Shown piece by piece: positions 1-64,000 of a DNA stretch of 64,000 bases. The position numbers and the translations under genes were made by a program. Every line of letters starts with the position of its first letter. The stretch's first letter is position 1. The DNA comes from Oleomonas cavernae (lineage in GTDB: Bacteria > Pseudomonadota > Alphaproteobacteria > Zavarziniales > Zavarziniaceae). The stretch covers positions 3,008,909 to 3,072,908 of the forward strand of contig NZ_QYUK01000011.1 in assembly GCF_003590945.1 (NCBI RefSeq), in the 5' to 3' direction. The notes beneath the pieces were generated by a model that was not told the DNA's origin, did not search any database, and saw only the letters and a program-made list of their open reading frames with translations.

Positions 1-622
1 TCATCAAGGTGGCCGTCTTGATCTTCGCCCAGTCGAGGTCCGGCATCGCGATGATTCGGTGCGCATCGAACAGATCGCGCGCGGTGCGCCGCGTGACCAG
101 CGCGACCATCTTGCCGGCGACGATCTCATGGATGTCGAGAACGGGCACGTTCATGGCCTGATAAGAACCGATCGCCACCGATGACATGCGGTCTACCCCA
201 TAGAGGGGGCCACGATAGAGATAGTTGATGTCGATCTCGATGGTCCCTGCCCCACCCAGCGCGGAGGCATAGCGATAGATCCATTTACCGCCGGCATGCT
301 CGGCGGGCTCTCGCCGAGCGGTGTAACCTTTCGATTCCATCAGCCGCTCGATCCGGTCCTCCAGTGCCGGCCGGTCCGCGTCCATCTGCTCTTTCTCAAC
401 CGCGCCGACATAGTTGACATCGATATCGACCGAGAGACGGTCCAGGTTGGCATGGAAGACGTTGAGCGCCGTCCCGCCCTTCAGGGCGATTCGCGGCCCG
501 ATCAGCGTATCGGCGCCGAAGGCATCGAGAATGTCGATCAGCCGGATCACCCGCTCCAGCGTCGCTGGCTGAAGCTGTCGCTCAGCCGCGATGTCCCGAA
601 GGTTTTCACGGGACACGACCAT
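1..622 (-). CDS. AbiEii-type nucleotidyltransferase toxin (partial, runs off left edge)
   Basis: This is the toxin half of a probable type IV toxin-antitoxin pair. AbiEii proteins are nucleotidyltransferases that block growth when not countered by AbiEi. Reading leftward from the ATG at 622, the frame stays open to base 1 (207 codons). It shows the family signature: KGGTALN near residues 48-54 followed by RLSVDIDVNY near residues 62-71, where the paired aspartates are the expected metal ligands. The ATG directly follows the stop of the upstream antitoxin gene with no spacer, so the two are almost certainly co-translated. The C-terminus lies outside the window, so intactness cannot be judged. 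Family assignment is strong. Activity is inferred. Confidence 0.85.
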   Translation of the reverse strand, partial: MVVSRENLRDIAAERQLQPATLERVIRLIDILDAFGADTLIGPRIALKGGTALNVFHANLDRLSVDIDVNYVGAVEKEQMDADRPALEDRIERLMESKGYTARREPAEHAGGKWIYRYASALGGAGTIEIDINYLYRGPLYGVDRMSSVAIGSYQAMNVPVLDIHEIVAGKMVALVTRRTARDLFDAHRIIAMPDLDWAKIKTATLM

Positions 623-1435
623 TCACATACCCTCAAACGTGGCGTCAACGACCCGGGCCGGGAGAAGCACGCGCCATGGTTCGACGAGCACCGCGTCGCC
701 GGGCTCGGCGCCCAGCGCATAGTGCTTCGAGCGCGGGAGCTGTTCCCGCAGGCGCGCCAGGACGTCATCCGTCACGCCCAGCATCGCGCGCCGCGTCTCG
801 AGCCACCAGCCGGCGACTGAGGCGAGCGACCGCGTCCCCAGCCGTTCGACATAGCCGGCGATCTTCGTTGGATCGAGATAGCGCATCAGATCAAGCGATT
901 TCAGAACCTCCTCGACACCGCCCGCGAGATCCGGCCGGTGCAGAACATCCACGACGGTGCGCTCCACAGCGGTCACACGGATCGCGACCCCCTGCCGATC
1001 CATCGTCATGGTCAGGTCGTCAGCCCTGCCCGCCTCCACCAAGGCTTTCGGTGGATTGATGAAGCGACAGGCGCCGAATGGCAGGTCCACGAGCTCTGTC
1101 CGGCCCGCGCTGATGAGTTGGACCTCGTTGAATTCGGAATAGGCTATGCCGTGCAGCTCCAGTGCAGAGTGATATCCAAGAACGCCATCCCGGCGGAGCT
1201 TGCTCGCCGCGGCGAAGCGGTCAACCACCATCCGCTCCGCCGGCAGGTGGGCCGGCACCGCTGCGAACACCTCGCGGCTGAGACGCTTGATGTTGCCAAC
1301 CCTGAGGTGATGCCTGAGCAAGCTGGTAACATTGGCGGCACTCGTCGGATGACCAAAGACGGCCGCAAACTCCGCCCGGGTGAAGACCGGGTGAGCTGAA
1401 AGGAAACTGGCCGTCTTGTGTTGGCGAGATTGCAT
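623..1435 (-). CDS. AbiEi-type antitoxin / transcriptional regulator
   Basis: Probable antitoxin and autorepressor of the AbiE pair. The N-terminal part (HPVFTRAEFAAVFG, about residues 15-28) fits the winged-helix domain of AbiEi proteins. The central part, with YHSALELHGIA and AVERTVVDVL, matches the common AbiEi fold. The length of 270 aa is usual for the family. I chose the ATG at 1435 because the homologous region begins there. An in-frame ATG at 1477 would add 14 residues, and neither start has a strong ribosome binding site. The stop is immediately followed by the toxin ATG. The gene order antitoxin then toxin on one transcript is typical. It abuts an unusually AT-rich spacer, so arrival by transfer is possible but not shown. 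Confidence 0.82.
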   Translation of the reverse strand: MQSRQHKTASFLSAHPVFTRAEFAAVFGHPTSAANVTSLLRHHLRVGNIKRLSREVFAAVPAHLPAERMVVDRFAAASKLRRDGVLGYHSALELHGIAYSEFNEVQLISAGRTELVDLPFGACRFINPPKALVEAGRADDLTMTMDRQGVAIRVTAVERTVVDVLHRPDLAGGVEEVLKSLDLMRYLDPTKIAGYVERLGTRSLASVAGWWLETRRAMLGVTDDVLARLREQLPRSKHYALGAEPGDAVLVEPWRVLLPARVVDATFEGM

Positions 1436-1752
1436 CGAGTTATCAATCTTGTACCTGAATGGGTAAAATATTGCCATTCTACTTCATAATTATCAACTCT
1501 CCGATCCTCGGGCCCAGCCCTATCTGCCACGCAGTCATTGCAATAAATGACCCCGAGAAGCTAAAAATTACCCCTTATGGTACGATTTATAAAACTAGCC
1601 ATAACGCTACGCAAACACCATCGCTTCGACATCGGGGCCAGCACCCGGACCAGACCCACGCTCCCTGCGCGTAGCATAACCGTCACAACCATTCCGCTTG
1701 CCGGCGCCAGCCAAGGCGCTAGGCTATTCGCGCTATGGTTGGGAGAAACCTT
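1436..1752. promoter_or_regulatory. AT-rich divergent spacer between AbiE pair and lipoprotein gene
   Basis: A 317-bp spacer between two diverging genes, clearly richer in A and T than its surroundings, especially 1440-1640. It must hold the promoters of both the AbiE operon and the lipoprotein gene. AbiEi antitoxins normally bind repeats in such a region to autoregulate, but I could not identify a convincing operator or -35/-10 pair. Open frames inside it have no coding character. Confidence 0.45.
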
Positions 1753-2286
1753 ATGGTTCGAATTCTTGCGGTTCTGCTTGCACTGGGAGTCGCGGCTTGC
1801 TCGACGCAGACGCCAAGCGTTTATTCAAACTACGCCGACAATACGGTGGCGCTGAGGAAGCTGGATCAGGCGCGGACGCGCGCCGCGACCATCACGGATC
1901 AAAGCAATTTCGATGAAGGCTGCCGCATGGTCGGGCCGATCAAGGTCTCGGGCAACCGAACCCTGGCGACCTTCATCCGCGACTCGTTCAACGACGAACT
2001 CAAGTTCGCCGGCGTGTTCGACGACACACAAACCAAGCCGGCGCTCAACGCCGCGCTGACACGCGCGGCGTTTTCGTCGTCGGCCGGCCTGACCAGCGGC
2101 TGGTGGGACCTGGCGTGGACACTGACCAACCCAACCAACGGCAAGTCTCTGTCGGCCACGATCAAATACGACTTCAGCACAAACTTCGTCGGCGAAATCG
2201 CCTGCAAGAACGTGGCGGAGGCCCTTGTCCCCGCCGTCCAGTTGCTCATCAACAAGACGGTCACCTCGCCCGAATTCCGGGCCTGA
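1753..2286 (+). CDS. small lipoprotein of unknown function
   Basis: A 177-residue exported protein. It starts MVRILAVLLALGVAACSTQ, a signal peptide ending in the lipobox VAAC, so Cys16 is the expected lipidated residue. The ATG at 1753 is preferred over an in-frame start 18 bases upstream because GGGAG lies eight bases before it. The mature part has two further cysteines (in DEGCRM and EIACKN) that could form a disulfide, and no domain I recognise. It stands alone, divergent from the AbiE genes and convergent with the next gene. An envelope location, tethered to a membrane on the periplasmic side, is inferred from the lipobox. Function is unknown. Confidence 0.8.
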   Translation: MVRILAVLLALGVAACSTQTPSVYSNYADNTVALRKLDQARTRAATITDQSNFDEGCRMVGPIKVSGNRTLATFIRDSFNDELKFAGVFDDTQTKPALNAALTRAAFSSSAGLTSGWWDLAWTLTNPTNGKSLSATIKYDFSTNFVGEIACKNVAEALVPAVQLLINKTVTSPEFRA

Positions 2287-2301
2287 TCGGGAAATGAGGC
2301 A

Positions 2302-2331
2302 GACGGGTCATGCGGCAGCGCATGACCCGTC
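2302..2331. terminator. perfect 13-bp hairpin between convergent genes
   Basis: GACGGGTCATGCG (2302-2314) pairs perfectly with 2319-2331 around a GCAG loop. It sits just after the lipoprotein stop and touches the stop of the convergent reductase gene, so it could end transcription from both sides. There is no clear T-run on either side, which lowers confidence in a classic intrinsic terminator. Confidence 0.55.
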
Positions 2332-2942
2332 AGCCGCCTCGCCCTCGGCCGAACTCGACCAGATTGAGCACCGGCAGCGGGCCGCCGGGAACTGGGCCAG
2401 GCGGGCGCCCACGGCCAGGATGCCGAGGTCGATGCCGGCGAAGCCCAGGCGCTCGATCAGCGCCCCCACCTCGGCCTTGGCGCGGGCGTCGTCGCCGGCA
2501 TAGAACAGCACCCGGCGGCCACCCTCGGCCTGCGGATCGCCCGCGACCAGATGCGGTTGCAGGTGGTTGAAGGCCTTCACCACCCGGGCGCCGGGGACGA
2601 GATCGGCGAAGACCTCGCTCGAGGCGCGGCCGTTGAGGTCGACCGGCTTGAACAGCGGCGCCTCGATCGGGTTGTTGGCGTCGATCACGATGCGGCCGCC
2701 CCAGGCGGGCAGGCCGGCGAGCGCCGCCGGCAGCTTGCCCCAGTTCACCGCGACCAGCACGATGTCGGCGCCGGCCGCGGCCTCGCGGGTGCCGGCCTTG
2801 ATCGTGGGGCCCAGCTCGGCGACCAGGTCGCCCAGCGACCCGGGCCGCGGCTGTTGGCGATGGTGGCGGCGATGCCCGCCCGGGCGAGCGCCCGGGCAAA
2901 GGCCAGGCCGATGTTGCCCGCGCCGATGATGCCGATGGTCAT
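2330..2942 (-). CDS. NADPH-dependent F420 reductase-like oxidoreductase (two frameshifts)
   Basis: A Rossmann-fold protein of the F420-dependent NADP reductase-like family. It begins MTIGIIGAGNIGLAFARALA, a GxGxxG dinucleotide-binding motif, and continues with VNWGKLPAAL, DANNPIE and VKAFNHL. The frame is broken twice: at the CCCGGG around 2839-2844 and at the GGG at 2387-2389. Adding one base at each restores a 204-residue protein ending in PGGPLPVLNLVEFG, the usual family C-terminus. The substrate is unknown; members in organisms without F420 act on other compounds with NADP. The breaks are probably sequencing losses, though a real pseudogene is possible because there are two of them. Confidence 0.72.
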
Positions 2943-2975
2943 GGTCGTGTTCCTTCTGGTTTGAGTTTTCTGCGG

Positions 2976-3725
2976 TTACGCGGTGAAGCCGCCGTCGGCC
3001 ATCAGCTCGGCGCCGGTGATGAAGCCGGCCTCGGGACTGGCCAGGTAGGCGACGGCGCTGGCGATCTCTTCAGGCCTGCCATAGCGCCCGACCGCCATAC
3101 CGGGGCCGACGATCTTGGAAACCGGGCCGCCGTCGGGGTTCATATCGGTGTCGGTCGGGCCGGGATTGACCACATTCACGGTGATGCCGCGCGGGCCCAG
3201 GTCACGGGCCAGGCTGCGGTTGAAACCCGAGACGGCGCCCTTGGTCAGGGTGTAGACCGACGCGGTGGGGAAGGCCGCGTAGCGGGCCATCGAGCTGCCG
3301 ATGTGAACGATGCGGCCGCCGTGCTTCATGTGACGCACCGCTTCCTGGGTGGCGACGAAGACACCGGTGACGTTCACCGCGATCATGCGCTGGTAGTCGG
3401 CGAAGGCGATCTCGTCGATCGGGCCGCCGAGCGAGATGCCGGCGTTGTTGACCAGGATGTCGATGGCGCCGAAGGCCTCGACCGTCCGGGTGACCGCGGC
3501 CCGGACCGCATCGGCATCGCCGGCATCGGCCAGGATGGCGAGGGCCCGACCGCCCGCCGCCTCGATGGCGGCGACGACCCCTTGGGCCTTGTCGGGCGAG
3601 GCGCTGTAGGTGATGGCGACGGCAGCGCCGTCGGCAGCCAGCCGCTTGGCCACGGCGGCGCCGATCGAGCGCGAGCCGCCGGTAACCAGGGCGACCTTGT
3701 TGGCGAGAGGAGAGGTGGTGGACAT
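2976..3725 (-). CDS. SDR family oxidoreductase
   Basis: A classical short-chain dehydrogenase/reductase of 249 residues. Visible landmarks are the cofactor-binding TGGSRSIGAAVA near the N-terminus, the NNAG motif (ILVNNAGIS), and the catalytic YxxxK in SVYTLTKGAV. The C-terminal PGPTDTDMN and YLASPEAGFITGAELMADGG are typical of 3-oxoacyl-ACP-reductase-like SDRs. The ATG at 3725 is chosen because GGAG lies eight bases upstream; a GTG three codons earlier overlaps that site. The gene diverges from a LysR regulator, which very likely controls it. The substrate cannot be read from sequence; NAD(P)H-linked carbonyl reduction is the family activity. Confidence 0.9.
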   Translation of the reverse strand: MSTTSPLANKVALVTGGSRSIGAAVAKRLAADGAAVAITYSASPDKAQGVVAAIEAAGGRALAILADAGDADAVRAAVTRTVEAFGAIDILVNNAGISLGGPIDEIAFADYQRMIAVNVTGVFVATQEAVRHMKHGGRIVHIGSSMARYAAFPTASVYTLTKGAVSGFNRSLARDLGPRGITVNVVNPGPTDTDMNPDGGPVSKIVGPGMAVGRYGRPEEIASAVAYLASPEAGFITGAELMADGGFTA

Positions 3726-3800
3726 CGGTTTCACTCCGGTTGCGTTGACGGCATGGATATTGCCCGATCATTCCCGCATGATTAGCCGGCAATGGATGAT

Positions 3801-3816
3801 ATAACTTCCAAGTGAT
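3801..3816. promoter_or_regulatory. dyad in the SDR-LysR divergent promoter
   Basis: ATAACTTCCAAGTGAT is an imperfect inverted repeat (ACTT-CC-AAGT core with one mismatch further out) in the short AT-rich gap between the divergent SDR and LysR genes. LysR-type regulators normally bind such dyads next to their own gene. The role is inferred from position and symmetry only. Confidence 0.4.
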
Positions 3817-3831
3817 CATTGAAGGTAGATC

Positions 3832-4761
3832 GTGGAGACCCTGGCCAACCTCGAATCCTTCGTCCGCAGCGCCGAGTCGGGCAGTTTTTCGACCGCGGCC
3901 CGGCGGCTGGCGCTGACCCCGGCGGCGGTCAGCCGCAACGTCGCCATGCTGGAACGGAACCTGGGTGTCCGCCTGTTCCAGCGCAGCACCCGCAAGCTGA
4001 CCCTGACCGAGGCCGGCGAGCGTTTCCTCCAGGCGATCGAGGGCAACCTGGCCGGGCTGCAGGCGGCGATCGCCGGCGTGGCGACGGATCAGGGCGAACC
4101 GGCCGGCACCTTGCGGGTCAGCATGAGCCCGACCTTCGGCATTGATCACATTCTGCCGCTGCTGCCGGCGTTCCTGGCGCGCTATCCCCGCATCCGGCCC
4201 GACTGGCAGTTCGAGAACCGCCAGGTCGACCTGATCGCGGAGGGGTTCGATGCGGCGATCGGCGGCGGCATCGAGCTGGCGCCGGGTGTCGTCGCACGTC
4301 CGCTGGCGCCGGCGCACATCATCGCGGTCGCCTCGCCCGCCTATATGAAGGGGCGGATTCCGCCGGCCGACCCGGCGGGCCTGGCAGCACTCGACGGTAT
4401 CGTCATGCGCTCGTCGCGCACCGGGCGGGTACGCCACTGGACCATGCGCAACGCCGCCGGTATCGAGGTGCCCTCGGCCTTGCCCGAGACGATCATCACC
4501 AACGACCCGGCCGCGATGTGCCGGGCGGCGACCCTCGGCCTGGGGGCGACCATGGTCGCCGTCCCCGATGTGCTGGCGCAGTTGGAAGGCGGCACCCTCG
4601 TGCGCCTGGCGCCCAAGTGGTATGCCGATGCCGGCTCGATCTCGCTCTACTACGCCAGCAAGACGCTGCTGCCGGCGAAGACCCGGGCCTTCATCGATTT
4701 CGTGGCCGAGGCGTTCCGCCGTGAACGGCTGGCCGAACGCTTTGCCGGCAGCCTGGCATAG
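3832..4761 (+). CDS. LysR family transcriptional regulator
   Basis: A 309-residue LysR-type regulator. The N-terminal winged helix-turn-helix is clear (LESFVRSAESGSFSTAAR, then ALTPAAVSRNVAMLE and RLFQRST around residues 5-55). It is followed by a substrate-binding effector domain to the C-terminus. It starts with GTG at 3832, preceded by GAAGG. It is transcribed away from the SDR gene, the usual arrangement in which the regulator activates or represses its divergent neighbour and itself. The DNA-binding domain resembles the subgroup that often controls quinone- or aldehyde-reducing enzymes, but the inducer is unknown. Confidence 0.92.
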   Translation: METLANLESFVRSAESGSFSTAARRLALTPAAVSRNVAMLERNLGVRLFQRSTRKLTLTEAGERFLQAIEGNLAGLQAAIAGVATDQGEPAGTLRVSMSPTFGIDHILPLLPAFLARYPRIRPDWQFENRQVDLIAEGFDAAIGGGIELAPGVVARPLAPAHIIAVASPAYMKGRIPPADPAGLAALDGIVMRSSRTGRVRHWTMRNAAGIEVPSALPETIITNDPAAMCRAATLGLGATMVAVPDVLAQLEGGTLVRLAPKWYADAGSISLYYASKTLLPAKTRAFIDFVAEAFRRERLAERFAGSLA

Positions 4762-4918
4762 GGCAGAAACGCAGGGGGCTACAAACGTCGAAGAAGACTT
4801 TCGTCCAAAGCCGTTTACTATTTTTGCGTTACCGCTGCAGGTCGAATGAACCCGCACCTGCGGGGGGCCCGAAAGACTCGCCAAAGCGAGCAATCACGCG
4901 GGTTCGAGGGAGGCGATA

Positions 4919-6048
4919 ATGTCAAAGCGTTCTAAGAGCGAGCGGCCCGTGGCTGCCGGTCGACGGCGGTTTCTGGCCGGTGCGGCGGTGGCTGCGGCCG
5001 GTGCCGCAACCATTGCGGCCCCCGCGGTCGTCCGCGCCCAGGAGGTCGTGAAGCTCAAATTCCAGTCGACCTGGCCCAACAAGGACATCTTCCACGAATT
5101 CGCCCAGGGCTATGTCCAGCGGGTGAACGAGATGTCCGCCGGCCGGCTCGAACTGGAACTCCTGCCGGCCGGCTCGGTCGTGCCGGCGTTCCAGTTGCTG
5201 GACGCGGTCAACACCGGCATCCTCGACGGTGGCCACGGGGTGTCGGCCTATTGGTACGGCAAGAACAAGGCCTTCTCCTTGTTCGGCACCGCGCCGGCCT
5301 TCGGCTGGAATGCCAACCAGATGCTGGGCTGGATCAACTACGGCGGCGGCCAGGCGCTCTATGACGAGCTTGTCCGCGACGTGCTGAAACTCAATGTCGT
5401 GGGTTTCCTGACCGGCCCCATGCCGACCCAGCCGCTGGGCTGGTTCAAGAAGGACATCAACGGCCCCGCCGACCTCAAGGACCTCAAGTATCGCACCGTC
5501 GGGCTGGGCGCTGACCTGAACCGGGAGCTGGGCGTCGCGGTGACGATCCTGCCCGGCGGCGAGATCGTCCCCGCCATCGATCGCGGCCTGATCGACGGCG
5601 CCGAGTTCAACAACCCGTCCTCGGACCTGATCCTGGGCTTCCCGACGTCTCGAAGCTCTACTACGTCCAGTCCTATCACCAGGCCCTGGAATGCTTCGAG
5701 GTCCTGTTCAACAAGACCAAGGTCGACGCCCTGGCGCCCGACCTGCAGGCGGTGCTGAAATACGCCGCCCAGGCGGCCTCGGCCGACATGTCCTGGAAGG
5801 CGCAGGACCGTTACTCCAAGGATCTCGAGGTGATCAAGGGCCGCGGCGTCAAGGTGGTGCAGACGCCCAAGCCTGTTCTCGAAGCCCAGCTCGCGGCCTG
5901 GGACAAGGTCATCGAGACCCTGTCGGTCGATCCTTTCTTCAAGAAAGTGATCGACAGCCAGAAGGCCTGGGCCAAGCGGGTGGTGGCGTTCCAACTGGAA
6001 TACGAGGTCGACCAGAAGACCGCCTACGACCATTTCTTCAAGGCCTAG
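4919..6048 (+). CDS. TRAP transporter substrate-binding protein (DctP family; frameshifted)
   Basis: Periplasmic solute receptor of a TRAP importer, 376 residues once repaired. It opens with a twin-arginine signal (GRRRFLAGAAVAAAG, cleavage likely after VVRAQ), suggesting folded export by Tat. The mature part (VVKLKFQSTWPNKDIFHEFAQGY, then GPADLKDLKYRTVGLG) is typical of DctP proteins of the mannitol/chloroaromatic-type branch. The frame breaks at the CCC at 5641-5643. One extra C gives LGFPDVSKLYYVQSYHQAL and a continuous protein to the TAG at 6046-6048. A strong GGAGG site precedes the ATG. It leads an operon with both membrane subunits. The ligand is unknown, probably an organic anion. Confidence 0.87.
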
Positions 6049-6133
6049 AACCCACCATGTCCCGGCGCGGTCCAGGGGCCGCGCCGGCTGGTTTCTGCCG
6101 CGTCCGTCCGGGTCTTGGGGAAGTGTCCGCGCC

Positions 6134-6715
6134 ATGCAAAGCATCCTGATCGGTGTCGATCGATTGAACACCTTCGTCGGCAAGCTGTTCGGCTGGTCCG
6201 TACTGCTGCTCACCCTGGCGACTTCCTACGAGGTGTTCTGCCGCTATGCCCTGCGCAGCCCGACGAGCTGGGGTTACGATGCCAGCTACATCCTCTATGG
6301 CACGCTGTTCATGATGGCCGGGCCCTACACGCTGTCGCGCAACGGCCATGTCCGCGGCGATTTCATCTATCGGAAGTGGCACCCCCGGCGGCAGGCCAGA
6401 ATGGACCTGGCGCTGTACCTCCTGTTCTATTTCCCCGGCATCCTGGCGCTGATCTATGCCGGCTGGAGCTTCTTCTATATGTCCTACCTGATGAACGAGC
6501 ATTCCTCGTTCAGCCCCGACGGCCCGATCATCTGGCCGTTCAAGATGCTGATCCCGATCACCGGCGTGCTGATGCTGTTCCAGGGCCTGGTCGAGACGAT
6601 GCGCTGCATCATCTGTATCCGCACCGGCGACTGGCCCCAGCGCCTGCACGATGTCGAGGAGATGGAGAAGCTGATCCTCGAAGAAGCCGCGGCCAAACAG
6701 AACGCGGGGGCCTGA
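6134..6715 (+). CDS. TRAP transporter small permease (DctQ family)
   Basis: The 193-residue small membrane subunit of the TRAP importer. Hydropathy by eye gives four membrane segments, with the cytoplasm-facing stretch SRNGHVRGDFIYRKWHPRRQARMD between segments 2 and 3, a region well conserved in DctQ proteins. A charged tail (DVEEMEKLILEEAAAKQ) ends the protein. It lies 85 bases after the receptor gene and three bases before the large permease gene, so the three are one operon. DctQ binds the large subunit and is needed for sodium-driven uptake. The substrate is undetermined. Confidence 0.9.
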   Translation: MQSILIGVDRLNTFVGKLFGWSVLLLTLATSYEVFCRYALRSPTSWGYDASYILYGTLFMMAGPYTLSRNGHVRGDFIYRKWHPRRQARMDLALYLLFYFPGILALIYAGWSFFYMSYLMNEHSSFSPDGPIIWPFKMLIPITGVLMLFQGLVETMRCIICIRTGDWPQRLHDVEEMEKLILEEAAAKQNAGA

Positions 6716-6718
6716 CCC

Positions 6719-8047
6719 ATGTTCCTGTCCGATCCCGCCATCGGCGTGGCGATGCTGGTCCTGTTCATTTTCGCCTTGATGCTGGGCTTTCCCATCGCCT
6801 TCACCCTGATGGCGTTGGGCGTCGGCTTTGGCTACTACGCCATGGGCGATCACATTTTCCAGTTGCTGGTCCAGCGCACCTTCAGCGTCATGGCCAACGA
6901 CGTGCTGATCTCGATCCCCTTGTTCCTGTTCATGGGCTATGTGATCGAGCGCGCCAACATCCTCGACCGGCTGTTCAAGTCGATCCAGCTCGCCGCCGGC
7001 TGGCTGCCCGGGGCGCTCGCTGTGGCGACGCTGGTGACCTGCGCCCTGTTTGCGACCGCAACCGGCATCGTCGGCGCGGTGGTGACCCTGATGGGCCTGC
7101 TGGCCTTTCCCGCCATGCTGCGGGCGGGCTACGACCCGCGCATCGCTGCGGGTGTCGTCTGCGCCGGCGGCTGCCTGGGGATTCTGATCCCGCCCAGCGT
7201 CATGCTGATTCTCTATGCCGCCACCGCCGGCGTCTCGGTGGTGAAACTCTATGCCGCGGCTTTCCTGCCCGGCCTGATGCTGACCGGGCTCTACATCCTC
7301 TATGTCATCATCCGCGTGGTGCTCAACCCCAGCCTGGCGCCGAAGCTGCCGCCGGCCGAGCGTAACGTCCCGCTGACCACGGTGATCTGGTCCTTGCTGA
7401 CCTCGTTCATGCCGCTGGGCATCCTGATCAGCGCCGTGCTAGGGGCCATCATCTTCGGCCTGGCGACCCCGTCCGAGGCCGCCGCGATCGGCGCCCTGGG
7501 CGCCCTGATCCTGGGCGTGGCCTACCGCAGCTTCAGCTTCGAGAAGCTGAAGGAATCGGTTTTCCTCAGTGCCCGCGCCTCGGCCATGGTGTGCTGGCTG
7601 TTCGTCGGCTCTGCCGTGTTCTCGGCGGTCTTCGCCTATCTGGGCGGCCAGGCGGTGATCGAGAATGCCATCAAGGGCATGGATCTCTCGCCCACCATGT
7701 TCCTGATCCTGACCCAGGTGATCATCTTCGTCCTGGGCTGGCCGCTGGAATGGACCGAGATCATCATCATCTTCCTGCCGATCTTCCTGCCCCTGCTCGA
7801 CCATTTCGGGGTCGACCCGCTGTTCTTCGGCATCCTGGTCGCCTTGAACCTGCAAACCTCGTTCCTGTCGCCGCCGGTCGCCATGGCGCCATTCTATTTG
7901 AAGGGCGTGGCACCCAAGCACATCACCATCGACCAGATCTTCTCCGGCGTGATGCCGTTCCTGTGGATCGTCGTCCTCTCGATGGTGCTGTTCTACATCT
8001 TCCCGGAAATCGGTATGTGGCTGCCCGGTGTCCTGTACGGCAGCTAG
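6719..8047 (+). CDS. TRAP transporter large permease (DctM family)
   Basis: The 442-residue large membrane subunit, which forms the transport channel and couples uptake to an ion gradient. It is very hydrophobic, with about a dozen membrane segments. The GGCLGILIPPSVMLILYAATAGVSV region (about residues 150-174) is the conserved DctM signature. The end LNLQTSFLSPPVAMAPFYLKGVAP is characteristic of the mannitol/chloroaromatic compound branch. It starts three bases after the stop of the small permease, consistent with translational coupling. With the Tat-exported receptor and DctQ it forms a full TRAP system. No catabolic gene next to it reveals the substrate. Confidence 0.93.
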   Translation: MFLSDPAIGVAMLVLFIFALMLGFPIAFTLMALGVGFGYYAMGDHIFQLLVQRTFSVMANDVLISIPLFLFMGYVIERANILDRLFKSIQLAAGWLPGALAVATLVTCALFATATGIVGAVVTLMGLLAFPAMLRAGYDPRIAAGVVCAGGCLGILIPPSVMLILYAATAGVSVVKLYAAAFLPGLMLTGLYILYVIIRVVLNPSLAPKLPPAERNVPLTTVIWSLLTSFMPLGILISAVLGAIIFGLATPSEAAAIGALGALILGVAYRSFSFEKLKESVFLSARASAMVCWLFVGSAVFSAVFAYLGGQAVIENAIKGMDLSPTMFLILTQVIIFVLGWPLEWTEIIIIFLPIFLPLLDHFGVDPLFFGILVALNLQTSFLSPPVAMAPFYLKGVAPKHITIDQIFSGVMPFLWIVVLSMVLFYIFPEIGMWLPGVLYGS

Positions 8048-8203
8048 GATATCCGCGGGCCTGAGCCCGTCGCATGGCGCCCGTGACCGTGAAGAGGCCC
8101 TGATCCATTGTCATGGCGGCCATGCCCGCCGTAACTTAAAGACAAGCCTGTCGAACCGGACTATGCGGCACGATCCGCCGCACGATTCCCGAGGATTGAA
8201 GCC

Positions 8204-8827
8204 ATGACCTCTTGCCCGATCCCGACCGGCCGCGGCCTGAAGCCCGCCGAGTTCCCCGATCCGGCGCGCGACATCGCCGCCGGCGACGGCGCCGTGCAGA
8301 CTGCCGTCTTCGCCGGCGGCTGCTTCTGGTGCACCGAGGCGGTCTATACCCAGGTCGACGGCGTCATCGACGTCATGTCGGGCTATGCCGGCGGCACAGC
8401 GCAGACCGCCGACTACCGCACCGTCTGCACGGGGGCGACCGACCATGCCGAGGTGATCCGCATCCGCTTCGACCCCAGGCGCACCTCCTATGGCCAGTTG
8501 CTGAAGCTGTTCTTCTCGATCGCCCACGATCCCACCCAGTTGAACCGCCAGGGCAACGACGTCGGCCGGCAATACCGCTCGGCGGTGTTTTATGCCGACG
8601 CGGAACAGCAGGAAGTCGCGGTGGCCTATATCGCGCAGTTGGAGGCGGCCGGCGCTTTCACGAGCCCGATCGTCACCACGCTGGAAAAGCTGGACGCCTT
8701 CTTCGAGGCCGAGGCCTATCACCATGATTACGCCGCGCGGAACCCGGGACAGCCCTACATCGCCCATGTCGCCCTGCCCAAGGTCGACAAGCTGCGGACC
8801 TACTTCCCCGACCGGCTGAAGCAGTAG
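8204..8827 (+). CDS. msrA: peptide-methionine (S)-S-oxide reductase MsrA
   Basis: Repairs oxidised proteins by reducing methionine-S-sulfoxide. The active-site motif GCFWC is present with the nucleophilic Cys40, followed by the family-typical TEAVYTQVDGVIDVMSGYAGG and the GNDVGRQYRSAVFY block. The length, 207 residues, is normal for MsrA with a short N-terminal extension. A GAGGA site precedes the ATG. The C-terminal recycling cysteines of longer MsrA forms are not seen. There is no signal peptide, so it acts in the cytoplasm. It is a single gene between the TRAP operon and a convergent toxin-antitoxin pair, with no sign of a shared operon. Confidence 0.95.
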   Translation: MTSCPIPTGRGLKPAEFPDPARDIAAGDGAVQTAVFAGGCFWCTEAVYTQVDGVIDVMSGYAGGTAQTADYRTVCTGATDHAEVIRIRFDPRRTSYGQLLKLFFSIAHDPTQLNRQGNDVGRQYRSAVFYADAEQQEVAVAYIAQLEAAGAFTSPIVTTLEKLDAFFEAEAYHHDYAARNPGQPYIAHVALPKVDKLRTYFPDRLKQ

Positions 8828-8832
8828 GCAAC

Positions 8833-9228
8833 CTAGACCGGCCCGGCGCCGGGCAGGTGCTGAGCGTCGCGATCGAAGGTAACGGTGTGGCTGCACCCGG
8901 CCAGGACATTCTTCGCGACGATCAGGCAGTCGGCAAAGTCGGCGGGCGCCGTCTCGTAGAGATCGATCGCGGCGACGACGACGTCGCGGCCTTCGATCTC
9001 GAAGGCCGGGGTTTCGGCCAGCGCCCGCAGGCAACGCGAAATTTCACCGCGATCGAGACGGTAGCCGGCCTTCAGCGCCCAGGCGCATTCGGCCAGCACG
9101 ACATGGTTGAGATAGAACGACGACGGCCGGTCGCCTGCCGCCTCGACAAGGGCACGCGCGGCCGCCAACTGCCCGGTGTCGTCGCCGGTCAGCAGGCGCA
9201 GGACGACATTGGTATCGAGCCCGATCAC
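8833..9228 (-). CDS. vapC: PIN-domain toxin (VapC family)
   Basis: A 131-residue PIN-domain ribonuclease, the toxin of a type II toxin-antitoxin pair. It opens with MIGLDTNVVLRLL, the first PIN aspartate, and carries further acidic residues in LAECAW and in APADFADCLIVAKN, as expected for the metal-binding quartet. The GTG at 9228 overlaps the antitoxin stop by four bases (GTGA), which ties toxin synthesis to antitoxin translation. Toxins of this class cleave tRNA or rRNA; the exact target here is unknown. A longer frame through the antitoxin region in another phase was discarded. Confidence 0.88.
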   Translation of the reverse strand: MIGLDTNVVLRLLTGDDTGQLAAARALVEAAGDRPSSFYLNHVVLAECAWALKAGYRLDRGEISRCLRALAETPAFEIEGRDVVVAAIDLYETAPADFADCLIVAKNVLAGCSHTVTFDRDAQHLPGAGPV

Positions 9229-9485
9229 GGCCGCGAGCGCACCTGCTTGGCGGCCACCTCCTGGCCGATCGCCGCGTCGATGGCCTCCAGGTCGAGCGGC
9301 GCTCGACCGGGCCGCGCCGCCATGCCGATGAGATCGGTGGCGCGCCGGTTCGCCGGACGAACCACCAGCGTCGTGCCATCGGCGCCGAGCTGAAAATCCA
9401 ACTGGTCCCCTGATTTCAGGTGCAATTGGTCCCGCAGCGTCTTCGGCAGGGTTACCTGCCCCTTGGATGTCAATGTCGCCCGCAT
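9225..9485 (-). CDS. vapB: AbrB/MazE-type antitoxin (VapB family)
   Basis: An 86-residue swapped-hairpin (AbrB/SpoVT) DNA-binding protein, the antitoxin for the PIN toxin that follows it. The N-terminus MRATLTSKGQVTLPKTLRDQLHLKSGD is the textbook AbrB fold with its GQVTLPK motif. The C-terminal half (LDLEAIDAAIGQEVAAKQVRSRP) is the part expected to wrap the toxin. It overlaps the toxin start by four bases. Such antitoxins repress their own promoter. The sequence upstream of 9485 contains TATAGTG-like AT-rich bases but no operator I could define. Confidence 0.88.
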   Translation of the reverse strand: MRATLTSKGQVTLPKTLRDQLHLKSGDQLDFQLGADGTTLVVRPANRRATDLIGMAARPGRAPLDLEAIDAAIGQEVAAKQVRSRP

Positions 9486-9579
9486 TCGCTAATTCCTTAC
9501 CTACAAGCGCGCTGTAAGGAGATATAGTGCAGGTAAGCCCGCGCCGCCTCAAGGGGCGCGAGCCTTCCTCCCTGCCCGT

Positions 9580-11220
9580 TCAGCGCGCGCCGGCGGTGGG
9601 GCCGGGGCGCAGGAATTCCTCCGCCGCGATGGCGAAGTTCAGGTTCTGGGTGTCGCGCAGCATGAAGGTGGTGATGCCCAGCAGGTTGCCTTTGGAGTCG
9701 AACAGGCCGCCGCCCGACGAGCCGGGCGAGATCGGCGCGCTGGTCTGGACATATTGCTGGCCTTCGTGCCGGCGCTTGGCCGAGACCAGCCCCTCGCCCA
9801 GGGTCAGGTCCAGGCCCGACGGCGCCCCGATCGTGTAGGCCCGCTCGCCCACCACCACGTCGGCATGGCTGCGGATGGTGACGAAGCTGGGCAGGTCGGG
9901 CTTGTCGACGCGGATGATGCAGCGGTCGCCCTCGACATCCTGCAGCTTCAAGGTCACCGGCCGCAGGTCGGACATGTCCTCGTTGCGGAAGATGCCGAAG
10001 AACTGCTGGTTCTCCAGCACATGGCAATTGGTGAACAGGTGCTGGGCCGAGACCGCCACGGCCGAGCCCTGGCTGTAGCCGTCGTCGAGATAGGGCTGGC
10101 CGCCGCGCATGGGTGCTGCGACCACCACCCAGACCGCATCCTTCACCTTCTGGAACACCCCGGCGGGATCGAGCGTCTGGGTCGCAACCGCCATCGGCAG
10201 GGTCGGCAGCGGCACCTGGTCGTTCTGGTCGGCGACGGGGGGTACTTGCGGCCGGTCGGGACGGGTCGGGGTATCGGGACGGGGCGGCGTGGTGGGCTCG
10301 TCCGGCCCGGCAGTATCGGGATTGGACGGGGTGACGCCCGGCCGCGCTTCGCTCTTGCCGTAGAGGCCGGCCACGGTATCGGGCGGCGCCGGCTCGGGCG
10401 GCCCCAGGACCTCGGGCACGAAGAATTCGTTGGCGACGGCGTTCACCACCCGGGCGGCGGCGTCCGCCTCGCTGGCGGGATAGAAAAAGCTGAAGCCGAC
10501 CAGGGCCTTGGCCCGCTGTTCGACCCGGCCGACGAAATGCTCGCTGCCTTCGCTGCCTTCGAAGACGAAGTAGGTGCCGCCGAATTCGGCCCGGGTGATC
10601 TGCCGGCTGCCGCCGCCGGCGCGAATGGTTTCGAAGAATTTCTTGAAGTCGGGATTCGACATGGGGTCGAGCACCTCGACCTCCAGCCGGCGGCTGTCGT
10701 CGGCGCTGGACAGCATGCGGCCGCCGTTTTCCGTCGCCCGGGCCTTGGTCAGGACCACCGCCGGATAGCCGACCCGGTAGCCCAGTTCCTGGTTGGCATA
10801 GGTCGTCCAGCCCACCCGCGCCCGGGCGGACGAGGATTGCTTCAGCAGTTCGACGAACTGCGCATCGGTCAATTGCCCGTTGGCCCGGTCGCCCAGCGAT
10901 TTCTGGAAGGCGATGATGGCCTGCTTGGTGGCCTCGTCCAGCTTGCCGTTGGCGGTACCGGTGAAGTGCCCGGTCCAGATCAGGCTGAGCTGCAGGAGGC
11001 GCGGATCACGGCCCTGGGCGATCGCGGCCCAGCCGTTGTCGGGATCGCCCTCGACACTGCCGCTGCCGCCGTCGCCGTCGCCCGGCGCCGACGGCGCTTC
11101 CGGCCGCGGCTTGCCGGGCCGGATCGAACCCTTGCCTTCTTCGGCAAAGCCGGGGCCTGCGACCAGGCCCAACAGGATTGCGGCGATGACCGCCGCGCGA
11201 CGCAGCAAACGCTCTGCCAT
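9580..11220 (-). CDS. secreted trypsin-like serine protease with peptidoglycan-binding domain
   Basis: A 546-residue exported protein starting MAERLLRRAAVIAAILLGLVAGPGFAEE, a clear signal peptide. Residues about 65-115 (LDEATKQAIIAFQKSLGDRANGQLTDAQF) form a peptidoglycan-binding-like domain. A middle domain (VGYPAVVLTKARATENGG onward) is unassigned, and a proline/threonine-rich linker follows. The C-terminal third is a trypsin-fold protease with the triad visible: His in LFTNCH, Asp in VEGDRC and Ser in SPGSSGGGLFD. It probably acts in the periplasm, anchored to the wall. A longer frame reaching 11631 crosses the divergent spacer and has no signal peptide at its start, so the ATG at 11220 was chosen. 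The peptide substrate is unknown. Confidence 0.85.
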   Translation of the reverse strand: MAERLLRRAAVIAAILLGLVAGPGFAEEGKGSIRPGKPRPEAPSAPGDGDGGSGSVEGDPDNGWAAIAQGRDPRLLQLSLIWTGHFTGTANGKLDEATKQAIIAFQKSLGDRANGQLTDAQFVELLKQSSSARARVGWTTYANQELGYRVGYPAVVLTKARATENGGRMLSSADDSRRLEVEVLDPMSNPDFKKFFETIRAGGGSRQITRAEFGGTYFVFEGSEGSEHFVGRVEQRAKALVGFSFFYPASEADAAARVVNAVANEFFVPEVLGPPEPAPPDTVAGLYGKSEARPGVTPSNPDTAGPDEPTTPPRPDTPTRPDRPQVPPVADQNDQVPLPTLPMAVATQTLDPAGVFQKVKDAVWVVVAAPMRGGQPYLDDGYSQGSAVAVSAQHLFTNCHVLENQQFFGIFRNEDMSDLRPVTLKLQDVEGDRCIIRVDKPDLPSFVTIRSHADVVVGERAYTIGAPSGLDLTLGEGLVSAKRRHEGQQYVQTSAPISPGSSGGGLFDSKGNLLGITTFMLRDTQNLNFAIAAEEFLRPGPTAGAR

Positions 11221-11443
11221 GGACTTGACGCCTAAGTGTAAGTTCCCCCGGGACGGCCAGCCTAAGCGATCCGCTCGCCGGGGCCAATCCCCGCATATCG
11301 GCCAAAGTGTGATCCACACCATTGTCTCGCCTTGGACACGGTGTTGGGTTAGGTTGCGCACCGAAAACCGGCCAGTAGAGCCGGGCGGATGGCTGCCGTC
11401 GCTTGCATTCAGCTTCAGTTCGAACTCACCGAGAGGGGAGAAA

Positions 11444-13273
11444 ATGAATAAGATCGTGATCGGTGCCGTCACCGCTGTGGTGATCGGTGTTGGTGCCGCC
11501 GCCGGGTGGTACTTCCTGGGCAAGGACAGCGGTCCGGCCCTGGTCGGGACCACCAGTGCCCCCGCCATCGATTGCAACACGGCCAAGGCCGACATCGATG
11601 CCGCCTTCGCCAGCCTCGCGCCGGAAACCAAGGCAACCTATGCCGGGTTGCAGTGCGATGCCGCCAAGCTGACCTTTGCCGAAGTGCGCTTCGCCGGCCA
11701 GAATGCCGGCGGCACCGAAACCGGCGCCTTCAAGCTGACCGGCGTGGTCGTCGACGGCGTCTTCTTCGACAACATCAAGAAGATCTTCAACCCGGCCGCC
11801 TATGGCGGCCAGCCGGTGACCGACCGCCTGCCGCTGATCAACAAGCTGACCGCGGCCAAGGTCACAATCGGCCCGGAACAGGGTGGCGCCGCCTTCGACG
11901 ACCTCGCCATCGTGGCGCTGGGGGCCCGGCAGTTCGCCAAGGCCCCGCCGCTGGGCGCCCTGGGCAGCATGGGCCCGGCCGACGCGATCGACGCGCTGCA
12001 GGCCTTCGCCTTCGACTCGCTGGGCTTCAAGAACCTCAGCGGTGGCGAGCCGGGTGCCGCGCCCTCGCTGACCGTCGCCGCGATCAACATCACGGCCTTC
12101 GACGGCGTCACCCTGGGCGGGCTCGACATCACCACGCTCGCCGCCCAGGAGCCGGGCAAGCCGGGCAAGGTCGGGATCGGCAGCATCTCGCTCAAGGGCC
12201 TGGGCATCGGCGATCTCGCCGCCCTGGCCAAGGCGGCGCCGGGCATGGCCGATGCCGACACCGAGGGCCTGAAGGCCCTGATGGCGGTCTCGTTCGACAG
12301 CGCCGCCGTGAAGGGCTTCGATGCCAGCGGCTTCGAATCGCCGGATGACGCAGTCAAGATCGCCAGCCTGACCATCGACAAGCTGAAGGCCCTGGCCACC
12401 GCGCGCGTCGCGCTCGAAGGCCTGGAAGGCTATTCCAGCGAAGGCGAGGTTTCGTTCAAGCTGGGCCACCTGATCCTGACCGGGATCGACGTCGGCACCG
12501 CGATGCAGGGCATGGTCGCCGGCACCGCGACCGAGCCCGACTTCGCCAAGCTGCGGGTCGACGGCTACGACCTGGCCGATCTCGCGATCGGGCCCAAGAC
12601 CGGCGACAAGGTCACGCTGGCCTCGCTGGTCGCGAGTTCCAGCGACTATGTCGACGGCATCGCCACCCGGGGCACGGCCAAGCTGGCCGGCTTCGTCTTC
12701 CCGGCCACGGTGATCGAATCCGAGGCTGATCGCCAACCGCTGATCGACCTTGGTTACGAGGCGCTGAAGCTCGAAATGAACGTCGACTACGCCTATGATC
12801 CCAAGGCGAAGACGATGGACATGAAGGATTTCACGCTCAAGCTGCTGGACGGCGCCGCGCTTTCCCTGTCGTTCAACTTCGGCGACTTCGACGTCAAGGC
12901 GCTGCAGGAGGCCTCGGCCGCCATGCAGCCGCCGCTGGCGCTGATGGGGGCCAAGGTGGTGAAGCTCTCGCTCGGCTATGTCGACGATTCGCTGATCAGC
13001 CGCATCCTCAAGGTCGCCGCCAAGGAACAGGGACAGACCCCGGAAGCCCTGATGGCCCAGGCCAAGCAGATGGTCGCCATGCAGGCGCAGTCGGCGCCCG
13101 GCCCGGTGACCAAGGCCGCGGTCGAAGCGGTGGCCAAGTTCCTGGACAACCCCAAGAGCCTTACCATCGCCCTGGCGCCGCCGACCCCGGTGACCTTCGC
13201 CGAGATCGGCGCCAAGTTCGAAGACCTCGAAGGCCTGGCCAAGAGCCTGGGCCTGACGGTCACCGCGAACTGA
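11444..13273 (+). CDS. membrane-anchored periplasmic protein of unknown function
   Basis: A 609-residue protein that I cannot assign to a named family. One N-terminal membrane segment (IVIGAVTAVVIGVGAAAGWYF) is followed by a long, non-repetitive but periodic beta-rich region with many short alternating strands (for example FKLTGVVVDGVFF, LTIDKLKALATARVALEGLEG). A C-terminal block KLSLGYVDDSLISRILKVAAKEQG resembles, by eye, YdgA/AsmA-like envelope proteins; treat that as a suggestion only. The ATG at 11444 is chosen because GAGGGGAG precedes it by a few bases and the membrane segment follows directly. It diverges from the wall-associated protease, so a shared envelope role is possible. A strong terminator ends it. 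Confidence 0.75.
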   Translation: MNKIVIGAVTAVVIGVGAAAGWYFLGKDSGPALVGTTSAPAIDCNTAKADIDAAFASLAPETKATYAGLQCDAAKLTFAEVRFAGQNAGGTETGAFKLTGVVVDGVFFDNIKKIFNPAAYGGQPVTDRLPLINKLTAAKVTIGPEQGGAAFDDLAIVALGARQFAKAPPLGALGSMGPADAIDALQAFAFDSLGFKNLSGGEPGAAPSLTVAAINITAFDGVTLGGLDITTLAAQEPGKPGKVGIGSISLKGLGIGDLAALAKAAPGMADADTEGLKALMAVSFDSAAVKGFDASGFESPDDAVKIASLTIDKLKALATARVALEGLEGYSSEGEVSFKLGHLILTGIDVGTAMQGMVAGTATEPDFAKLRVDGYDLADLAIGPKTGDKVTLASLVASSSDYVDGIATRGTAKLAGFVFPATVIESEADRQPLIDLGYEALKLEMNVDYAYDPKAKTMDMKDFTLKLLDGAALSLSFNFGDFDVKALQEASAAMQPPLALMGAKVVKLSLGYVDDSLISRILKVAAKEQGQTPEALMAQAKQMVAMQAQSAPGPVTKAAVEAVAKFLDNPKSLTIALAPPTPVTFAEIGAKFEDLEGLAKSLGLTVTAN

Positions 13274-13296
13274 TCGCCCGCACCACCCACGCAACG

Positions 13297-13324
13297 AAGG
13301 GCGCCCCACCGGGCGCCCTTTTTT
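13297..13324 (+). terminator. Rho-independent terminator
   Basis: AAGGGCGCCC (13297-13306) pairs perfectly with GGGCGCCCTT (13311-13320) around a CACC loop, and the run of six T at 13319-13324 follows. It lies 24 bases after the stop of the 609-residue envelope protein and ends its transcript. Confidence 0.92.
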
Positions 13325-13405
13325 GTGCGCGATTGGCCTTGCGCGATTTCGACCTGCGCGGCGCGCAGCGAGGCTTTGCCATGACCGGGGCCAACAGGGG
13401 CTGAA

Positions 13406-13984
13406 CTAGACACCGCGGTTGGGATAGAAGTCGGCGCGGGTGAGGTGAGCGTAGGTTCTATGTCTGAGGATGATGTCTTGCAGTTCGAGGAAGTCAGGGA
13501 CAGGTACCGCCCAGACGCCGTCGACATAAAGCATCCTTTCTGCGATTTCGTCCGCCTTCGCTTGCGGAGGCTCGAGGCCGGGCCCGTAAGCATCACGCGC
13601 CGACCTGCCGCCACTGATGAGCTTTCTGAAGTACATCAGTTCGGCGACGTAGGCCGCCGCCTCTTCCGCGACGGCGCGCGCGACCGTATGCTCGATGTCG
13701 GCCATCGCATGCACGCATTCATGGAATATCGCTGCTTTTTCACCGTAGGTGTTTCCGAAGGATGACGACAGAAAGACGAATTCGTTGCGGACCTTGTCAT
13801 ACAAGGCGGCTGTATCAGGGGGGAGAGGCCCCACCCTGACGCCGATCTTCCTGGCGGTGACGGCGGCCCACACGCGGAACAATCCATCTCCCCGAACATG
13901 AATTGGCGGGGCGACAAAATTCAGCTGGAACGTGAGCGCCTCACTGAGAAGGTCCAATACCTTCTGGCGCAGAACTTCGGACAT
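13406..13984 (-). CDS. uncharacterised HExxH protein (putative zinc metallopeptidase)
   Basis: A 192-residue soluble protein of no family I recognise. Its key feature is FHECVHAM, an HExxH zinc-binding motif at residues 88-92, with a glutamate pair (EEAAAY, 107-108) about 15 residues later that could supply the third metal ligand, as in gluzincins. No signal peptide or membrane segment is visible. The ATG at 13984 is preferred to an ORF start at 14080 because AGGAGG sits six bases upstream. The gene stands alone and diverges from a DUF3089 gene. Metal binding and peptidase activity are inferred from one motif; an immune-type or toxin-related protease is possible. Confidence 0.72.
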   Translation of the reverse strand: MSEVLRQKVLDLLSEALTFQLNFVAPPIHVRGDGLFRVWAAVTARKIGVRVGPLPPDTAALYDKVRNEFVFLSSSFGNTYGEKAAIFHECVHAMADIEHTVARAVAEEAAAYVAELMYFRKLISGGRSARDAYGPGLEPPQAKADEIAERMLYVDGVWAVPVPDFLELQDIILRHRTYAHLTRADFYPNRGV

Positions 13985-14099
13985 GTGAGCCTCCTGTCGA
14001 TTGGCACGACAAGTAGACCCTGTCAGACTGAATTCCGCTGTTCCGTGGGTAACATCAACGAACGCGCCGTGCGCGGTCACACATTTGGCAAGCTAATTC

Positions 14100-15260
14100 A
14101 TGCGCCGCATCCTTCTCGTCAGTCTGCTCGTCATCGTCGCCCTGGGGATCGGTGCTTACACCTATCGCTTCGAATTGCTGGCGTTCATGGCCACCCCTTC
14201 CGGCGACTTCGATGCGTCGCATGCGCCGCCGGCGCCCAACTACGCCGACCCCGCCGCCTGGATGGCCCTGCCCGACAAACAGGATTCAGCCGACCAGGTG
14301 CCCGCGGGGGCCGTGCCCGGCGACAACCAGGCGCGCGCCCTGGCCGATGTCTTCTTCGTCCACCCCACGACCTATATCGATGCCGCCGGCTGGAACGCGC
14401 CCTGGGACGACAGGAGCGCGGCCGAGCTGGGCGCGACCCTGACCCAGGCGGCCGTGTTCAACGGCTGCTGCCGGGTCTATGCCCCGGAATACCGCCAGGC
14501 GACCCTGGCCGCCTTTGCCCTCGATCATCGGTCGCAGGGGCGCCAGGCCCTGACCCTCGCCTATGGCGACGTCGAGCGGGCCTTTCGCTACTACCTCGCC
14601 CATTGGAACCAGGGCCGGCCCTTCATCCTGGCCAGCCACAGCCAGGGCACCGTACACCTGCAGCGCCTGCTGGCCGAGGTGGTCGCCCCCGATCCCGCCT
14701 TGCGGGCGCAATTGATCGCGGCCTATGCCATCGGCTATCCCCTGCCGCTCGACCGCTTCGACGGGCCGCTGGCGACGCTCAAGCCCTGCGCCGGCCAGGG
14801 CGATCTCGGCTGCGTCCTGGCCTGGTCGAGCTTTGCCCGCGACGGCGCCCCCGCGTTCTACCGCGAGACCGCCGAGGTCTTCGATACCGCCGGCCCCGAG
14901 GGCTTCAGGGCGATCGCCGGGCGCCCCATCCTGTGCGTCAATCCGGTCAGCTTCCGCCTGGACGGCGTCTTGACCCCGCGCGAGGCCAATCGCGGCGGCA
15001 CGGTCCATTCGATCACCACCGGCCTGCCCGAACCGATCACCGCGGGCCTGGTGGCCGCGCAGTGCCTGGATGGCATCCTGCGCATCTCCGAACCCGAACC
15101 CTTCGTCTACCGCACCGTCCTGCTGCCGGGGCGCGACTATCACGCCTATGACTATGCGCTGTTCTGGCAGGACGTGCGGCAGGACACGATCGCCCGCACC
15201 AACGGCTGGTTCGCGCGGGCCTCGCAGACCGTGGAACCGGACACGTCCTCGATTCCCTAG
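14100..15260 (+). CDS. DUF3089 domain-containing alpha/beta hydrolase-like protein
   Basis: A 386-residue protein with an N-terminal membrane segment (ILLVSLLVIVALGIGAYTY), then a DUF3089 domain. The features fitting that family are DVFFVHPTTY near residue 85, VYAPEYRQATLAAF, and the nucleophile elbow ILASHSQGTVHLQRLL (the S-x-S/G-Q-G type) near residue 180. DUF3089 proteins are alpha/beta-hydrolase-like; a lipase or esterase role in the envelope is plausible but untested. The last four bases overlap the convergent SDR gene. The start at 14100 gives a sensible signal anchor directly from the first residue. Confidence 0.86.
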   Translation: MRRILLVSLLVIVALGIGAYTYRFELLAFMATPSGDFDASHAPPAPNYADPAAWMALPDKQDSADQVPAGAVPGDNQARALADVFFVHPTTYIDAAGWNAPWDDRSAAELGATLTQAAVFNGCCRVYAPEYRQATLAAFALDHRSQGRQALTLAYGDVERAFRYYLAHWNQGRPFILASHSQGTVHLQRLLAEVVAPDPALRAQLIAAYAIGYPLPLDRFDGPLATLKPCAGQGDLGCVLAWSSFARDGAPAFYRETAEVFDTAGPEGFRAIAGRPILCVNPVSFRLDGVLTPREANRGGTVHSITTGLPEPITAGLVAAQCLDGILRISEPEPFVYRTVLLPGRDYHAYDYALFWQDVRQDTIARTNGWFARASQTVEPDTSSIP

Positions 15261-16066
15261 GAGGTACGTTCCAGGGAGCGGTTGAACAGCTTGACCGCCA
15301 GGCCGCTGATCGTGCGCACCAGGAAGCGCGGCTGGAACTTGGTGACGCCGATGGCCAGTTGGTTGGCCACGCCGGGGATGACGATCACCTTGCCGGCCAG
15401 CGCCCCGTCGATCCCTTCGCGCGCCACGTCTTGCGGGTCGGACAGCAGGAAACCGGGGATCGGCAGGGCATCGAAACCGCGGTCGGTCGCCCGCTGCGCC
15501 AGCGGCGTGTCGGTGAAGCCGGGGCACAGGGCGGTCACGGTCACGCCCTTGTCCTTAAGTTCGACCGCCAGCGCCTCGGACAGCGACAGCACGAACGCCT
15601 TCGAGGCGGCATAGGCGCCCAGCGAGGGGATCGGCTGGAAGGCGGCGATCGAGGCGACGTTGAGGATGCGGCCGCGGCCGCGCTCGGCCATGCGCCCGCC
15701 GAACAGGCGGGCGAGATGGACCACCGCGGCGATGTTCACCTGCACCAGGTCCAGCAGCACCTCGACCGGCGAGGCCATGAAACTGTCGAGATGGGCAAAG
15801 CCCGCGTTGTTGATCAGGAAGTCGATGGTGAGACCGGCCTGGTCGCAGCGTTCCAGCAGGTCGTCGGCGGCATTGGGATCGCTCAGGTCCTGGGGCATGG
15901 CGACGGCGTTGATCTTGTGCGCCGCGCCCAGTTCCGCGGCGAGGGCCTCGAGCTTGCCCTTGCTGCGCGCGACCAGCACCAGGTCGAAGCCGCGCTCGGC
16001 CAGCAGGCGGACCATGGCCTCGCCGATCCCCGACGATGCCCCGGTGATGAGAACCGTTTCTGCCAT
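15257..16066 (-). CDS. SDR family NAD(P)-dependent oxidoreductase
   Basis: A 269-residue short-chain dehydrogenase. The sequence shows the cofactor loop TGASSGIGEAM at residues 7-17, NNAG at about 86-89, and the catalytic YAASK in PSLGAYAASKAF with Ser in LNVASIAAF. The C-terminal extension (VANQLAIGVTKFQPRFLVRTISGLAVKLFNRS) resembles SDRs annotated as acyl-lipid or DltE-like reductases, with a hydrophobic amphipathic tail that may touch membrane. The start is supported by GGGGGAAA just upstream. It overlaps the DUF3089 gene tail-to-tail by four bases and is followed upstream by the DUF445 gene on the same strand. The substrate is unknown. Confidence 0.9.
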   Translation of the reverse strand: MAETVLITGASSGIGEAMVRLLAERGFDLVLVARSKGKLEALAAELGAAHKINAVAMPQDLSDPNAADDLLERCDQAGLTIDFLINNAGFAHLDSFMASPVEVLLDLVQVNIAAVVHLARLFGGRMAERGRGRILNVASIAAFQPIPSLGAYAASKAFVLSLSEALAVELKDKGVTVTALCPGFTDTPLAQRATDRGFDALPIPGFLLSDPQDVAREGIDGALAGKVIVIPGVANQLAIGVTKFQPRFLVRTISGLAVKLFNRSLERTS

Positions 16067-16088
16067 GGCTTTCCCCCGTCTTTTTTGG

Positions 16089-17372
16089 TCAGGCCGTCAG
16101 CCGTTCGACGACATAGAGGCAAAGGCCGATCAGCCCGCCCACCACCGTGCCGTTGATGCGGATGAACTGCAGGTCGCGACCGACCTGGGTTTCCAGCTTG
16201 GTGACGATGGTCTGGCTGTCCCACTTCTGCACGATCGAGCCGATCCAATCACCGATCTGCTCGCGCCGGCTGACGATGGTGGTGATCACCGCCTGTTCGA
16301 TCCAGCTTTGCAGCGTGTCGCGGATGCCCTTGTCGCGGGCCAGGGTCTCGCCATAGACCCGCAGGGCGGAGTCGATCTGGCGGCGCAGGCCCGAATCCTC
16401 GGCCTTGGCATCGCTGATGATCTTTTCCTTCAGCGAGCGGGCGATGTTGCGGAAATATTGCTTCAGGGTCTCGTTGGCCAGCAGGCGGTGCAGGATCTCT
16501 TCACCCTTGACGCGCATTTCGTCGCTGGTCCGCAGTTCATGCACGAAGGCGCGGGTCGCCTCGTCGAACTGCTGGCGCCATGGCCCGTCGGGCGAGCGGA
16601 TTTCCGTCAGGGTATTTTCCAGGGCCGAGAGCACGCGGGTATAGATCGCCCGGTCGACCGCCTTGGGCAGCCAGCGCGGCAGTTGCTCGTCCACCCGCTT
16701 CTCGATCAGTTCCTTGTTGTCATGGACCAGTTGGTGGGCCCGCTCCAGCAACTCGTCGAGCAGGCGCTGGTGATGCCCCTCGTTGGTCAGCAATTGCACG
16801 ATCTGGCCCAGGATCGGCGCGATGCCGATGTCCTTTACCCGGGCCGAGAGGTTGGTCTGCATGAAACGCCCGACATCCTCGTCGTCCAGCGCGTCCAGGA
16901 TGCCGGGCACCGCCTGCGCCATCCGCTCGGACAGCTTCGCCCGGTTGTCCGGCTCCTCCAGCCACTGCGAGATGATGCGGGGAACGTCGATCTGGCGCAG
17001 CTTGGCCGTAACCTCCTCGGGCTTGAGGAAGTTGGTGGCGACGAACCGGCCCAGCGTCGTGCCGATACGGGCCTGGTTACGCGGAACGATCGCCGTGTGC
17101 GGGATCGGAATCCCCAGGGGGTGGCGGAACAGGGCGGTCACGGCGAACCAGTCGGCCAGCCCGCCCACCAGGGCCGCCTCGGCGAAGGCACCGGGGATCG
17201 CGACCCAGGGAATGATATCGTGCAGCAGGCGGCTGGCCAGGAAGAGCATTGCCATGAGCAGGATCATCGATCCCGCGAAGAGCTTCATGCGCCGAAGCGC
17301 CGCCGCCTTTTCCTCGTCGGTCAGGGGGTGGCAACCTGTAATGCCGTCATGGCCTCGCCAGTGTCTGTTCAT
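16089..17372 (-). CDS. DUF445 domain-containing membrane protein (YjiN-like)
   Basis: A 427-residue DUF445 protein. Two membrane segments lie near the N-terminus (SMILLMAMLFLASRLL and a second around VAIPGAFAEAALVGGLADWFAVTALF), with the conserved family block GLADWFAVTALFRHPLGIPIPHTAIVP. A long predominantly helical middle region and a final membrane segment (VVGGLIGLCLYVVERL) preceded by INGTVVGGLIG follow. That end pattern is diagnostic of the family. The family has no established biochemical function. No convincing ribosome binding site precedes the ATG at 17372, so the exact start is uncertain. It lies 22 bases upstream of the SDR gene on the same strand, suggesting an operon. Confidence 0.9.
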   Translation of the reverse strand: MNRHWRGHDGITGCHPLTDEEKAAALRRMKLFAGSMILLMAMLFLASRLLHDIIPWVAIPGAFAEAALVGGLADWFAVTALFRHPLGIPIPHTAIVPRNQARIGTTLGRFVATNFLKPEEVTAKLRQIDVPRIISQWLEEPDNRAKLSERMAQAVPGILDALDDEDVGRFMQTNLSARVKDIGIAPILGQIVQLLTNEGHHQRLLDELLERAHQLVHDNKELIEKRVDEQLPRWLPKAVDRAIYTRVLSALENTLTEIRSPDGPWRQQFDEATRAFVHELRTSDEMRVKGEEILHRLLANETLKQYFRNIARSLKEKIISDAKAEDSGLRRQIDSALRVYGETLARDKGIRDTLQSWIEQAVITTIVSRREQIGDWIGSIVQKWDSQTIVTKLETQVGRDLQFIRINGTVVGGLIGLCLYVVERLTA

Positions 17373-17411
17373 CCAAGGTCACGCCACACACTGGCCGAGG
17401 CGACCACGATG

Positions 17412-18209
17412 TCAAGCCGCAGACAGACGATTCCGGCTGCTGCCTGCGCGCGGGTAAAGCAGGGCCAGCGGCCCGCACGGCCTGAACGGTGCCCAGTCGC
17501 CCTCCTTCTGGGCCAGCCGGTCGGCAATGGCAAAGAGGGCCGAGACATTGTGACCCAGGCCGCAATGGCTGCCGCGAACCCGAATATTCTCCCGGTTCGG
17601 GCCGGGCCGTTCCAGGCAGCCCTGCCAGGCGACGATCCCGTCCGACTTGGAGAAGATCGCCGTGCTGGGCACCCCGTCGACCGGGGCGAAGATGGTTTCG
17701 CTGTAGGCTTCGGCCACTTCGTCGACCGATTTGCCGGAAATTCGTTCGAACAATTGCCAGGCATTGGTCGAACGGGGGCTGGCCGCGATCGGGCTCCCCA
17801 GGGAGATCACCTGACGAACCAGTTGCGGCGCCTCGCGGGCGATTTCCCGGGCATAGACGCCCCCCAGGCTCCAGCCGATGATCGATACCTTGCGCCCGTG
17901 CTCGCGCACCATCTCCACCAGCCGCTCGCGCAAGCCATCCTCGACCCGCGGGTTGGGCCCCAGATTGCGCCCCAGGTCCCAGGCATAGGTCGGGTAGCCC
18001 CGATGGGTCAGGAAACGGCGCAGCAGCACGGTCGACAGGTCGGACGCCATGAACCCCGGGATGACCAGGACCGGATGGCCGTCGCCCCGGGGCGCCATCC
18101 GCAGCAACGGCAGGGCATTGATGGCCCCGAACAATTCCGGCAGCGCACGCAGTTCAGCCACGGCGAGGAGCAGCGACGGCGGCGGCGGCTCGTGTTCGAC
18201 GACACTCAT
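17412..18209 (-). CDS. alpha/beta hydrolase, copy A of a local paralogous pair
   Basis: A 265-residue alpha/beta-fold hydrolase. HPVLVIPGFMASD is the oxyanion strand, the nucleophile elbow is GWSLGG (IIGWSLGGVYAREIA), and a late His in SHCGLGHN completes the likely triad with Asp in SKSDGIVAWQ. It is clearly related along its length to the gene at 19036-19839 (shared RGDGHPVLV, RRFL..RGY, FNLGP/RNLGP, GGxYAREAA, WxxCLE). The ATG at 18209 was chosen over a TTG three codons upstream. The copies lie on either side of a glutathione peroxidase gene, and both have a TTGAC-N5-GTCAA site upstream. The substrate is unknown; esterase or lipase-like activity is likely. Confidence 0.87.
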   Translation of the reverse strand: MSVVEHEPPPPSLLLAVAELRALPELFGAINALPLLRMAPRGDGHPVLVIPGFMASDLSTVLLRRFLTHRGYPTYAWDLGRNLGPNPRVEDGLRERLVEMVREHGRKVSIIGWSLGGVYAREIAREAPQLVRQVISLGSPIAASPRSTNAWQLFERISGKSVDEVAEAYSETIFAPVDGVPSTAIFSKSDGIVAWQGCLERPGPNRENIRVRGSHCGLGHNVSALFAIADRLAQKEGDWAPFRPCGPLALLYPRAGSSRNRLSAA

Positions 18210-18287
18210 TCCGGGCAAATTCCTTCACCTTCAGCGGCGATCATCACGTAACCGATCACAGCGCCACCAAGGATAAGGCATGGCCGA

Positions 18288-18302
18288 TTGACAATTCGTC
18301 AA
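18288..18302. promoter_or_regulatory. TTGAC-N5-GTCAA operator-like palindrome, site 1
   Basis: TTGACAATTCGTCAA, a perfect five-base inverted repeat with a five-base spacer, lies about 80 bases upstream of hydrolase copy A and just downstream of the glutathione peroxidase stop. A near-identical site is at 18988-19002. The symmetric arms suggest a dimeric repressor such as a TetR-type protein; the regulator is not identifiable from sequence. Confidence 0.6.
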
Positions 18303-18322
18303 CGAGATTTAAGCGCGATGCC

Positions 18323-18900
18323 TTATTTTCCCGCCTCGGGCAACAGCTTCTCGATCGCCTTGACCAGGCTGGGCGACTGCGGCGAGGTGAACGAGGCCGC
18401 GGCTTCGACCAGATGCCCCTGGCCGTCGAACAGGTACTTGTGGAAGTTCCAGCGCGGCCGGGCGAAGGGGCGGACATCGGCGATCCACTTGAAGAACGGA
18501 TGGGCCTGCTCGCCCGTTACCGGCACCTTGGCGGCCAGCGGGAAGGTCACGCCGAAGTTGATCTCGCAGAATTCCGCGATCTCGTCCGATGTCCCCGGCT
18601 CCTGCCCGGCGAAATCGTTCGACGGCACGCCGACGATCGCCAGGCCCCGCCCGCCATAGGTCTCGAACAGGGCTTCCAGGCCCTTGTACTGGGGGTGAAG
18701 CCGCATTTCGACGCGGTATTGACCACCAGCAGCGGCCGGCCGGCGAATTGCGACAGCGGCAGATCGCCGCCCCGCAGTCCCTCGAAGCTGAACGCGTGGG
18801 CCGAGCCCTGCGGCGTCTTGCCCAAGGTGGCGTCGGCGGCCGCGGCGACCAGGCCGGTCAGCGGGTTGTCGGTGAACGCCTTGGCGATCTTCTCGAACAT
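18323..18900 (-). CDS. glutathione peroxidase family protein (frameshifted)
   Basis: A thiol peroxidase of the glutathione peroxidase family, 192 residues once repaired. It carries the active-site stretch VVNTASKCGFTPQYKGLEAL with peroxidatic Cys66 in place of selenocysteine, then VPSNDFAGQEPG and the WNFHKYLF block. The family tetrad Cys, Gln, Trp and Asn is thus largely visible. The frame breaks at the GGGGG run at 18691-18695 on the plus strand; one more base gives a continuous protein. A longer N-terminal segment than the minimal family (MFEKIAKAFTDNPLTGLVAAAAD) is present. It removes hydroperoxides in the cytoplasm. The gene lies between two paralogous hydrolases, with matching palindromes at both ends. 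Confidence 0.85.
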
Positions 18901-18987
18901 GGCGCCTTCTCTCCTTGACCATCGCCGCCAAGCGCAGCAATCGGCTTTAGCAATGCCTGAAGTTGTCGGCGCGGAAAAGCCGTCGCA

Positions 18988-19002
18988 TTGACATTCCGTC
19001 AA
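18988..19002. promoter_or_regulatory. TTGAC-N5-GTCAA operator-like palindrome, site 2
   Basis: TTGACATTCCGTCAA lies between the divergent glutathione peroxidase (start 18900) and hydrolase copy B (start 19036). It matches site 1 at 13 of 15 positions, including all ten arm bases. Its position allows control of both genes by one regulator. Confidence 0.62.
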
Positions 19003-19035
19003 GTATCGCGGCCAATGCGGCATTACGGACACGCC

Positions 19036-19839
19036 ATGGCAGATCGCATCTCCAACGCTTTTGGCTGGCTGCGCCGGTCGCTTCTACTGGCTGCGGAAAG
19101 CCGCGCAACCCTGGAACTGGCGGGACTTGCCGCCGGCTGGGCGCTGCTCGCGAACACGCCCCGGGGCGACGGCCATCCGGTGCTGGTGGTCCCCGAATTC
19201 CTGACCGGCGACGGCGCAACCTGGCCGCTGCGGCGCTTTCTCGCCGACCGGGGCTATGCCGTCTATGGCTGGGAACAGGGTTTCAACCTGGGCCCCCGGC
19301 CCGACGTGATGTCGGCCTTGCAGGCGCGAATCGGGCTGCTGGCCGATCTTCACGGCACCCGGGTCAGCCTGGTGGGCGTCAGCATCGGCGGGATCTATGC
19401 CCGCGAGGCCGCCAAGTCGCGGGCCGCGTCCGTGCGCACCGTGGTCACCTTAGGGTCGCCGACGCGGCCGGTCGCCGAAGACGCCCTGAGCGAGTCGGCC
19501 CCCAGCACCCTGGTCGAGGCCTTGCGCCTGGCCGTCGGCACCATGCGCGAGCGGATTTCCAAGGCCCCGCCGGTACCGACCACCGCCCTCTACAGCCGCA
19601 CCGACGGCCTGGTTTCCTGGCGCGCCTGCCTGGAGGCGGAAGGCCCGATGCACGAAAGCGTCGAGATCTTCTCGAGCCATCTGGGGATGGCGCACAATCC
19701 GCTGGCCCTGATGGTCATCGCCGACCGGCTGGCACAGGCCGAAGGCCTGTGGCGGCCTTATCGCCCCCGTGGCTTCGAGGCCCTGCTGGGCCCCGGCAGC
19801 GCACCGCCGCCCGCGGCCTCCAGCATCAGCCAGGGCTGA
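19036..19839 (+). CDS. alpha/beta hydrolase, copy B of a local paralogous pair
   Basis: A 267-residue alpha/beta hydrolase closely resembling the gene at 17412-18209. HPVLVVPEFLTGDGATWPLRRFLADRGYAVYGW is the first strand region. The elbow reads GVSIGG (LVGVSIGGIYAREAAKS) instead of GWSLGG, so the serine nucleophile is kept. The late histidine appears in SSHLGMAHNPLAL and the acid in YSRTDGLVSW. The ATG at 19036 begins MADRISNAFGWL; an upstream in-frame ATG at 18988 falls inside the palindromic site and is unlikely. The two copies are oriented away from each other. The duplication is probably old, since identity is moderate. The substrate is unknown. Confidence 0.87.
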   Translation: MADRISNAFGWLRRSLLLAAESRATLELAGLAAGWALLANTPRGDGHPVLVVPEFLTGDGATWPLRRFLADRGYAVYGWEQGFNLGPRPDVMSALQARIGLLADLHGTRVSLVGVSIGGIYAREAAKSRAASVRTVVTLGSPTRPVAEDALSESAPSTLVEALRLAVGTMRERISKAPPVPTTALYSRTDGLVSWRACLEAEGPMHESVEIFSSHLGMAHNPLALMVIADRLAQAEGLWRPYRPRGFEALLGPGSAPPPAASSISQG

Positions 19840-19842
19840 CGC

Positions 19843-20877
19843 TCAGGCGAGCGCCGGCACCGAGGATTCAAAGCCCGGCGTGCCGATATTGGCCGGCAGG
19901 CCCAGCAGATAGCTGCGCATCCGATCGCGGCACAGGTCGGTCGGGGCGATCAGGGTACGGCGGCGATCGGAGGGATCGGGGCGCTTCTGCAGCCAGCCGG
20001 TCGACACCAGTTCGTCGATCTTGCGCATGGCCGTGGTCGAGGGCAGCGTCGTCGCGTGGCAGGCGCTGGTGACCGAGACCACCCGGTGCAGCAGGGTCTG
20101 CTCGATCAGGTACAGCAGGATTTCCCAGTTGGCGTCGCCATCGACGCAACTGGGCAGGAGCTTGTCGCGGAAGCGGCGGGCCGCCTGCAGCGCCTTGATC
20201 CGGTGCAGCATCTCCCCTTCTTCGGGGATCTGGCCGGGCATGGTGCGGGGCGGATTGACCACTAGCCGCGGCATCGGCGTCGCCATCGGGGCCGGCTGGC
20301 CCCCACCCATCGGCCGCAGCGGCGGCGCTGTCATGCCGGGCAAGGTGACCGATTCGCGCGACAGCCGCCCGGCGGCGATCTCGATGGTCGAGGTCAGCTC
20401 CTTGGCCTTGGCCAGGGTTTCGGCGAGCTGGGCCGACAGGTCACGGTCGTTGCCCTTGGCATCGCGGCGCTGGTCCAGCGCCTCGGCGGCACGATAGATC
20501 GCTGCGACGAGCTGGTCGAGGTCGACCGGTTTCACCAGGAAGTCGAGGACGCCCAGCTTCAGGGCATTGATCGCCCGGTCGAGATCGGCAAAGGCCGAGA
20601 ACAGGATGGTTTCAAAAATGCGCGGCGCGCCGCCGAAATGGCGGAGTTCGCGGACCAGGTCGAGGCCGCTGAGCCCCGGCATCTGCATGTCGGTAACCAC
20701 CAGGAACGGTTCGGTCTCGGCCAGCATCCGGTCGAGCGCTTCGCTCGGTACCGAAAAGGCCTGGACCGTGAAGCCCTTAAGCTTGAGGAAATCGCCAACC
20801 TCTTCGACGATGGCCGCGTCGTCGTCAATGACATAGACAGGCGTCGTAAGCGTCGAGCGATTCATACTAGTCATCAT
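19843..20877 (-). CDS. response regulator with C-terminal winged-helix output domain
   Basis: A 344-residue two-component response regulator. Residues 15-130 form a receiver domain with the acidic pair (VIDDDAA), the phosphoryl-accepting Asp in VVTDMQMPG, a Thr/Ser position in ILFSAF and the conserved Lys in DFLVKPVD. A proline-rich linker (about 170-225) leads to a MarR-like winged helix (TAMRKIDELVSTGWLQKRPDPSDRRRTLIAPT) expected to bind DNA. The ATG at 20877 is chosen for GGAGAGG upstream; a GTG at 20898 overlaps that site. It diverges from a histidine kinase/receiver pair, its likely partners. The stop lies three bases from the convergent hydrolase B stop. Confidence 0.87.
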   Translation of the reverse strand: MMTSMNRSTLTTPVYVIDDDAAIVEEVGDFLKLKGFTVQAFSVPSEALDRMLAETEPFLVVTDMQMPGLSGLDLVRELRHFGGAPRIFETILFSAFADLDRAINALKLGVLDFLVKPVDLDQLVAAIYRAAEALDQRRDAKGNDRDLSAQLAETLAKAKELTSTIEIAAGRLSRESVTLPGMTAPPLRPMGGGQPAPMATPMPRLVVNPPRTMPGQIPEEGEMLHRIKALQAARRFRDKLLPSCVDGDANWEILLYLIEQTLLHRVVSVTSACHATTLPSTTAMRKIDELVSTGWLQKRPDPSDRRRTLIAPTDLCRDRMRSYLLGLPANIGTPGFESSVPALA

Positions 20878-21329
20878 GGGCGAACCCACCTCTCCCACAT
20901 TTGGGCGGACATGCCCCCTTTATGCCTGTTCATTAGATGAATGGAAGCGAATTCATCCAGAATTGGCAAGAAAGCTTCTGTGTGTGGCGCAATGGATCGG
21001 ACTTGGCCCACCCGACTCAATCGCCTCCCGATTTGGTCCCAAGATTATCCCTCGGAACGGTTGCAACAACTGAATTATGTGCTGTTACACCGCGCTGTTG
21101 CGGAGGAAATTTACGCCGTGTTCACTAAGTTTCCGTAAACTGGCTGCGCCGCAGGGCTCGGCAGGGAGACCCGGCGCCAGCCGGTTAGGGCAAGGAGGGG
21201 ACGGGTGAGCGGAATCGTCTTTGGCACGATGACGGCAGCCGGATTTGGCCGCTTCTCGGTGTATGGTAGCGTCTATATGGGGCGAGTTGGTATGGCTATG
21301 GTGCCGTCCGCCGCGACGGAGGGCTGAAC
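20878..21329. promoter_or_regulatory. divergent spacer of the two-component cluster
   Basis: A 452-bp gap between the winged-helix response regulator and the histidine kinase. It is less GC-rich than the flanking genes, especially 20920-21140. Three overlapping short frames here (about 65 codons each) use unlike codons and lack ribosome binding sites, so I do not call a gene. It should hold both divergent promoters. I see no certain motif. Confidence 0.4.
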
Positions 21330-23021
21330 ATGGCCAGTTTGGCCGAGGCTAGTCTGCGTCCTGAATTGCTTTCCCTCGCCGCGGATTTCATTTGGCGTTG
21401 CGGGCCGGATCTGCGCATCGAAGACGCGGCCCCGCTGGATGTCGCCTGTGACGAGGCCGTGATTCGCCTGCTACGCGGCGCAAGGCTCGATCGCCTGGCC
21501 CAGCGCACCCTCTATCCCGCCCAGGGCGAGGCCTTCGGCTCCCTGCTCGATCGCCAGGCACCCATTCGCGACATCGCCTTGAGCTTCGCCAACAAAGACG
21601 GCGGGGTCATCAACTTCACCCTCACGGGCGATGTCGACCACCGCGGCGACGGCGGATTCGACGGCTATTTCGGCGTCGGCAAGGTGTGGACCGGGCGGCC
21701 GTTCGACGAGCAGCACCGGGGTGAACTGGTCGAACTGCTGGAACGAGCGGAAGCCAATCGCGGCCGCGAGATGCGCCTGCGCGAAGAAGCCGACGTGCTC
21801 CTGGCCTCGTTGCGCGCCCTGATCCAGCCGGCGCCGCTGGCCGATAAATGCGCCGAGCTGTTCGGCCTGTTCGCCCGCCTGCTGCGCTTCGACGAGGCGC
21901 TGGTGGTGCGCCGCCGCACCCGCGACGAACTCAGCGCGGTGGTCGCCACCGATCCCCAACTGATGGGCATGCAGTGGCCGGTCGGCGACGTGATCAACGC
22001 GGCCCTGATGGGCGAGGCCCTGGTCGTGCAGGACCTGTCGGCGACGCGCGAATGGAACGACTTCCCCGAGGTCGTGCGCGCCCGCTTCCGCACCGCCCTG
22101 GTCGCCCCGCTGACCATCGGCAACGAGGCGGCGATGCTGGTGGCGCTGCACGGCACGCCCGGTCACTTCGAGCCGGGGCAACTGGCCCTGATGCAGCGCC
22201 TCAGCCTGATCGCCACCCAGGCCTTCGAGGTCGACGAGCAGAAGAACATCCTGATCAACACCGCCAAGCTCGCCACCCTGGGCGAGTTGATGACGGTGAT
22301 CGCCCACGAGATCAGCCAGCCCCTGTCGGTCATCGCCATGGCGGTGAAGAACGCCAAGCTGGCGCTGGAGGCCCTGAACGGCCGCAACGAAACCGTGGGG
22401 CCGGCCGAACACACGATCGTGATCAGCAAGCTGGACCGCATCCACGACCAAGCCCTGCGCGCGGGCGAGATCGTCAGCGCCATCCGCACCCTGGCGCACC
22501 CGGACCGGCGCACGGTCGGCCTGAAGCCGGTCTCGGCCGTCGAGATCATGGACAACATCCGCAACCTGACCGAAGGCAGCCTGCGCAACCGCGGCATCAA
22601 GTTGACCTGCGTGGCGCCCACCTACGGCCGTGCCCTGAAGGCCAACCCGGTCAGCCTGCAGCAGGTCTTCCTCAACCTGGTGGTCAATGCCCGCGACGCC
22701 ATCACCGAGGCCTGCCGCGTCCGCGGCGAGGCGACCCGCGGCGAGATTCGCCTGACCGTGCTGGACGACGGCATCTCCGACCGCATGGCGGTCGAGGTCG
22801 CTGACACCGGCGGCGGCATTCCCCAGGATGTCATGAACCGGATCTTCGACGCCTTCTTCACCTTGAAGGAAATCGGCCATGGCAGCGGTCTGGGCCTTGC
22901 CATTTGCCGCACCCTGATGACCGATATGGGCGGCACCATCAATGCGCGGAACGAACCGGCCGGCGCCGTGTTTCGACTTGAAATTCCGGTCTACCTCGAG
23001 GATTCGACGGCCACCCGATGA
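21330..23021 (+). CDS. PAS-GAF sensor histidine kinase
   Basis: A 563-residue soluble sensor kinase without membrane segments. The N-terminal 140 residues look PAS-like, and residues about 165-310 look GAF-like (LDKCAELFGLFARLLRFDEALVVRR and later LVAPLTIGNEAAMLVALHG). The HisKA phosphorylation site is in VIAHEISQPLSVIAMAV, and the catalytic domain shows the N box (FLNLVVNARDAI), G1 (VADTGGGIP) and G2 (GHGSGLGLAI). It senses a cytoplasmic signal, which cannot be named. Its stop overlaps the start of the next receiver gene (ATGA). It is divergent from a winged-helix response regulator, giving a three-gene phosphorelay candidate. Confidence 0.9.
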   Translation: MASLAEASLRPELLSLAADFIWRCGPDLRIEDAAPLDVACDEAVIRLLRGARLDRLAQRTLYPAQGEAFGSLLDRQAPIRDIALSFANKDGGVINFTLTGDVDHRGDGGFDGYFGVGKVWTGRPFDEQHRGELVELLERAEANRGREMRLREEADVLLASLRALIQPAPLADKCAELFGLFARLLRFDEALVVRRRTRDELSAVVATDPQLMGMQWPVGDVINAALMGEALVVQDLSATREWNDFPEVVRARFRTALVAPLTIGNEAAMLVALHGTPGHFEPGQLALMQRLSLIATQAFEVDEQKNILINTAKLATLGELMTVIAHEISQPLSVIAMAVKNAKLALEALNGRNETVGPAEHTIVISKLDRIHDQALRAGEIVSAIRTLAHPDRRTVGLKPVSAVEIMDNIRNLTEGSLRNRGIKLTCVAPTYGRALKANPVSLQQVFLNLVVNARDAITEACRVRGEATRGEIRLTVLDDGISDRMAVEVADTGGGIPQDVMNRIFDAFFTLKEIGHGSGLGLAICRTLMTDMGGTINARNEPAGAVFRLEIPVYLEDSTATR

Positions 23022-23425
23022 CCCCTGCCAGGGACAAGCCTGCGCCACCGATGCCCACGCTGCTGGTGGTCGACGACGACGACGCCCTGCGCATGGAACT
23101 GGCCGAGTTGTTCGAGCGAGTCGGCTACCACGTGTTGAGCGCGGCCGACGGCATCGAGGCCGTCGAGATCGCCCGTGAACAGGCACCGACCGTGGTCCTG
23201 ATGGACGTCGGCATGCCGCAATTAGACGGCATCGCCGCCGCCGAGATCATGACCTTGCTGCGCCACACCGAACAGGTGGTGCTGATGAGCGGCAACCCCG
23301 AACTGGTGACCGACGCAGCCGCCCGCCAGGGCCTGACCTCGATCGTCCTGACCAAGCCCCTGACCTTCGAGACCTGCCGGCGGGTCATCGACAGCCTGGC
23401 CCTGCCGCGCGGCAAGACCGGCTAG
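23018..23425 (+). CDS. single-domain response regulator
   Basis: A 135-residue stand-alone receiver with no output domain. The acidic pocket (VVDDDDAL), phospho-Asp in VVLMDVGMPQ, the Ser/Thr in VLMSGNPE and Lys in VLTKPLTF are all present, so it should be phosphorylatable. It overlaps the kinase gene by four bases, so the two are coupled. Its likely job is as a phosphate shuttle or sink between the kinase and the winged-helix regulator encoded divergently. Its stop is close to that of the convergent Tad operon. Confidence 0.9.
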   Translation: MTPARDKPAPPMPTLLVVDDDDALRMELAELFERVGYHVLSAADGIEAVEIAREQAPTVVLMDVGMPQLDGIAAAEIMTLLRHTEQVVLMSGNPELVTDAAARQGLTSIVLTKPLTFETCRRVIDSLALPRGKTG

Positions 23426-23429
23426 GCCT

Positions 23430-23777
23430 TCAGTTCCCGCCGCCGGTGAAGGCAGCACCTTCGCCGATGCCTTCGATCACCGGGCCGGCGCCGCCCTTGC
23501 CGATCGACGCGAGGTAGTTGTCGACCTGCTTCTGGGATTCGGCACCGCCGACGGTGGGCCGGCGCCCGGCCGAGGTGGCATTCTGCATTTGCAAGATGGC
23601 ACGGGTCCGTTCGCCCGGCGCAAGGCGCGGGACCGGCACGCCGTGGTCGTCCATCAGGGGGGTCGGCCCCTGCTGGGCCTGCGCCGGCAGGGCCGACGCC
23701 AGCACGGCAAGGCCCAGGGCCAGGGCACCCGCGGCCTGCCGCAGGGATCGATCACGCATCCGCATCTCGCCGTTCAT
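23430..23777 (-). CDS. small exported protein at the end of the Tad operon
   Basis: A 115-residue exported protein with signal peptide LRQAAGALALGLAVLASALPAQAQQ. The mature part is about 80 residues, rich in Gly and Gln, with no recognised catalytic motif (RAILQMQNATSAGRRPTVGGAESQKQVDNYLASIGKGG). It begins inside the end of tadD (ATGA overlap of four bases), so it is translated with the pilus genes. Small exported proteins of this kind, sometimes annotated DUF3613, occur at the same place in other Tad operons, but I assign that family only tentatively. It may be a periplasmic accessory to pilus assembly. Confidence 0.72.
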   Translation of the reverse strand: MNGEMRMRDRSLRQAAGALALGLAVLASALPAQAQQGPTPLMDDHGVPVPRLAPGERTRAILQMQNATSAGRRPTVGGAESQKQVDNYLASIGKGGAGPVIEGIGEGAAFTGGGN

Positions 23778-24478
23778 GGTTTCCAGCTCCGAGCAAAGGA
23801 AAGGGTCTTGTCGCGTTCCGCCGCGGGCATGGCGGCGATCACCGCCTGGGCCTCGCGCTCGTGGCCGCTGTTCAGGGCGGCGATCACGAAATTGGTCTTG
23901 ATCTGCTGGCTGTCCGGGCTCAACTGCGTTGCCCGCGCCAGCACGTCATAGGCTTTGGGGTATTGCTGCAGCTTCAGCAGGGCAAAGCCGTAGTTGTTGA
24001 GGATGCGCGTATCGGTGGGGGCGGCCTGCGCCGCGCGGGCGAACTGCGCCGAAGCGCCAGCCCAGTCGTTCACCTTGGCCCGCACCTGGCCCAGGCCGAA
24101 GGCCGCCGCCGGCTGAACCCGCCGCTTGTCGAGATCGACGTAGACCGCTTCGGCGGCATCGATCTGCCCGGTGCGCAACAAGGCGTCACCGCGCAGCGTC
24201 AATCCTTCGATATCGTTAGGATTACGCCCGAGATAGTCGTCGAGGAAGGCCAGCGCCGCCTGGGACTGGCCCTTGTCGTTCATGCCGCGGATCAGGGCGA
24301 GGAAGACCTGATCCTCCTGCCGGGTGGGCGGCATCGTCTGCTCGCCCGAGGCGGTGCGCGGGACCGCCGGCGGCGTCTGGCAGGCGGCCAGTGCCAGGGC
24401 GGCGCACAGGCCGGCGAGGGCCCGTCGCCGACGGCTGGGATGGCCGGCATTGCGCGGCATGATCGCTGTATCAACCAT
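23774..24478 (-). CDS. tadD: Tad pilus assembly lipoprotein TadD (TPR)
   Basis: A 234-residue lipoprotein with a basic N-terminus and lipobox ending LALAAC, followed by tetratricopeptide repeats (AALAFLDDYLGRNPNDIEGLTLRGDALLRTGQ, then FARAAQAAPTDTRILNNYGFALLKLQQYPKAYD). This matches TadD, the outer-membrane pilotin-like TPR protein of the Tad secretion system. Its start overlaps the end of tadC by eight bases and its stop overlaps the next gene. It probably supports secretin or pilus assembly at the periplasmic face. An unrelated TPR lipoprotein is unlikely given the operon. Confidence 0.87.
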   Translation of the reverse strand: MVDTAIMPRNAGHPSRRRRALAGLCAALALAACQTPPAVPRTASGEQTMPPTRQEDQVFLALIRGMNDKGQSQAALAFLDDYLGRNPNDIEGLTLRGDALLRTGQIDAAEAVYVDLDKRRVQPAAAFGLGQVRAKVNDWAGASAQFARAAQAAPTDTRILNNYGFALLKLQQYPKAYDVLARATQLSPDSQQIKTNFVIAALNSGHEREAQAVIAAMPAAERDKTLSFARSWKP

Positions 24479-25397
24479 GCAGGCTGCTAAAGCCTTCGAT
24501 CAGGCGCGACACCGCCGGACCGGCGATGATGATGATCAGCGGCGGCATCATGAACAACATCATGATGACCGTGAGCTGGGTCATGCGCTTGCCGATGGTG
24601 GTACGCGCAGCGTTCATGCGCCGCTCGATCATGGTCTCGGAGAAGACCTTCAGTGCGGCCGTCAGTTCGGTACCGTGGGTCATGGACTGGATCAGCAGGG
24701 CGGCCAGTTCGCGCCCCTCGTCGACCGCCAGGCGCGCACCCCACCGCTGCAGCGAAATCTCGTAGCCCTTGCCCTGGTCGATGTCGATGACGAGGCGCTC
24801 GATCGATTCCTTCAGCGTGTCGAGGCCGTCGGCTTCCTCGTGGCCCAGGTGACGAAAGGCCTGCTCGATCGAGGCACCCGACCGGACCAGCAGCAACAGC
24901 ATGTCGATCAGGAACGGCAATTCCTTCTCGACCCGCAGCCGCCGGGCGTTCGCCAGGGTGGACAGATAGTAGCGTGGTACCAGATAGCCGATGGCAAAGC
25001 CGGCCAGCGCCGACAGCAGCGCGATGCGCGGGGTATAGAAGGCATATCCCACGGCGAGCCCGGCGAGCATCAGGACGACGCCGGCAACGAGCCGCAGGCC
25101 CGCCAGCCAATAGGGTGCATTGGCATCGTAACGCCCGATCGAGCGCATCATCTGCTCGAACTCGGCGATCGTCGACTGGCTCCGGGTGGTGGCCCGGCCG
25201 ATGGCCTCGAGCACCCCGCCCTCGGGGCTTTGCTCCTCGTCCAGCAGGGCATCGTGGCGGCCGAACTCGCCCAGGCGATGGCTCAGGCGCCGTCCCTCGC
25301 CCAGGCGCCGGGTCTCTTCAAGCAGGATCTGTCCGCCGACGAACATCAGCAGCAGGGCGCCGACGACGACCAGGGCGGCAGGAATGACGTAGGACAT
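24471..25397 (-). CDS. tadC: Tad pilus inner-membrane platform protein TadC
   Basis: A 308-residue type II secretion F-domain membrane protein. An N-terminal membrane segment (VIPAALVVVGALLLMFVGG) is followed by a pair around residues 100-145, the GspF domain (LPFLIDMLLLLVRSGASIEQAFRHLG, then GRELAALLIQSMTHGTELTAAL) and a C-terminal membrane helix (LTVIMMLFMMPPLIIIIAGPAV). It pairs with TadB to form the inner-membrane platform that couples CpaF ATPase action to pilin extraction. It lies 15 bases after tadB. An eight-base overlap with tadD supports one transcript. Confidence 0.92.
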   Translation of the reverse strand: MSYVIPAALVVVGALLLMFVGGQILLEETRRLGEGRRLSHRLGEFGRHDALLDEEQSPEGGVLEAIGRATTRSQSTIAEFEQMMRSIGRYDANAPYWLAGLRLVAGVVLMLAGLAVGYAFYTPRIALLSALAGFAIGYLVPRYYLSTLANARRLRVEKELPFLIDMLLLLVRSGASIEQAFRHLGHEEADGLDTLKESIERLVIDIDQGKGYEISLQRWGARLAVDEGRELAALLIQSMTHGTELTAALKVFSETMIERRMNAARTTIGKRMTQLTVIMMLFMMPPLIIIIAGPAVSRLIEGFSSLHG

Positions 25398-25412
25398 GAC
25401 CGCGCTCCCCGC

Positions 25413-26335
25413 TCAGTACTCGATGCGCATCATGCGGCGCATGATCAGAATGCCGGCCGCCTCGAGCCCGATGGCGGTTGCCAGCATGCCCTGCCCTTTT
25501 TCGGCGAAATAGTCGAGATAGCCCGGATTCATCACCAGGATCGCCACCGCGACCAAGGGGGAATGGCGACCATGACCACGGCCGTGGTACGCAGTTCCGA
25601 CGACATCGCCTTGAACTCGTTGCGGGCGCGGATGCGGTCACGCAGCACGCGGGTGAGATGCTCCAGGATCTGCCCCAGATTGCCGCCATAGCGCAGATTG
25701 GTCCGCACCACGAGCGCCAGCATGGCCAGTTCCGCCACCGCCAGCCGTTGCGCCTGGACGCGCAAGGCATCGGGCAGCGGCACGCCGATCTTCAGGCGCA
25801 AGGCGACAGGATCGAGGTAGCAGCGGGCCGCGTCGCCGGAATAGACCAGCGCCTTGTCGAAGGCCTGGGCCTGGCTGTTGCCGGTGGAAATCAACTGCCG
25901 CAGCCGCTCCAGGAAATTCGGCAGTTCCTCCAGGAAGGCACCGACCTGGCGTTCGGCGGCATTGTCCAGGATCTGAAAGGCCACGAACAGGGCAAAGGCG
26001 GTGATCACCAGGCCGAAGATCGCACCCAGCAGCCAGATGCCCAGGACCGCGATGACGAAGATGACGGTGATGAAGCCGATCAGCCGCGGCGGCGTTACCG
26101 TCCAGTTGGCCTGCATCAGGCGCCGCGTGATGCCCGACGACGACATCATGAATCGCCCCATCAGCCGTTCCGTCTCGGGCAGGTCTTCCTCCTCGCCCGA
26201 GGTGACGCCGGTGGCGCGTCCCAATTCGGCCATGCGGCGGCGGAATTTGACGTCGGCCCGGCGGTCCAGCACATATTCGTCGATGAAGAAGCCGGCCGCG
26301 ACGGCGACGAGCAGGGCCAGGCCGATCCAGATCAT
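25413..26335 (-). CDS. tadB: Tad pilus inner-membrane platform protein TadB (frameshifted)
   Basis: A GspF-like platform protein, 307 residues when repaired. It starts MIWIGLALLVAVAAGFFIDEYVLDRR, with two central membrane helices (LIGFITVIFVIAVLGIWLLG and FGLVITAFALFVAFQI). The F domain is LPNFLERLRQLISTGNSQAQAFDKAL and then VVRTNLRYGGNLGQILEHLTRVLRDR. The frame breaks at the GGGGG run at 25557-25561; one more base continues as VAILVMNPGYLDYF and ends RRMMRIEY at 25413. The ATG at 26335 is favoured over an upstream frame that overlaps cpaF. It forms the platform with TadC. The break is probably a base-calling loss, as all its neighbours in the operon are intact or also one base short. Confidence 0.88.
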
Positions 26336-26360
26336 GATGCCCTCCGCCTCAGCGCTGCCA

Positions 26361-27745
26361 CTACGAACGGCTGTCGAAACGGGCCGCGGTGCCGAGCGTG
26401 ACACCACCGACCGACGCCAGCCGCTCGGCAAAGCCCGAATGGCGCGTGACCATGGCAAAGCTGCCCTGGCCCTGGGAGGCCGGGTTGTCGCGGTAGCGGA
26501 AACGCTCGTTCTGCACGATGGTCTCGCCTTCGATGCCCACGACCTCGGCGATCGACGTCACCTTGCGGGCGCCCATCCCCAAACGCTGGACCTGGACGAT
26601 GACCTGCACGGCCGAAATGATCTGCCGGCGCACGGTCGCCACATTGGCCTGCATGCCGCCGAAGCCCAGCAGCAGTTCCAGGCGGCTCATGGCGTCCTGG
26701 GGCGAGTTGGCGTGCAGGGTCGCCATCGAGCCGTCGTGGCCGGTGGTCATGGCCTGGATCATCTCGACCGCCTCGCCGCCGCGGATTTCGCCCAGGATGA
26801 TGCGATCGGGACGCATGCGCAGGGCATTCTTGACCAGGTGCCGCGCCGTAATCTCAGGCGTGCCGTCGGCCGACGGCGGGCGGGTTTCCAGGCGCACCAC
26901 GTGGGGCTGGCGCAATTGCAGCTCGGCCGCGTCCTCGATCGTCACCAGGCGCTCCTGCGGGGCGATGAAGCCCGAGAGGATGTTCAGCATGGTGGTCTTG
27001 CCCGAGCCGGTACCGCCCGAGATGAGGACGTTGAGGCGCGCCCGCACGCAGGCCGCCAGATAGTCGATCATCTCCTGGTTCATCGTGCCGATGCGGATCA
27101 GGTCGTGGATCTTCAGCGGGATGCGCTTGAACTTGCGGATCGAGACCGTGGCCCCGTCGAGGGCGATCGGCGGGATGACGATGTTGACGCGGCTGCCGTC
27201 CTTCAGGCGGGCGTCGACGAAGGGCGAGGCCTCGTCCACCCGCCGGCCGATCGGGCTGACGATGCGCTGGATGATGTTCATCAGGTGGGCTTCGTCGCGG
27301 AACCGCGTGCTGACGCGCTCCAGCACGCCGCCGCGCTCGACATAGACCCGGTTGGGGCCGTTGACGATGATGTCGTCGATGGTGGCATCGGCCAGCAGCG
27401 GCTCCAGCGGGCCGAGCCCCACGATCTCGAAGAAGACGTCGTCGAGCAGGCGCTCGCGCTCGGCGGCATTGAGGGCGACGCCCGCCCCGCCACCACGACC
27501 GAAATCGCCCGGCTGATCTCGTTGCGGACCACTTCGCCGTTGGCCTTGTCGGGCGTGAAGCCGCGCTTTTCGAGATAGTCGTGGACGATCGTCAGCGCCC
27601 GGAACTTCAGTTCCTGGTACAGCGGCGAGGTATAGATCTCGCCCTCGGCCCTGGCGCCCGGCATGTTGGTCGGGAAGGCCGCGGCGCCGAGGGTGGAGCC
27701 CAGCCCAGGGGTATTTGTGGGACCAGCCGTGTCACGCACTACCAT
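26361..27745 (-). CDS. cpaF: Tad pilus ATPase CpaF/TadA (frameshifted)
   Basis: The hexameric ATPase that powers Tad pilus assembly, 461 residues when repaired. An N-terminal region ([20 protein letters not shown]) precedes the core. Walker A is [14 protein letters not shown], the Asp box is [13 protein letters not shown], Walker B is [15 protein letters not shown], and the His box is [16 protein letters not shown]. The frame breaks in the CCCC at 27485-27488; one more base gives [29 protein letters not shown] and joins both halves. The ATG at 27745 is preceded by GGGAG. It sits 17 bases after cpaE. It acts at the cytoplasmic face of the TadB/TadC platform. Confidence 0.9.
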
Positions 27746-27762
27746 TGCTCGACTCCCAGAGG

Positions 27763-29016
27763 TCAACGGGCGCCGGCTCGGCCGATGCCGAGACGGGACA
27801 ACAGGCCGCCACCGCCGGCGATCCGCGCGGCCGTGGCCGCGGTGCTGGACAGCGGCGGCGGCGCGGCGGTACCGGCCGTGCCCATGGTCGAATCGACGAT
27901 CGTCCGCACCGCCTTGCCGAAGGTGCTCGCCGGATCGGCTGCCAGCATGGTGCCGAGGTTGCGCTGGCCATCGACGAACAGGCGGTCCTCGGGGATCAGC
28001 AGCGGCCGGCCCTTGGCGCGCAGCGCCGTCGCGATTTCCTCGGGCGCCGGGCGCAGCCGGGCGACATAGCGCGAGACCACCAGGGTGAAGTCGGGGTCCT
28101 TGTTGATTGCCCGGCGGATCCGGTCCAGCGCCGCCGCGGCAGCATGGATCGTGGTCATCGACTGGTCGACCACCAGGATCGAGGCATTGGCGTCGACGAA
28201 CAGGCGATCGGCGATCCGCGGGTTCAGCGGCCGGTTCACGTCGATCACGATCGCCGTGAAGTAGCTGCGCAGGACATCGACGAGTTGCGCCAGATCGCCG
28301 TTGCCGGCGATCAGGGCATTCTCGTCGTCGGTCGCCAGCGGCAGCACGAACAGCCGCGGCGTCCGGGTCTGCGCGAAGGCGCCGTCGATCAGCGTGGCAT
28401 CGAGACGGCCCAGGTCACCCAAGGCGTCGGTCATGTAGTAGGACGCCTTCACGCCGAGCAGGTCGAGCGATTCGGACGGCGGGAAGCCGAAATCGAGCAG
28501 CAGCACGCGCTCGGCGGCGCCGGCGCGCCTGGCCAGTTCCACCGCCGTCGCAACCGCGACCGAGGTCGAGCCGACGCCGGCGCGCGGCCCCATGGTGGCG
28601 ATGATCTGCGCGGAATTGCCGCCGCGCTTGGACGGCCGCGACTGGAGCAGCCAGTCGACCTGCGCCACCAGGTCGTCGGCGGCGAAGTCCTTGTCGATGA
28701 CGTCGCTGGCGCCGGCGCGCATGGCCGGGATCAGCGAGGTTGCACTGATGTTGTAGCTGGCGACCACCACCGGCATCGTCTGCCGTTCGGCCTTCAGGCT
28801 GACGATCAGCTCGGTGATGTTGCGGCCGTCCCAGGCGACGTCGTCGAGATCGACGACCACCGCCTCGACCCCCGTGGCCTCGATCAGGCCGCGCAGGGTC
28901 TCGAGCTGGGGCATGCCCCGGACCACCGAGCAACGCGAGAACAAGGCGGAGGTGAGGCGCTCGGCGAAATCCTCGTCGCTCGAGACAACCAGGATGGTAC
29001 GACGGTCGGCGGTCAT
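27763..29016 (-). CDS. cpaE: Tad pilus localisation protein CpaE/TadZ
   Basis: A 417-residue CpaE/TadZ protein: an N-terminal receiver-like domain (TILVVSSDEDFAERLTSALF to about residue 115) lacking a clear phosphorylation pocket, joined to a ParA/MinD-like ATPase domain (IIATMGPRAGVGSTSVAVATAVELA, where GPRAGVGSTS is a deviant Walker A). Such proteins mark where the pilus machine is built. The stop lies 17 bases before cpaF, and the start overlaps the end of cpaC by four bases (ATGA). The deviant Walker A, with no canonical GKT, agrees with known TadZ proteins that bind nucleotide weakly. Confidence 0.88.
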   Translation of the reverse strand: MTADRRTILVVSSDEDFAERLTSALFSRCSVVRGMPQLETLRGLIEATGVEAVVVDLDDVAWDGRNITELIVSLKAERQTMPVVVASYNISATSLIPAMRAGASDVIDKDFAADDLVAQVDWLLQSRPSKRGGNSAQIIATMGPRAGVGSTSVAVATAVELARRAGAAERVLLLDFGFPPSESLDLLGVKASYYMTDALGDLGRLDATLIDGAFAQTRTPRLFVLPLATDDENALIAGNGDLAQLVDVLRSYFTAIVIDVNRPLNPRIADRLFVDANASILVVDQSMTTIHAAAAALDRIRRAINKDPDFTLVVSRYVARLRPAPEEIATALRAKGRPLLIPEDRLFVDGQRNLGTMLAADPASTFGKAVRTIVDSTMGTAGTAAPPPLSSTAATAARIAGGGGLLSRLGIGRAGAR

Positions 29017-30437
29017 GGCATCAGCCCGTATTGCGGCAGGACATCACGCAGGCGGTTACGCCCGAGCAGCATGTCCCCTTGAGACGGATCGTAATTCTGC
29101 AGGTCGCTGCCCGGCAGCGGCGGGATCGCATTCGGGCTGAGCGGAGAGACCAGCCGCGGCGTCGCCACGATGATCAGTTCCTGGCGCTCGCGGTTGACCT
29201 GCTGGCGCTTGAAGAAGGCGCCGATGATCGGCAGGTCGCCCAGCCACGGCACGGCGTCGTCGGCATCGTCGATGCTCGAGGACAGCAGGCCGGCGAGGAC
29301 GAAGCTCTGCCCGTTGCCCAGTTCGATGGTGGTGCTGGCGCCCCGCCTGGTGATCGCCGGGATCTGCGTTCCCTGAATGGTGATCGCCTGGCCGAAATCG
29401 AGCGCGCTGACCTCCGGCGCCAGTTGCAGCAGGATGCGGTTGGGGCTGAGCACCGTCGCCGCGACCTTGAGCCGGATACCGAATTCCTTGAACTCGATGG
29501 TGATCGTGTCCGAGTTGTTCTGCGGCACCGGGATCGGGATCTCGCCGCCGGCAATGAACTCGGCCGACTCGCCCGAGCGCACCAAGAGGGTCGGCTCGGC
29601 CAGCACCTGCGCCAGCTTGGCGCCCGAGAGGACACTGAGCACGGCGCTGAGATCGGAGCCGGGCAGGCGCAGCAGGACGCTGAGGGCATCGCTCAGGGGG
29701 CTCACCCCCTCGATCGAGCCGGTCAGGCCGCCGCCCGGATCGACCAGGGCATATTCAAGGCTGTTGCTGGGGCCCGAGAGGAAATTGAAGCCCAGGCGCT
29801 TGAGGGTGGTGGTCGAGATCGCAGCGAACTTCACCTCGACGCTGACCATCTGCTGCTGGGTCACCTTGATCTGGTCGTTGACCCCGTCGGGAAAGTAGCG
29901 CGCCGCGATCAGGAGGGCACGGGTGTGGGCCTCGTTGGAGGCCACGGTGCCCTTGAGCGCGACCTTGCCGCCGCTGGCATCGGCCCGGACCCCGGTCAGT
30001 TCGGGATCGTCGTGCAGGTTGCGTTCGAGGTCGGCGGTGCTCAAGGGAACCACCACCGGGTAGACATAGGCCCGTTCGCCGCCGACTTCCCAGACGATGA
30101 GGTTGGTCCGGCCGGGCTTGAGCCCCAGCAGCAGAATGTCGTTGGGGCCTACGACGCGGCCGGTCACCGTTTCCGGGTCGCCGATGGCCACCCGTTCGAT
30201 CGGCGCGCTGAGCGTCAGGGGCAACTGCACGCCCGGCGCGATGGTGATCGAGGGCCGGTTGACGTATTCCGCCGCCAGGGCCGGCCGCGGCGCCCAACCG
30301 GCCGGGCCGGGGATCAGAAGGATTACGGCAAGCGCGGTGGCAGCCTGTACCGCGGCACGCCGCAGCCGCCGGGCGAGGCCGTCACGCTGCATGGGTACTG
30401 AGGATTGTGAAGCGCGAAACATGTCGATCTCGTTCAT
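29013..30437 (-). CDS. cpaC: Tad pilus outer-membrane secretin CpaC/RcpA
   Basis: A 474-residue type II/III secretin. A signal peptide (AVQAATALAVILLIPGPAGWAP) precedes an N-terminal domain with a BON-like part (GVRADASGGKVALKGTVASNEAHTRALLIA), and the secretin domain follows from about residue 225. It contains VLAEPTLLVRSGESAEFIAGGEIPIPVPQ and ALDFGQAITIQGTQIPAI, then LADLPIIGAFFKRQQV-like sequence (WLGDLPIIGAFF), the universal secretin end. It forms the outer-membrane pore for the pilus. Both ends overlap neighbours by four bases, so the operon is tightly coupled. Usually a CpaD partner follows this gene; here there is none. Confidence 0.93.
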   Translation of the reverse strand: MNEIDMFRASQSSVPMQRDGLARRLRRAAVQAATALAVILLIPGPAGWAPRPALAAEYVNRPSITIAPGVQLPLTLSAPIERVAIGDPETVTGRVVGPNDILLLGLKPGRTNLIVWEVGGERAYVYPVVVPLSTADLERNLHDDPELTGVRADASGGKVALKGTVASNEAHTRALLIAARYFPDGVNDQIKVTQQQMVSVEVKFAAISTTTLKRLGFNFLSGPSNSLEYALVDPGGGLTGSIEGVSPLSDALSVLLRLPGSDLSAVLSVLSGAKLAQVLAEPTLLVRSGESAEFIAGGEIPIPVPQNNSDTITIEFKEFGIRLKVAATVLSPNRILLQLAPEVSALDFGQAITIQGTQIPAITRRGASTTIELGNGQSFVLAGLLSSSIDDADDAVPWLGDLPIIGAFFKRQQVNRERQELIIVATPRLVSPLSPNAIPPLPGSDLQNYDPSQGDMLLGRNRLRDVLPQYGLMP

Positions 30438-31312
30438 GGCACGGCCTGCTTGCCGGCGGTGGCTCCAAGAATGACCTCGACCTGCCGCGGCGCCATGACG
30501 GTCGGCGCGGGCAGGCTGCTGCCGCTGGTCGAGGCGGGCTCGCGATGGCGGGCGGCACCGACGAGATCTTCCAGGCGAACCGGCTGTATCGGTTCCTCCT
30601 TGGTATCCGTGGGATTACGCAAGGCGAGATAGAAGGCGCCCGATTGCTTGGCCACCGCCAGCAGCAGCGCCTGCTCCGAGGTCACGGCGACCGTGATGTT
30701 CTGCATGCGGATGGCCTTGTCGCCCTCTTCCGCCGTCAGCGCCTCGCCGACCGAGAGCACGCGGATCGCCTGGAGGATCACGCTCGACTCCCGGCGCTCG
30801 GGACCGGCCCCTTCTTCCGCCGGGCCCAGCGCGGTGTTGGCCAGGACGAGCTGGATGTCGACAAGGTCGTCGGCGCGCAGGAAGTTGCCGACGGCCACTT
30901 CGTCGTTGACGCGCAGGGCGACCGCCCGCTGCCCTTCCGGGATCAGGACCGAGAGGCCCGGCTTGGCATCCTCGCCCGGCGCCAGGATGGTGCTTTGCAG
31001 CACGAACTGGCCCTGCGGGATGGTCACCAGGGCGATCGCATCGACCGCCGAGCGCGGATCGCCGAGCGACCCGGCCGGGGCCGGGCCTAGCACCTTCATG
31101 GTGCCAATCTTGGTCGGGTCGATTTTCTCGCCCCGGGTGATTTCCCGCGCAGCGACCACAATGGTCACCAGATCCTGCCGGGGCGCCGCCGTTGTTGGCG
31201 CCTGGCCCGGCGCGGGGCGCTGGCGCAACGAACTGAGACCGAGGACGATGAACGCGACCGCCACCGCCACCAGCACCAACCCCAAGATCAATCGAAACTT
31301 AGATCGCCCCAT
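30434..31312 (-). CDS. cpaB: Tad pilus assembly protein CpaB/RcpC
   Basis: A 292-residue CpaB/RcpC protein. It has an N-terminal membrane anchor (ILGLVLVAVAVAFIVLGLSS), then a SAF domain typical of CpaB (VTIVVAAREITRGEKIDPTKIG, with the LVTIPQGQFVLQSTILAPGED block) and the conserved VNDEVAVGNFLRADDLVDIQLV stretch. The rest is a flexible Pro/Ala-rich tail. CpaB modifies or stabilises the secretin channel in the periplasm. It is the first gene of the cluster; its promoter must lie in the gap above 31312. No pilin gene precedes it, which is unusual for the family. Confidence 0.92.
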   Translation of the reverse strand: MGRSKFRLILGLVLVAVAVAFIVLGLSSLRQRPAPGQAPTTAAPRQDLVTIVVAAREITRGEKIDPTKIGTMKVLGPAPAGSLGDPRSAVDAIALVTIPQGQFVLQSTILAPGEDAKPGLSVLIPEGQRAVALRVNDEVAVGNFLRADDLVDIQLVLANTALGPAEEGAGPERRESSVILQAIRVLSVGEALTAEEGDKAIRMQNITVAVTSEQALLLAVAKQSGAFYLALRNPTDTKEEPIQPVRLEDLVGAARHREPASTSGSSLPAPTVMAPRQVEVILGATAGKQAVP

Positions 31313-31745
31313 CGGAACGCGCCCTTTACGCCAAAGTCCCCGTTCGATGACGCCGTTGCCGCTTCACGCCGGCAAAGACTCCACCGCGATGTGCGCCACG
31401 CTGGCGCAATTTGGTAAAGGTTTCGTTTGCATATGCGCCGGTGTCCCCAAGCAGGGCGGTTATTTTTTTCCGGCTGCAACTCGATCCCCTCCGCCGAAGT
31501 TGACTATAATCGAACTGGCGCGAGACAGAACCGAATATCACCCAAGCAGGGAGGAAAATCCCTTTAAAATGGGGGGTTCGCGCATTCTCTCTTGCACTGC
31601 AAAAAGCGCGGTTACATTGCCTTTGAACGCCCAATAGCGATCGGCCGCGAAACCTGTCGCGGCGCCGATCTCAAGAGAAACCGTCAGCGGTGGGAACAAG
31701 CGGGTCCAGAGCGGATGCACCCTGGCCCGGCCTACCCGGCAATCA
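31313..31745. promoter_or_regulatory. spacer upstream of the Tad operon
   Basis: A 433-bp stretch without a convincing gene. It is the only place for the Tad operon promoter and includes AT-rich bases at 31440-31620. I looked for an Flp pilin (a short leader, then a hydrophobic helix with Glu at +5) on both strands and found none. Short frames on both strands lack ribosome binding sites or known motifs. I cannot point to a secure -35/-10 pair. Confidence 0.4.
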
Positions 31746-31928
31746 TCAGGGGAACGGAATCGAGATCCCACCGCTGGCCGAGCTCGAACGGCCCGAGCCG
31801 CCGTTGGCGCTGCCACCCAGGCGGGCACCGCAGGCCGCGATGTTTACCAGGAGGCCCGCCGCCAGCACGAACACGGCGAGTTTCGCCAGCCGGGCTGTGA
31901 CCGAGGGGGAGGCTTTGGTGGTGTTCAT
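31746..31928 (-). CDS. tiny lipoprotein (60 residues)
   Basis: A 60-residue exported peptide. MNTTKASPSVTARLAKLAVFVLAAGLLVNIAACGARLG is a signal peptide ending in the lipobox IAAC (Cys33), so the mature lipoprotein would be only 28 residues, low-complexity and rich in Gly and Ser. It lies between the Tad operon and the repeat protein gene on the same strand. A tiny lipoprotein beside a secretin operon could act like an entericidin or a pilotin-associated peptide, but nothing in the sequence proves a role. The signal peptide and lipobox are good evidence that it is real. Confidence 0.6.
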   Translation of the reverse strand: MNTTKASPSVTARLAKLAVFVLAAGLLVNIAACGARLGGSANGGSGRSSSASGGISIPFP

Positions 31929-32037
31929 GACGTCATCTTAGCGAAAGTCGCGGCGAATGGCAAAATGGCCCGCCGCTCAAATGAACGCCGGCGCACCACA
32001 CTGAGGTGATGCGCCGGCAGACGCGAAGCAACGCAAC

Positions 32038-33633
32038 CTACTGACCGCCCAGCGCCGCATTCAAGCCGGAGATGACGGGCTCGAGTGCCTGGCCCTGGGT
32101 ATCGAGCAGGCCGTCGACCAGATCGGTCACCGGGGCGAGCGGGCCGCCGGCGGTCGAGGTCAGGTCGTTCAGGGGCCCGGTGAGCGGCGACAGGGTGCCG
32201 GTCTGGGCATCGACGAGGCTGCCCACCAGGTCGGTCACGCCCTGGAGCGGCGTCCCGTCGCCCAGGTTGCCGACCACGTCGCCGACCACGTCGATCAGCC
32301 CCTGGCTCTGGCCGGCGCCGGTCAGGCCGCCGAGCAGACCGTCCAGCAGGCCAGCCAAGCCGCTGTCGCCGCCGCCGCCGATGCCGCCCAGCAGGCCGCC
32401 TGCGAGGTCGCCGGTCGGCACGCCGCCGGTCAGCCCGGCCAGGACATCGTTGAGGCTGGAAATCAGCGGCTCGAGGGCCTGATTCTGGGTGTTGACCAGG
32501 CCATTCACCAGATCGGTCAGCGGGCCTAGCGCGCCGCCCTCGATCTGAGTCAGGTCGTTCAAGGCCCCGGTCAGCGCACTGAGCGCGCCGTCATTGGGGT
32601 TGAGCAGGGCATCGACCAGATCGGTCAGCGGCTGCAGCGCCGTATTGTCGGTGAGGTTGCCCAGCACGTCCTGAACCACGTCGATCAGGCCGGGGTTGGG
32701 GTTGTTGGGGTTATTGGGATTGTTCGGGTTGTTCGGATTTTCGGGATTCCGCGGGTCGCTGGGGCCGCCGATGATGTCGCCGAAGCCGTCGCCCCCGGTG
32801 ATCGCGCCGGCCGCCAGGCTGATCTGGCGGATGCCGTAGCCCGACGCCGCGCTCATGAAGAAGTTGGGCCGGCTCAGGCTGCGGTGGATGCCGATCAGCG
32901 TTGCCTCGCCCGCCTGCTTGGTGCGGTCGGTCGACATGAGGTTGGTGGCGCTGTTGAAGTAGAAGCGGACGCCGCCATAGCCCAGGGCGCCCTGCTGGTC
33001 GAATACGCCGGTGGCAAACAGGGCCATGCCCGGGACATCGGTCAGCAGCGCTTCGGCCTGCACGTCGCCGCCCAACTCGTTCTCGTCGGAATAGCTGACG
33101 CCGGCGCCCAGGCGCAGGTTGGGGTTGGGATAGAAGGCGATGCCGGCGCGGCCGTACCAGCTATCCATGATGTCGCCGGTCTGGTAGCCGGCGAGGCCCT
33201 CCAGCGTGACATTGTCGAGATAGGCCTCGACGACGCCGGCAACGGCGTACTGGGCATAGCCTTCGACGAAGTAGCCGCCGCCCGAGACCCCGACCAGGAA
33301 GGTCTGCGGGTCGCGGTAGAACAGTTGCGCCGCGCCGCCGGCAAAGCCGACCTCGTCGGCAGCGACGCCGGCGATGCCGTCGACCTGCAGGCCGAGGCTG
33401 TCGCCCATCGGAATCGTCAGGCTGGGCGCACCGCCATAGATGCCGCCGTTTTCATCGCCGCCGCCGAAGAGGTCGAGATGCAGGTTGGTTTCCGCGACCG
33501 CCTTGGTGCCGTAGCCGAACTGATCGCTCGAGACGGGAACGGCATCCTGGCCGGCCACGAAACCCGACAAAGACAGGGCAGCAACCAGCGCCGTCGTGCC
33601 GAGAAGAAACTTGCTTCCGGTAATCTTGTACAT
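32038..33633 (-). CDS. two-part exported protein with tandem 130-residue-spaced repeats
   Basis: A 531-residue exported protein starting MYKITGSKFLLGTTALVAALSLSGFVAGQ. Mature residues 30-255 are Gly- and aromatic-rich alternating strands (for example GIAFYPNPNLRLGAGVSYSDENELGGDVQAE), suggesting an outer-membrane or beta-structured domain. A short NPNN-type linker (32692-32748) leads to a C-terminal part built of two copies of an 86-residue unit beginning GLIDVV, with a 44-residue spacer between them rich in GGLLGG. Within each unit a motif PLTDLV recurs. The first ATG in the longer frame lies 33 bases upstream, but MYKITGS has a standard signal peptide start and AAGGGGC-like bases upstream. 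I do not recognise the family; adhesin-like or surface-layer roles are possible. Confidence 0.8.
   Translation of the reverse strand: MYKITGSKFLLGTTALVAALSLSGFVAGQDAVPVSSDQFGYGTKAVAETNLHLDLFGGGDENGGIYGGAPSLTIPMGDSLGLQVDGIAGVAADEVGFAGGAAQLFYRDPQTFLVGVSGGGYFVEGYAQYAVAGVVEAYLDNVTLEGLAGYQTGDIMDSWYGRAGIAFYPNPNLRLGAGVSYSDENELGGDVQAEALLTDVPGMALFATGVFDQQGALGYGGVRFYFNSATNLMSTDRTKQAGEATLIGIHRSLSRPNFFMSAASGYGIRQISLAAGAITGGDGFGDIIGGPSDPRNPENPNNPNNPNNPNNPNPGLIDVVQDVLGNLTDNTALQPLTDLVDALLNPNDGALSALTGALNDLTQIEGGALGPLTDLVNGLVNTQNQALEPLISSLNDVLAGLTGGVPTGDLAGGLLGGIGGGGDSGLAGLLDGLLGGLTGAGQSQGLIDVVGDVVGNLGDGTPLQGVTDLVGSLVDAQTGTLSPLTGPLNDLTSTAGGPLAPVTDLVDGLLDTQGQALEPVISGLNAALGGQ
32044..32301 (-). repeat. intragenic repeat unit 2 of the repeat protein
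   Basis: Codes for an 86-residue unit beginning GLIDVVGDVVGNL and ending near the protein C-terminus. It aligns with unit 1 at a fixed offset of 130 residues without gaps (for example VTDLVGSLVDAQTGTLSPLTG against LTDLVDALLNPNDGALSALTG). Confidence 0.85.
32431..32691 (-). repeat. intragenic repeat unit 1 of the repeat protein
   Basis: Codes for an 86-residue unit beginning GLIDVVQDVLGNL. It matches unit 2 at a fixed 130-residue offset, so a duplicated block, spacer included, is the likely origin. Confidence 0.85.
32692..32748 (-). repeat. NPN-type tripeptide repeat linker
   Basis: Nineteen residues made almost only of Asn and Pro (NPENPNNPNNPNN pattern), a low-complexity linker between the beta-structured part and the repeat units. 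The DNA is correspondingly repetitive (gttgttcgggtt-like triplets on the plus strand), so copy number could vary by slippage. Confidence 0.85.
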
Positions 33634-33986
33634 GTTGTCCCAGCCCCTTAATTCGCAAGCCACCAAGTCAAGGCGCCCCGGACAACAGATGTCGCCCCGC
33701 CCTTACCTGCCCGGCCGATCCCAGCACCCGGTCCGATGTGCTGCGACGCGATCCGTTGCATCCGTAATACACGCGAATAACAGCCGAATCGAAGCGTTTA
33801 ACAACTATTATGGTTGTATTCCGGGGGTAATTCCCATTTTGGGAGGATATGTGCAGCGCCAGAATTCAAGGAGAATTGGGGCGTTTGCTCCTTGACCCAT
33901 CCCCCCGCATCTCCAAAGGTTGCGGCATGAGTTAGCGCGTCGCTCTTTTGACGCCAACGGGTGAACAAAACGGCGACAATGCGACT
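33634..33986. promoter_or_regulatory. divergent spacer between repeat protein and receiver gene
   Basis: A 353-bp gap between the divergent repeat protein gene and the single receiver gene. It is AT-richer than average around 33760-33850. No coding frame here has a plausible start with a ribosome binding site. It should carry the promoter of the repeat protein and possibly that of the receiver gene, but no specific motif was identified. Confidence 0.4.
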
Positions 33987-34418
33987 ATGGGGCAGGCCTT
34001 GACGAGCACCGCGCATCATGGACCCCAGGTCCTGCTGGTCGACAGCAACATCGAACGCAGCCGACACTTGCGCGAGCATTTGTCGTCCTGGGGCTTCGCG
34101 GTGACGGTCGCCCATGACGGCTATTCGGGGCTGCGCCAGATCATGAGCACCTGGCCCGAATTGATCGTGGTCGACTCCGACCTGAAGGGCTGGTCGTCAT
34201 CGGTGGTGATCGACGGCGCGGTTCGCCTCGGCTCGCGCGCGCCGGTCGTCATGCTCAGCGAGCCGGGCCAGGGCATGGCCTCGCGCTCGTCGCGCCGCCG
34301 GGTCATCGGCGTGGTGGAAAATCCCAATTCCGTCAGCGAGTTGCGCGCCGTCATGATGAATGCGCTGGCGAAGGTTTCGAGCGACGGCCAGGGCGCGGAC
34401 AGTTTCGACCTGAACTGA
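33987..34418 (+). CDS. atypical single-domain receiver protein
   Basis: A 143-residue receiver-like protein without an output domain. The phospho-Asp is kept (LIVVDSDLKGW, Asp63) and an acidic residue is present at LLVDSN, but only one of the usual pair. The invariant Lys that normally sits in a KP motif is replaced: the equivalent region reads VVENPNSVSEL. It is therefore likely to be unable to signal by the standard mechanism, or to be a pseudo-receiver. The ATG at 33987 is chosen; a TTG at 33948 gives a longer frame without a ribosome binding site. A strong terminator follows, so it is monocistronic. Confidence 0.78.
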   Translation: MGQALTSTAHHGPQVLLVDSNIERSRHLREHLSSWGFAVTVAHDGYSGLRQIMSTWPELIVVDSDLKGWSSSVVIDGAVRLGSRAPVVMLSEPGQGMASRSSRRRVIGVVENPNSVSELRAVMMNALAKVSSDGQGADSFDLN

Positions 34419-34436
34419 GCGCCGAAAGGCTGCGAC

Positions 34437-34470
34437 GACAACGGCGCCTGCGGGCGCCGTTGTCGTTTTT
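34437..34470 (+). terminator. Rho-independent terminator
   Basis: GACAACGGCGCC (34437-34448) pairs perfectly with 34453-34464 around a TGCG loop, then GTTTTT. It is 18 bases after the receiver stop. Confidence 0.92.
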
Positions 34471-34564
34471 GGCCCCCGCACTGCAATGCAGCGGAATTGC
34501 CTTTACGCCCCTGCAACAACCGTCTTAGCCTTGATTTCGGGGAAAGCAGCGAGGTTGCGAGGGC

Positions 34565-35332
34565 ATGGACGGTGCGACGCTGACGGTGGACGATGTCCAC
34601 AAGCGATTCGGCAACCTTGAAGTCCTCAAAGGCATATCGCTGGCCGCCCGCAAGGGCGATGTAATCTCCCTGATTGGCGCTTCCGGCTCGGGCAAGAGCA
34701 CCTTCCTGCGCTGCATCAATCTCCTCGAAACACCAGATTCGGGGGAAATTTGCGTTGAAGGTGAATTAATCGCGATGAAGCGCGATCGCCACGGCCGCAA
34801 CCATCCCGTCGATCATCACCAGGTCGACCGCATCCGCGCCAAGCTCGGCATGGTGTTCCAAAGCTTCAACCTGTGGTCCCACATGACCGTGCTGCAGAAC
34901 GTGATCGAGGCGCCGATCCATGTCCTGGGCAAATCGCGCACGCAAGCCGTCGCCGAGGCGGAGGCCCTGCTCGCCAAGGTCGGCCTGGCCGAGCGGCGCA
35001 ACTATTATCCGGCACACCTGTCCGGCGGCCAGCAGCAGCGGGTCGCCATCGCCCGGGCCCTGGCCATGAACCCCGCCGTCATGCTGTTCGACGAGCCGAC
35101 CTCCGCCCTCGACCCCGAACTGGTGGGCGAGGTGCTGAAGGTGATGCGCGACCTGGCCGACGAGGGCCGCACCATGCTGGTGGTCACCCACGAGATGGCC
35201 TTTGCCCGCGATGTATCCTCTCACGTCATGTTCCTGCACCAGGGCAAGGTCGAGGAGGAGGGGCCGCCGTCGGCGGTGTTCAAGAGCCCTGCCTCGGAAC
35301 GCTGCCGCCAATTCCTGGCCAAGCACCTCTAG
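34565..35332 (+). CDS. amino-acid-type ABC transporter ATP-binding protein
   Basis: The 255-residue ATPase of a polar amino acid/opine-type ABC importer (HisP/GlnQ/OccP branch). Walker A is IGASGSGKST, the Q-loop is MVFQSFNLW, the signature is LSGGQQQR, Walker B is AVMLFDEPTSALDP and the switch His is VVTHEM. An insertion KRDRHGRNHPVDHHQVDRIRAKLG after the first strand group is characteristic of the HisP/OccP group. It leads an operon with two permease genes 20 to 30 bases apart. No periplasmic binding protein gene is nearby, so the receptor must be encoded elsewhere. The substrate is probably a basic amino acid or an opine, by family only. Confidence 0.92.
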   Translation: MDGATLTVDDVHKRFGNLEVLKGISLAARKGDVISLIGASGSGKSTFLRCINLLETPDSGEICVEGELIAMKRDRHGRNHPVDHHQVDRIRAKLGMVFQSFNLWSHMTVLQNVIEAPIHVLGKSRTQAVAEAEALLAKVGLAERRNYYPAHLSGGQQQRVAIARALAMNPAVMLFDEPTSALDPELVGEVLKVMRDLADEGRTMLVVTHEMAFARDVSSHVMFLHQGKVEEEGPPSAVFKSPASERCRQFLAKHL

Positions 35333-35353
35333 GCCGGATCGGATCACCCCCGC

Positions 35354-36415
35354 GTGCCAGCCCCTCCCGCGCCCGCCGCCGATCCCGCCAGCCTCGCCCC
35401 GGTGACGGCCGGTTTCGGCGATGTGATCGGCTGGCTCGCCGCCGGCGTCATCGGCCTGTTCAAGCTGATCGGCCTCGCGTTCGACGGCCTGGCCTGGCTG
35501 GTCGGCTGGATCTGGTGGCCCGTCGGACAGGTGCTGGGCTTCGTCATCGATGTGCTGGGCGATCTCTTCGCCGTGGTCGGCAGCGCCATCTATGCCTGGA
35601 TCGCGCAGGTGGCGCCCGGCACGCTGCGCTACGTCGACCTGCTCAGCTTCGGGCCCACCGGCTGGGGTGACGACCTGTGGACCGGCACCAAGCTGACCCT
35701 GCACCTGGCGGTGGTCTCGCTCGGCGTCGGGCTGATCATTGGCCTGCTGGGGGCCGGGGCCAAGCTGGCGCCGAACAAATGGCTGAACCGGCTGGGCGAT
35801 GCCTACACCACGGTGATCCGCGGCATCCCCGAACTCCTGACCCTGCTGCTGATCTACTACGGCCTGCAATTCGGCCTGCAGGGCGCGCTTGCCCTGCTCG
35901 ACACGCCCGCCCTGTGCGCCGCCCTCGACCTGGGCGCCAAGCTCGACAGCCTGGGGCTGGAAGCGGCCAATGCCTCGATCTGCACCGACGAGCCGGTCGA
36001 GGTCAGCGGCTTTGCCGCCGGCGTGATTGCGCTGAGCCTGGTCTTCGGCGCCTTCGCGACCGAGGTTTTCCGCGGCGCCATCCTGTCGGTCCCCGGCGGC
36101 CAGCTCGAAGCCGCCCGCGCCATCGGCATGTCGCGCGCCCTGGTGATCCGGCGCATCCTGCTGCCGCAGGTCTGGCGCTTTGCCCTGCCGGGCCTGGGCA
36201 ATCTGTGGCTGGTGCTGATCAAGGATACCTCCCTGATCTCGGTCATCGCCTTCGACGAATTGATGCGCAAGACCTTCATCGCCGTCGGCGTGGTCAAGGA
36301 ACCCTTCCTGTTCTTCGGGGTCGCCTGCCTAGTCTATCTCGCCATCACCGGCGTCTCGATGATCGCCTTCAACCGTGTCGAGCGCTGGGCCTCGCGCGGC
36401 GTGCGCCGGGTCTGA
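35354..36415 (+). CDS. amino-acid ABC transporter permease (HisQ-like) with long N-terminal extension
   Basis: A 353-residue membrane subunit. The C-terminal two thirds is a standard HisQ-type permease: the TKLTLHLAVVSLGVGLIIGL first helix, then IRGIPELLTLLLIYYGLQF and the EAA loop (EAARAIGMSRALVIRRILLPQVWRFALPGLGNLWL). The first 100 residues are an extra hydrophobic region (DVIGWLAAGVIGLFKLIGLAFDGLAWLVGWIWW, and others) not found in standard HisQ. A GTG at 35354 starts it, 21 bases after the ATPase stop. With the next gene it makes a heterodimeric channel. The extension recurs in shorter form in the partner. Confidence 0.9.
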   Translation: MPAPPAPAADPASLAPVTAGFGDVIGWLAAGVIGLFKLIGLAFDGLAWLVGWIWWPVGQVLGFVIDVLGDLFAVVGSAIYAWIAQVAPGTLRYVDLLSFGPTGWGDDLWTGTKLTLHLAVVSLGVGLIIGLLGAGAKLAPNKWLNRLGDAYTTVIRGIPELLTLLLIYYGLQFGLQGALALLDTPALCAALDLGAKLDSLGLEAANASICTDEPVEVSGFAAGVIALSLVFGAFATEVFRGAILSVPGGQLEAARAIGMSRALVIRRILLPQVWRFALPGLGNLWLVLIKDTSLISVIAFDELMRKTFIAVGVVKEPFLFFGVACLVYLAITGVSMIAFNRVERWASRGVRRV

Positions 36416-36424
36416 GGGGCGACG

Positions 36425-37366
36425 ATGGATCCCGCCAACACCGCACCCGCGACCCCCGACGCCCTGGTACCGCCCGAGGGCGGCGGCTTCTGGCAGGGGC
36501 TGGGCGACGCCGTCGGCTTTGCCTTAAGCTGGCTGCTGTGGGGCCTGGGCGAGGTCATCGGCTGGGTGGTCCATCTGTTCGGCCTGGTCAAGATGGGCCT
36601 GCGCGAAGTGTGGCTGCTGCTGGGCGACATTTTTTCGTTCGCCCTGGACCCGGCCGGCGCCTTCATCACCGAGCATCTGCCGGTGCTCGGCCGCTATGGC
36701 CCGCGCCTGCTCGACGGCCTGTGGCTGACCTTCGAGATCACCTTCATCTCGCTGCTGGTGGGCGGCATCCTGGCCATCCCCATCGCCCTTGCCCGGCTGT
36801 CGAAGAACAGTTTCCTGAGCGCCTGGGCGACGTCCTACATCTTCTTCTTCCGGGGCACGCCGCTGCTGGCCCAGATCTATCTGATCTACTACGGCTCGGG
36901 CCAGTTCCGGCCGTTCTTCGAGGACATGGGCCTGTGGGGGGTCTTCCGCGAGGCCTACTGGTGCGCGCTGATCGCCTTCAGCCTGAACACCGCCGCCTAT
37001 ACCGCCGAGATCCTGCGCGGCGGCATCGAGGCGATCCCGCCGGGCGAGATCGAGGCGGCCCGCTCGCTGGGCATGGGCCGGGTGCTGATGCTGCGCCGGG
37101 TGATCCTGCCCGGGGCCTATCGCTTCGCCCTGCCCGCCTATGGCAACGAGATCATCCTGATGATCAAGAGCAGCGCCATCGCCTCGATCATCACCATCTT
37201 CGAACTGATGGGCCAGACCAAGCGCGCCTTTGCCCAGTCCTTCTCGTTCTCGGTCTACCTCTACGCCGCGATCCTGTACTTCGTCATCACCTGGCTGCTG
37301 ACCCGGGGCTGGAAGCGGCTTGAGGACTGGCTCAATCCCCAGCGCCGGCCCCCGGTCCACAACTGA
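36425..37366 (+). CDS. amino-acid ABC transporter permease (HisM-like) with N-terminal extension
   Basis: A 313-residue membrane subunit, the partner of the preceding permease. After about 85 extra residues (ALSWLLWGLGEVIGWVVHLFGLVKM and so on) the core begins at LLDGLWLTFEITFISLLVGGILAIPIALARL, with SYIFFFRGTPLLAQIYLIYYG and the EAA loop EAARSLGMGRVLMLRRVILPGAYRFALPAYGNEIILM. Nine bases separate it from the previous gene. The core matches HisM-type permeases. The extended N-terminus of both subunits is the odd feature. It convergently meets the CYTH-CHAD gene three bases later. Confidence 0.9.
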   Translation: MDPANTAPATPDALVPPEGGGFWQGLGDAVGFALSWLLWGLGEVIGWVVHLFGLVKMGLREVWLLLGDIFSFALDPAGAFITEHLPVLGRYGPRLLDGLWLTFEITFISLLVGGILAIPIALARLSKNSFLSAWATSYIFFFRGTPLLAQIYLIYYGSGQFRPFFEDMGLWGVFREAYWCALIAFSLNTAAYTAEILRGGIEAIPPGEIEAARSLGMGRVLMLRRVILPGAYRFALPAYGNEIILMIKSSAIASIITIFELMGQTKRAFAQSFSFSVYLYAAILYFVITWLLTRGWKRLEDWLNPQRRPPVHN

Positions 37367-37369
37367 GGC

Positions 37370-38902
37370 TCATTCCCGCCAGAACGGCTCCTGGGCCAGC
37401 ACCGCGGCCCATTGCTCGCGCAGCTTTGCCCGCTTGCGATCGAGCGACGCGCCATGGAAGCCGGCCAGCACGCCCTCGGCATAGGCCCGGCCCGCATCGG
37501 CCCGGCCCAGGCTGCCGATCAGGCGGTGGGCGACCGTCAGATCGTTCAGATTGCCCAGGAAATCCTGCAGGCCCGCCAGCCCCTCGTGGAAATGCTTCAC
37601 TTCCCGCCCGTCGAACAGCGAACCGAAGAATTCCAAAGCGTAGCGCAGGCGCTTGATCTCGATCCGCAGGCCGTGCAGCGCCTCGGCATCCAGGCGCATG
37701 ATATGCCTGCCCTTCTGGCGCACCCGCTTGAAATGGGCGTCCAGCATGCCGGCGGCGAAGGTCTCGACCGGGCCGTCCAGGATCTCGCCCTTGCCCCCGG
37801 CCTGCCAGCCGCGGCCGGCGGCGAAGCGCCCCAGGGTCAAGGCCAGCCTCGTGTGCCGCGGCTCCTCGATCGCCGCGCGGGCAACGCCATAGCCCAGGCC
37901 CTGCTCGCTGCGGGCAAGCTCGAGGATGCGCTCGAACCGACCATCGGGGCCCAGGGCCTCGAACACCGGCCCGGCGACATCGCCGATGAAGACATCCCAG
38001 TCGCGGGCCGGGCCCAGGCTGCCGGCCAGCCATTTGACCTCGTTCGACAGCATCGTCGCCGGCTCGGGCCCCAGCACCCGGCGGAACAGGCGGAACGCCG
38101 AGCGCAGCCGGCGCAGGGCCACCCGCATCTGGTGCACGCCCTCGGCATCGCTGCCATCCAGCACTGCCTCGACATTGGCCAGCCACTGGCCGACGCAATC
38201 CTGGACGATGCGGGCGAAGGCATCGGACACCGACTGCCCACGGCCGAGCGCCAGCTTGGGCGCCTTCACCGCCGGCGGCGGCTCGGCGGCGGCCAGGCGG
38301 GCACCGCGTTCGCCCTTGGCCTCGACGATGATCCGCGCCGGAACCTGCTCGGTCACGGCCAGCGCCAGGTCGAACAGGGCCGCCGCCGAGCCGGACTTCA
38401 GCTCGAACTCCAGTTCCGAGATCGGCGCCTCGGCGCCGCCGGCGGCACGGATCGTGCCCTCGTCGATGGCAATCTCGACCACCCCATCGTCGCCCAGCGG
38501 CATCAGCCGCACGCTGCGGCGGAAATCGGTGACGAAGACCGGCTCGATCCCGGCCGCCGTCAGCTTTTCGAGGTCGAGCAGGCTGTCGACCGTGCCCGGC
38601 ACGAAGGCCGCGAAATTGGGCGTCGTATCGGCACTTTCGACTTCCCATTCCCGCCGGGTCGCCAGCCCCGCGAGGCTTTCAACCGGCAGCTTGATGCAAT
38701 GAAGGCGGCGGTCGCCATCCTCCCGCACCCGCAAGGTGATGCGCGAGGCCGCCAGGATGCGGTCCGGCGTATCGAAATAGGTGGTCTTGAGGTGCTTGGT
38801 CGCCGCCGGCACCAGGCCGCCGCGAAACAGCAGGCCCAGGCGCCGCAGGCGCGGCAGATCCTCGGCGGCGATGCCCAGCTTCAATTCGACTTCCGCGCCC
38901 AT
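37370..38902 (-). CDS. CYTH and CHAD domain-containing protein
   Basis: A 510-residue two-domain protein. The N-terminal CYTH domain starts MGAEVELKLGI, with the ExExK motif that binds triphosphate or polyphosphate, then TYFDTPDRILAASRITLRVREDGD. The C-terminal CHAD domain (from about residue 225) has the basic helices GVHQMRVALRRLRSAFRLFRRVL and LDAEALHGLRIEIKRLRYALEFFGS, with conserved His and Arg/Lys residues expected to contact polyphosphate. The ATG at 38902 overlaps the stop of the upstream sixA gene by one base (TGATG). The domains suggest triphosphatase activity or polyphosphate-granule association. Which of the two is not proven here. Confidence 0.9.
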   Translation of the reverse strand: MGAEVELKLGIAAEDLPRLRRLGLLFRGGLVPAATKHLKTTYFDTPDRILAASRITLRVREDGDRRLHCIKLPVESLAGLATRREWEVESADTTPNFAAFVPGTVDSLLDLEKLTAAGIEPVFVTDFRRSVRLMPLGDDGVVEIAIDEGTIRAAGGAEAPISELEFELKSGSAAALFDLALAVTEQVPARIIVEAKGERGARLAAAEPPPAVKAPKLALGRGQSVSDAFARIVQDCVGQWLANVEAVLDGSDAEGVHQMRVALRRLRSAFRLFRRVLGPEPATMLSNEVKWLAGSLGPARDWDVFIGDVAGPVFEALGPDGRFERILELARSEQGLGYGVARAAIEEPRHTRLALTLGRFAAGRGWQAGGKGEILDGPVETFAAGMLDAHFKRVRQKGRHIMRLDAEALHGLRIEIKRLRYALEFFGSLFDGREVKHFHEGLAGLQDFLGNLNDLTVAHRLIGSLGRADAGRAYAEGVLAGFHGASLDRKRAKLREQWAAVLAQEPFWRE

Positions 38903-39417
38903 CACACCAGATCCCTCGGCACGACAAACAATTCCAGGCTGCCGCTCCTGCGCTTGAGATCGCGCCAGCGCGTGCCGGGCAGGCGGATCACGGCCAGACC
39001 CCCGGTGGGGAACTTGGCGGCGAGCTTGTCTTCGAGCGCCGTCGCCTTGGGCGCGATCAGCGTCGTCGCCAGGTCTTCCAGCCCGGGGTTGTGGCCGATC
39101 AGCATGACGCTGGCGGCGTCCTCGCCCACCTTGCGCAAGCGGTCGAACAGCACGTCGGCGGCGGCAAGATAGAGGTCCGGCTCGATCAGGGCGGGATGGT
39201 CGTCGCCCAGCACCGCCTGCACCAGGGTCAGGGTTTCGCGCGTGCGCTTGGCGCTGGAGCACAGGATCAGGTCGGGGATCAGCCCCTCCTGCTGCAGGAA
39301 GCGGCCGACCAGCGCAGCCGCGCGCTCGCCGCGCTGATTCAGCGGCCGGTCGTGATCATCGCGAGAAGTATCGTCCCAACTCGACTTGGCATGGCGCAGC
39401 AGAAAGATCGTTTTCAT
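38902..39417 (-). CDS. sixA: SixA-type phosphohistidine phosphatase
   Basis: A 171-residue histidine phosphatase. MKTIFLLRHAKSSWDD carries the RHxK catalytic motif with nucleophile His9, and the second catalytic His appears in MLIGHNPGLEDLATTL. These are the SixA signature, and the short length fits. The ATG at 39417 is favoured over a start at 39474, which would add 19 residues with no family match. It overlaps the CYTH-CHAD gene by one base, so they are coupled. SixA proteins remove phosphate from histidine in phosphorelay or PTS proteins; the target here is unknown. Confidence 0.9.
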   Translation of the reverse strand: MKTIFLLRHAKSSWDDTSRDDHDRPLNQRGERAAALVGRFLQQEGLIPDLILCSSAKRTRETLTLVQAVLGDDHPALIEPDLYLAAADVLFDRLRKVGEDAASVMLIGHNPGLEDLATTLIAPKATALEDKLAAKFPTGGLAVIRLPGTRWRDLKRRSGSLELFVVPRDLV

Positions 39418-39510
39418 CAATATCCAGTCCCGAGCGGAGTCGGCAGCGCTAGACAATACAGGGCGGACATCCATTGGCCAGTGGCCAGCATGCGGCGCCT
39501 TGACTCAGGT

Positions 39511-39535
39511 TATAACACGTTATTTGTGTTCTATA
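39511..39535. promoter_or_regulatory. inverted repeat upstream of peroxiredoxin gene
   Basis: TATAACAC (39511-39518) faces GTGTTCTATA (39526-39535) with a seven-base spacer and one mismatch, in the AT-rich gap about 95 bases upstream of the peroxiredoxin ATG. It overlaps plausible promoter bases. A redox-sensing repressor or activator could bind here, but the motif matches no consensus I can name. Confidence 0.45.
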
Positions 39536-39630
39536 TTTTCGCCATTGAAATTCCACTTGTGAATAATGCGCGTTGGGTGGAGGGTGTCGGCTATCAAGGC
39601 AGCACCCTAATGGCACAAGGAGGCATTCCG

Positions 39631-40269
39631 ATGACTCTCAGATTGGGCGACATCGTCCCCGACTTCACCCAGGAATCGACCGCCGGGCCGATCCATTTCT
39701 ACGACTGGCTGGGCTCGAGCTGGGGTGTCCTGTTTTCGCATCCCAAGGATTTCACGCCGGTCTGCACCACCGAGCTGGGCTATACCGCCAAGCTGAAGCC
39801 CGAATTCGACAAGCGCAACGTGAAAGTCCTGGCGCTGAGCGTCGATCCGCTCGACAGCCACACCCGCTGGGTCGGCGACATCGAGGAAACCCAGGGCACC
39901 AAGCTCAACTATCCGATCCTGGCCGACAGCGACCGCAAGGTCGCCGACCTCTACGACATGATCCATCCCAACGCCAACGACACCTTCACGGTGCGTTCGG
40001 TGTTCGTCATCGATCCCAACAAGAAGCTGCGCCTCACCCTGACCTATCCGGCCTCCACGGGGCGCAATTTCGACGAGATCCTGCGGGTGATCGACTCGCT
40101 GCAACTCACCGACGGCTATTCGGTGGCGACGCCGGTGAACTGGCAGCACGGCGACGATGTCGTCATCGTTCCCGCCCTGCAGGACCCCGACGTGATCAAG
40201 CAGAAGTTCCCCAAAGGTTACAAGGCGCTGAAACCCTACCTGCGGATGACGCCGCAGCCCAACCTGTAG
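39631..40269 (+). CDS. 1-Cys peroxiredoxin (Prx6 family)
   Basis: A 212-residue peroxiredoxin that reduces hydrogen peroxide and organic hydroperoxides. The peroxidatic Cys45 is in DFTPVCTTELG, followed by the Prx6 landmarks RWVGDIEETQGTKLNYPILAD, the conserved Arg in VRSVFVIDP and the C-terminal block NWQHGDDVVIVPALQDPD. No resolving cysteine is seen, so it is the 1-Cys type, recycled by glutathione or another thiol. AAGGAGG seven bases before the ATG at 39631 settles the start; an in-frame ATG 21 bases upstream lies on the far side of it. It stands alone with its own AT-rich promoter region. Confidence 0.94.
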   Translation: MTLRLGDIVPDFTQESTAGPIHFYDWLGSSWGVLFSHPKDFTPVCTTELGYTAKLKPEFDKRNVKVLALSVDPLDSHTRWVGDIEETQGTKLNYPILADSDRKVADLYDMIHPNANDTFTVRSVFVIDPNKKLRLTLTYPASTGRNFDEILRVIDSLQLTDGYSVATPVNWQHGDDVVIVPALQDPDVIKQKFPKGYKALKPYLRMTPQPNL

Positions 40270-40286
40270 GGCCGACACCGTTGTGA

Positions 40287-40410
40287 CTCCCCTCCGCCCG
40301 CTTGCGGGGGGAGGGGCTGGGGGAGGTGGGTTGGGCCGCTTCGAGGTGCCGGTGTTTGCCCCGACAACCTCCTCACCCAACCCTCTCCTCCCGCGGAGGA
40401 GAGGGCTTTG
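40287..40410. repeat. dispersed palindromic intergenic repeat, copy 1
   Basis: An element of about 124 bp with its own hairpins at each end (cccgcttgcggg near 40297, cctcctcccgcggaggag near 40386). A second copy in the opposite orientation is at 62816-62938. It lies between the peroxiredoxin gene and the TerB gene. Confidence 0.85.
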
Positions 40411-40450
40411 CGCGGTGCCGACCAGTTGGTGAACACCGCTCCGGAGGGCC

Positions 40451-40864
40451 TCAGATCGAGCGATAGCGGGCCTGGACGGCGCGTTCGATGGCGACGGCGT
40501 GCAGGCGATCGATCTTCAGGCCGCCGCGCACGATCTGCAGCAGGCGCGCCTCGAACACTTCCAGATGCGAATCCACGGCCGCCAGTTCGCAGGCCAGGGC
40601 ATAGCCGGTGTCGTGGAGTTCGAGCGGCAGGCTCGCCGCGATCATGCGGATCACTTCCTCGAGGCCGTTGGGCGCATGCAGCATGGCGCCGCAGGCACGG
40701 GCCGAATCCGGCAGCTTGTCGGTGTTGTAGCCGCGGAAGACCGGCAGGGTCTTCACGATTTCGCCGATGCTGTGCAACTCGCGGTCGGTCAGGTCGCCAT
40801 CCGCCGCGGCCGTGCAAACCATTACCCAGATCAGCGCGTCCTGGTGGCCGATATGTTCGGTCAT
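40451..40864 (-). CDS. TerB-like tellurite resistance family protein
   Basis: A 137-residue helical protein of the TerB family. Features matching the family are MVCTAAADGDLTDRELHSI near the N-terminus (an acidic calcium- or metal-binding-like loop) and LACELAAVDSHLEVFEARLL, a second similar motif later in the chain. There is no signal peptide. TerB-family proteins have an all-helix fold and are linked to stress and metal responses, but the molecular function is not established, and the name does not imply tellurite resistance. It is monocistronic between the repeat element and the divergent TetR gene. Confidence 0.83.
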   Translation of the reverse strand: MTEHIGHQDALIWVMVCTAAADGDLTDRELHSIGEIVKTLPVFRGYNTDKLPDSARACGAMLHAPNGLEEVIRMIAASLPLELHDTGYALACELAAVDSHLEVFEARLLQIVRGGLKIDRLHAVAIERAVQARYRSI

Positions 40865-40977
40865 GCCAACTCCCCGTCTTCATGCGGCGCAGCAGAAATA
40901 GAGGATCGCCACCCCCGAAACAAGGCATCGCCGGAAAAGTCCTTGTCACCGAATGGTGACTTCGTTACCCTGGCGCC

Positions 40978-41609
40978 ATGGCACCCATCCAGCCCCGCCC
41001 CGCTCTTCCCGGCCCGCGCGACCGCGCGGCAACCCAGGCGCGCCTGGTCGCGGCGGCGGGCAACGTCCTGGCCCGCGACGGCTTTGCCGCCCTGGGCGTC
41101 AACCGCATCGCGGTCGAGGCCGGCTGCGACAAGGTGCTGATCTATCGTTATTTCGGGGGCTGGAAGGGCTGCTGCGCGCCTTCGGCGAAAGCGCCGACTT
41201 CTGGCCCACGGTCGAGGAACTGGCGGGCGGCGATCCGGCCCGTCTGATCGGCCAGCCGCCGGGCGAGGTGCTGGCCGCCGTCCTGGTCAATTTCGCCCGC
41301 GCCCTGCGGCGGCGGCCGCTGACCCTGGAAATCATGGCCTTCGAGACGGTGACCCGCAACGAGTTGACCGTCATCCTGGAGGAGGTGCGCGAGAGCCGCA
41401 CCATGGCCCTGGTCGCCGCCCTGGACCTGGCGGCAGGCCCCGACGACGACCTGCTGGCGGTGACCGCCCTGCTGGCCGCCGGGGTCAGCTACCTGGCGGT
41501 GCGCGCCCGCAAGATCCGCCTGTTCGGCGGCATCGAGATCGCCGGCGAGGCCGCCTGGGTGCGCCTGGAAGCCAGCCTGGCCGCCCTCGCCCGCACCGCA
41601 CTGACCTGA
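40978..41609 (+). CDS. TetR family transcriptional regulator (frameshifted)
   Basis: A TetR-type repressor, 210 residues when repaired. The N-terminal helix-turn-helix is ATQARLVAAAGNVLARDGFAALGVNRIAVEAGCDKVLIYRYFG at residues 18-60, followed by a C-terminal ligand domain. The frame breaks at the GGGGG run at 41155-41159; one extra G continues as GLEGLLRAFGESADFWPTVEELAGGDPARL. The gene is 17 bases upstream of an Acg-type nitroreductase gene on the same strand, which it may regulate. The ligand is unknown. The single-base break sits in a homopolymer and fits the pattern seen in other genes of this window. Confidence 0.85.
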
Positions 41610-41626
41610 CCCGACGGGAGATTTCG

Positions 41627-42811
41627 ATGCCTGCCCCCTTGCACACCCCCAATGTCACCACACGGAGACACATACTGCGCCGGCTGGCCCTGGGCACCGC
41701 CCTGGCCGCGACCGGCGGCCTCGCCTGGCGCGCGGCCGATACCGGTGTCATCGGCCCGCTCTCGCCCGACCCGTGGCAGGCCTGGGCGGAGCTGGAGCTG
41801 CCGGGGCCGCCCGCCCTGCGCATCGCGCGCGCCGGCATCCTGTCGGCCAATGCCCACAACACCCAGCCCTGGCGCTTGCGCGTCGAGGACGAGGCGATCG
41901 ACGTGCTGGTCGACGAGAGCCGCAATATCGGCGACTTCGATCCCTTTCGGCGCGAACAATGGCAAAGCCTGGGCTGCCTGATCGAAACCATGGCGGTCTT
42001 CGCGCCCGAGGTCGGGCGACAGGCCAGCATCACCCTGCTGCCCGACGGGACCGGCCCCCGCGCGGCGCGGCTGGCGCTGATGCCGGCGCCGGCCGCCGCC
42101 AGCGACCTGTCCCGGGCCATCCGCCACCGCCACACCGAGCGCGCACCTTTCGCCGACAAGGCCGTGGCCCCCGAGCAGCTGGCGGCCCTCGCGGCCCTGG
42201 CCGACGATCCCGCCCTGCGCCTGACCCTGATCCCGGCCGATGCCCCGGCCGCCGGCCTGTTCGCCCGCGGCTCGGTCGAGGCGACCCGGGCGATCGTCGC
42301 CGACCCGGACATGAACGGCGCCAGCCACCATTGGATGCGCAATTCGCCGCGTGCCGTCGCCCGCCATCGCGACGGCATTTCGGTTGCCACCGCGGGGCTC
42401 TCGCCCGTGATGACCACCATCGCCCAGCTCCTGCCCGAGCCGAGCCCCGAGATGATCGGCGACTATTGGGTCGGGGGAACCGAGCAGGCGGTCGCCGCCT
42501 CGGCCGCCTTCGGCCTGATCCAGGTGCGCGACCTCGACGACCGGCGCGGCCAGTTGGCGGTCGGCCGCCTGTGGCAGCGCCTGCACCTGACCCTGACCGT
42601 CGCCGGCCTGGCCGCCCAGCCCTTGAACCAGATGGCCGAAATGGTCGACCGCGACCGCGCCACCAAGCAGTCCCGAGGCTGGGCGGAAAAGCTCGGCGCG
42701 ATCGGCGGCGATCCCGCCTGGCACCCCACCTTCCTGTTCCGCCTGGGCCACCCGGCCCGCACCGCCCCGGCCAGCGCCCGCCGGCCGCTGGAGATGGTAC
42801 TGGTTACCTAG
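41627..42811 (+). CDS. Acg-type nitroreductase family protein with Tat signal
   Basis: A 394-residue member of the Acg branch of the nitroreductase superfamily. A twin-arginine signal (TRRHILRRLALGTALAATGGLAW) is followed by the flavin-site block ILSANAHNTQPWRL, typical of Acg proteins, and the duplicated nitroreductase core (SDLSRAIRHRHTERAPFADKAV, later GGTEQAVAASAAFGLIQV). Several Acg proteins have a disrupted active site and may store or bind flavin rather than reduce nitro compounds. Tat export would deliver a folded flavoprotein to the periplasm. It lies just after the TetR gene, likely in one operon. Confidence 0.88.
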   Translation: MPAPLHTPNVTTRRHILRRLALGTALAATGGLAWRAADTGVIGPLSPDPWQAWAELELPGPPALRIARAGILSANAHNTQPWRLRVEDEAIDVLVDESRNIGDFDPFRREQWQSLGCLIETMAVFAPEVGRQASITLLPDGTGPRAARLALMPAPAAASDLSRAIRHRHTERAPFADKAVAPEQLAALAALADDPALRLTLIPADAPAAGLFARGSVEATRAIVADPDMNGASHHWMRNSPRAVARHRDGISVATAGLSPVMTTIAQLLPEPSPEMIGDYWVGGTEQAVAASAAFGLIQVRDLDDRRGQLAVGRLWQRLHLTLTVAGLAAQPLNQMAEMVDRDRATKQSRGWAEKLGAIGGDPAWHPTFLFRLGHPARTAPASARRPLEMVLVT

Positions 42812-42835
42812 AACGCTTTTCCATTAAAGGGAAAC

Positions 42836-42932
42836 GCGTCATCCCCGCGCAGGCGGGGATCCACCGCCGGGGCATACTGGAACAGACCCGGCCTGTCACA
42901 GCCGTGGATCCCCGCCTGCGCGGGGATGACGC
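42836..42932. repeat. intergenic inverted repeat (REP-like, 28-bp arms)
   Basis: The 28-bp arm at 42836-42863 (core ATCCCCGCGCAGGCGGGGAT) pairs perfectly with the arm at 42905-42932 across a 41-bp spacer. The same type of GTCATCCCCGC palindrome is known to be common between genes in many proteobacteria. It separates the nitroreductase gene from the convergent helicase gene and could act as a transcription barrier. Confidence 0.9.
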
Positions 42933-42964
42933 AATGATTTCGGAAAACTGATCCAGGCGTGGCA

Positions 42965-45730
42965 TCAAAAGCCATTGGCATCCGCCAGAAACGCCCGCAC
43001 AGCCTTCACCGCCTCGGCCAGGCCCACCCGCTCGACCGGCACGCCGTCAGGGAAGGCGGGCAGCAGGCGGCTGGGGGTCATGGCGTCGAGCATGACGAAG
43101 ACGCCGTGATCGCCCTGGCCGCGGATCAGGCGGCCGAAGGCCTGGCGCAGTTTCAGGCGCACCAGCATGTCGTCATAGGCAGCACCCCCGAAGGCCTCGC
43201 GCCGGGCCCGGTGCAGCAGGCTGGGCCGGGGCCAGGGCACCCGGTCGAACACGATCAGGCGCAAGGCGCGGCCCGGCACGTCGACCCCGTCGCGCACGGC
43301 GTCGGTGCCCAGCAGGCAGGAATGCTCTTCCGAGCGGAACAGGTCGACCAGCGTGCCCACGTCCATGGGATCGATGTGCTGGGCATAGAGCCTGATGCCG
43401 GCCTCGTCGAGCGGGCGCTCGATCCGGGCATGGACCCGGCGCAGCCGGTCGATCGCCGTGAACAGGCCCAGCCCGCCGCCGCCCGCCGCCAGGAACAGCG
43501 TGCGGTAGGCGGCCGCGACCTCGTCGGCCTCGTCGCGGCGCACGTCGTTGACGATGAACACCCGGGCCTGCCGGGCATAGTCGAAGGGCGAGGGGAAACT
43601 CGCCCGCCGGGCCGGCAGGATCAGGTGCGAGGCGCCCGTGCGCACCTCGGCCGCGTGCCAGTCGTCGGCCGTCTGCGGGCCGCTGTCGCGCAAGGTGGCC
43701 GAGGTGATCAGGACGCCGTGCGCCCGCTCCAGCAGGGCGCCGGACAAGGGCCGCGTCGGGTCCATCCAATGGCGGTGCAGGCCGACATCGCGCTCGGCGC
43801 CCTGGTCGCGCTCGATCGCCAGCCAGTCGACGAATTCGGGTGGCGTGGGCTGCCCTAAGTTACGCAGCATGGCGCGCCAGGCGGTGACCGGCTGCACCAC
43901 CCGGCGTTCCAAGCTGCGGATGCCGGCTTCCAGGCGCAGGCGGGTGGGGGTGTCGAGGTCGTCGGCCTCCTGGTCCAGGCGCGCGGCCAGGCGCCCCTTC
44001 AGGGCGGCGGCGGGCTCCAGCAGGCGGCGCAGCAGGGCATCGACGGCATGGGCGGATTCCGAGAGTTCGGCCGTCGGGTCGAGCGCCGGCGCCTCGAGGG
44101 CGAAGCCGCCGCGCCGTTCCAGCGCACGGGCGGAGACGAAGCGCCGCACCTCGGCCAGGAAGCGCTCGACCGGGCCGACCGCGCCGCCGTCGGCGATGCG
44201 CGCCTGCCAGCCTTCGGCCGGCAGGACGCCCGCACTGATCCGCAGCTCGGCCAGGGCCGTGGCGCCGGACTCGTCGCTGGCGACCAGGTCGCCCAGGCGC
44301 CGCTCGATCCCCCGGCCGCGGCCGGCGCGGCGATGCCCCGCCTCGGCCCCGCGGATCCAGCGGCGCAGCTCGGCCGTCTCGGTGCCGGTCAGATGGGCGG
44401 AGAAGGCATTGTCGGCGGCATCGAAGACGTGATGGCCCTCGTCGAAGACATAGCGCGAGGGCAGGTCGCGGCCGTCGCTGGCCAGGGCGGCCTGGATCAT
44501 CACGAAGGCATGGTTGGCGACGACGATTTCCGCCGCCTTGGCCTTCGCGCGTGCCCGCTCGACATAGCATTTGCGGAAATGCGCGCAGGCGGAATGGATG
44601 CATTCGCCGCGCCGGTCGGTCAGCGCGCCCAGCCTGGCCCCGGCCAGGAGTTCGATCGCCCAGGTGGGAAAATCGCCGCCCACCATGTCGCCGTCGCGGC
44701 TGGCCCGCGCCCAGCGCACGACCAGGCCGATCGCCACCGCGCTGGTCCCCGGCTTCACCCCGCCCGGCCCTGCCACCTCCTCGAGGTTCAGCAGGCACAG
44801 GTAGTTCTCCCGCCCCTTGCGGATCACCGCCTTGCGCGAGCGCAGGGCCAGGTCGGGATACAGCTTGGCCAGTTCGCGGTCGAGCTGGCGCTGCAGGTTC
44901 TTGGTATAGGTCGACAGCCACACCGCCGCCTGGTTCTTCTGCGCCCAGACCGAGGCCGGCGCGATATAGCCCAGGGTCTTGCCGATGCCGGTGCCGGCCT
45001 CCGCCAGAATCATTTTCGGCGCGCCGGCGACATCGCGGTGGCCGAAGGCCTGGGCCGCCAGGGCGGCATAATCGCCCTGGGCCGTCCGTTCCTCGGCGCC
45101 GGCGCCCTTGATCCGGTCCAGCGCCGCCCGCGCCTCGGCCTCCTCCACGGCCAGGCCCAGGGGCGGTTGGGCCGGCGGCGGTTCCTCCCAGTCGGGCAGG
45201 CGGTTCCAGACGTCGAGGCCGCTGCCCCGCCCTTCGCCGCCGTCGGCCAGCCCCAGGGCCGCCAGGACATAGGGCGCCCAGGGCCAGCCGCCCTTGCCCA
45301 TGGTGTGGGCGATGCGGGCCGCCTCGGCTCTGTCCTTGGCCGTCGCCAGCTCGTCCAGCAGATATTGCGCCACGGCCGGCAGCACGGCCGCCTCGTCGAC
45401 CATGTCGGCGGGGAGTGCCAGGTGGAACAGCGCGGCCAGGCCGGCGGGGCTGGGCAGGCAAAAGCGCGCCGGCCGCACGAAGGCGAACAATTCCAGGACA
45501 TCGAAGGCGCGCAGCCCGGCCAGACCCAGGCGCCTTGCGGTCAAGGGGGCATGGGCGACGATGACCTGCCCGCCTTCCGCCACCCGGGCGGCCTCGCGCA
45601 GGGACAATTCCTCGATCTCGCCCTCGGGCCGCACGACCACGGCGCCGCGCACCCCCGCCACCAGGGCGGGCAGTTCCGGCAGTCGCGTGATGACAGCCTC
45701 GTGGTGCGGGGGGGCGGGCGATTCGGACAT
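42965..45730 (-). CDS. DinG-like ATP-dependent DNA helicase
   Basis: A 921-residue superfamily 2 helicase of the DinG/Rad3 group. Walker A is LAEAGTGIGKTLGYIAP near residue 240 and the DEAH-box variant is FDEGHHVFDAADNAF. Cysteines in CIHSACAHFRKC, with an upstream Cys in YLCLLNLEE, fit the 4Fe-4S cluster domain of this group. The C-terminal helicase motif is GTDAVRDGVDVPGRALRLIVFDRVPWPRPS. The ATG at 45730 begins MSESPAPP, and no homology is visible before it. It unwinds DNA with 5' to 3' polarity by family; the cellular task (repair or replication restart) is inferred. It stands alone, divergent from ompW. Confidence 0.9.
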   Translation of the reverse strand: MSESPAPPHHEAVITRLPELPALVAGVRGAVVVRPEGEIEELSLREAARVAEGGQVIVAHAPLTARRLGLAGLRAFDVLELFAFVRPARFCLPSPAGLAALFHLALPADMVDEAAVLPAVAQYLLDELATAKDRAEAARIAHTMGKGGWPWAPYVLAALGLADGGEGRGSGLDVWNRLPDWEEPPPAQPPLGLAVEEAEARAALDRIKGAGAEERTAQGDYAALAAQAFGHRDVAGAPKMILAEAGTGIGKTLGYIAPASVWAQKNQAAVWLSTYTKNLQRQLDRELAKLYPDLALRSRKAVIRKGRENYLCLLNLEEVAGPGGVKPGTSAVAIGLVVRWARASRDGDMVGGDFPTWAIELLAGARLGALTDRRGECIHSACAHFRKCYVERARAKAKAAEIVVANHAFVMIQAALASDGRDLPSRYVFDEGHHVFDAADNAFSAHLTGTETAELRRWIRGAEAGHRRAGRGRGIERRLGDLVASDESGATALAELRISAGVLPAEGWQARIADGGAVGPVERFLAEVRRFVSARALERRGGFALEAPALDPTAELSESAHAVDALLRRLLEPAAALKGRLAARLDQEADDLDTPTRLRLEAGIRSLERRVVQPVTAWRAMLRNLGQPTPPEFVDWLAIERDQGAERDVGLHRHWMDPTRPLSGALLERAHGVLITSATLRDSGPQTADDWHAAEVRTGASHLILPARRASFPSPFDYARQARVFIVNDVRRDEADEVAAAYRTLFLAAGGGGLGLFTAIDRLRRVHARIERPLDEAGIRLYAQHIDPMDVGTLVDLFRSEEHSCLLGTDAVRDGVDVPGRALRLIVFDRVPWPRPSLLHRARREAFGGAAYDDMLVRLKLRQAFGRLIRGQGDHGVFVMLDAMTPSRLLPAFPDGVPVERVGLAEAVKAVRAFLADANGF

Positions 45731-45829
45731 GGCGCCATCATAGGCATCCTGCTGTCGGGTGCACGCCCTGTGGCCAAATGGACACTTGCATCGGATTTGA
45801 CCGGTCCCTTTCGTCGCAGCCCGCATAGA

Positions 45830-45843
45830 TTGATTTCAATCAA
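45830..45843. promoter_or_regulatory. perfect FNR/FixK-type box upstream of ompW
   Basis: TTGATTTCAATCAA is an exact match to TTGAT-N4-ATCAA, centred 83 bases upstream of the ompW ATG. OmpW is a known FNR-regulated outer-membrane protein in other bacteria, so activation at low oxygen is likely. The divergent helicase start is 100 bases away. Confidence 0.85.
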
Positions 45844-45919
45844 CGCCCAGTCCCCCCTCGCCGGACCATGGTCACGCCATCGGTCATGCCGTTGCATCGC
45901 CGTTTCGGAGGGATGATAG

Positions 45920-46591
45920 ATGTTGCATAAAATGAAAGGTGCCCTGCCCCTGGCCGCAGCGTTGACTGCCGGTCTGGGCCTGGTTGCCGCCATGCCGGCC
46001 CAGGCGGCCGAGCAGAGCCCGTGGATGATCCGTGGCCGCGCCCTGATCGTGCTGCCGCAGGAAAGCGGTGACCTGAGCCTCGATGGCGTGGGCGCCATCC
46101 CCGGCGACGTGTCGATCGACGACTCGGTGGTGCCGGAACTGGACATCACCTATTTCGTCACGCCCAACATCGGCATCGAGCTGATCCTTGGTACGACACC
46201 GCACAACGCCGAGGCGATCAACACGCCCCTGGGCGCCAAGACCGACCTGGGCGATGTCTGGCTGCTGCCGCCGACCCTGCTGGTGCAATACCACTTCGCG
46301 CCTGAAGGCAAGATCCGGCCCTACGTCGGCGCCGGCGTCAACTACACGATCTTCTACGGCAAGGACGAGCCGGACGGCGTCTCGGTCGATTACGAGAACA
46401 ATTTCGGCTGGGCCCTGCAGGCCGGTGTCGACGTGCCGCTCAACGACCACTGGTCGCTCAATCTCGATGTCAAGCAAGTGTTCCTGTCGACCGACGTCAC
46501 CGTGCGCGGCCTGACCGGCCCGGCGGCGGTCCGCGCGGACGTCGATATCAACCCGCTGCTGATCGGCGTCGGGGTCGGCTATCGCTTCTGA
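45920..46591 (+). CDS. ompW: OmpW family outer-membrane protein
   Basis: A 223-residue OmpW-type eight-stranded beta-barrel. A signal peptide (MKGALPLAAALTAGLGLVAAMPAQAAE) is followed by WMIRGRALIVLP and alternating amphipathic strands, with the family landmarks LDITYFVTPNIGIELILGTTPH, LLPPTLLVQYHF, IRPYVGAGVNYTIFY and the terminal aromatic residue (GVGYRF). GGAGGG precedes the ATG. OmpW forms a small hydrophobic channel and its expression changes with oxygen and iron. A perfect FNR box lies upstream. It is monocistronic, with hairpins following. Confidence 0.93.
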   Translation: MLHKMKGALPLAAALTAGLGLVAAMPAQAAEQSPWMIRGRALIVLPQESGDLSLDGVGAIPGDVSIDDSVVPELDITYFVTPNIGIELILGTTPHNAEAINTPLGAKTDLGDVWLLPPTLLVQYHFAPEGKIRPYVGAGVNYTIFYGKDEPDGVSVDYENNFGWALQAGVDVPLNDHWSLNLDVKQVFLSTDVTVRGLTGPAAVRADVDINPLLIGVGVGYRF

Positions 46592-46603
46592 TGCCTGGAG
46601 CTT

Positions 46604-46628
46604 CCAAGGTCGCCCTGGGCGACCTTGG
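46604..46628 (+). terminator. hairpin after ompW
   Basis: CCAAGGTCGCC (46604-46614) pairs perfectly with 46618-46628 around a CTG loop, 13 bases past the stop. A T-run is missing, so it may be a weak terminator or a protective 3' stem. Confidence 0.6.
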
Positions 46629-46636
46629 TTGCGTGG

Positions 46637-46703
46637 TTCGACAGGCTCACCATGAGGAGAATCTTTTTGCCATAAAGACTCTCCTCATCCTGAGCCTGTC
46701 GAA
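46637..46703. repeat. palindromic intergenic repeat of the TTCGACAGGCTCA type
   Basis: TTCGACAGGCTCA at 46637 is matched near 46703 by TGAGCCTGTCGAA, with further paired CATGAG/CTCATC and GGAGA/TCTCC bases between them. This family of intergenic palindromes is widespread in several alphaproteobacteria. Only one copy was seen here. Confidence 0.8.
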
Positions 46704-46736
46704 GGACGCAGAATGTATGAGCGAAGTGAACAAACG

Positions 46737-46771
46737 CATCGACTGGCCATCCGGCCAGTCGATGTTTTTTT
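46737..46771. terminator. strong Rho-independent terminator between convergent genes
   Basis: CATCGACTGGCC (46737-46748) pairs perfectly with 46753-46764 around an ATCC loop, followed by seven T. It ends plus-strand transcription from ompW before the minus-strand ccoS gene. Confidence 0.92.
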
Positions 46772-46812
46772 GTGCGTGTGATTGGTAACGGTAGGAGTAC
46801 CGAAGTACCGAC

Positions 46813-46977
46813 CTATCTGTCGAACGCTGGCCCTCGCCCTTCGTCGTCGAAGAGGATACGGGCACTGTCACCCTCGAGGTCATCGAACTGCCCGGACCTC
46901 ATCGCCCAGAAGAAGGTCGCCAAGCCGCCCAGGCCCAGGGTCAGGGCAATGGGCATCAGATAAAGCATGATGGTCAC
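46813..46977 (-). CDS. ccoS: cbb3 oxidase assembly protein CcoS/FixS
   Basis: A 54-residue single-span membrane protein. MTIMLYLMPIALTLGLGGLATFFWAMRSGQFDDLEGDSARILFDDE contains the family signature FFWAxxSGQFDDLxGxxxRILFDD. CcoS is needed to insert heme and copper into CcoN. The GTG at 46977 overlaps the stop of fixI by four bases (GTGA) and aligns with known CcoS starts; an ATG at 46968 would be three residues shorter. It is the last gene of the eight-gene cluster and faces a strong terminator on the other strand. Confidence 0.93.
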   Translation of the reverse strand: MTIMLYLMPIALTLGLGGLATFFWAMRSGQFDDLEGDSARILFDDEGRGPAFDR

Positions 46978-49205
46978 GGCGTCGGCCCTCCAAGCCCTGC
47001 CCGCCCCAGGCGCAGAGCATTCAGGATCACGGTCAGGGACGAGACCGACATGGCCACGGCGGCGAGCAGCGGCGTCACCAGGCCGGCCATGGCGAGCGGT
47101 ACCAGCGTGATATTGTAGGCCAGCGAGATCCCCAGGTTCTGCCGCACCAGGCGCTGGGCGCGGTGCGCCACCGCGAGGGTTGCCGGCACGGCCGCCAACC
47201 CGCCGCCCTGGTAGATCACATCGGCCGCCGTGCGGCTGATGTCGGCCGCGGCGCTGGGCGCCATCGAGGCGTGGGCCGCCGCCAGCGACGGGGCGTCGTT
47301 GATGCCGTCGCCGACCATCAGTACCCGGCATCCCAGCGCCGCCAGGCCTTCGATCGCCTTGACCTTGTCCGCAGGCCGCTGCCCGGCCCGCCAATCGCTG
47401 AGATTCAGCCGGGCCGCGAGCGCCGCCGTTACCGTGGGACGGTCGCCCGACAGCAGCAGAATCCGATAGTGCGGGGAAAGCTGGGCGATGGTCGCCACGG
47501 CGTCCGCGCGCAAGGCATCGTGGAATGACAGGCGTATCGCCGGCCGGCCCTGCACCGCCAGCCACATCTCGGGCCGGCCGTCGGGCACTTCGGCGGCGTC
47601 GGGGGCCGCGAAGTCACGGCGTCCCAGGCGGACCGGCTTGCCGTCGACGATCGCCAGCAGGCCGTCGCCGGCCTGTTCGGTCACGCCGGGCAGCGCCGGG
47701 GCGCCGGGCGCCGCACGCCGCAGGGCGAGGCACAGCGGATGGCTGCTCGACGCGGCCAGGCCGCTGGCCAGGGCCAGCAGATCGGGGGGAACCTCGGCCT
47801 CGTCCGCCAGTTCCGGCCGGCCCTGGGTCAGGGTGCCGGTCTTGTCGAAGACGATGGTGTCGATTTCCGCCAGGCGCTCCAGCGCCGTGGCGCTCTTCAG
47901 CAGGATGCCGCGCTTGAACAGGCGGCCGGACGCTGCCACCTGCACCGCCGGCACAGCAATGCCCAGGGCACAGGGGCAGGTGATGATGAGCACGGCCACG
48001 GCGTAGAGCAGCGACTCGGCCCAGCCCGCCGCGCCCAGGAAAAACCAGCCAAGGAAGGTCACCAGGGCCAGGCCGTGTACCGCCGGCACATAGGCTCGGG
48101 CCAGGCGGTCGGCCAGCACGACATAGCGGGCGCGGCCCTGCTCGGCCGCTTCCATGCAGCGAACCACTTCGGCCAGAACCGTGTCGGGCCCGATGGCCCC
48201 CGCCACCACCGTCAGGGGCGCCCCCAGGTTCATCGTCCCGGCGAACACCTGGTCGCCGACGCCGACCGACACCGGCACGCTCTCGCCGGTCAGCATGCTC
48301 GAATCGACATCCGACCGGCCGGCGACGATGCTGCCGTCGACCGGCATCCGACCGCCCGCGGCGACCAGCACCGTATCGCCGATGCCGATCGCCTCGACCG
48401 CGACGACCTCGGCCCGGCCGTCGGCCTTGAGCCGCGTCACTTCGGTCACGGCAAAGGACAGGAGATGGGCGGCCGCTGTGCGGGCGCGGCCGCGGGCCCG
48501 CAGATCGAGGAAGCGCCCGACCAGCAACAGGAACACCAGCGAGATCGCGGCATCGAAATAGGCCTGCTCGGCCCCGATGATGGTCTGCACCAGGCTCATC
48601 AGGGCGGCCAGGGATACCCCCACGGCGATCGGCACGTCCATGTTCACGCGGCCGGCACGCACGGCATTCCAGGCCGAGGTGAAGAAGGGCATGCCGGCGT
48701 AGGCCACCGCCGGCAGCGCGATCATGGCCTGTACCCAGTGCAGCAGCGTGCGCGTGCCCTGCCCCATGTCCTGGAACACGCCGGCCCACACCGCGATCGC
48801 CAGCCACATGACGTTGCCGGTGGCAAAGCCGGACACGGCGATCGCCCGCAGCAGGCGCCGGTCCTGCACGGCGTCGGCGGCTTCCAGGCGGCCGATGTCG
48901 AACGGCCGCGCGACGAAGCCCAGTTCGGTCAGGCGGGCGACCAGGCTTGCCGCCCGTGTCGGGGCGCCGCGCCAGGCCAGGGTCAGGCGCCGCGTGGTGA
49001 AGTTCACCCGCGCGCTGGCAACGCCGGCTTCGGCCATCAAGGCGCGCTCGATGCGCTGGACGCAGGCGACGCAATGGATGCCGTCGATCGCCAGCATCAG
49101 GCGGTTGACGCCGCCCGAGGTTACGACATGGCGCGCCAAGTCCGTGGTTGAAACCGGCGCCGGACCAAGCCCGGCACTGCCGGCATGATCGGCAACGGCG
49201 CTCAT
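46974..49205 (-). CDS. ccoI: copper P-type ATPase for cbb3 oxidase (FixI/CcoI)
   Basis: A 743-residue P1B-type ATPase that supplies copper for cbb3 assembly. An N-terminal heavy-metal-associated domain carries CVAC (GIHCVACVQRIE). Membrane helices follow, then TGES in SMLTGESVPV, the CPC metal site in ITCPCALGIAVP, the phosphorylation site DKTGTLTQG, the HP motif SSHPLCLA and GDGINDAPSLAAA. The ATG at 49205 overlaps the fixH stop by four bases (ATGA), which settles the start against an upstream ATG at 49274. It is exceptionally well placed between fixH and ccoS, so the CcoI role rather than general copper export is confident. Confidence 0.94.
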   Translation of the reverse strand: MSAVADHAGSAGLGPAPVSTTDLARHVVTSGGVNRLMLAIDGIHCVACVQRIERALMAEAGVASARVNFTTRRLTLAWRGAPTRAASLVARLTELGFVARPFDIGRLEAADAVQDRRLLRAIAVSGFATGNVMWLAIAVWAGVFQDMGQGTRTLLHWVQAMIALPAVAYAGMPFFTSAWNAVRAGRVNMDVPIAVGVSLAALMSLVQTIIGAEQAYFDAAISLVFLLLVGRFLDLRARGRARTAAAHLLSFAVTEVTRLKADGRAEVVAVEAIGIGDTVLVAAGGRMPVDGSIVAGRSDVDSSMLTGESVPVSVGVGDQVFAGTMNLGAPLTVVAGAIGPDTVLAEVVRCMEAAEQGRARYVVLADRLARAYVPAVHGLALVTFLGWFFLGAAGWAESLLYAVAVLIITCPCALGIAVPAVQVAASGRLFKRGILLKSATALERLAEIDTIVFDKTGTLTQGRPELADEAEVPPDLLALASGLAASSSHPLCLALRRAAPGAPALPGVTEQAGDGLLAIVDGKPVRLGRRDFAAPDAAEVPDGRPEMWLAVQGRPAIRLSFHDALRADAVATIAQLSPHYRILLLSGDRPTVTAALAARLNLSDWRAGQRPADKVKAIEGLAALGCRVLMVGDGINDAPSLAAAHASMAPSAAADISRTAADVIYQGGGLAAVPATLAVAHRAQRLVRQNLGISLAYNITLVPLAMAGLVTPLLAAVAMSVSSLTVILNALRLGRAGLGGPTP

Positions 49206-49690
49206 CTGATGACCACCCGGTCCAGCAGGTCCATCCGCTCGGTGCCACGGACCACCATGACCGCGACCTCCCACTGGCCGGCGGGAATGCCGGCGAGGTC
49301 TGCCTGCCAGCCGCCGTCGGCCAGCGGGCGCGGGACGAGGGTGCGGTCGAGGCTGGCCTCGGTCGGGCGGATCAGCCGCAATTCCACCCGGTCGGGTACC
49401 AGCACGGTATCCGTCCGGTCGCGCACGACCAGGATCATCCGGCCATCGGCGAGGGTGAGGGCGATACGCCAGCCCAGCGCCGCCTGGCGCGCCTCGGCTG
49501 CCAGGATCTCGTTGTGGGCGAGGCCGCGTTCATAGGCATGGTCGGTGACCAAGCCCGGCCGGCTCTCCAGGGCGCCCACGATCATGATGGTATCGACCGC
49601 CAGGACGGTGACGAAGAACCCCAGCAGGATGGCCAGCACCCTGATGCCGGTCAGCCCGGTGCGCGGTCGCTCGGTTGAAACGGTGCTCAT
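49202..49690 (-). CDS. ccoH: cbb3 oxidase assembly protein FixH/CcoH
   Basis: A 162-residue membrane-anchored periplasmic protein. One membrane helix (VLAILLGFFVTVLAVDTIMIVGAL) is followed by a soluble domain with YERGLAHNEILAAEARQAALGWRI, the FixH/CcoH signature. It stabilises assembly intermediates of cbb3 oxidase. It overlaps fixG by four bases upstream and fixI by four bases downstream (ATGA), so the three are coupled. The start at 49690 gives the usual short cytoplasmic N-terminus. Confidence 0.93.
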   Translation of the reverse strand: MSTVSTERPRTGLTGIRVLAILLGFFVTVLAVDTIMIVGALESRPGLVTDHAYERGLAHNEILAAEARQAALGWRIALTLADGRMILVVRDRTDTVLVPDRVELRLIRPTEASLDRTLVPRPLADGGWQADLAGIPAGQWEVAVMVVRGTERMDLLDRVVIR

Positions 49691-51129
49691 TGCCTTGGTC
49701 CTTCGAAACGGGCCGGGGTGGTGACGGTCAGATCGCGGGCCGCGTCATGAATGTTGAAATGGTAGTCGATCGGCTCGCCCGCCCATTGATCAGTATCAAG
49801 GCGCACGAACAGACGCAGCGCGGCCACGGTATCGGGGGCCAGTTCCAGGCTCGGCGCCGCCTCGCCCTCGTGCCCCAGGACGGTCAGCTGGCCCTGCGCC
49901 AGGCCGTCCAGGCTGATGATGATGTGCTGGGGCTGGTTGGTCTTGTTCAGCAGCTTGAGCGTATAGCCGTTGCGCAGGTCGCCGTCCGACAGGCGCACGA
50001 ACAGCGGGTTGCGATCCGGCAGCACGCTGGCCTCCAGCGGCGAGCGCGCCAGCAACGCCCACAGCACGGCCGCCCCGGCCGCCGCGAAGACGACGAAGTA
50101 GCCGAGCGTCCGCAAGCGGATGAAATGCCATTGCCGCGGCTTGCCGGCGGCGCCCAGCGCCATGTTGCGTTCGGTATCGTAGCCGATCAGCCCGTGGGGC
50201 AGGCCGACCTTGTCCATGATGCCGTCGCAGGCATCGACGCACAGCCCGCACGAGATGCAGCTCATCTGCAGGCCGCCGCGGATGTCGATGCCGGTCGGGC
50301 AGACCTCGACGCACTGGCGACAATCGATGCAATGACCGCGCCCCTCCCAGCCGTCGCCGGCCTTGTGCTTGCCGCGCTTCTCGCCGCGCCAGTCGCGATA
50401 CGACACCACCAGCGTGTCGCGGTCGAACATGGCAGACTGGAAGCGGGCATAGGGACACATGAAGGTACACACGCTTTCGCGCGCCCAGCCAGCCAGCAGA
50501 TAGGTCGAGAAGGTCAGCAGTCCGATGGTGATATAGACGCCGGCGCCCGCGGTGCCGAGAAACAACTGCGGCATCACCGTCGGTGCGTCGTTGAAATAGA
50601 GAATCCAGGCACCGCCGGTCGCCAAGCCGATGGCGATCCACAGGCTGTGCTTGGCCAGGCGCTGGGCGATCTTGGACACCGTCCACGGCGCTTTGGCCAG
50701 GCGCAGGCGCTGCGCCCGGTCACCCTCGACCCAGCGCTCCACCATCATGAACAGGTCGGTCCAGACGGTCTGCGGGCAGGCAAAGCCGCACCACACGCGG
50801 CCCAGCATGGCGGTCACGAAGAACAGGCCGATCGCCGCGACGATCAGCAGGCCCGTGATGATGTAGATCTCCTGCGGCCAGATCTCGAACCACAGGAAAT
50901 AGGCCTTGCGCCCGGGCAGGTCGATCAGCACCGCCTGGTCGGGCGCGAAGGGGCCCCGGTCGAAACGCAACCAGGGCACCCCCCAGTAGATCGCAAGCAG
51001 GACGGTCATGACCGCCCATTTGATCCGGCGAAACGGCCCCTTGACTTTCTTGGGGACGACCGGCGGCCGCGCGAACCACAGGGGGCTGTCCTCTTGTGGT
51101 TCGGCTGCCGCAGGCTGCAGGGAGGCCAT
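49687..51129 (-). CDS. ccoG: cbb3 oxidase accessory protein FixG/CcoG
   Basis: A 480-residue polyferredoxin-like membrane protein, proposed to reduce copper during cbb3 assembly. Five or so membrane helices are interleaved with cysteine motifs: CGFACPQTVW, CTFMCPYARFQ and a 2x[4Fe-4S] cluster ferredoxin domain (CIDCRQCVEVCP and CISCGLCVDACD). The C-terminal immunoglobulin-like part (LSDGDLRNGYTLKLLNKTNQPQHI) is typical. The ATG at 51129 begins MASLQPAAAEPQED; an upstream ORF extension to 51264 overlaps ccoP in another frame and is discarded. A 29-bp gap separates it from ccoP. Confidence 0.94.
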   Translation of the reverse strand: MASLQPAAAEPQEDSPLWFARPPVVPKKVKGPFRRIKWAVMTVLLAIYWGVPWLRFDRGPFAPDQAVLIDLPGRKAYFLWFEIWPQEIYIITGLLIVAAIGLFFVTAMLGRVWCGFACPQTVWTDLFMMVERWVEGDRAQRLRLAKAPWTVSKIAQRLAKHSLWIAIGLATGGAWILYFNDAPTVMPQLFLGTAGAGVYITIGLLTFSTYLLAGWARESVCTFMCPYARFQSAMFDRDTLVVSYRDWRGEKRGKHKAGDGWEGRGHCIDCRQCVEVCPTGIDIRGGLQMSCISCGLCVDACDGIMDKVGLPHGLIGYDTERNMALGAAGKPRQWHFIRLRTLGYFVVFAAAGAAVLWALLARSPLEASVLPDRNPLFVRLSDGDLRNGYTLKLLNKTNQPQHIIISLDGLAQGQLTVLGHEGEAAPSLELAPDTVAALRLFVRLDTDQWAGEPIDYHFNIHDAARDLTVTTPARFEGPRQ

Positions 51130-51158
51130 GATCTTGCGCTTCCTCGGGTACTGTTGCG

Positions 51159-52037
51159 TTACTCGCCGCCGCCCAGGCTGTGGACATAGAGCACCAGCTT
51201 CTTGATCGCCAGGGCATCGAGACGTCCGGCCCACGCAGGCATCACCCCGGCGCGCGGATTCCACACCTGCGCCTCGATCGCCTTGGCATCGCCGCCATAG
51301 AGCCAGATACCATCGGCCAGCTTGGGCCCGCCCAGTTCACGGTTGCCCGCGCCCTTTTCGCCATGGCAGGAGACGCACTGCTCGGCAAAGACCGCCTCGC
51401 CGCGGCCCGCGGCCGCCGCGTCCGCCGTCTGACCCGACAGGGCCAGGACATACTGCGTGACGTCGGCAACCTGCTCGCGCGTCAGCATGCCGTCCTTGCC
51501 GAAGGCGGGCATCAGCGATTGCCGGGTGTCGACGTCGTTGGCAGCGCGAATGCCGTGCTCGATGGTCGCCTGCAAGGTCGCATAGTCGCCACCCCACACC
51601 CAATCGTCGTCGAGCAAATTGGGAAAGCCGACGTTACCCTGGGCGCCCGAGCCGTGACACTGGGCGCAATTCTCGGCGAACAAGGCGCGGCCGCCCGCGG
51701 TCGCGAAGTTCATCACGTCGGCATCCGCGGCCGCGGCCGCGTAATCCAGCTTGGCCAGGCGGTCGTTCATCGGCGCCTGCGCGGCCGTGACCGCCGCCAT
51801 GGTCTGTGCCAGCTCGGCACGGGTCGAGTATCCCAGCACGCCCGGGGTATAGCCCGAGAACGACGGCCAGGCGGGATACAGCACCCACCACGCCAGCGAG
51901 AAGATCACGCAGGCGGCAAAGGTCAAGACCCACCAGCGCGGCGGCGGCGTTTCCAGTTCGCGGATGCCGTCCCATTCGTGAGGATGGATTTTCGAGCCGG
52001 TGATGGCGTCGATTTCGGGCTTGTCGGCGGTGCTCAT
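51159..52037 (-). CDS. ccoP: cbb3 cytochrome oxidase subunit III (CcoP), diheme cytochrome c
   Basis: A 292-residue membrane-anchored diheme cytochrome c. After an N-terminal cytoplasmic stretch (HPHEWDGIRELETPPPRWW) and one membrane helix there are two heme-binding CxxCH motifs, CAQCHGSG and CVSCHGEKG, with axial methionines likely in MPAFGKDGM and MPAWAGRLDAL. This passes electrons to CcoO and CcoN. The ATG is preceded by GAGGAGGAA, which lies inside the end of ccoQ. It is part of the ccoNOQP operon. Confidence 0.95.
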   Translation of the reverse strand: MSTADKPEIDAITGSKIHPHEWDGIRELETPPPRWWVLTFAACVIFSLAWWVLYPAWPSFSGYTPGVLGYSTRAELAQTMAAVTAAQAPMNDRLAKLDYAAAAADADVMNFATAGGRALFAENCAQCHGSGAQGNVGFPNLLDDDWVWGGDYATLQATIEHGIRAANDVDTRQSLMPAFGKDGMLTREQVADVTQYVLALSGQTADAAAAGRGEAVFAEQCVSCHGEKGAGNRELGGPKLADGIWLYGGDAKAIEAQVWNPRAGVMPAWAGRLDALAIKKLVLYVHSLGGGE

Positions 52038-52039
52038 GA

Positions 52040-52198
52040 TTATTCCTCCTCGGGCGCGCGGAACGGGATGCGCCCTGCATCCTCGTAATTGCCGCGCGCG
52101 CCAGGGCGATAGGCCCAGGTGCAGAAGACGACGAACATCGACAGGAACAGGATCAGGCCGACGATACGGCTGACGATCAGCGTTTCTTGGAATTCCAC
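52040..52198 (-). CDS. ccoQ: cbb3 oxidase subunit CcoQ (52 residues)
   Basis: A very small membrane protein, MEFQETLIVSRIVGLILFLS at its start, then FVVFCTWAYRPGARGNYED. It has one membrane helix, and the WAYRPG..YED tail is the CcoQ signature. It starts with GTG at 52198; an ATG four bases away gives only an eight-codon frame. It ends three bases before the ccoP start and supplies that gene's ribosome binding site. It stabilises the oxidase. Its size is below usual ORF cutoffs, so automated annotation may miss it. Confidence 0.93.
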   Translation of the reverse strand: MEFQETLIVSRIVGLILFLSMFVVFCTWAYRPGARGNYEDAGRIPFRAPEEE

Positions 52199-52216
52199 GG
52201 CATCACCTCTGTCGGA

Positions 52217-52954
52217 TTACCGGTTGAAATCGGCGTCGGGCCTGATCTTGGGGAAGTCGACCAGGGTGCCGAGCATTTGCAGATAGGCGACGAGCGCATC
52301 CATCTCGGTTACCTGCGCCGGGTTGCCGTCGAAGTCGCGCGATACCGCCTTCTTCCAGCGCGCCTCGAACTCGGCGCCTGCACCGTCCGGGCTGGCCTGG
52401 GCGGTGAAGTCGGCCGCCGCCGCCGCGATCTGGTCGTCGGTATAAGGCACCCCGGTGACGCGCAGCGCCTTCAGGTGCGCCGCGATATCCGATCCGTCCA
52501 GCGGGGAGGTCAGCAGGAACGAATAGGCCGGCATGACCGACTCCGGCACCAGGCTGCGCGGATCGGCGAGGTGGCGCACCTGCCAGTCGTCGGAGTATTT
52601 GGCGCCGACCCGCGCCAGGTCCGGCCCGGTCCGCTTGGACCCCCACTGGAAGGGATGGTCGTACATACTCTCGGCCGCCAGGCTGTAGGGCCCATAGCGT
52701 TCCACCTCGTCGCGGAACGGCCGGATCTGCTGGCTGTGACACAGGTAGCAGCCCTCGCGCAGGTAGATGTTGCGCCCGGCCAGTTCGAGCGGCGTGTAGG
52801 GACGCATGCCCTCGACCTTCTCGATCGTATTCTCGATCAGGAACAGGGGCGCGATCTCGACGATGCCGCCGACCGATACCGCGGCCAGGATGCCGGCCAG
52901 CAGCTTGATCGAGTGCTTCTGCAGGGTTTCGTGAATGCTGTAGACGGTGGCCAT
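52217..52954 (-). CDS. ccoO: cbb3 cytochrome oxidase subunit II (CcoO), monoheme cytochrome c
   Basis: A 245-residue membrane-anchored monoheme cytochrome c. One N-terminal helix ([24 protein letters not shown]) is followed by [18 protein letters not shown], containing the CxxCH heme motif, and the family block [35 protein letters not shown]. An axial Met is in [10 protein letters not shown]. The ATG at 52954 is correct because homology starts there; a longer frame to 53569 runs through ccoN in another phase. It lies 17 bases after ccoN. Confidence 0.95.
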
Positions 52955-52971
52955 GATCCGGACCTTTCCGA

Positions 52972-54450
52972 TTATTCTGCGGGCTGCAGGAGCGGCGGGG
53001 AGTCGGCCTTGGCCGGTTCTCCGACGCGGATGGTCATCCACAGGTTCCAGGCCATCAGGATGGCACCCGACAGGAAGACCAGGCCGCCCAGGGTGCGAAT
53101 GGCGTAGTACGGGTGCATGGCCGCCACGGTTTCGACGAAGCTGTATTGCAGGAAGCCGAGGCTGTCGTGGGCACGCCACATCAGGCCCTGCATGATCCCG
53201 CTCGCCCACATCGCGGTGATGTAGAGGACGATGCCCAGGGTGCCGAGCCAGAAGTGCACCCGGATCGCTCCCTGGCTGTAGACCGCCGCGCGGCCCCACA
53301 GCTTGGGAACGATGTGATAGAGCGCGCCGAAGCAGATGAAGCCGACCCAGCCCAAGGCACCCGAGTGGACGTGGCCGACGGTCCAGTCGGTGTAGTGGCT
53401 GAGACCGTTGACCTCGCGGATCGCCATCAGCGGACCCTCGAAGGTCGACATGCCGTAGAAGGCCACCGCGACGATCATGAAGCGCAGGATCGGGTCGGTA
53501 CGCAGCCGATCCCAGCGGCCCGAGACCGTCATGATCCCGTTCACCATCGAGGCCCAGCTCGGCATCCACAGCATAACCGAGAAGGTCATGCCCAGCATCT
53601 GTACCCAGTCGGGCAGCGCGGTGTAATGCAGGTGGTGAGGACCGGCCCAGATGTAGATGAAGATCAGGCTCCAGAACGAGATGATCGACAGCCGGTAGGA
53701 CCAGATCGGCCGTTCGGCCTGCTTGGGGACGAAGTAGTACATCATCGCCAGGAAGCCCGCGGTCAGGAAGAAGCCGACCGCGTTATGGCCGTACCACCAC
53801 TGGGACATCGCATCCTGCACACCGGCGAAGAGCGAATAGCTCTTGGTGCCGAAGAACGACACCGGTACCGCCAGGTTGTTGACGATGTGGAGCACGGCGA
53901 TGGTGACGATGAAGGCCAGGAAGTACCAGTTCGAGATATAGATGTGGGGCTCGCGCCGCTTGATGACCGTGCCCAGGAAGACCACCAGGTAGGTGACCCA
54001 GACAATGGCGAGCCAGAGGTCCAAGTACCATTCCGGCTCGGCATATTCCTTCGACTGCGAGCCGCCCATGACGTAGCTGAGCGCGGCCGCCACGATGAAG
54101 AACTGGTAGCCCCAGAACACGAAATCGGCCGCGTAGCCGCCGAACAGTCGTGTCCGGCAGGTGCGCTGGACGATATAGAACGAGGTGCCGATCAACATCG
54201 AGCCGCCGAAGGCGAAGATGACGGCCGAGGTGTGGACCGGGCGCAGACGGCCGAAGCTGGTCCACGGCAAATCCAGATTGAGGAGCGGGAAGGTCAGCTG
54301 TGCGGCGATCACGACGCCCACCAGCATGCCGACGATTGCCCAGAAGACAGCCGCCATCATGAACCATCGGGTCACGTCGTCGCGGTAGGCTGGTGCCTGC
54401 TTCAAGGCCCTGAGGCCCGGGCTGGGAGATAGTGCGGTTTCAGTTGCCAT
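52972..54450 (-). CDS. ccoN: cbb3 cytochrome oxidase subunit I (CcoN), catalytic
   Basis: A 492-residue catalytic subunit with about 12 membrane helices. Low-spin heme ligands sit in [15 protein letters not shown] and [12 protein letters not shown]. The heme-copper site is in [13 protein letters not shown] (copper-ligand His) and [13 protein letters not shown] (two further copper-ligand His). It reduces oxygen to water at very low oxygen tension and pumps protons. The ATG at 54450 is supported by the GGCGAGGACC just before it. The FNR-type box at 54519-54532 lies about 70 bases upstream, so transcription is probably induced under microaerobic conditions. It leads ccoNOQP-fixGHIS. Confidence 0.96.
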
Positions 54451-54518
54451 GGTCCTCGCCCCTCGCTGGCGGCGCTTCAGTAACTGCCGCAACTTAAGGG
54501 GGCAGGAGGGGGGCTGCC

Positions 54519-54532
54519 TTGATCCAGATCAT
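54519..54532. promoter_or_regulatory. FNR/FixK-type box upstream of ccoN
   Basis: TTGATCCAGATCAT matches TTGAT-N4-ATCAA at nine of ten positions. It lies 70 bases before ccoN on the minus strand and 72 before the small membrane protein on the plus strand, so it may drive both. cbb3 operons are classic FNR/FixK targets. Confidence 0.85.
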
Positions 54533-54603
54533 GGCCGGCGCCCTAGGGAGGCCGCAGCATTGCGACAAGTTAGCCCGCTTTGATGCCCCCGGAGGGAAAC
54601 CAG

Positions 54604-54837
54604 ATGTCCAACGCCCAGTACAAGACCGCGGTAGCGCCGGCCGCGCGCCTTCAGGCCTACAGCCGGGTCGAGGGAGCGATCGCCCCGGTTCTGATGGCGG
54701 CGGCCTTTTCCGCCATCGGCGGTTTTGGCGTCATGCTCGCCGCCAAGGCGCCCGACGACTACGGCTATGTCGCCGGCTTCGGCTTCCTGATGTTCGCCTT
54801 CGTCATGGCCATGCGCTATTTCGGCAATCGGGTCTGA
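54604..54837 (+). CDS. small membrane protein divergent from ccoN
   Basis: A 77-residue protein with two membrane helices (GAIAPVLMAAAFSAIGGFGVMLAA and YGYVAGFGFLMFAFVMAMRYF) and no other feature. GGAGGG precedes the ATG at 54604, which is favoured over an upstream in-frame ATG at 54580. The divergent position facing ccoN across an FNR box suggests expression with the oxidase. A role in oxidase function is inferred from position only; no family is recognised. Confidence 0.75.
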   Translation: MSNAQYKTAVAPAARLQAYSRVEGAIAPVLMAAAFSAIGGFGVMLAAKAPDDYGYVAGFGFLMFAFVMAMRYFGNRV

Positions 54838-54849
54838 GGCCGGCGGCCG

Positions 54850-55638
54850 GTGCAGACCATGGAGCCCAACGGCGTGATCCCTATTCGCCTCCTCGAAGGC
54901 GACCCGACCGCGCGCTGGCTCAAGGCGGCCTATGCCGATCTGCGCCGCAGCCCCGGCGTCAGCCTGTCCTATGGCCTGGCGCTCAGCCTGCTGTCGTGGA
55001 TCGTAACCCTGGCCATCATCGCCGACGAGCGCTGGTTCCTGCTGCTGCCACTGCTCGGCGGCTTCATGTTCCTGGCACCGCTGATCGCGGTCGGCCTCTA
55101 TGAGGCGAGCCGCCGCCACGAGGCCGGCCTGCCCGTCACCATCGTCGATGCCTTAAGCGCGGTCCGGCGCAACGCCGGACAGATCGCCCTGATGGGCTTG
55201 GTCCTCGCCCTGTTCTTCCTGGCCTGGACACGCATCGCCCTGTTGCTGTTTGCCCTGTTCTTCGGCTCGGCGCCGCCGCCCGTCGCCGATCTTTTCGGCG
55301 CGATTTTCCTGACCACCGACAATCTGGCCTTCGTCCTGCTGTCGAATGCCGTCGGCCTGGTTCTGGCCGCCGTCGTCTTCGCCATCAGCGCCATCTCGAT
55401 CCCGATGCTGCTCGACCGCGACGTCGACGTCGTCACGGCGATCGCCACCTCCGTGCGGGCCTGCCGTGCCAACTGGCAGATCATGATCGGCTGGGCCGCC
55501 CTGATCGTGCTCATCATCGGCCTGGGCGCCATCACCTTCTACGTGGGCCTTGCCGTCGCCTACCCGCTCATCGGCCACGCCACCTGGGCGGCTTACCGTG
55601 AACTCGTGCCGCGGGGTCCTCTGGACCCGGCCGGCTGA
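54850..55638 (+). CDS. DUF2189 domain-containing membrane protein
   Basis: A 262-residue membrane protein of the DUF2189 family. It has about six membrane helices and the family pattern LKAAYADLRRSPGVSLSYGLALSLLSW near the N-terminus and SVRACRANWQIMIGWAALIVLIIGLG near the end. It starts with GTG at 54850, with an ATG three codons later as an alternative; neither has a strong site. It follows the small membrane protein by 12 bases, in one likely operon. DUF2189 genes often occur next to cbb3 or denitrification genes, but no activity is known. Confidence 0.85.
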   Translation: MQTMEPNGVIPIRLLEGDPTARWLKAAYADLRRSPGVSLSYGLALSLLSWIVTLAIIADERWFLLLPLLGGFMFLAPLIAVGLYEASRRHEAGLPVTIVDALSAVRRNAGQIALMGLVLALFFLAWTRIALLLFALFFGSAPPPVADLFGAIFLTTDNLAFVLLSNAVGLVLAAVVFAISAISIPMLLDRDVDVVTAIATSVRACRANWQIMIGWAALIVLIIGLGAITFYVGLAVAYPLIGHATWAAYRELVPRGPLDPAG

Positions 55639-55650
55639 GGGAAGCGCGCC

Positions 55651-55956
55651 ATGTTTTGCTGCCCACCCGTTGCCGAGCGGCAGGAGCCTGCCGCCCCCAC
55701 ACGCTCACCGCCCGCAAGCCCGCCCCTCGCGCCAAAGGCCAGGCGCCGCTCGCCGTGGCAGGCGATCGTCGCAACCCTGCGCGAACCCGCCTTCGCCCTG
55801 CTGTTCGCCGCCAGCCTGCTCCACTTCGCCTTCGGCGATCCGACGCAGGCCGGGCTGCTCCTCGGCCTCTGCCTCCTGTCTGCAGCCATTGCCGTCGCCC
55901 TGAAAATGCGCGACACGGCCCCGCACGACCAGCCCGGCAACGACACCGAGATGTGA
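55651..55956 (+). CDS. P-type ATPase N-terminal-like membrane protein (fragment)
   Basis: A 101-residue protein with one or two membrane helices. Residues 37-85 (IVATLREPAFALLFAASLLHFAFGDPTQ and following) align with the N-terminal membrane pair of the full P-type ATPase at 56506-59106 (IIADTVCEPMFALLLAAGLLYFFLGD). No catalytic part follows. It is either a decayed duplicate of the ATPase start or a small protein derived from it. A signal peptide is absent, and the first 35 residues are a proline-rich cytoplasmic stretch. It follows DUF2189 by 12 bases. Confidence 0.65.
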   Translation: MFCCPPVAERQEPAAPTRSPPASPPLAPKARRRSPWQAIVATLREPAFALLFAASLLHFAFGDPTQAGLLLGLCLLSAAIAVALKMRDTAPHDQPGNDTEM

Positions 55957-55975
55957 TCTGCCGGGTGGCCGGCCC

Positions 55976-55989
55976 TTGACCAAGGTCAA
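55976..55989. promoter_or_regulatory. FNR/FixK-type box upstream of the ATPase remnant
   Basis: TTGACCAAGGTCAA is a perfect palindrome fitting TTGA-N6-TCAA. An FNR-type activator at the usual -41.5 position would put the transcript start near 56024, before the ATG at 56086, and would serve the remnant and the full ATPase gene after it. Confidence 0.75.
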
Positions 55990-56085
55990 GACCATTCCGT
56001 CCAAAACAGCCGATGATCGACAGGCACCGGCATTGGGCCCTGGTTGCCACCTGTAAGATTATAGCGAGGACGCGTGGTTTGCGAC

Positions 56086-56513
56086 ATGCAGAGCACCCAG
56101 GCCCGATACGGATCCGCCGGCGGCGAGCCCGCAGGCGATCGCCCCCGGGCCTGAGCACGGCGCAAGCGGCGGCGCACCTGGCCCAGGACGGTCCCAACCT
56201 CGCCGTGGTCGGCCTGCGGCGCGGCCTGATCGCCAAGCTCGGCAAGCGACTGGCTGAGCCGTTGGTCGCCATCCTGCTGCTCGCGGCGGCGGATGTCATC
56301 CTGCTGGCGTCGGACCTCGGGGTGCTGGCCGTGGCCTTGCTGCTGGCGCTGACCCCGCTGGGGGCCGTCGTCGGCTTCGTCGCCCTGCCGCCGGTCATCC
56401 TGCTGGCCATCGCCGGTGTCAGCCTTGCCTATCTCGCCTGTGCCGAAATGCTGAAGCATGTCGCCATGGCACCCCGCCATCGCCGTACCGAGCGAGCGCA
56501 TCGTCATGTCTAG
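56086..56513 (+). pseudogene. P-type ATPase remnant: N- and C-terminal parts joined, catalytic core missing (frameshifted)
   Basis: Repaired, this encodes 142 residues. GLSTAQAAAHLAQDGPN (the ATPase N-terminal domain start), LGKRLAEPLVAILLLAAADVILLA (first membrane helices) and then directly ALTPLGAVVGFVALPPVILLAIAGVSLAYLACAEMLKH, which looks like the last helices of Mg2+-type P-ATPases. The phosphorylation, nucleotide-binding and TGES domains are absent. The frame needs one base at the CCCCC run at 56142-56146; without it a frame starting at 56013 runs through but begins with an arginine-rich non-family leader. The end overlaps the next ATPase start. Best read as an internally deleted ATPase copy. 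Confidence 0.65.
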
Positions 56514-59106
56514 CCTGCCGTTCACCAAGTCGGCCGGGCCGTCGCCCAAACGCCGGCCCACCCTGGCGATGCCGCCCGCCCTCGACACCGGCCTGACCGA
56601 GCGGGAAGCCGCCGCCCGCCTGCGCCGGGACGGCGCTAACGAACTGCCCAGCGGCGAGCACCGGGCGCCATTGCGGATCATCGCCGATACCGTCTGCGAG
56701 CCGATGTTCGCCTTGCTGCTGGCGGCGGGCCTGCTCTACTTCTTTCTCGGCGACGCGCTGGAAGCCTCGGTCTTGTTCGGCTTTGCGACCTTGTCGGTCC
56801 TGATCGCCGTCGTCCAGGAACTGCGCACCGAGCATGCCCTGGATGCCCTGCGCGACCTCTCCAGCCCGCGCGCCATGGTCGTGCGCGAGGGCAAGACGAA
56901 GCGGATTCCCGGCCGCGAGGTGGTGCGGGGCGATATCATCCTGGTGGGCGAGGGCGACCGGGTTCCCGCCGACGGGGTGCTGGTCGCCGCGACGGGCCTG
57001 GAGATCGACGAATCGCTCCTGACCGGCGAATCGGTTCCCGTTTGCAAAGTCGCGGCGGAGACCACCGAGATTGCAGATATCGCGCCTGCCCGCGCCGGCA
57101 CGGACGATACCGGTACCTTGTTCTCGGGCACGCTGGTGGTGCGGGGGCAGGGCCGTGCCCTGGTGCTTGCCACTGGCCGGCGCACGGAACTGGGCCGTAT
57201 CGGCCAGAGCCTGCACAGGATCGAACGCGAACCGCCGCGCCTGCGCGCCCAGACCCGCCGCCTGGTCCGCGTCTTCGCGATCGTGGCCGGCGTGGTCAGC
57301 CTCCTCGCCACGGTCCTGTACGGCCTGACGGGCCACGACTGGCCGGCCGCCGCCCTGGGCGGCATTGCGCTGGCCATGTCGATGCTGCCCGAGGAATTTC
57401 CCTTGATCCTCACGGTCTTCACCGTGATGGGCGCCATCCGCATCGGCAAGGCCCGGGTCCTGACCCGGCGCGCCGCGGCGATCGAGGCCCTGGGCGCCGC
57501 CACCGTGCTGTGTACCGACAAGACCGGCACGCTGACCCAGAACCGCATGTCGGTGGTGGAACTGCATGATGCCTCAGGTCTCGCCCTGCCCCTGCCGGCC
57601 GATGGCGGGCCGCTGACCGAACGGGCCGCGGCCCTGGCGGCGATTGCCCGCCATGCCAGCCGCGACCAGACCTTCGATCCGATGGAACGGGCCCTGCACG
57701 AGCTGGCGGCCGGCCAGACCGACGCCGGCTGGCCACCGGCCCCGGCCCGGGAATTCGGCTTGCGGGACGACCTGCCGGCCATGGCGCGGGCCTGGGGCAA
57801 TGGCACCGCCGAGCGCCAGCGGCTGGCGGCAAAGGGCGCGCCCGAGGCCATCGTTCGCCTGTGCCGGCTGCCGCCGCCGGAAGCCGGGCAGGTCCTCGCG
57901 GCGGCAAATGAGATGGCCGGCCGCGGCCTGCGCGTGCTGGGGCTGGCCGACGGCCTGCTCGAAGCGGGCGCCGGCGATCGCCTGGAGGATCAGCCACTGC
58001 ACTTCCGCGGCCTGGTCGGCCTCGCCGATCCGCTGCGGCCGGGTGTGCGCGCCGCCGTCGCCGAGTGCCGCGCGGCGGGGATTCGCATCGTCATGGTCAC
58101 GGGCGATCATCCCGCCACCGCCGCCGCCATCGCCGGCGAGGCCGGCCTGGCGGCAACGCCGGTGGTTACCGGCGGCGAACTGGCCGATCTCGGCCCAGCG
58201 GCCTTCGCCGCCTGCGCGGCCGATGCCGCGGTGTTTGCCCGCATCCGCCCGGAACAGAAGCTGCGCCTGGTCGAGGTGCTCAAGGAAAAGGGCGCCATCG
58301 TCGCCATGACCGGCGACGGCGTGAACGATGCGCCGGCCCTGAAGGCCGCCCATATCGGCATCGCCATGGGCGGGCGCGGCACCGATGTCGCCCGCGAGGC
58401 GGCGGCCATGGTGCTGCTCGACGATGATTTCGGCTCCATCGTCCGCACCATTCGCCTGGGCCGCCGGACCTTCGACAACCTGCGCAAGGCCATGGGCTTC
58501 GTCATGTCGATCCATGTGCCGATCGCGGGCCTCGCCTTCCTGCCGCTGCTGCTGGGCCTGCCGCCCCTGCTGGGGCCGCTGCACATCGCCTTCCTCGAGA
58601 TGGTCATCGACCCGGTGTGTTCGATCGCCTTCGAGGCGGAGCCGGCGGAACCCGACCTGATGCGCCGCCCGCCGCGCAAGGCGACTGATGCCCTGCTCAC
58701 CGGCACCTTGATGATCTGGAGCCTGGTCCAGGGGGCGACGGCGCTGCTGGCCACGGCCGCGGTCTATCTGCTGTCGCTCGAGGCCGGACTGTCCCTCGAC
58801 GAGATGCGCAGCCGGACGTTCCTGACCCTGGTGCTGGCGAATGTGGCCTTGATCATCGTCGACCGGTCGTTCAGCTCGTCCCTGCTGACGGCCCTGACGC
58901 GGCCCAATGCCGCGCTGTCGACGGTCATGGCCATCGCCGGGGCGATGCTGATCCTGGTCCTGGGGGTGCCGCAGGTAGCTGTGTTGTTTCACTTTGGCCC
59001 GCTCGGCCTCGGCGACATCGGCATGGCTTTCGCCGCGGCACTGGCCGTGCTGTTGCTGCTGGAGACGGCCAAGGCGACGGGGATGGCGGCCAAGCTGCGC
59101 CAATAG
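56506..59106 (+). CDS. cation-translocating P-type ATPase (Ca2+/Mg2+-type)
   Basis: An 866-residue type II P-type ATPase. The N-terminal domain is GLTEREAAARLRRDGANELP, TGES is in SLLTGESVPV, phosphorylation is at Asp in CTDKTGTLTQNRM, nucleotide-binding motifs are KGAPEAIVRLC, and the hinge is TGDGVNDAPALKAAHIGIAMGGRGTDVAREAAAMVLLDDDF. Membrane helices in the C-terminal part include MSIHVPIAGLAFLPLLLGLP. There is no cysteine metal site, so it is not a heavy-metal ATPase. The exact ion cannot be fixed. The ATG at 56506 overlaps the stop of the remnant; an upstream ATG at 56458 is possible. The FNR box at 55976 may control it. Confidence 0.9.
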   Translation: MSSLPFTKSAGPSPKRRPTLAMPPALDTGLTEREAAARLRRDGANELPSGEHRAPLRIIADTVCEPMFALLLAAGLLYFFLGDALEASVLFGFATLSVLIAVVQELRTEHALDALRDLSSPRAMVVREGKTKRIPGREVVRGDIILVGEGDRVPADGVLVAATGLEIDESLLTGESVPVCKVAAETTEIADIAPARAGTDDTGTLFSGTLVVRGQGRALVLATGRRTELGRIGQSLHRIEREPPRLRAQTRRLVRVFAIVAGVVSLLATVLYGLTGHDWPAAALGGIALAMSMLPEEFPLILTVFTVMGAIRIGKARVLTRRAAAIEALGAATVLCTDKTGTLTQNRMSVVELHDASGLALPLPADGGPLTERAAALAAIARHASRDQTFDPMERALHELAAGQTDAGWPPAPAREFGLRDDLPAMARAWGNGTAERQRLAAKGAPEAIVRLCRLPPPEAGQVLAAANEMAGRGLRVLGLADGLLEAGAGDRLEDQPLHFRGLVGLADPLRPGVRAAVAECRAAGIRIVMVTGDHPATAAAIAGEAGLAATPVVTGGELADLGPAAFAACAADAAVFARIRPEQKLRLVEVLKEKGAIVAMTGDGVNDAPALKAAHIGIAMGGRGTDVAREAAAMVLLDDDFGSIVRTIRLGRRTFDNLRKAMGFVMSIHVPIAGLAFLPLLLGLPPLLGPLHIAFLEMVIDPVCSIAFEAEPAEPDLMRRPPRKATDALLTGTLMIWSLVQGATALLATAAVYLLSLEAGLSLDEMRSRTFLTLVLANVALIIVDRSFSSSLLTALTRPNAALSTVMAIAGAMLILVLGVPQVAVLFHFGPLGLGDIGMAFAAALAVLLLLETAKATGMAAKLRQ

Positions 59107-59113
59107 GGGCCGA

Positions 59114-60097
59114 TCAGGGCACCAGGACCGCCGCTCCCTGGAACCGCCCGTGCCGGAGATCGGCCAGCGCCTGGTTGGCCTGTTCCAGCGGGTAGACCGT
59201 GGTCGTGGTCGTCACGCCGGCCGCGCGCGCCACCGCCAGGAACTCGGTCGCGTCCCGCCGCGTCAGATTGGCCACGGAGACGATCTGCCGCTCCTCCCAC
59301 AGCAGCCGGTAAGGGAACTGCGGGATATCGCTCATGTGGATGCCGCCGCAGACGACGCGGCCGCCCTTGCGCACGGCGCACAGGGCATCCGGCACCAGGG
59401 CGCCGACCGGCGCGAAGACGATCGCGGCGTCGAGCAGGTCGGGCGGCGACTCCTGCGCGCTGCCGGCCCATTTGGCGCCCAGCGACAAGGCCATGTGCTG
59501 CGCCGGCAGGTCGCCCGGCCGGGTGAAGGCGTAGACCTCGCGCCCCTGCCAGCGGCAGACCTGGGTCAGGATATGGGCGGCGGCGCCAAAGCCGAACAGG
59601 CCGATCCGGCGCCCTTCCCCGGCCATGGAGAGCGAGCGCCAGCCGATCAGCCCCGCGCACATCAAGGGAGCGGCGGCGACAGGATCGGCAAAGCCGTCCA
59701 GGGCGAAGGCATAGGCGGCATCCGCCACCACATGGGTGGCATAGCCGCCGTCGCGCGTGCAACCGGTGAAGACCGGCTCGTCGCAAAGATTCTCGTGCCC
59801 GTCGGCACAATAGGGGCAGTGACCGCAGGTGTGGCCCAGCCAGGGAATGCCGACCCTGGTACCCAGGGCCGGCACGGCGACCCCCGCCCCCAGCCGATCG
59901 ACGATGCCGACGATCTCATGCCCGGGGACGACCGGTAGCCGGACATCGGGCAGCTCGCCGTCGACGACGTGCAGATCGGTCCGGCACACGGCGCAGGCCT
60001 CGACCCGCACCCGGATCTCGCCTCGCCCCGGTTCGGGATCCGGCCGGGTCTCGGCCACCAGCGGCTGCCCGCTGGCGCGAAGGACCATGGCCCTCAT
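59114..60097 (-). CDS. zinc-dependent alcohol dehydrogenase family protein
   Basis: A 327-residue medium-chain dehydrogenase. The catalytic zinc ligands are Cys in CAVCRTDLHVVDG and His-Glu in PGHEIVG; the structural zinc lobe is CGHCPYCADGHENLC. The dinucleotide-binding site is IGLFGFGAAAHIL. By comparison with known families it looks like AdhA-type zinc alcohol dehydrogenases that reduce short aldehydes during fermentation. ATG at 60097 is chosen because upstream codons start with TTG. The start lies three bases from the repaired end of the CBS gene, so the two are in one operon. Probable role: aldehyde disposal at low oxygen. Confidence 0.9.
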   Translation of the reverse strand: MRAMVLRASGQPLVAETRPDPEPGRGEIRVRVEACAVCRTDLHVVDGELPDVRLPVVPGHEIVGIVDRLGAGVAVPALGTRVGIPWLGHTCGHCPYCADGHENLCDEPVFTGCTRDGGYATHVVADAAYAFALDGFADPVAAAPLMCAGLIGWRSLSMAGEGRRIGLFGFGAAAHILTQVCRWQGREVYAFTRPGDLPAQHMALSLGAKWAGSAQESPPDLLDAAIVFAPVGALVPDALCAVRKGGRVVCGGIHMSDIPQFPYRLLWEERQIVSVANLTRRDATEFLAVARAAGVTTTTTVYPLEQANQALADLRHGRFQGAAVLVP

Positions 60098-60099
60098 GG

Positions 60100-60842
60100 T
60101 CAACTGCCCGAGGACGACCTCTGCGGGGGCGTGTCGTTGCCCGGGGGAAAATGGTGACGCCGGAGATCGGCTCGATCAGGACGAGTTCATCGATCACCGA
60201 CTTCACCCCCGGCACATTCTCGGCCGCGACCTGGACGGCAAGCCGCTCGCGCTCGTCGAAGATCGTCCCGCCCAGGGTGGCCACGCCATCGGTCACCCGC
60301 ACCTTGATCGTGCCTTTGACACCCCAGGGTTGCCCGGCGAGTTCCGCCATGATCGCGCCCTGGATATGCGCGTCGTCGATATCGTCGGCAGCCTGCGCCG
60401 GCATGGCACCGGCCAGGGCGCGCAGCACGTCGACACGGGTGACGATGCCCACGACCTTGCCGTCGCGCACGACCGGCAGGCGCTTGACCCGGCGCCGGCT
60501 CATGAGGTCGATCGCCTCGCGCAGCGGTGCGTCCGGGCCGATGGTCACGACATTGGTCGTCATCACCGCCTCGACCTTGCGGGCATGGCTGTGGACATAT
60601 TCGTCGGCGATCTTGCCGGGGCTGGCGAGGAATTCGAGGAACCACGAGCGCTTGCGCTCGGTCTGGAGTTCGGCCCGGCGCAGGAAGTCCCCCTCGCTGA
60701 CCACGCCCACCAGCGTGCCGTCTTCGGCGACCACGGGCAGGCCGCTGAAATGCCGCTCGAGCATCAGCTTGACGACCTCGCTGACCGGCATCGACGGCTT
60801 CACGCTGAACACCGGCGTTGTCATCACCTGTTCAACAATCAT
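60100..60842 (-). CDS. CBS-pair and BON domain protein (frameshifted near C-terminus)
   Basis: A 247-residue protein when repaired. Two CBS motifs (VMTTPVFSVKPSMPVSEVVKLMLERHFSGLPVV and VMTTNVVTIGPDAPLREAIDLMSRRRVKRLPVV) form an adenosyl-ligand-binding pair, followed by a BON domain (GTIKVRVTDGVATLGGTIFDERERLAVQVAAENVPGV) that may touch lipid or membrane. The frame fails at the GGGGG run at 60143-60147; one extra base gives SGVTIFPPGNDTPPQ and a stop at 60100, adjacent to the dehydrogenase start. Without it the frame runs 180 bases into that gene, which is implausible. It diverges from phaC across an FNR-type box. The sensed ligand is unknown. Confidence 0.86.
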
Positions 60843-60953
60843 GATCGCCTCCCCATGTTACGGTCACTGCGAGAATCGGATGACGGCATACGGCCCCCGT
60901 TCAATCGCCGACTGGTGTGGCTCGATCTTTCGCATGGCCGTGCGCGCGCCACG

Positions 60954-60967
60954 TTGATCCTGGTCAA
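60954..60967. promoter_or_regulatory. FNR/FixK-type box between CBS gene and phaC
   Basis: TTGATCCTGGTCAA fits TTGA-N6-TCAA, in the divergent gap, centred about 64 bases before phaC and 118 bases before the CBS gene. It may activate both under low oxygen. Confidence 0.72.
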
Positions 60968-61023
60968 CACGACTTTCGCGCCAGCACCTAAATTCCGGCG
61001 CAGTTGCGTAGAGGAGCCGAGCA

Positions 61024-62804
61024 ATGGACCAGCCCACCCCGAAAGCCTTTCTCGCCTCGGCACCGCCGGATACCACAGAGTCGGGCGAGCGTTTTCGCGC
61101 CATTGATCGCCTGACCGGCGCCCTTGCCGCCAAGATGACCGCGGGCCTGTCGCCCGCCGCCCTGGGCCTGGCCTTCGCCGACTGGGCCCTTCACCTGGCC
61201 GCGGCGCCGGGCAAGCAGGCGGAACTGGTGGTCAAGGGCTGGCGCAAATACGCCCGGTTCCTGACCCATCTCCAGAGCGGCGCCGCCGATCCCGGCGCCC
61301 CCTCCTGCATCGAGCCGCTGCCGGGCGACGAGCGCTTTGGCGACGAAGCCTGGCAGGCCATGCCGTTCCGCCTTTGGTACCAGGCCTTCCTGCTGACCCA
61401 GCAGTGGTGGCACAATGCCACCACCGACGTGCCGGGCGTGTCGCCGCATCACCAGGATGTGGTCGCCTTCGCGCTGCGCCAGTGGCTGGACATGGTATCG
61501 CCGGCCAACCTGCCCTGGGCGAACCCGAAAATCCTCAAGCAGACCGCCGCCACCCGCGGCGGCAACCTGCTGCAAGGCAACCGGAACTGGGCCGAGGATG
61601 TGAGCCGCCAGATCACCGGCCGGCCAGCGGTCGGGACCGAGGCTTTCCAGGTCGGCGCCACCGTCGCGGCGACACCGGGCAAGGTCGTGTTCCGCAACCG
61701 GCTGATCGAACTGATCCAGTACCAGCCCGCAACCCCGAGCGTCCATGCCGAGCCGATCCTGATCGTGCCGGCCTGGATCATGAAATATTACATCCTCGAC
61801 CTGTCGCCCGAGAATTCGCTGGTCCGCTTCCTGGTTGGCCAAGGCTACACGGTGTTCTGCATTTCCTGGCGCAACGTGACGCCCGAGGACCGGGACATCT
61901 CGCTCGAGGACTATCGCCGCCTCGGCGTCATGGCGGCGTTGGCGGCGATCCGCAGGATCGTGCCCGGCAGCAAGGTTCACGCCGCCGGCTATTGCCTGGG
62001 CGGCACGCTGCTGTCGATCGCGGCCGCAGCGATGGCGGAAGCGGGCGACGACCGGCTGGCCTCGGTCACGCTGTTCGCCGCCCAGACCGACTTCACCGAG
62101 CCGGGCGAACTGCAGCTCTTCATCGACGACAGTCAGGTCGCCTACCTCGAAAGCGCGATGTGGGCGAATGGCACCCTCGAGGCGACACAGATGGCCGGCG
62201 CCTTCCAGATGCTGCGCTCGAACGACCTGATCTGGTCCCGCGTGGTTCACGACTATCTGATGGGCGAGCGCACGCCGATGTCCGACCTCATGGCCTGGAA
62301 TGCCGATGCGACGCGGCTGCCCTACCGGATGCAGTCCGACTATCTGCGCCAGCTCTTCCTGCACAACGACCTGGCCAGCGGCCGCTATCTGGTCGAGGGG
62401 CAGCCGATCGCGATCCAGAACATCCGCGCGCCCATGTTCGCCGTGGGAACCGAGCGCGACCACGTGGCCCCCTGGCGCTCGGTCTACAAGCTCCATTACC
62501 TGGCAGATACCGCGGTTACGTTCGTCCTCACCAGCGGCGGCCACAATGCCGGTATCGTCAGCGAACCCGGACACCCCACCGCCACTACAGGATGCTGGAA
62601 AAGCTGGCCGACGACCTGTGCCACAGCCCGGACGAATGGGTCGCGGCCGCCCCCGTTCATCAGGGTTCCTGGTGGCCGGCCTGGGCAGCCTGGCTGGCGG
62701 CGCGTTCGCCCGCCGCGCAGGTAGCCCCCCCGCCCATGGGCAACGCGGCCAAAGGCTGTCCGGTGCTGGCCGACGCCCCCGGCACCTATGTCCTGCAGCG
62801 ATGA
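61024..62804 (+). CDS. phaC: class I poly(3-hydroxyalkanoate) synthase PhaC (frameshifted near C-terminus)
   Basis: Polymerises hydroxyacyl-CoA into polyhydroxyalkanoate granules; 593 residues when repaired. The lipase-like box is AAGYCLGGTLL with catalytic Cys324 in place of serine. The Asp in GTERDHVAPW and the His in SGGHNAGIV complete the triad. PAWIMKYYILDLSPENSLVRFL and SWRNV are further family landmarks. The frame breaks at the CCCC at 62574-62577; one extra C continues with GHPHRHYRMLEKLADDLCH and ends YVLQR at 62804. The read-through shorter frame ends at 62724 in a non-family tail. No phaA, phaB or phasin genes are adjacent, which is common for an orphan synthase. The FNR box upstream suggests a low-oxygen role in storing reducing power. 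Confidence 0.9.
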
Positions 62805-62815
62805 CCGGCAGGGTG

Positions 62816-62938
62816 CAAAGCCCTCTCCTCCACGGGAGGAGAGGGTTGGGTGAGGAGGTCGCGGGGCCAAAACACCGCCATCTCCAAGCGGCCCGGCCCA
62901 CCTCCCCGGCCCCTCCCCCGCAAGCGGGCGGAGGGGGT
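62816..62938. repeat. dispersed palindromic intergenic repeat, copy 2
   Basis: About 123 bp matching 40287-40410 in the opposite orientation, including the paired ends (caaagccctctcctcc and gcgggcggaggggg). It follows phaC and precedes the convergent kinase gene. Spread of this repeat family in the genome is expected but can only be counted in full sequence. Confidence 0.85.
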
Positions 62939-62978
62939 TATAACGGTACTTGTCACATGCGTTTGCACGCCGCCGGCG

Positions 62979-64000
62979 TCAGTCGAGCAGTTCGCGCAGC
63001 CGTGCCGCCAGTTCCTTGGCGGTGTAGGGCTTCTTGAGCCAGCTGCCGGCTTCCGCCAGTTCCCGGCCCGCGACGCTGGGCTCGGCATAGCCCGAGGTGA
63101 ACAGGATCTTCACGTCCGGACGGATGATGCGGACCTCCCTGGCCAGTTCGTCGCCGGCCATGCCGCCGGGCATGACGATATCGGTGAACAGCAGGCGGAT
63201 TTCGGGGTGCGCCTCGATGGCGGCCAGCGCCTCCATCCCCGCGGCCGCCTCGATCACGTTGTAGCCCGCGTCCTTCAGCCGGGCGACCGCGACGCGGCGC
63301 ACCCGCGCGTCGTCCTCCACCACCAGGATGCATTCGTGGCCGCGCTGTATCCCGCCCGAACCCTGATGGCCCTGGCCGGACGCGGCCGCGTCTTCGGCAT
63401 CGGCGCCGGCCACCGGCAGGAACAGCCGCACGCTGGTACCCCGGCCGACCTCGCTGTAGATCTGGACATGGCCGCCGGATTGCTTGGCAAAGCCATAGAC
63501 CATGCTCAAGCCCAGGCCGGTCCCGGCGCCCACGGACTTAGTGGTGAAGAAGGGTTCGAAGGCCCGCTGCTTGACCTCGTCGGTCATGCCCGCACCGGTG
63601 TCGGTCACCGCGACCAGGACATAGGTGCCGGTGCGAACCTGGGGATACATCTGCGCGTAGTCGAGGTCGAGCCGGGCGCGCGAAATCTCCACCGTCAGCT
63701 TACCGCCGCGCGGCATGGCATCGCGGGCATTCAGGGCGAGATTGAGCAAGGCGTTCTGGAGCTGCGAGGCATCGACCAGGGCCTGGTTCGAGGCGCCGGT
63801 CACAATGGTGCGCAGTTCGATCGTCTCGCCCAGCGTCCGGCGCAGCAGGTCGGCGAAATTCGAGACGAGCTGGCCCACGTCGGCCAGCTTGGGATTCAGC
63901 GGCTGGCGCCGGCCGAAGGCCAGCAACTGGCCGGTCAGCTTGGCGCCGTCGTCGGCCGCATCCTGCGCCTCACGCAGCAGGACGAGCAGCTTCTCGTTGT
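62979..64000 (-). CDS. hybrid sensor histidine kinase/response regulator (partial, runs off right edge)
   Basis: The C-terminal part of a hybrid kinase. The frame stays open to the edge, reading [18 protein letters not shown] at the upstream end, part of a dimerisation domain. The ATPase domain shows the N box ([14 protein letters not shown]), G1 ([10 protein letters not shown]) and G2 ([13 protein letters not shown]). A receiver domain follows, with phospho-Asp in [15 protein letters not shown] and Lys in [12 protein letters not shown]. The sensor part lies outside the window. The kinase and receiver resemble the family of hybrid kinases with FAFGRRQ after the dimerisation helix. It converges on phaC. 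Confidence 0.9.

Follow-up and report, generated by a model that had tools for sequence, protein, structure and literature searches.

Two truncated P-type ATPase reading frames ahead of an intact pump gene in Oleomonas cavernae: probable relics and a possibly inherited promoter

Why should two short open reading frames, each resembling pieces of a P-type ATPase, stand directly ahead of a complete ATPase gene? The question is posed by a locus of Oleomonas cavernae (assembly GCF_003590945.1, contig NZ_QYUK01000011.1, positions 3,008,909-3,072,908 of the forward strand); this whole stretch of 64,000 nt is the window, and coordinates below refer to it. An earlier note had described two remnants in front of an intact pump, and the arrangement is as described: the 866-aa gene downstream of them carries the motifs TGES, DKTGT, KGAPE and GDGVNDAP (at residues 173, 338, 443 and 603). 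The same note proposed that the remnants might be decaying duplicates or, alternatively, membrane fragments retained as regulators. The features on which the argument depends are as follows.

54850-55638, plus strand: gene for a DUF2189 membrane protein (PF09955, 133.1 bits), ending 12 nt upstream of remnant 1
55651-55956, plus strand: remnant 1, a 101-aa ORF corresponding to the M1-M2 hairpin of a P2A-type ATPase, with no other recognisable pump part
55976-55989, plus strand: FixK/FNR-type palindrome TTGACCAAGGTCAA, a match to TTGAN6TCAA
56013-56513, plus strand: open frame of remnant 2, 166 aa from ATG 56013 in the ORF listing, with PF00690 above cut-off; TTG 56079 is probably the start
56148-56297, plus strand: N-domain and M1 of an MgtA-like ATPase, kept in remnant 2 (50 aligned residues, mean identity 39.2% to eight full-length copies)
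56298-56468, plus strand: M9-M10 of an MgtA-like ATPase, kept in remnant 2 by in-frame fusion (mean 40.9%, best 50.9% to full-length copies)
56506-59106, plus strand: intact P2A-type ATPase, 866 aa (motifs; TIGR01522 the best NCBIfam model), with an alternative start at ATG 56458

The cluster is flanked upstream by a gene that, from its translation, we take to encode a ccoN-type oxidase; beyond the pump, a domain search identified genes for an alcohol dehydrogenase, a CBS-BON protein and a PHB polymerase. Between the ccoN-type and DUF2189 genes there is also an 85-aa ORF (54580-54837) with gene-like codon use (0.572 per codon) and no Pfam match.

The intact pump and remnant 1

By model score and alignment the intact pump is nearest to the PMR1-type P2A class, unlike remnant 2, which is of the MgtA-like P3B class. 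Its best NCBIfam model is TIGR01522 (PMR1-type Ca2+ ATPase), at 433.4 bits, which lies below the equivalog cut-off of 798.3, so that Ca2+ is only a candidate for the transported ion; the nearest solved structures are calcium-transporting ATPases, including Listeria lmo0841. When the pump served as seed in a search for related loci, 80 relatives out of 206 were retained; they share 30-38% identity with it, and many come from Streptomyces.

Remnant 1 aligns with the M1-M2 region of this adjoining pump at 42% identity over 78 aa (E 1.8e-10), and among 385 genomes of the class the adjoining pump is its best match. Against a profile of the hairpin – a profile that contains remnant 1 itself – it scores 86.3 bits (E 7.1e-24), and neither Pfam nor NCBIfam contains a model that matches it. 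The earlier claim that the 101-residue protein aligns with the N-terminal membrane pair of the following ATPase is upheld by these values. Mean identity of the remnant 1 hairpin to nine intact P2-type hairpins is nevertheless only 34.3%, whereas those nine share 52-64% on average with one another: by this comparison remnant 1 has drifted. The EP and GD positions are kept, the QE after M2 is lost, and the catalytic motifs TGES, DKTGT and GDGVNDAP are missing, so that remnant 1 is not a functional P-type ATPase. A structural model calculated without an alignment places helices at residues 35-61 and 64-89, with low confidence (mean pLDDT 67.7).

The ORF starts at an ATG with GAGGGAAG upstream, 12 nt past the preceding gene. 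Its codon score over the whole ORF (0.209 per codon) is below the 5% point of known-gene windows (0.254), and a frame scan locates gene-like codon use mainly across the hairpin. A lost N-domain was sought in the other upstream frames, and none was recognised; in the remnant's own frame an N-domain score of 10.0 bits at the M1 edge stands just above the highest value, 9.8, that was reached when 485 shuffles of another frame of the region were scored. Remnant 1 is probably an older M1-M2 leftover of a P2A-type pump.

Remnant 2, a pump without its core

Remnant 2 contains the N-terminal domain of a cation ATPase (PF00690, Cation_ATPase_N: 31.4 bits, cut-off 20.4), while its score against the C-terminal domain (PF00689, Cation_ATPase_C) is 12.2 bits and thus below the cut-off of 27.3. 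For the C-terminus NCBIfam gives a weak Mg2+ ATPase match (E 6.6e-4), and in the search of class genomes M9-M10 of full-length pumps reach up to 52% identity to remnant 2. Against TIGR01524 it scores 13.7 bits where the cut-off is 610.75; on these scores it is a fragment of a TIGR01524-type protein, not a member of the family. We compared it with eight full-length MgtA-like pumps (open frames of 833-900 aa), six of which match remnant 2 at both ends and two (L159 and L164) at the C end only; the two that were scored in TIGR01524, L158 and L046, exceed the cut-off at 683.4 and 711.1 bits. Between M1 and M9, with a junction near 56298, remnant 2 lacks 703 residues by our script alignment and 701 in the BLAST register. 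The lost stretch comprises the A, P and N domains together with M2-M8, and with all catalytic motifs gone remnant 2 cannot work as a P-type ATPase. The reading of this product as an ATPase N-terminus joined to the last helices of an Mg2+-type pump, with the core missing, thus agrees with both the PF00690 match and the absence of some 700 residues. Both remnants show similarity to P-type ATPases above background (remnant 1 by its E-value against the pump, remnant 2 by passing the PF00690 cut-off), a check that the earlier note had proposed.

Could remnant 2 be a duplicate of the pump that follows it? The MgtA-like pumps, with identities of up to 41.6% at the N end and up to 55.8% at the C end, match it better than does its own P2A neighbour (31.5% at the N end; 27.8%, E 0.098, at the C end), and since the following pump is of another subfamily, remnant 2 is not its duplicate. 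The suggestion of decaying duplicates therefore survives in part: decay applies to both ORFs, duplication at most to remnant 1, and not to remnant 2, where an MgtA-like P3B fragment faces a PMR1-type P2A pump. A plasmid search with remnant 2 returned no match, and a sequence search of the PDB returned a single one, to an Mg2+ ATPase (E 0.88). The model of remnant 2 calculated without an alignment is poor (mean pLDDT 66.7) and draws M1-M9 inside one long helix.

The retained parts have not drifted in the way that remnant 1 has. Their mean identities to the full-length copies (39.2% for N-domain/M1 and 40.9% for M9-M10) fall within the range that the full-length copies show among themselves (34-45%), and because of this, and of the gene-like codon use of the core, either the deletion is recent or the retained parts are constrained. 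The junction touches a 22-nt repeat (77% identity; 56288-56309 at the junction, 56387-56408 in M10) with 14 identical bases (56295-56308 and 56394-56407). Since the corresponding part of M9 reads VILIATSLG in L161, one of the full-length relatives, the repeat probably reflects hydrophobic codons common to both segments and not the trace of a deletion.

In one respect the description of remnant 2 required correction. The product had been given as 142 residues at 56086-56513, which is not one frame: translation from ATG 56086 would run in another frame, which has four stops in this stretch and closes after 22 codons (stop at 56152-56154). The ATPase frame is 56013-56513, encoding 166 aa from ATG 56013 or 144 aa from TTG 56079; the latter, with GCGAGGA 8 nt upstream, appears to be the likeliest start. 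A missing 5' end of remnant 2 was looked for in the 56086 frame and not recognised (-1.3 bits). In the frame scan, gene-like codon use in the remnant 2 frame is confined to roughly 56152-56463. The core, at 0.709 per codon, exceeds the median of known-gene windows (0.614) and has no stop or frame break; the whole ORF from the TTG scores 0.387, and the leader (56079-56144) scores -0.82 in the remnant 2 frame and 0.03 in the 56086 frame. By codon use, both remnants thus consist of a homologous core and a 5' end unlike evolved coding sequence in the frame of the remnant.

Occurrence in related genomes

At E 0.001 remnant 2 finds matches in 34 of the 385 class genomes, its own included, and all 38 matches outside its own genome lie in frames of 394-1343 aa (up to ten candidates being scored in each genome). 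The hairpin profile matches 51 of the 385 genomes; each of its 51 matches outside the own genome lies in a frame of at least 483 aa, the sole short match being remnant 1 (up to 16 candidates scored in each genome). When remnant 1 itself was the query, 22 of the 385 genomes were matched, and two matches outside its own genome fall in short frames. Both were taken for chance: a 113-aa frame in a genome of the same genus (G004, E 9.5e-4) overlaps a coding region that we take to be NuoG-like, and a 152-aa frame in G210 (E 6.7e-4) covers only residues 3-51 of remnant 1; both are missing from the hairpin-profile matches. An ORF scan of 177 loci and the window with the hairpin profile produced eight matches shorter than 300 aa, of which seven are remnant 1 (in the window and in six loci from its own genome) and one is cut by a contig edge. 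Conservation of the remnants in related genomes, which had been put forward as a check, was accordingly not seen: no other short standalone form of either was confirmed among the 385 class genomes. The two ORFs have the marks of gene relics – homology to an intact family, loss of essential parts, and no short form found elsewhere.

PF00690 matches twice in the O. cavernae genome, in remnant 2 and in the intact pump, and an MgtA-like query found no intact MgtA-like gene there. A close MgtA-like gene (46-54%) is present in one of five other genomes of the genus, G005 (L204:9729-11927, G005:C131). This gene lacks, in frame, about 172 residues at another place, between KGAP and DAPAL; the gap removes the GDGVND region, contains no N bases and leaves the gene above the TIGR01524 cut-off (654 bits); since the genome is 75% complete in 170 contigs, the gap may be a misassembly. 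Three of seven DUF2189 loci in relatives of the genus were examined (one on a 3.3-kb contig) and contain no ATPase gene, so that neither an empty nor an intact site was found; remnant 1 has one 21-residue low-complexity match in these loci. An intact gene at this site in relatives, named at the outset as evidence that would speak against remnants, was thus not encountered in the three loci, and as no intact copy from the same site was found, the deletion in remnant 2 is deduced from distant relatives.

Two further loci show adjoining frames that may be parts of one gene. Beside a P2A pump gene in G127 (L052:4928-5611), PHB polymerase matches occur in two adjoining short frames, possibly a broken phaC. 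In G010 (C6:12749-15068), two adjacent frames match P-type ATPases, one of 550 aa and an MgtA-like one of 394 aa; they may be a single copy with a broken frame.

Relics, leader or regulator

The palindrome TTGAN6TCAA occurs four times in the window, against 0.22 expected. The one at 55976-55989 stands 89 nt before TTG 56079 and, by our count, agrees with the FixK/FnrN consensus of PMC4999443 at 10 of 12 specified positions; the word 'ATPase' is absent from the main text of that regulon paper. The other three are at 45830-45843, 49786-49799 and 60954-60967, the last between the CBS-BON and PHB polymerase genes. An exact box precedes three of the eight MgtA-like genes and two of nine P2-type genes (own included; one of the eight others), while five of eight and seven of nine, respectively, have none within 700 nt upstream. 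For the O. cavernae pump, the sole exact box within that distance is the one before remnant 2. In G071 an MgtA-like and a P2A pump are encoded by convergent neighbouring genes, and a separate box or boxes belong to each, so the two kinds of pump co-occur elsewhere too. A scan of 55600-56600 for the sigma-70 consensus found no promoter. The stop of remnant 2 overlaps the start of the pump, at ATGTCTAG (56506-56513).

Taking these data together, we consider it probable that both ORFs are lineage-specific relics left by P-type ATPase genes of a cluster of low-oxygen ion pumps, and that remnant 2 is mainly an inherited promoter and leader. The FixK/FNR-type box would once have been followed by an MgtA-like Mg2+ ATPase gene, from whose interior about 700 codons would then have been deleted in frame to leave remnant 2, probably recently, because the retained parts have not drifted, whereas those of remnant 1 have. 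The box, formerly the promoter of the lost gene, may now drive the P2A pump, with remnant 2 persisting mainly as the stretch of leader between the two, and ribosomes perhaps reaching the pump start by way of its open frame and the overlap. The account works without any function for the small proteins themselves.

A stronger form of the relic explanation, and one compatible with it, is that remnant 2 is a leader ORF selected only for its reading frame, translational coupling opening the pump start and the amino acids being irrelevant. The stop/start overlap, the lack (as we read the sequence) of a clear ribosome-binding site belonging to the pump itself, and the position of the pump's only exact upstream box ahead of remnant 2 all favor coupling of this kind. 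Yet genes in dense operons often overlap, translation of the pump may begin at ATG 56458 or at another codon, and the start of the remnant 2 leader is uncertain; selection for the frame is thus possible, but we doubt it. Assembly or sequencing error, by which an intact MgtA-like gene was collapsed to the short form, is very unlikely. Such a collapse would fit the lack of an intact MgtA-like copy in a genome of 29 contigs and 96.28% completeness, and the repeat at the junction; but the junction fuses non-homologous M1 and M9 in frame and lies inside a contig of 4.37 Mb, and both copies of the repeat are in retained sequence, where shared hydrophobic codons are an equally good explanation or a better one.

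There remains the suggestion that the fragments are regulators: on this view remnant 2, and perhaps remnant 1, would have been preserved because the small membrane protein binds the P2A pump expressed along with it and so affects how active the pump is, how it assembles or how fast it is turned over, by analogy with MgtR, MgtU and MgtS. The gene order lends this some color, in that remnant 2 lies directly before the pump, overlaps its start and shares with it a FixK/FNR-type box; moreover its membrane segments are undrifted, its core is unbroken and gene-like in codon use, and control of P-type ATPases by small proteins has been described (PMC10710835). Set against this are the failure to confirm a standalone form among the 385 class genomes, 5' leaders without the look of coding sequence in the frames of the remnants, and the origin of remnant 2 from a different class of pump than its neighbor; in addition, MgtR, MgtU and MgtS, which act on MgtA/MgtB, are membrane proteins of 28-31 aa that are not described as pump fragments in the passages of PMC10710835 concerned with them. 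We regard such a role as improbable. More improbable still is the full scenario in which an MgtA-like pump, through an internal deletion, became a small membrane protein (N-domain and M1 fused to M9 and M10) that at low oxygen is co-translated with a pump from a different subfamily and controls it. Most likely the locus reflects mostly ordinary gene decay with an inherited promoter, and if the ORFs are only relics it provides a small case of the pruning of a pump cluster, in which one core was lost in frame and an oxygen-responsive promoter apparently passed to the next gene. If, on the other hand, remnant 2 does act on the adjoining pump, it would show one way in which small membrane regulators can originate from the same sort of transporter as the one they target.

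Remnant 2 resembles the MgtA/MgtB-type Mg2+ P-type ATPases (P3B, TIGR01524) in possessing their N-domain/M1 and M9-M10, and differs from them in the loss of everything from M2 to M8, with the A, P and N domains included. The PMR1-type P2A Ca2+ ATPases (TIGR01522) supply the best-scoring NCBIfam model and the nearest structures for the intact pump, which nonetheless remains below their equivalog cut-off, and remnant 1 has only their M1-M2 hairpin. Unlike MgtR, MgtU and MgtS, the remnants are of 101 and about 144 aa, are recognisable pump fragments and are known here from sequence alone; nor were they found, among the class genomes, as the separate small gene conserved in relatives that we would expect of regulators of this type. 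A literature search, covering titles and the starts of abstracts, found no paper on standalone pump fragments of this kind, which does not prove that there is none. A function is reported for MntS of E. coli, whereas any function of the remnants would be putative; but MntS, which reportedly evolved from a signal peptide, is a possible precedent for the turning of a gene fragment into a regulator of a transporter.
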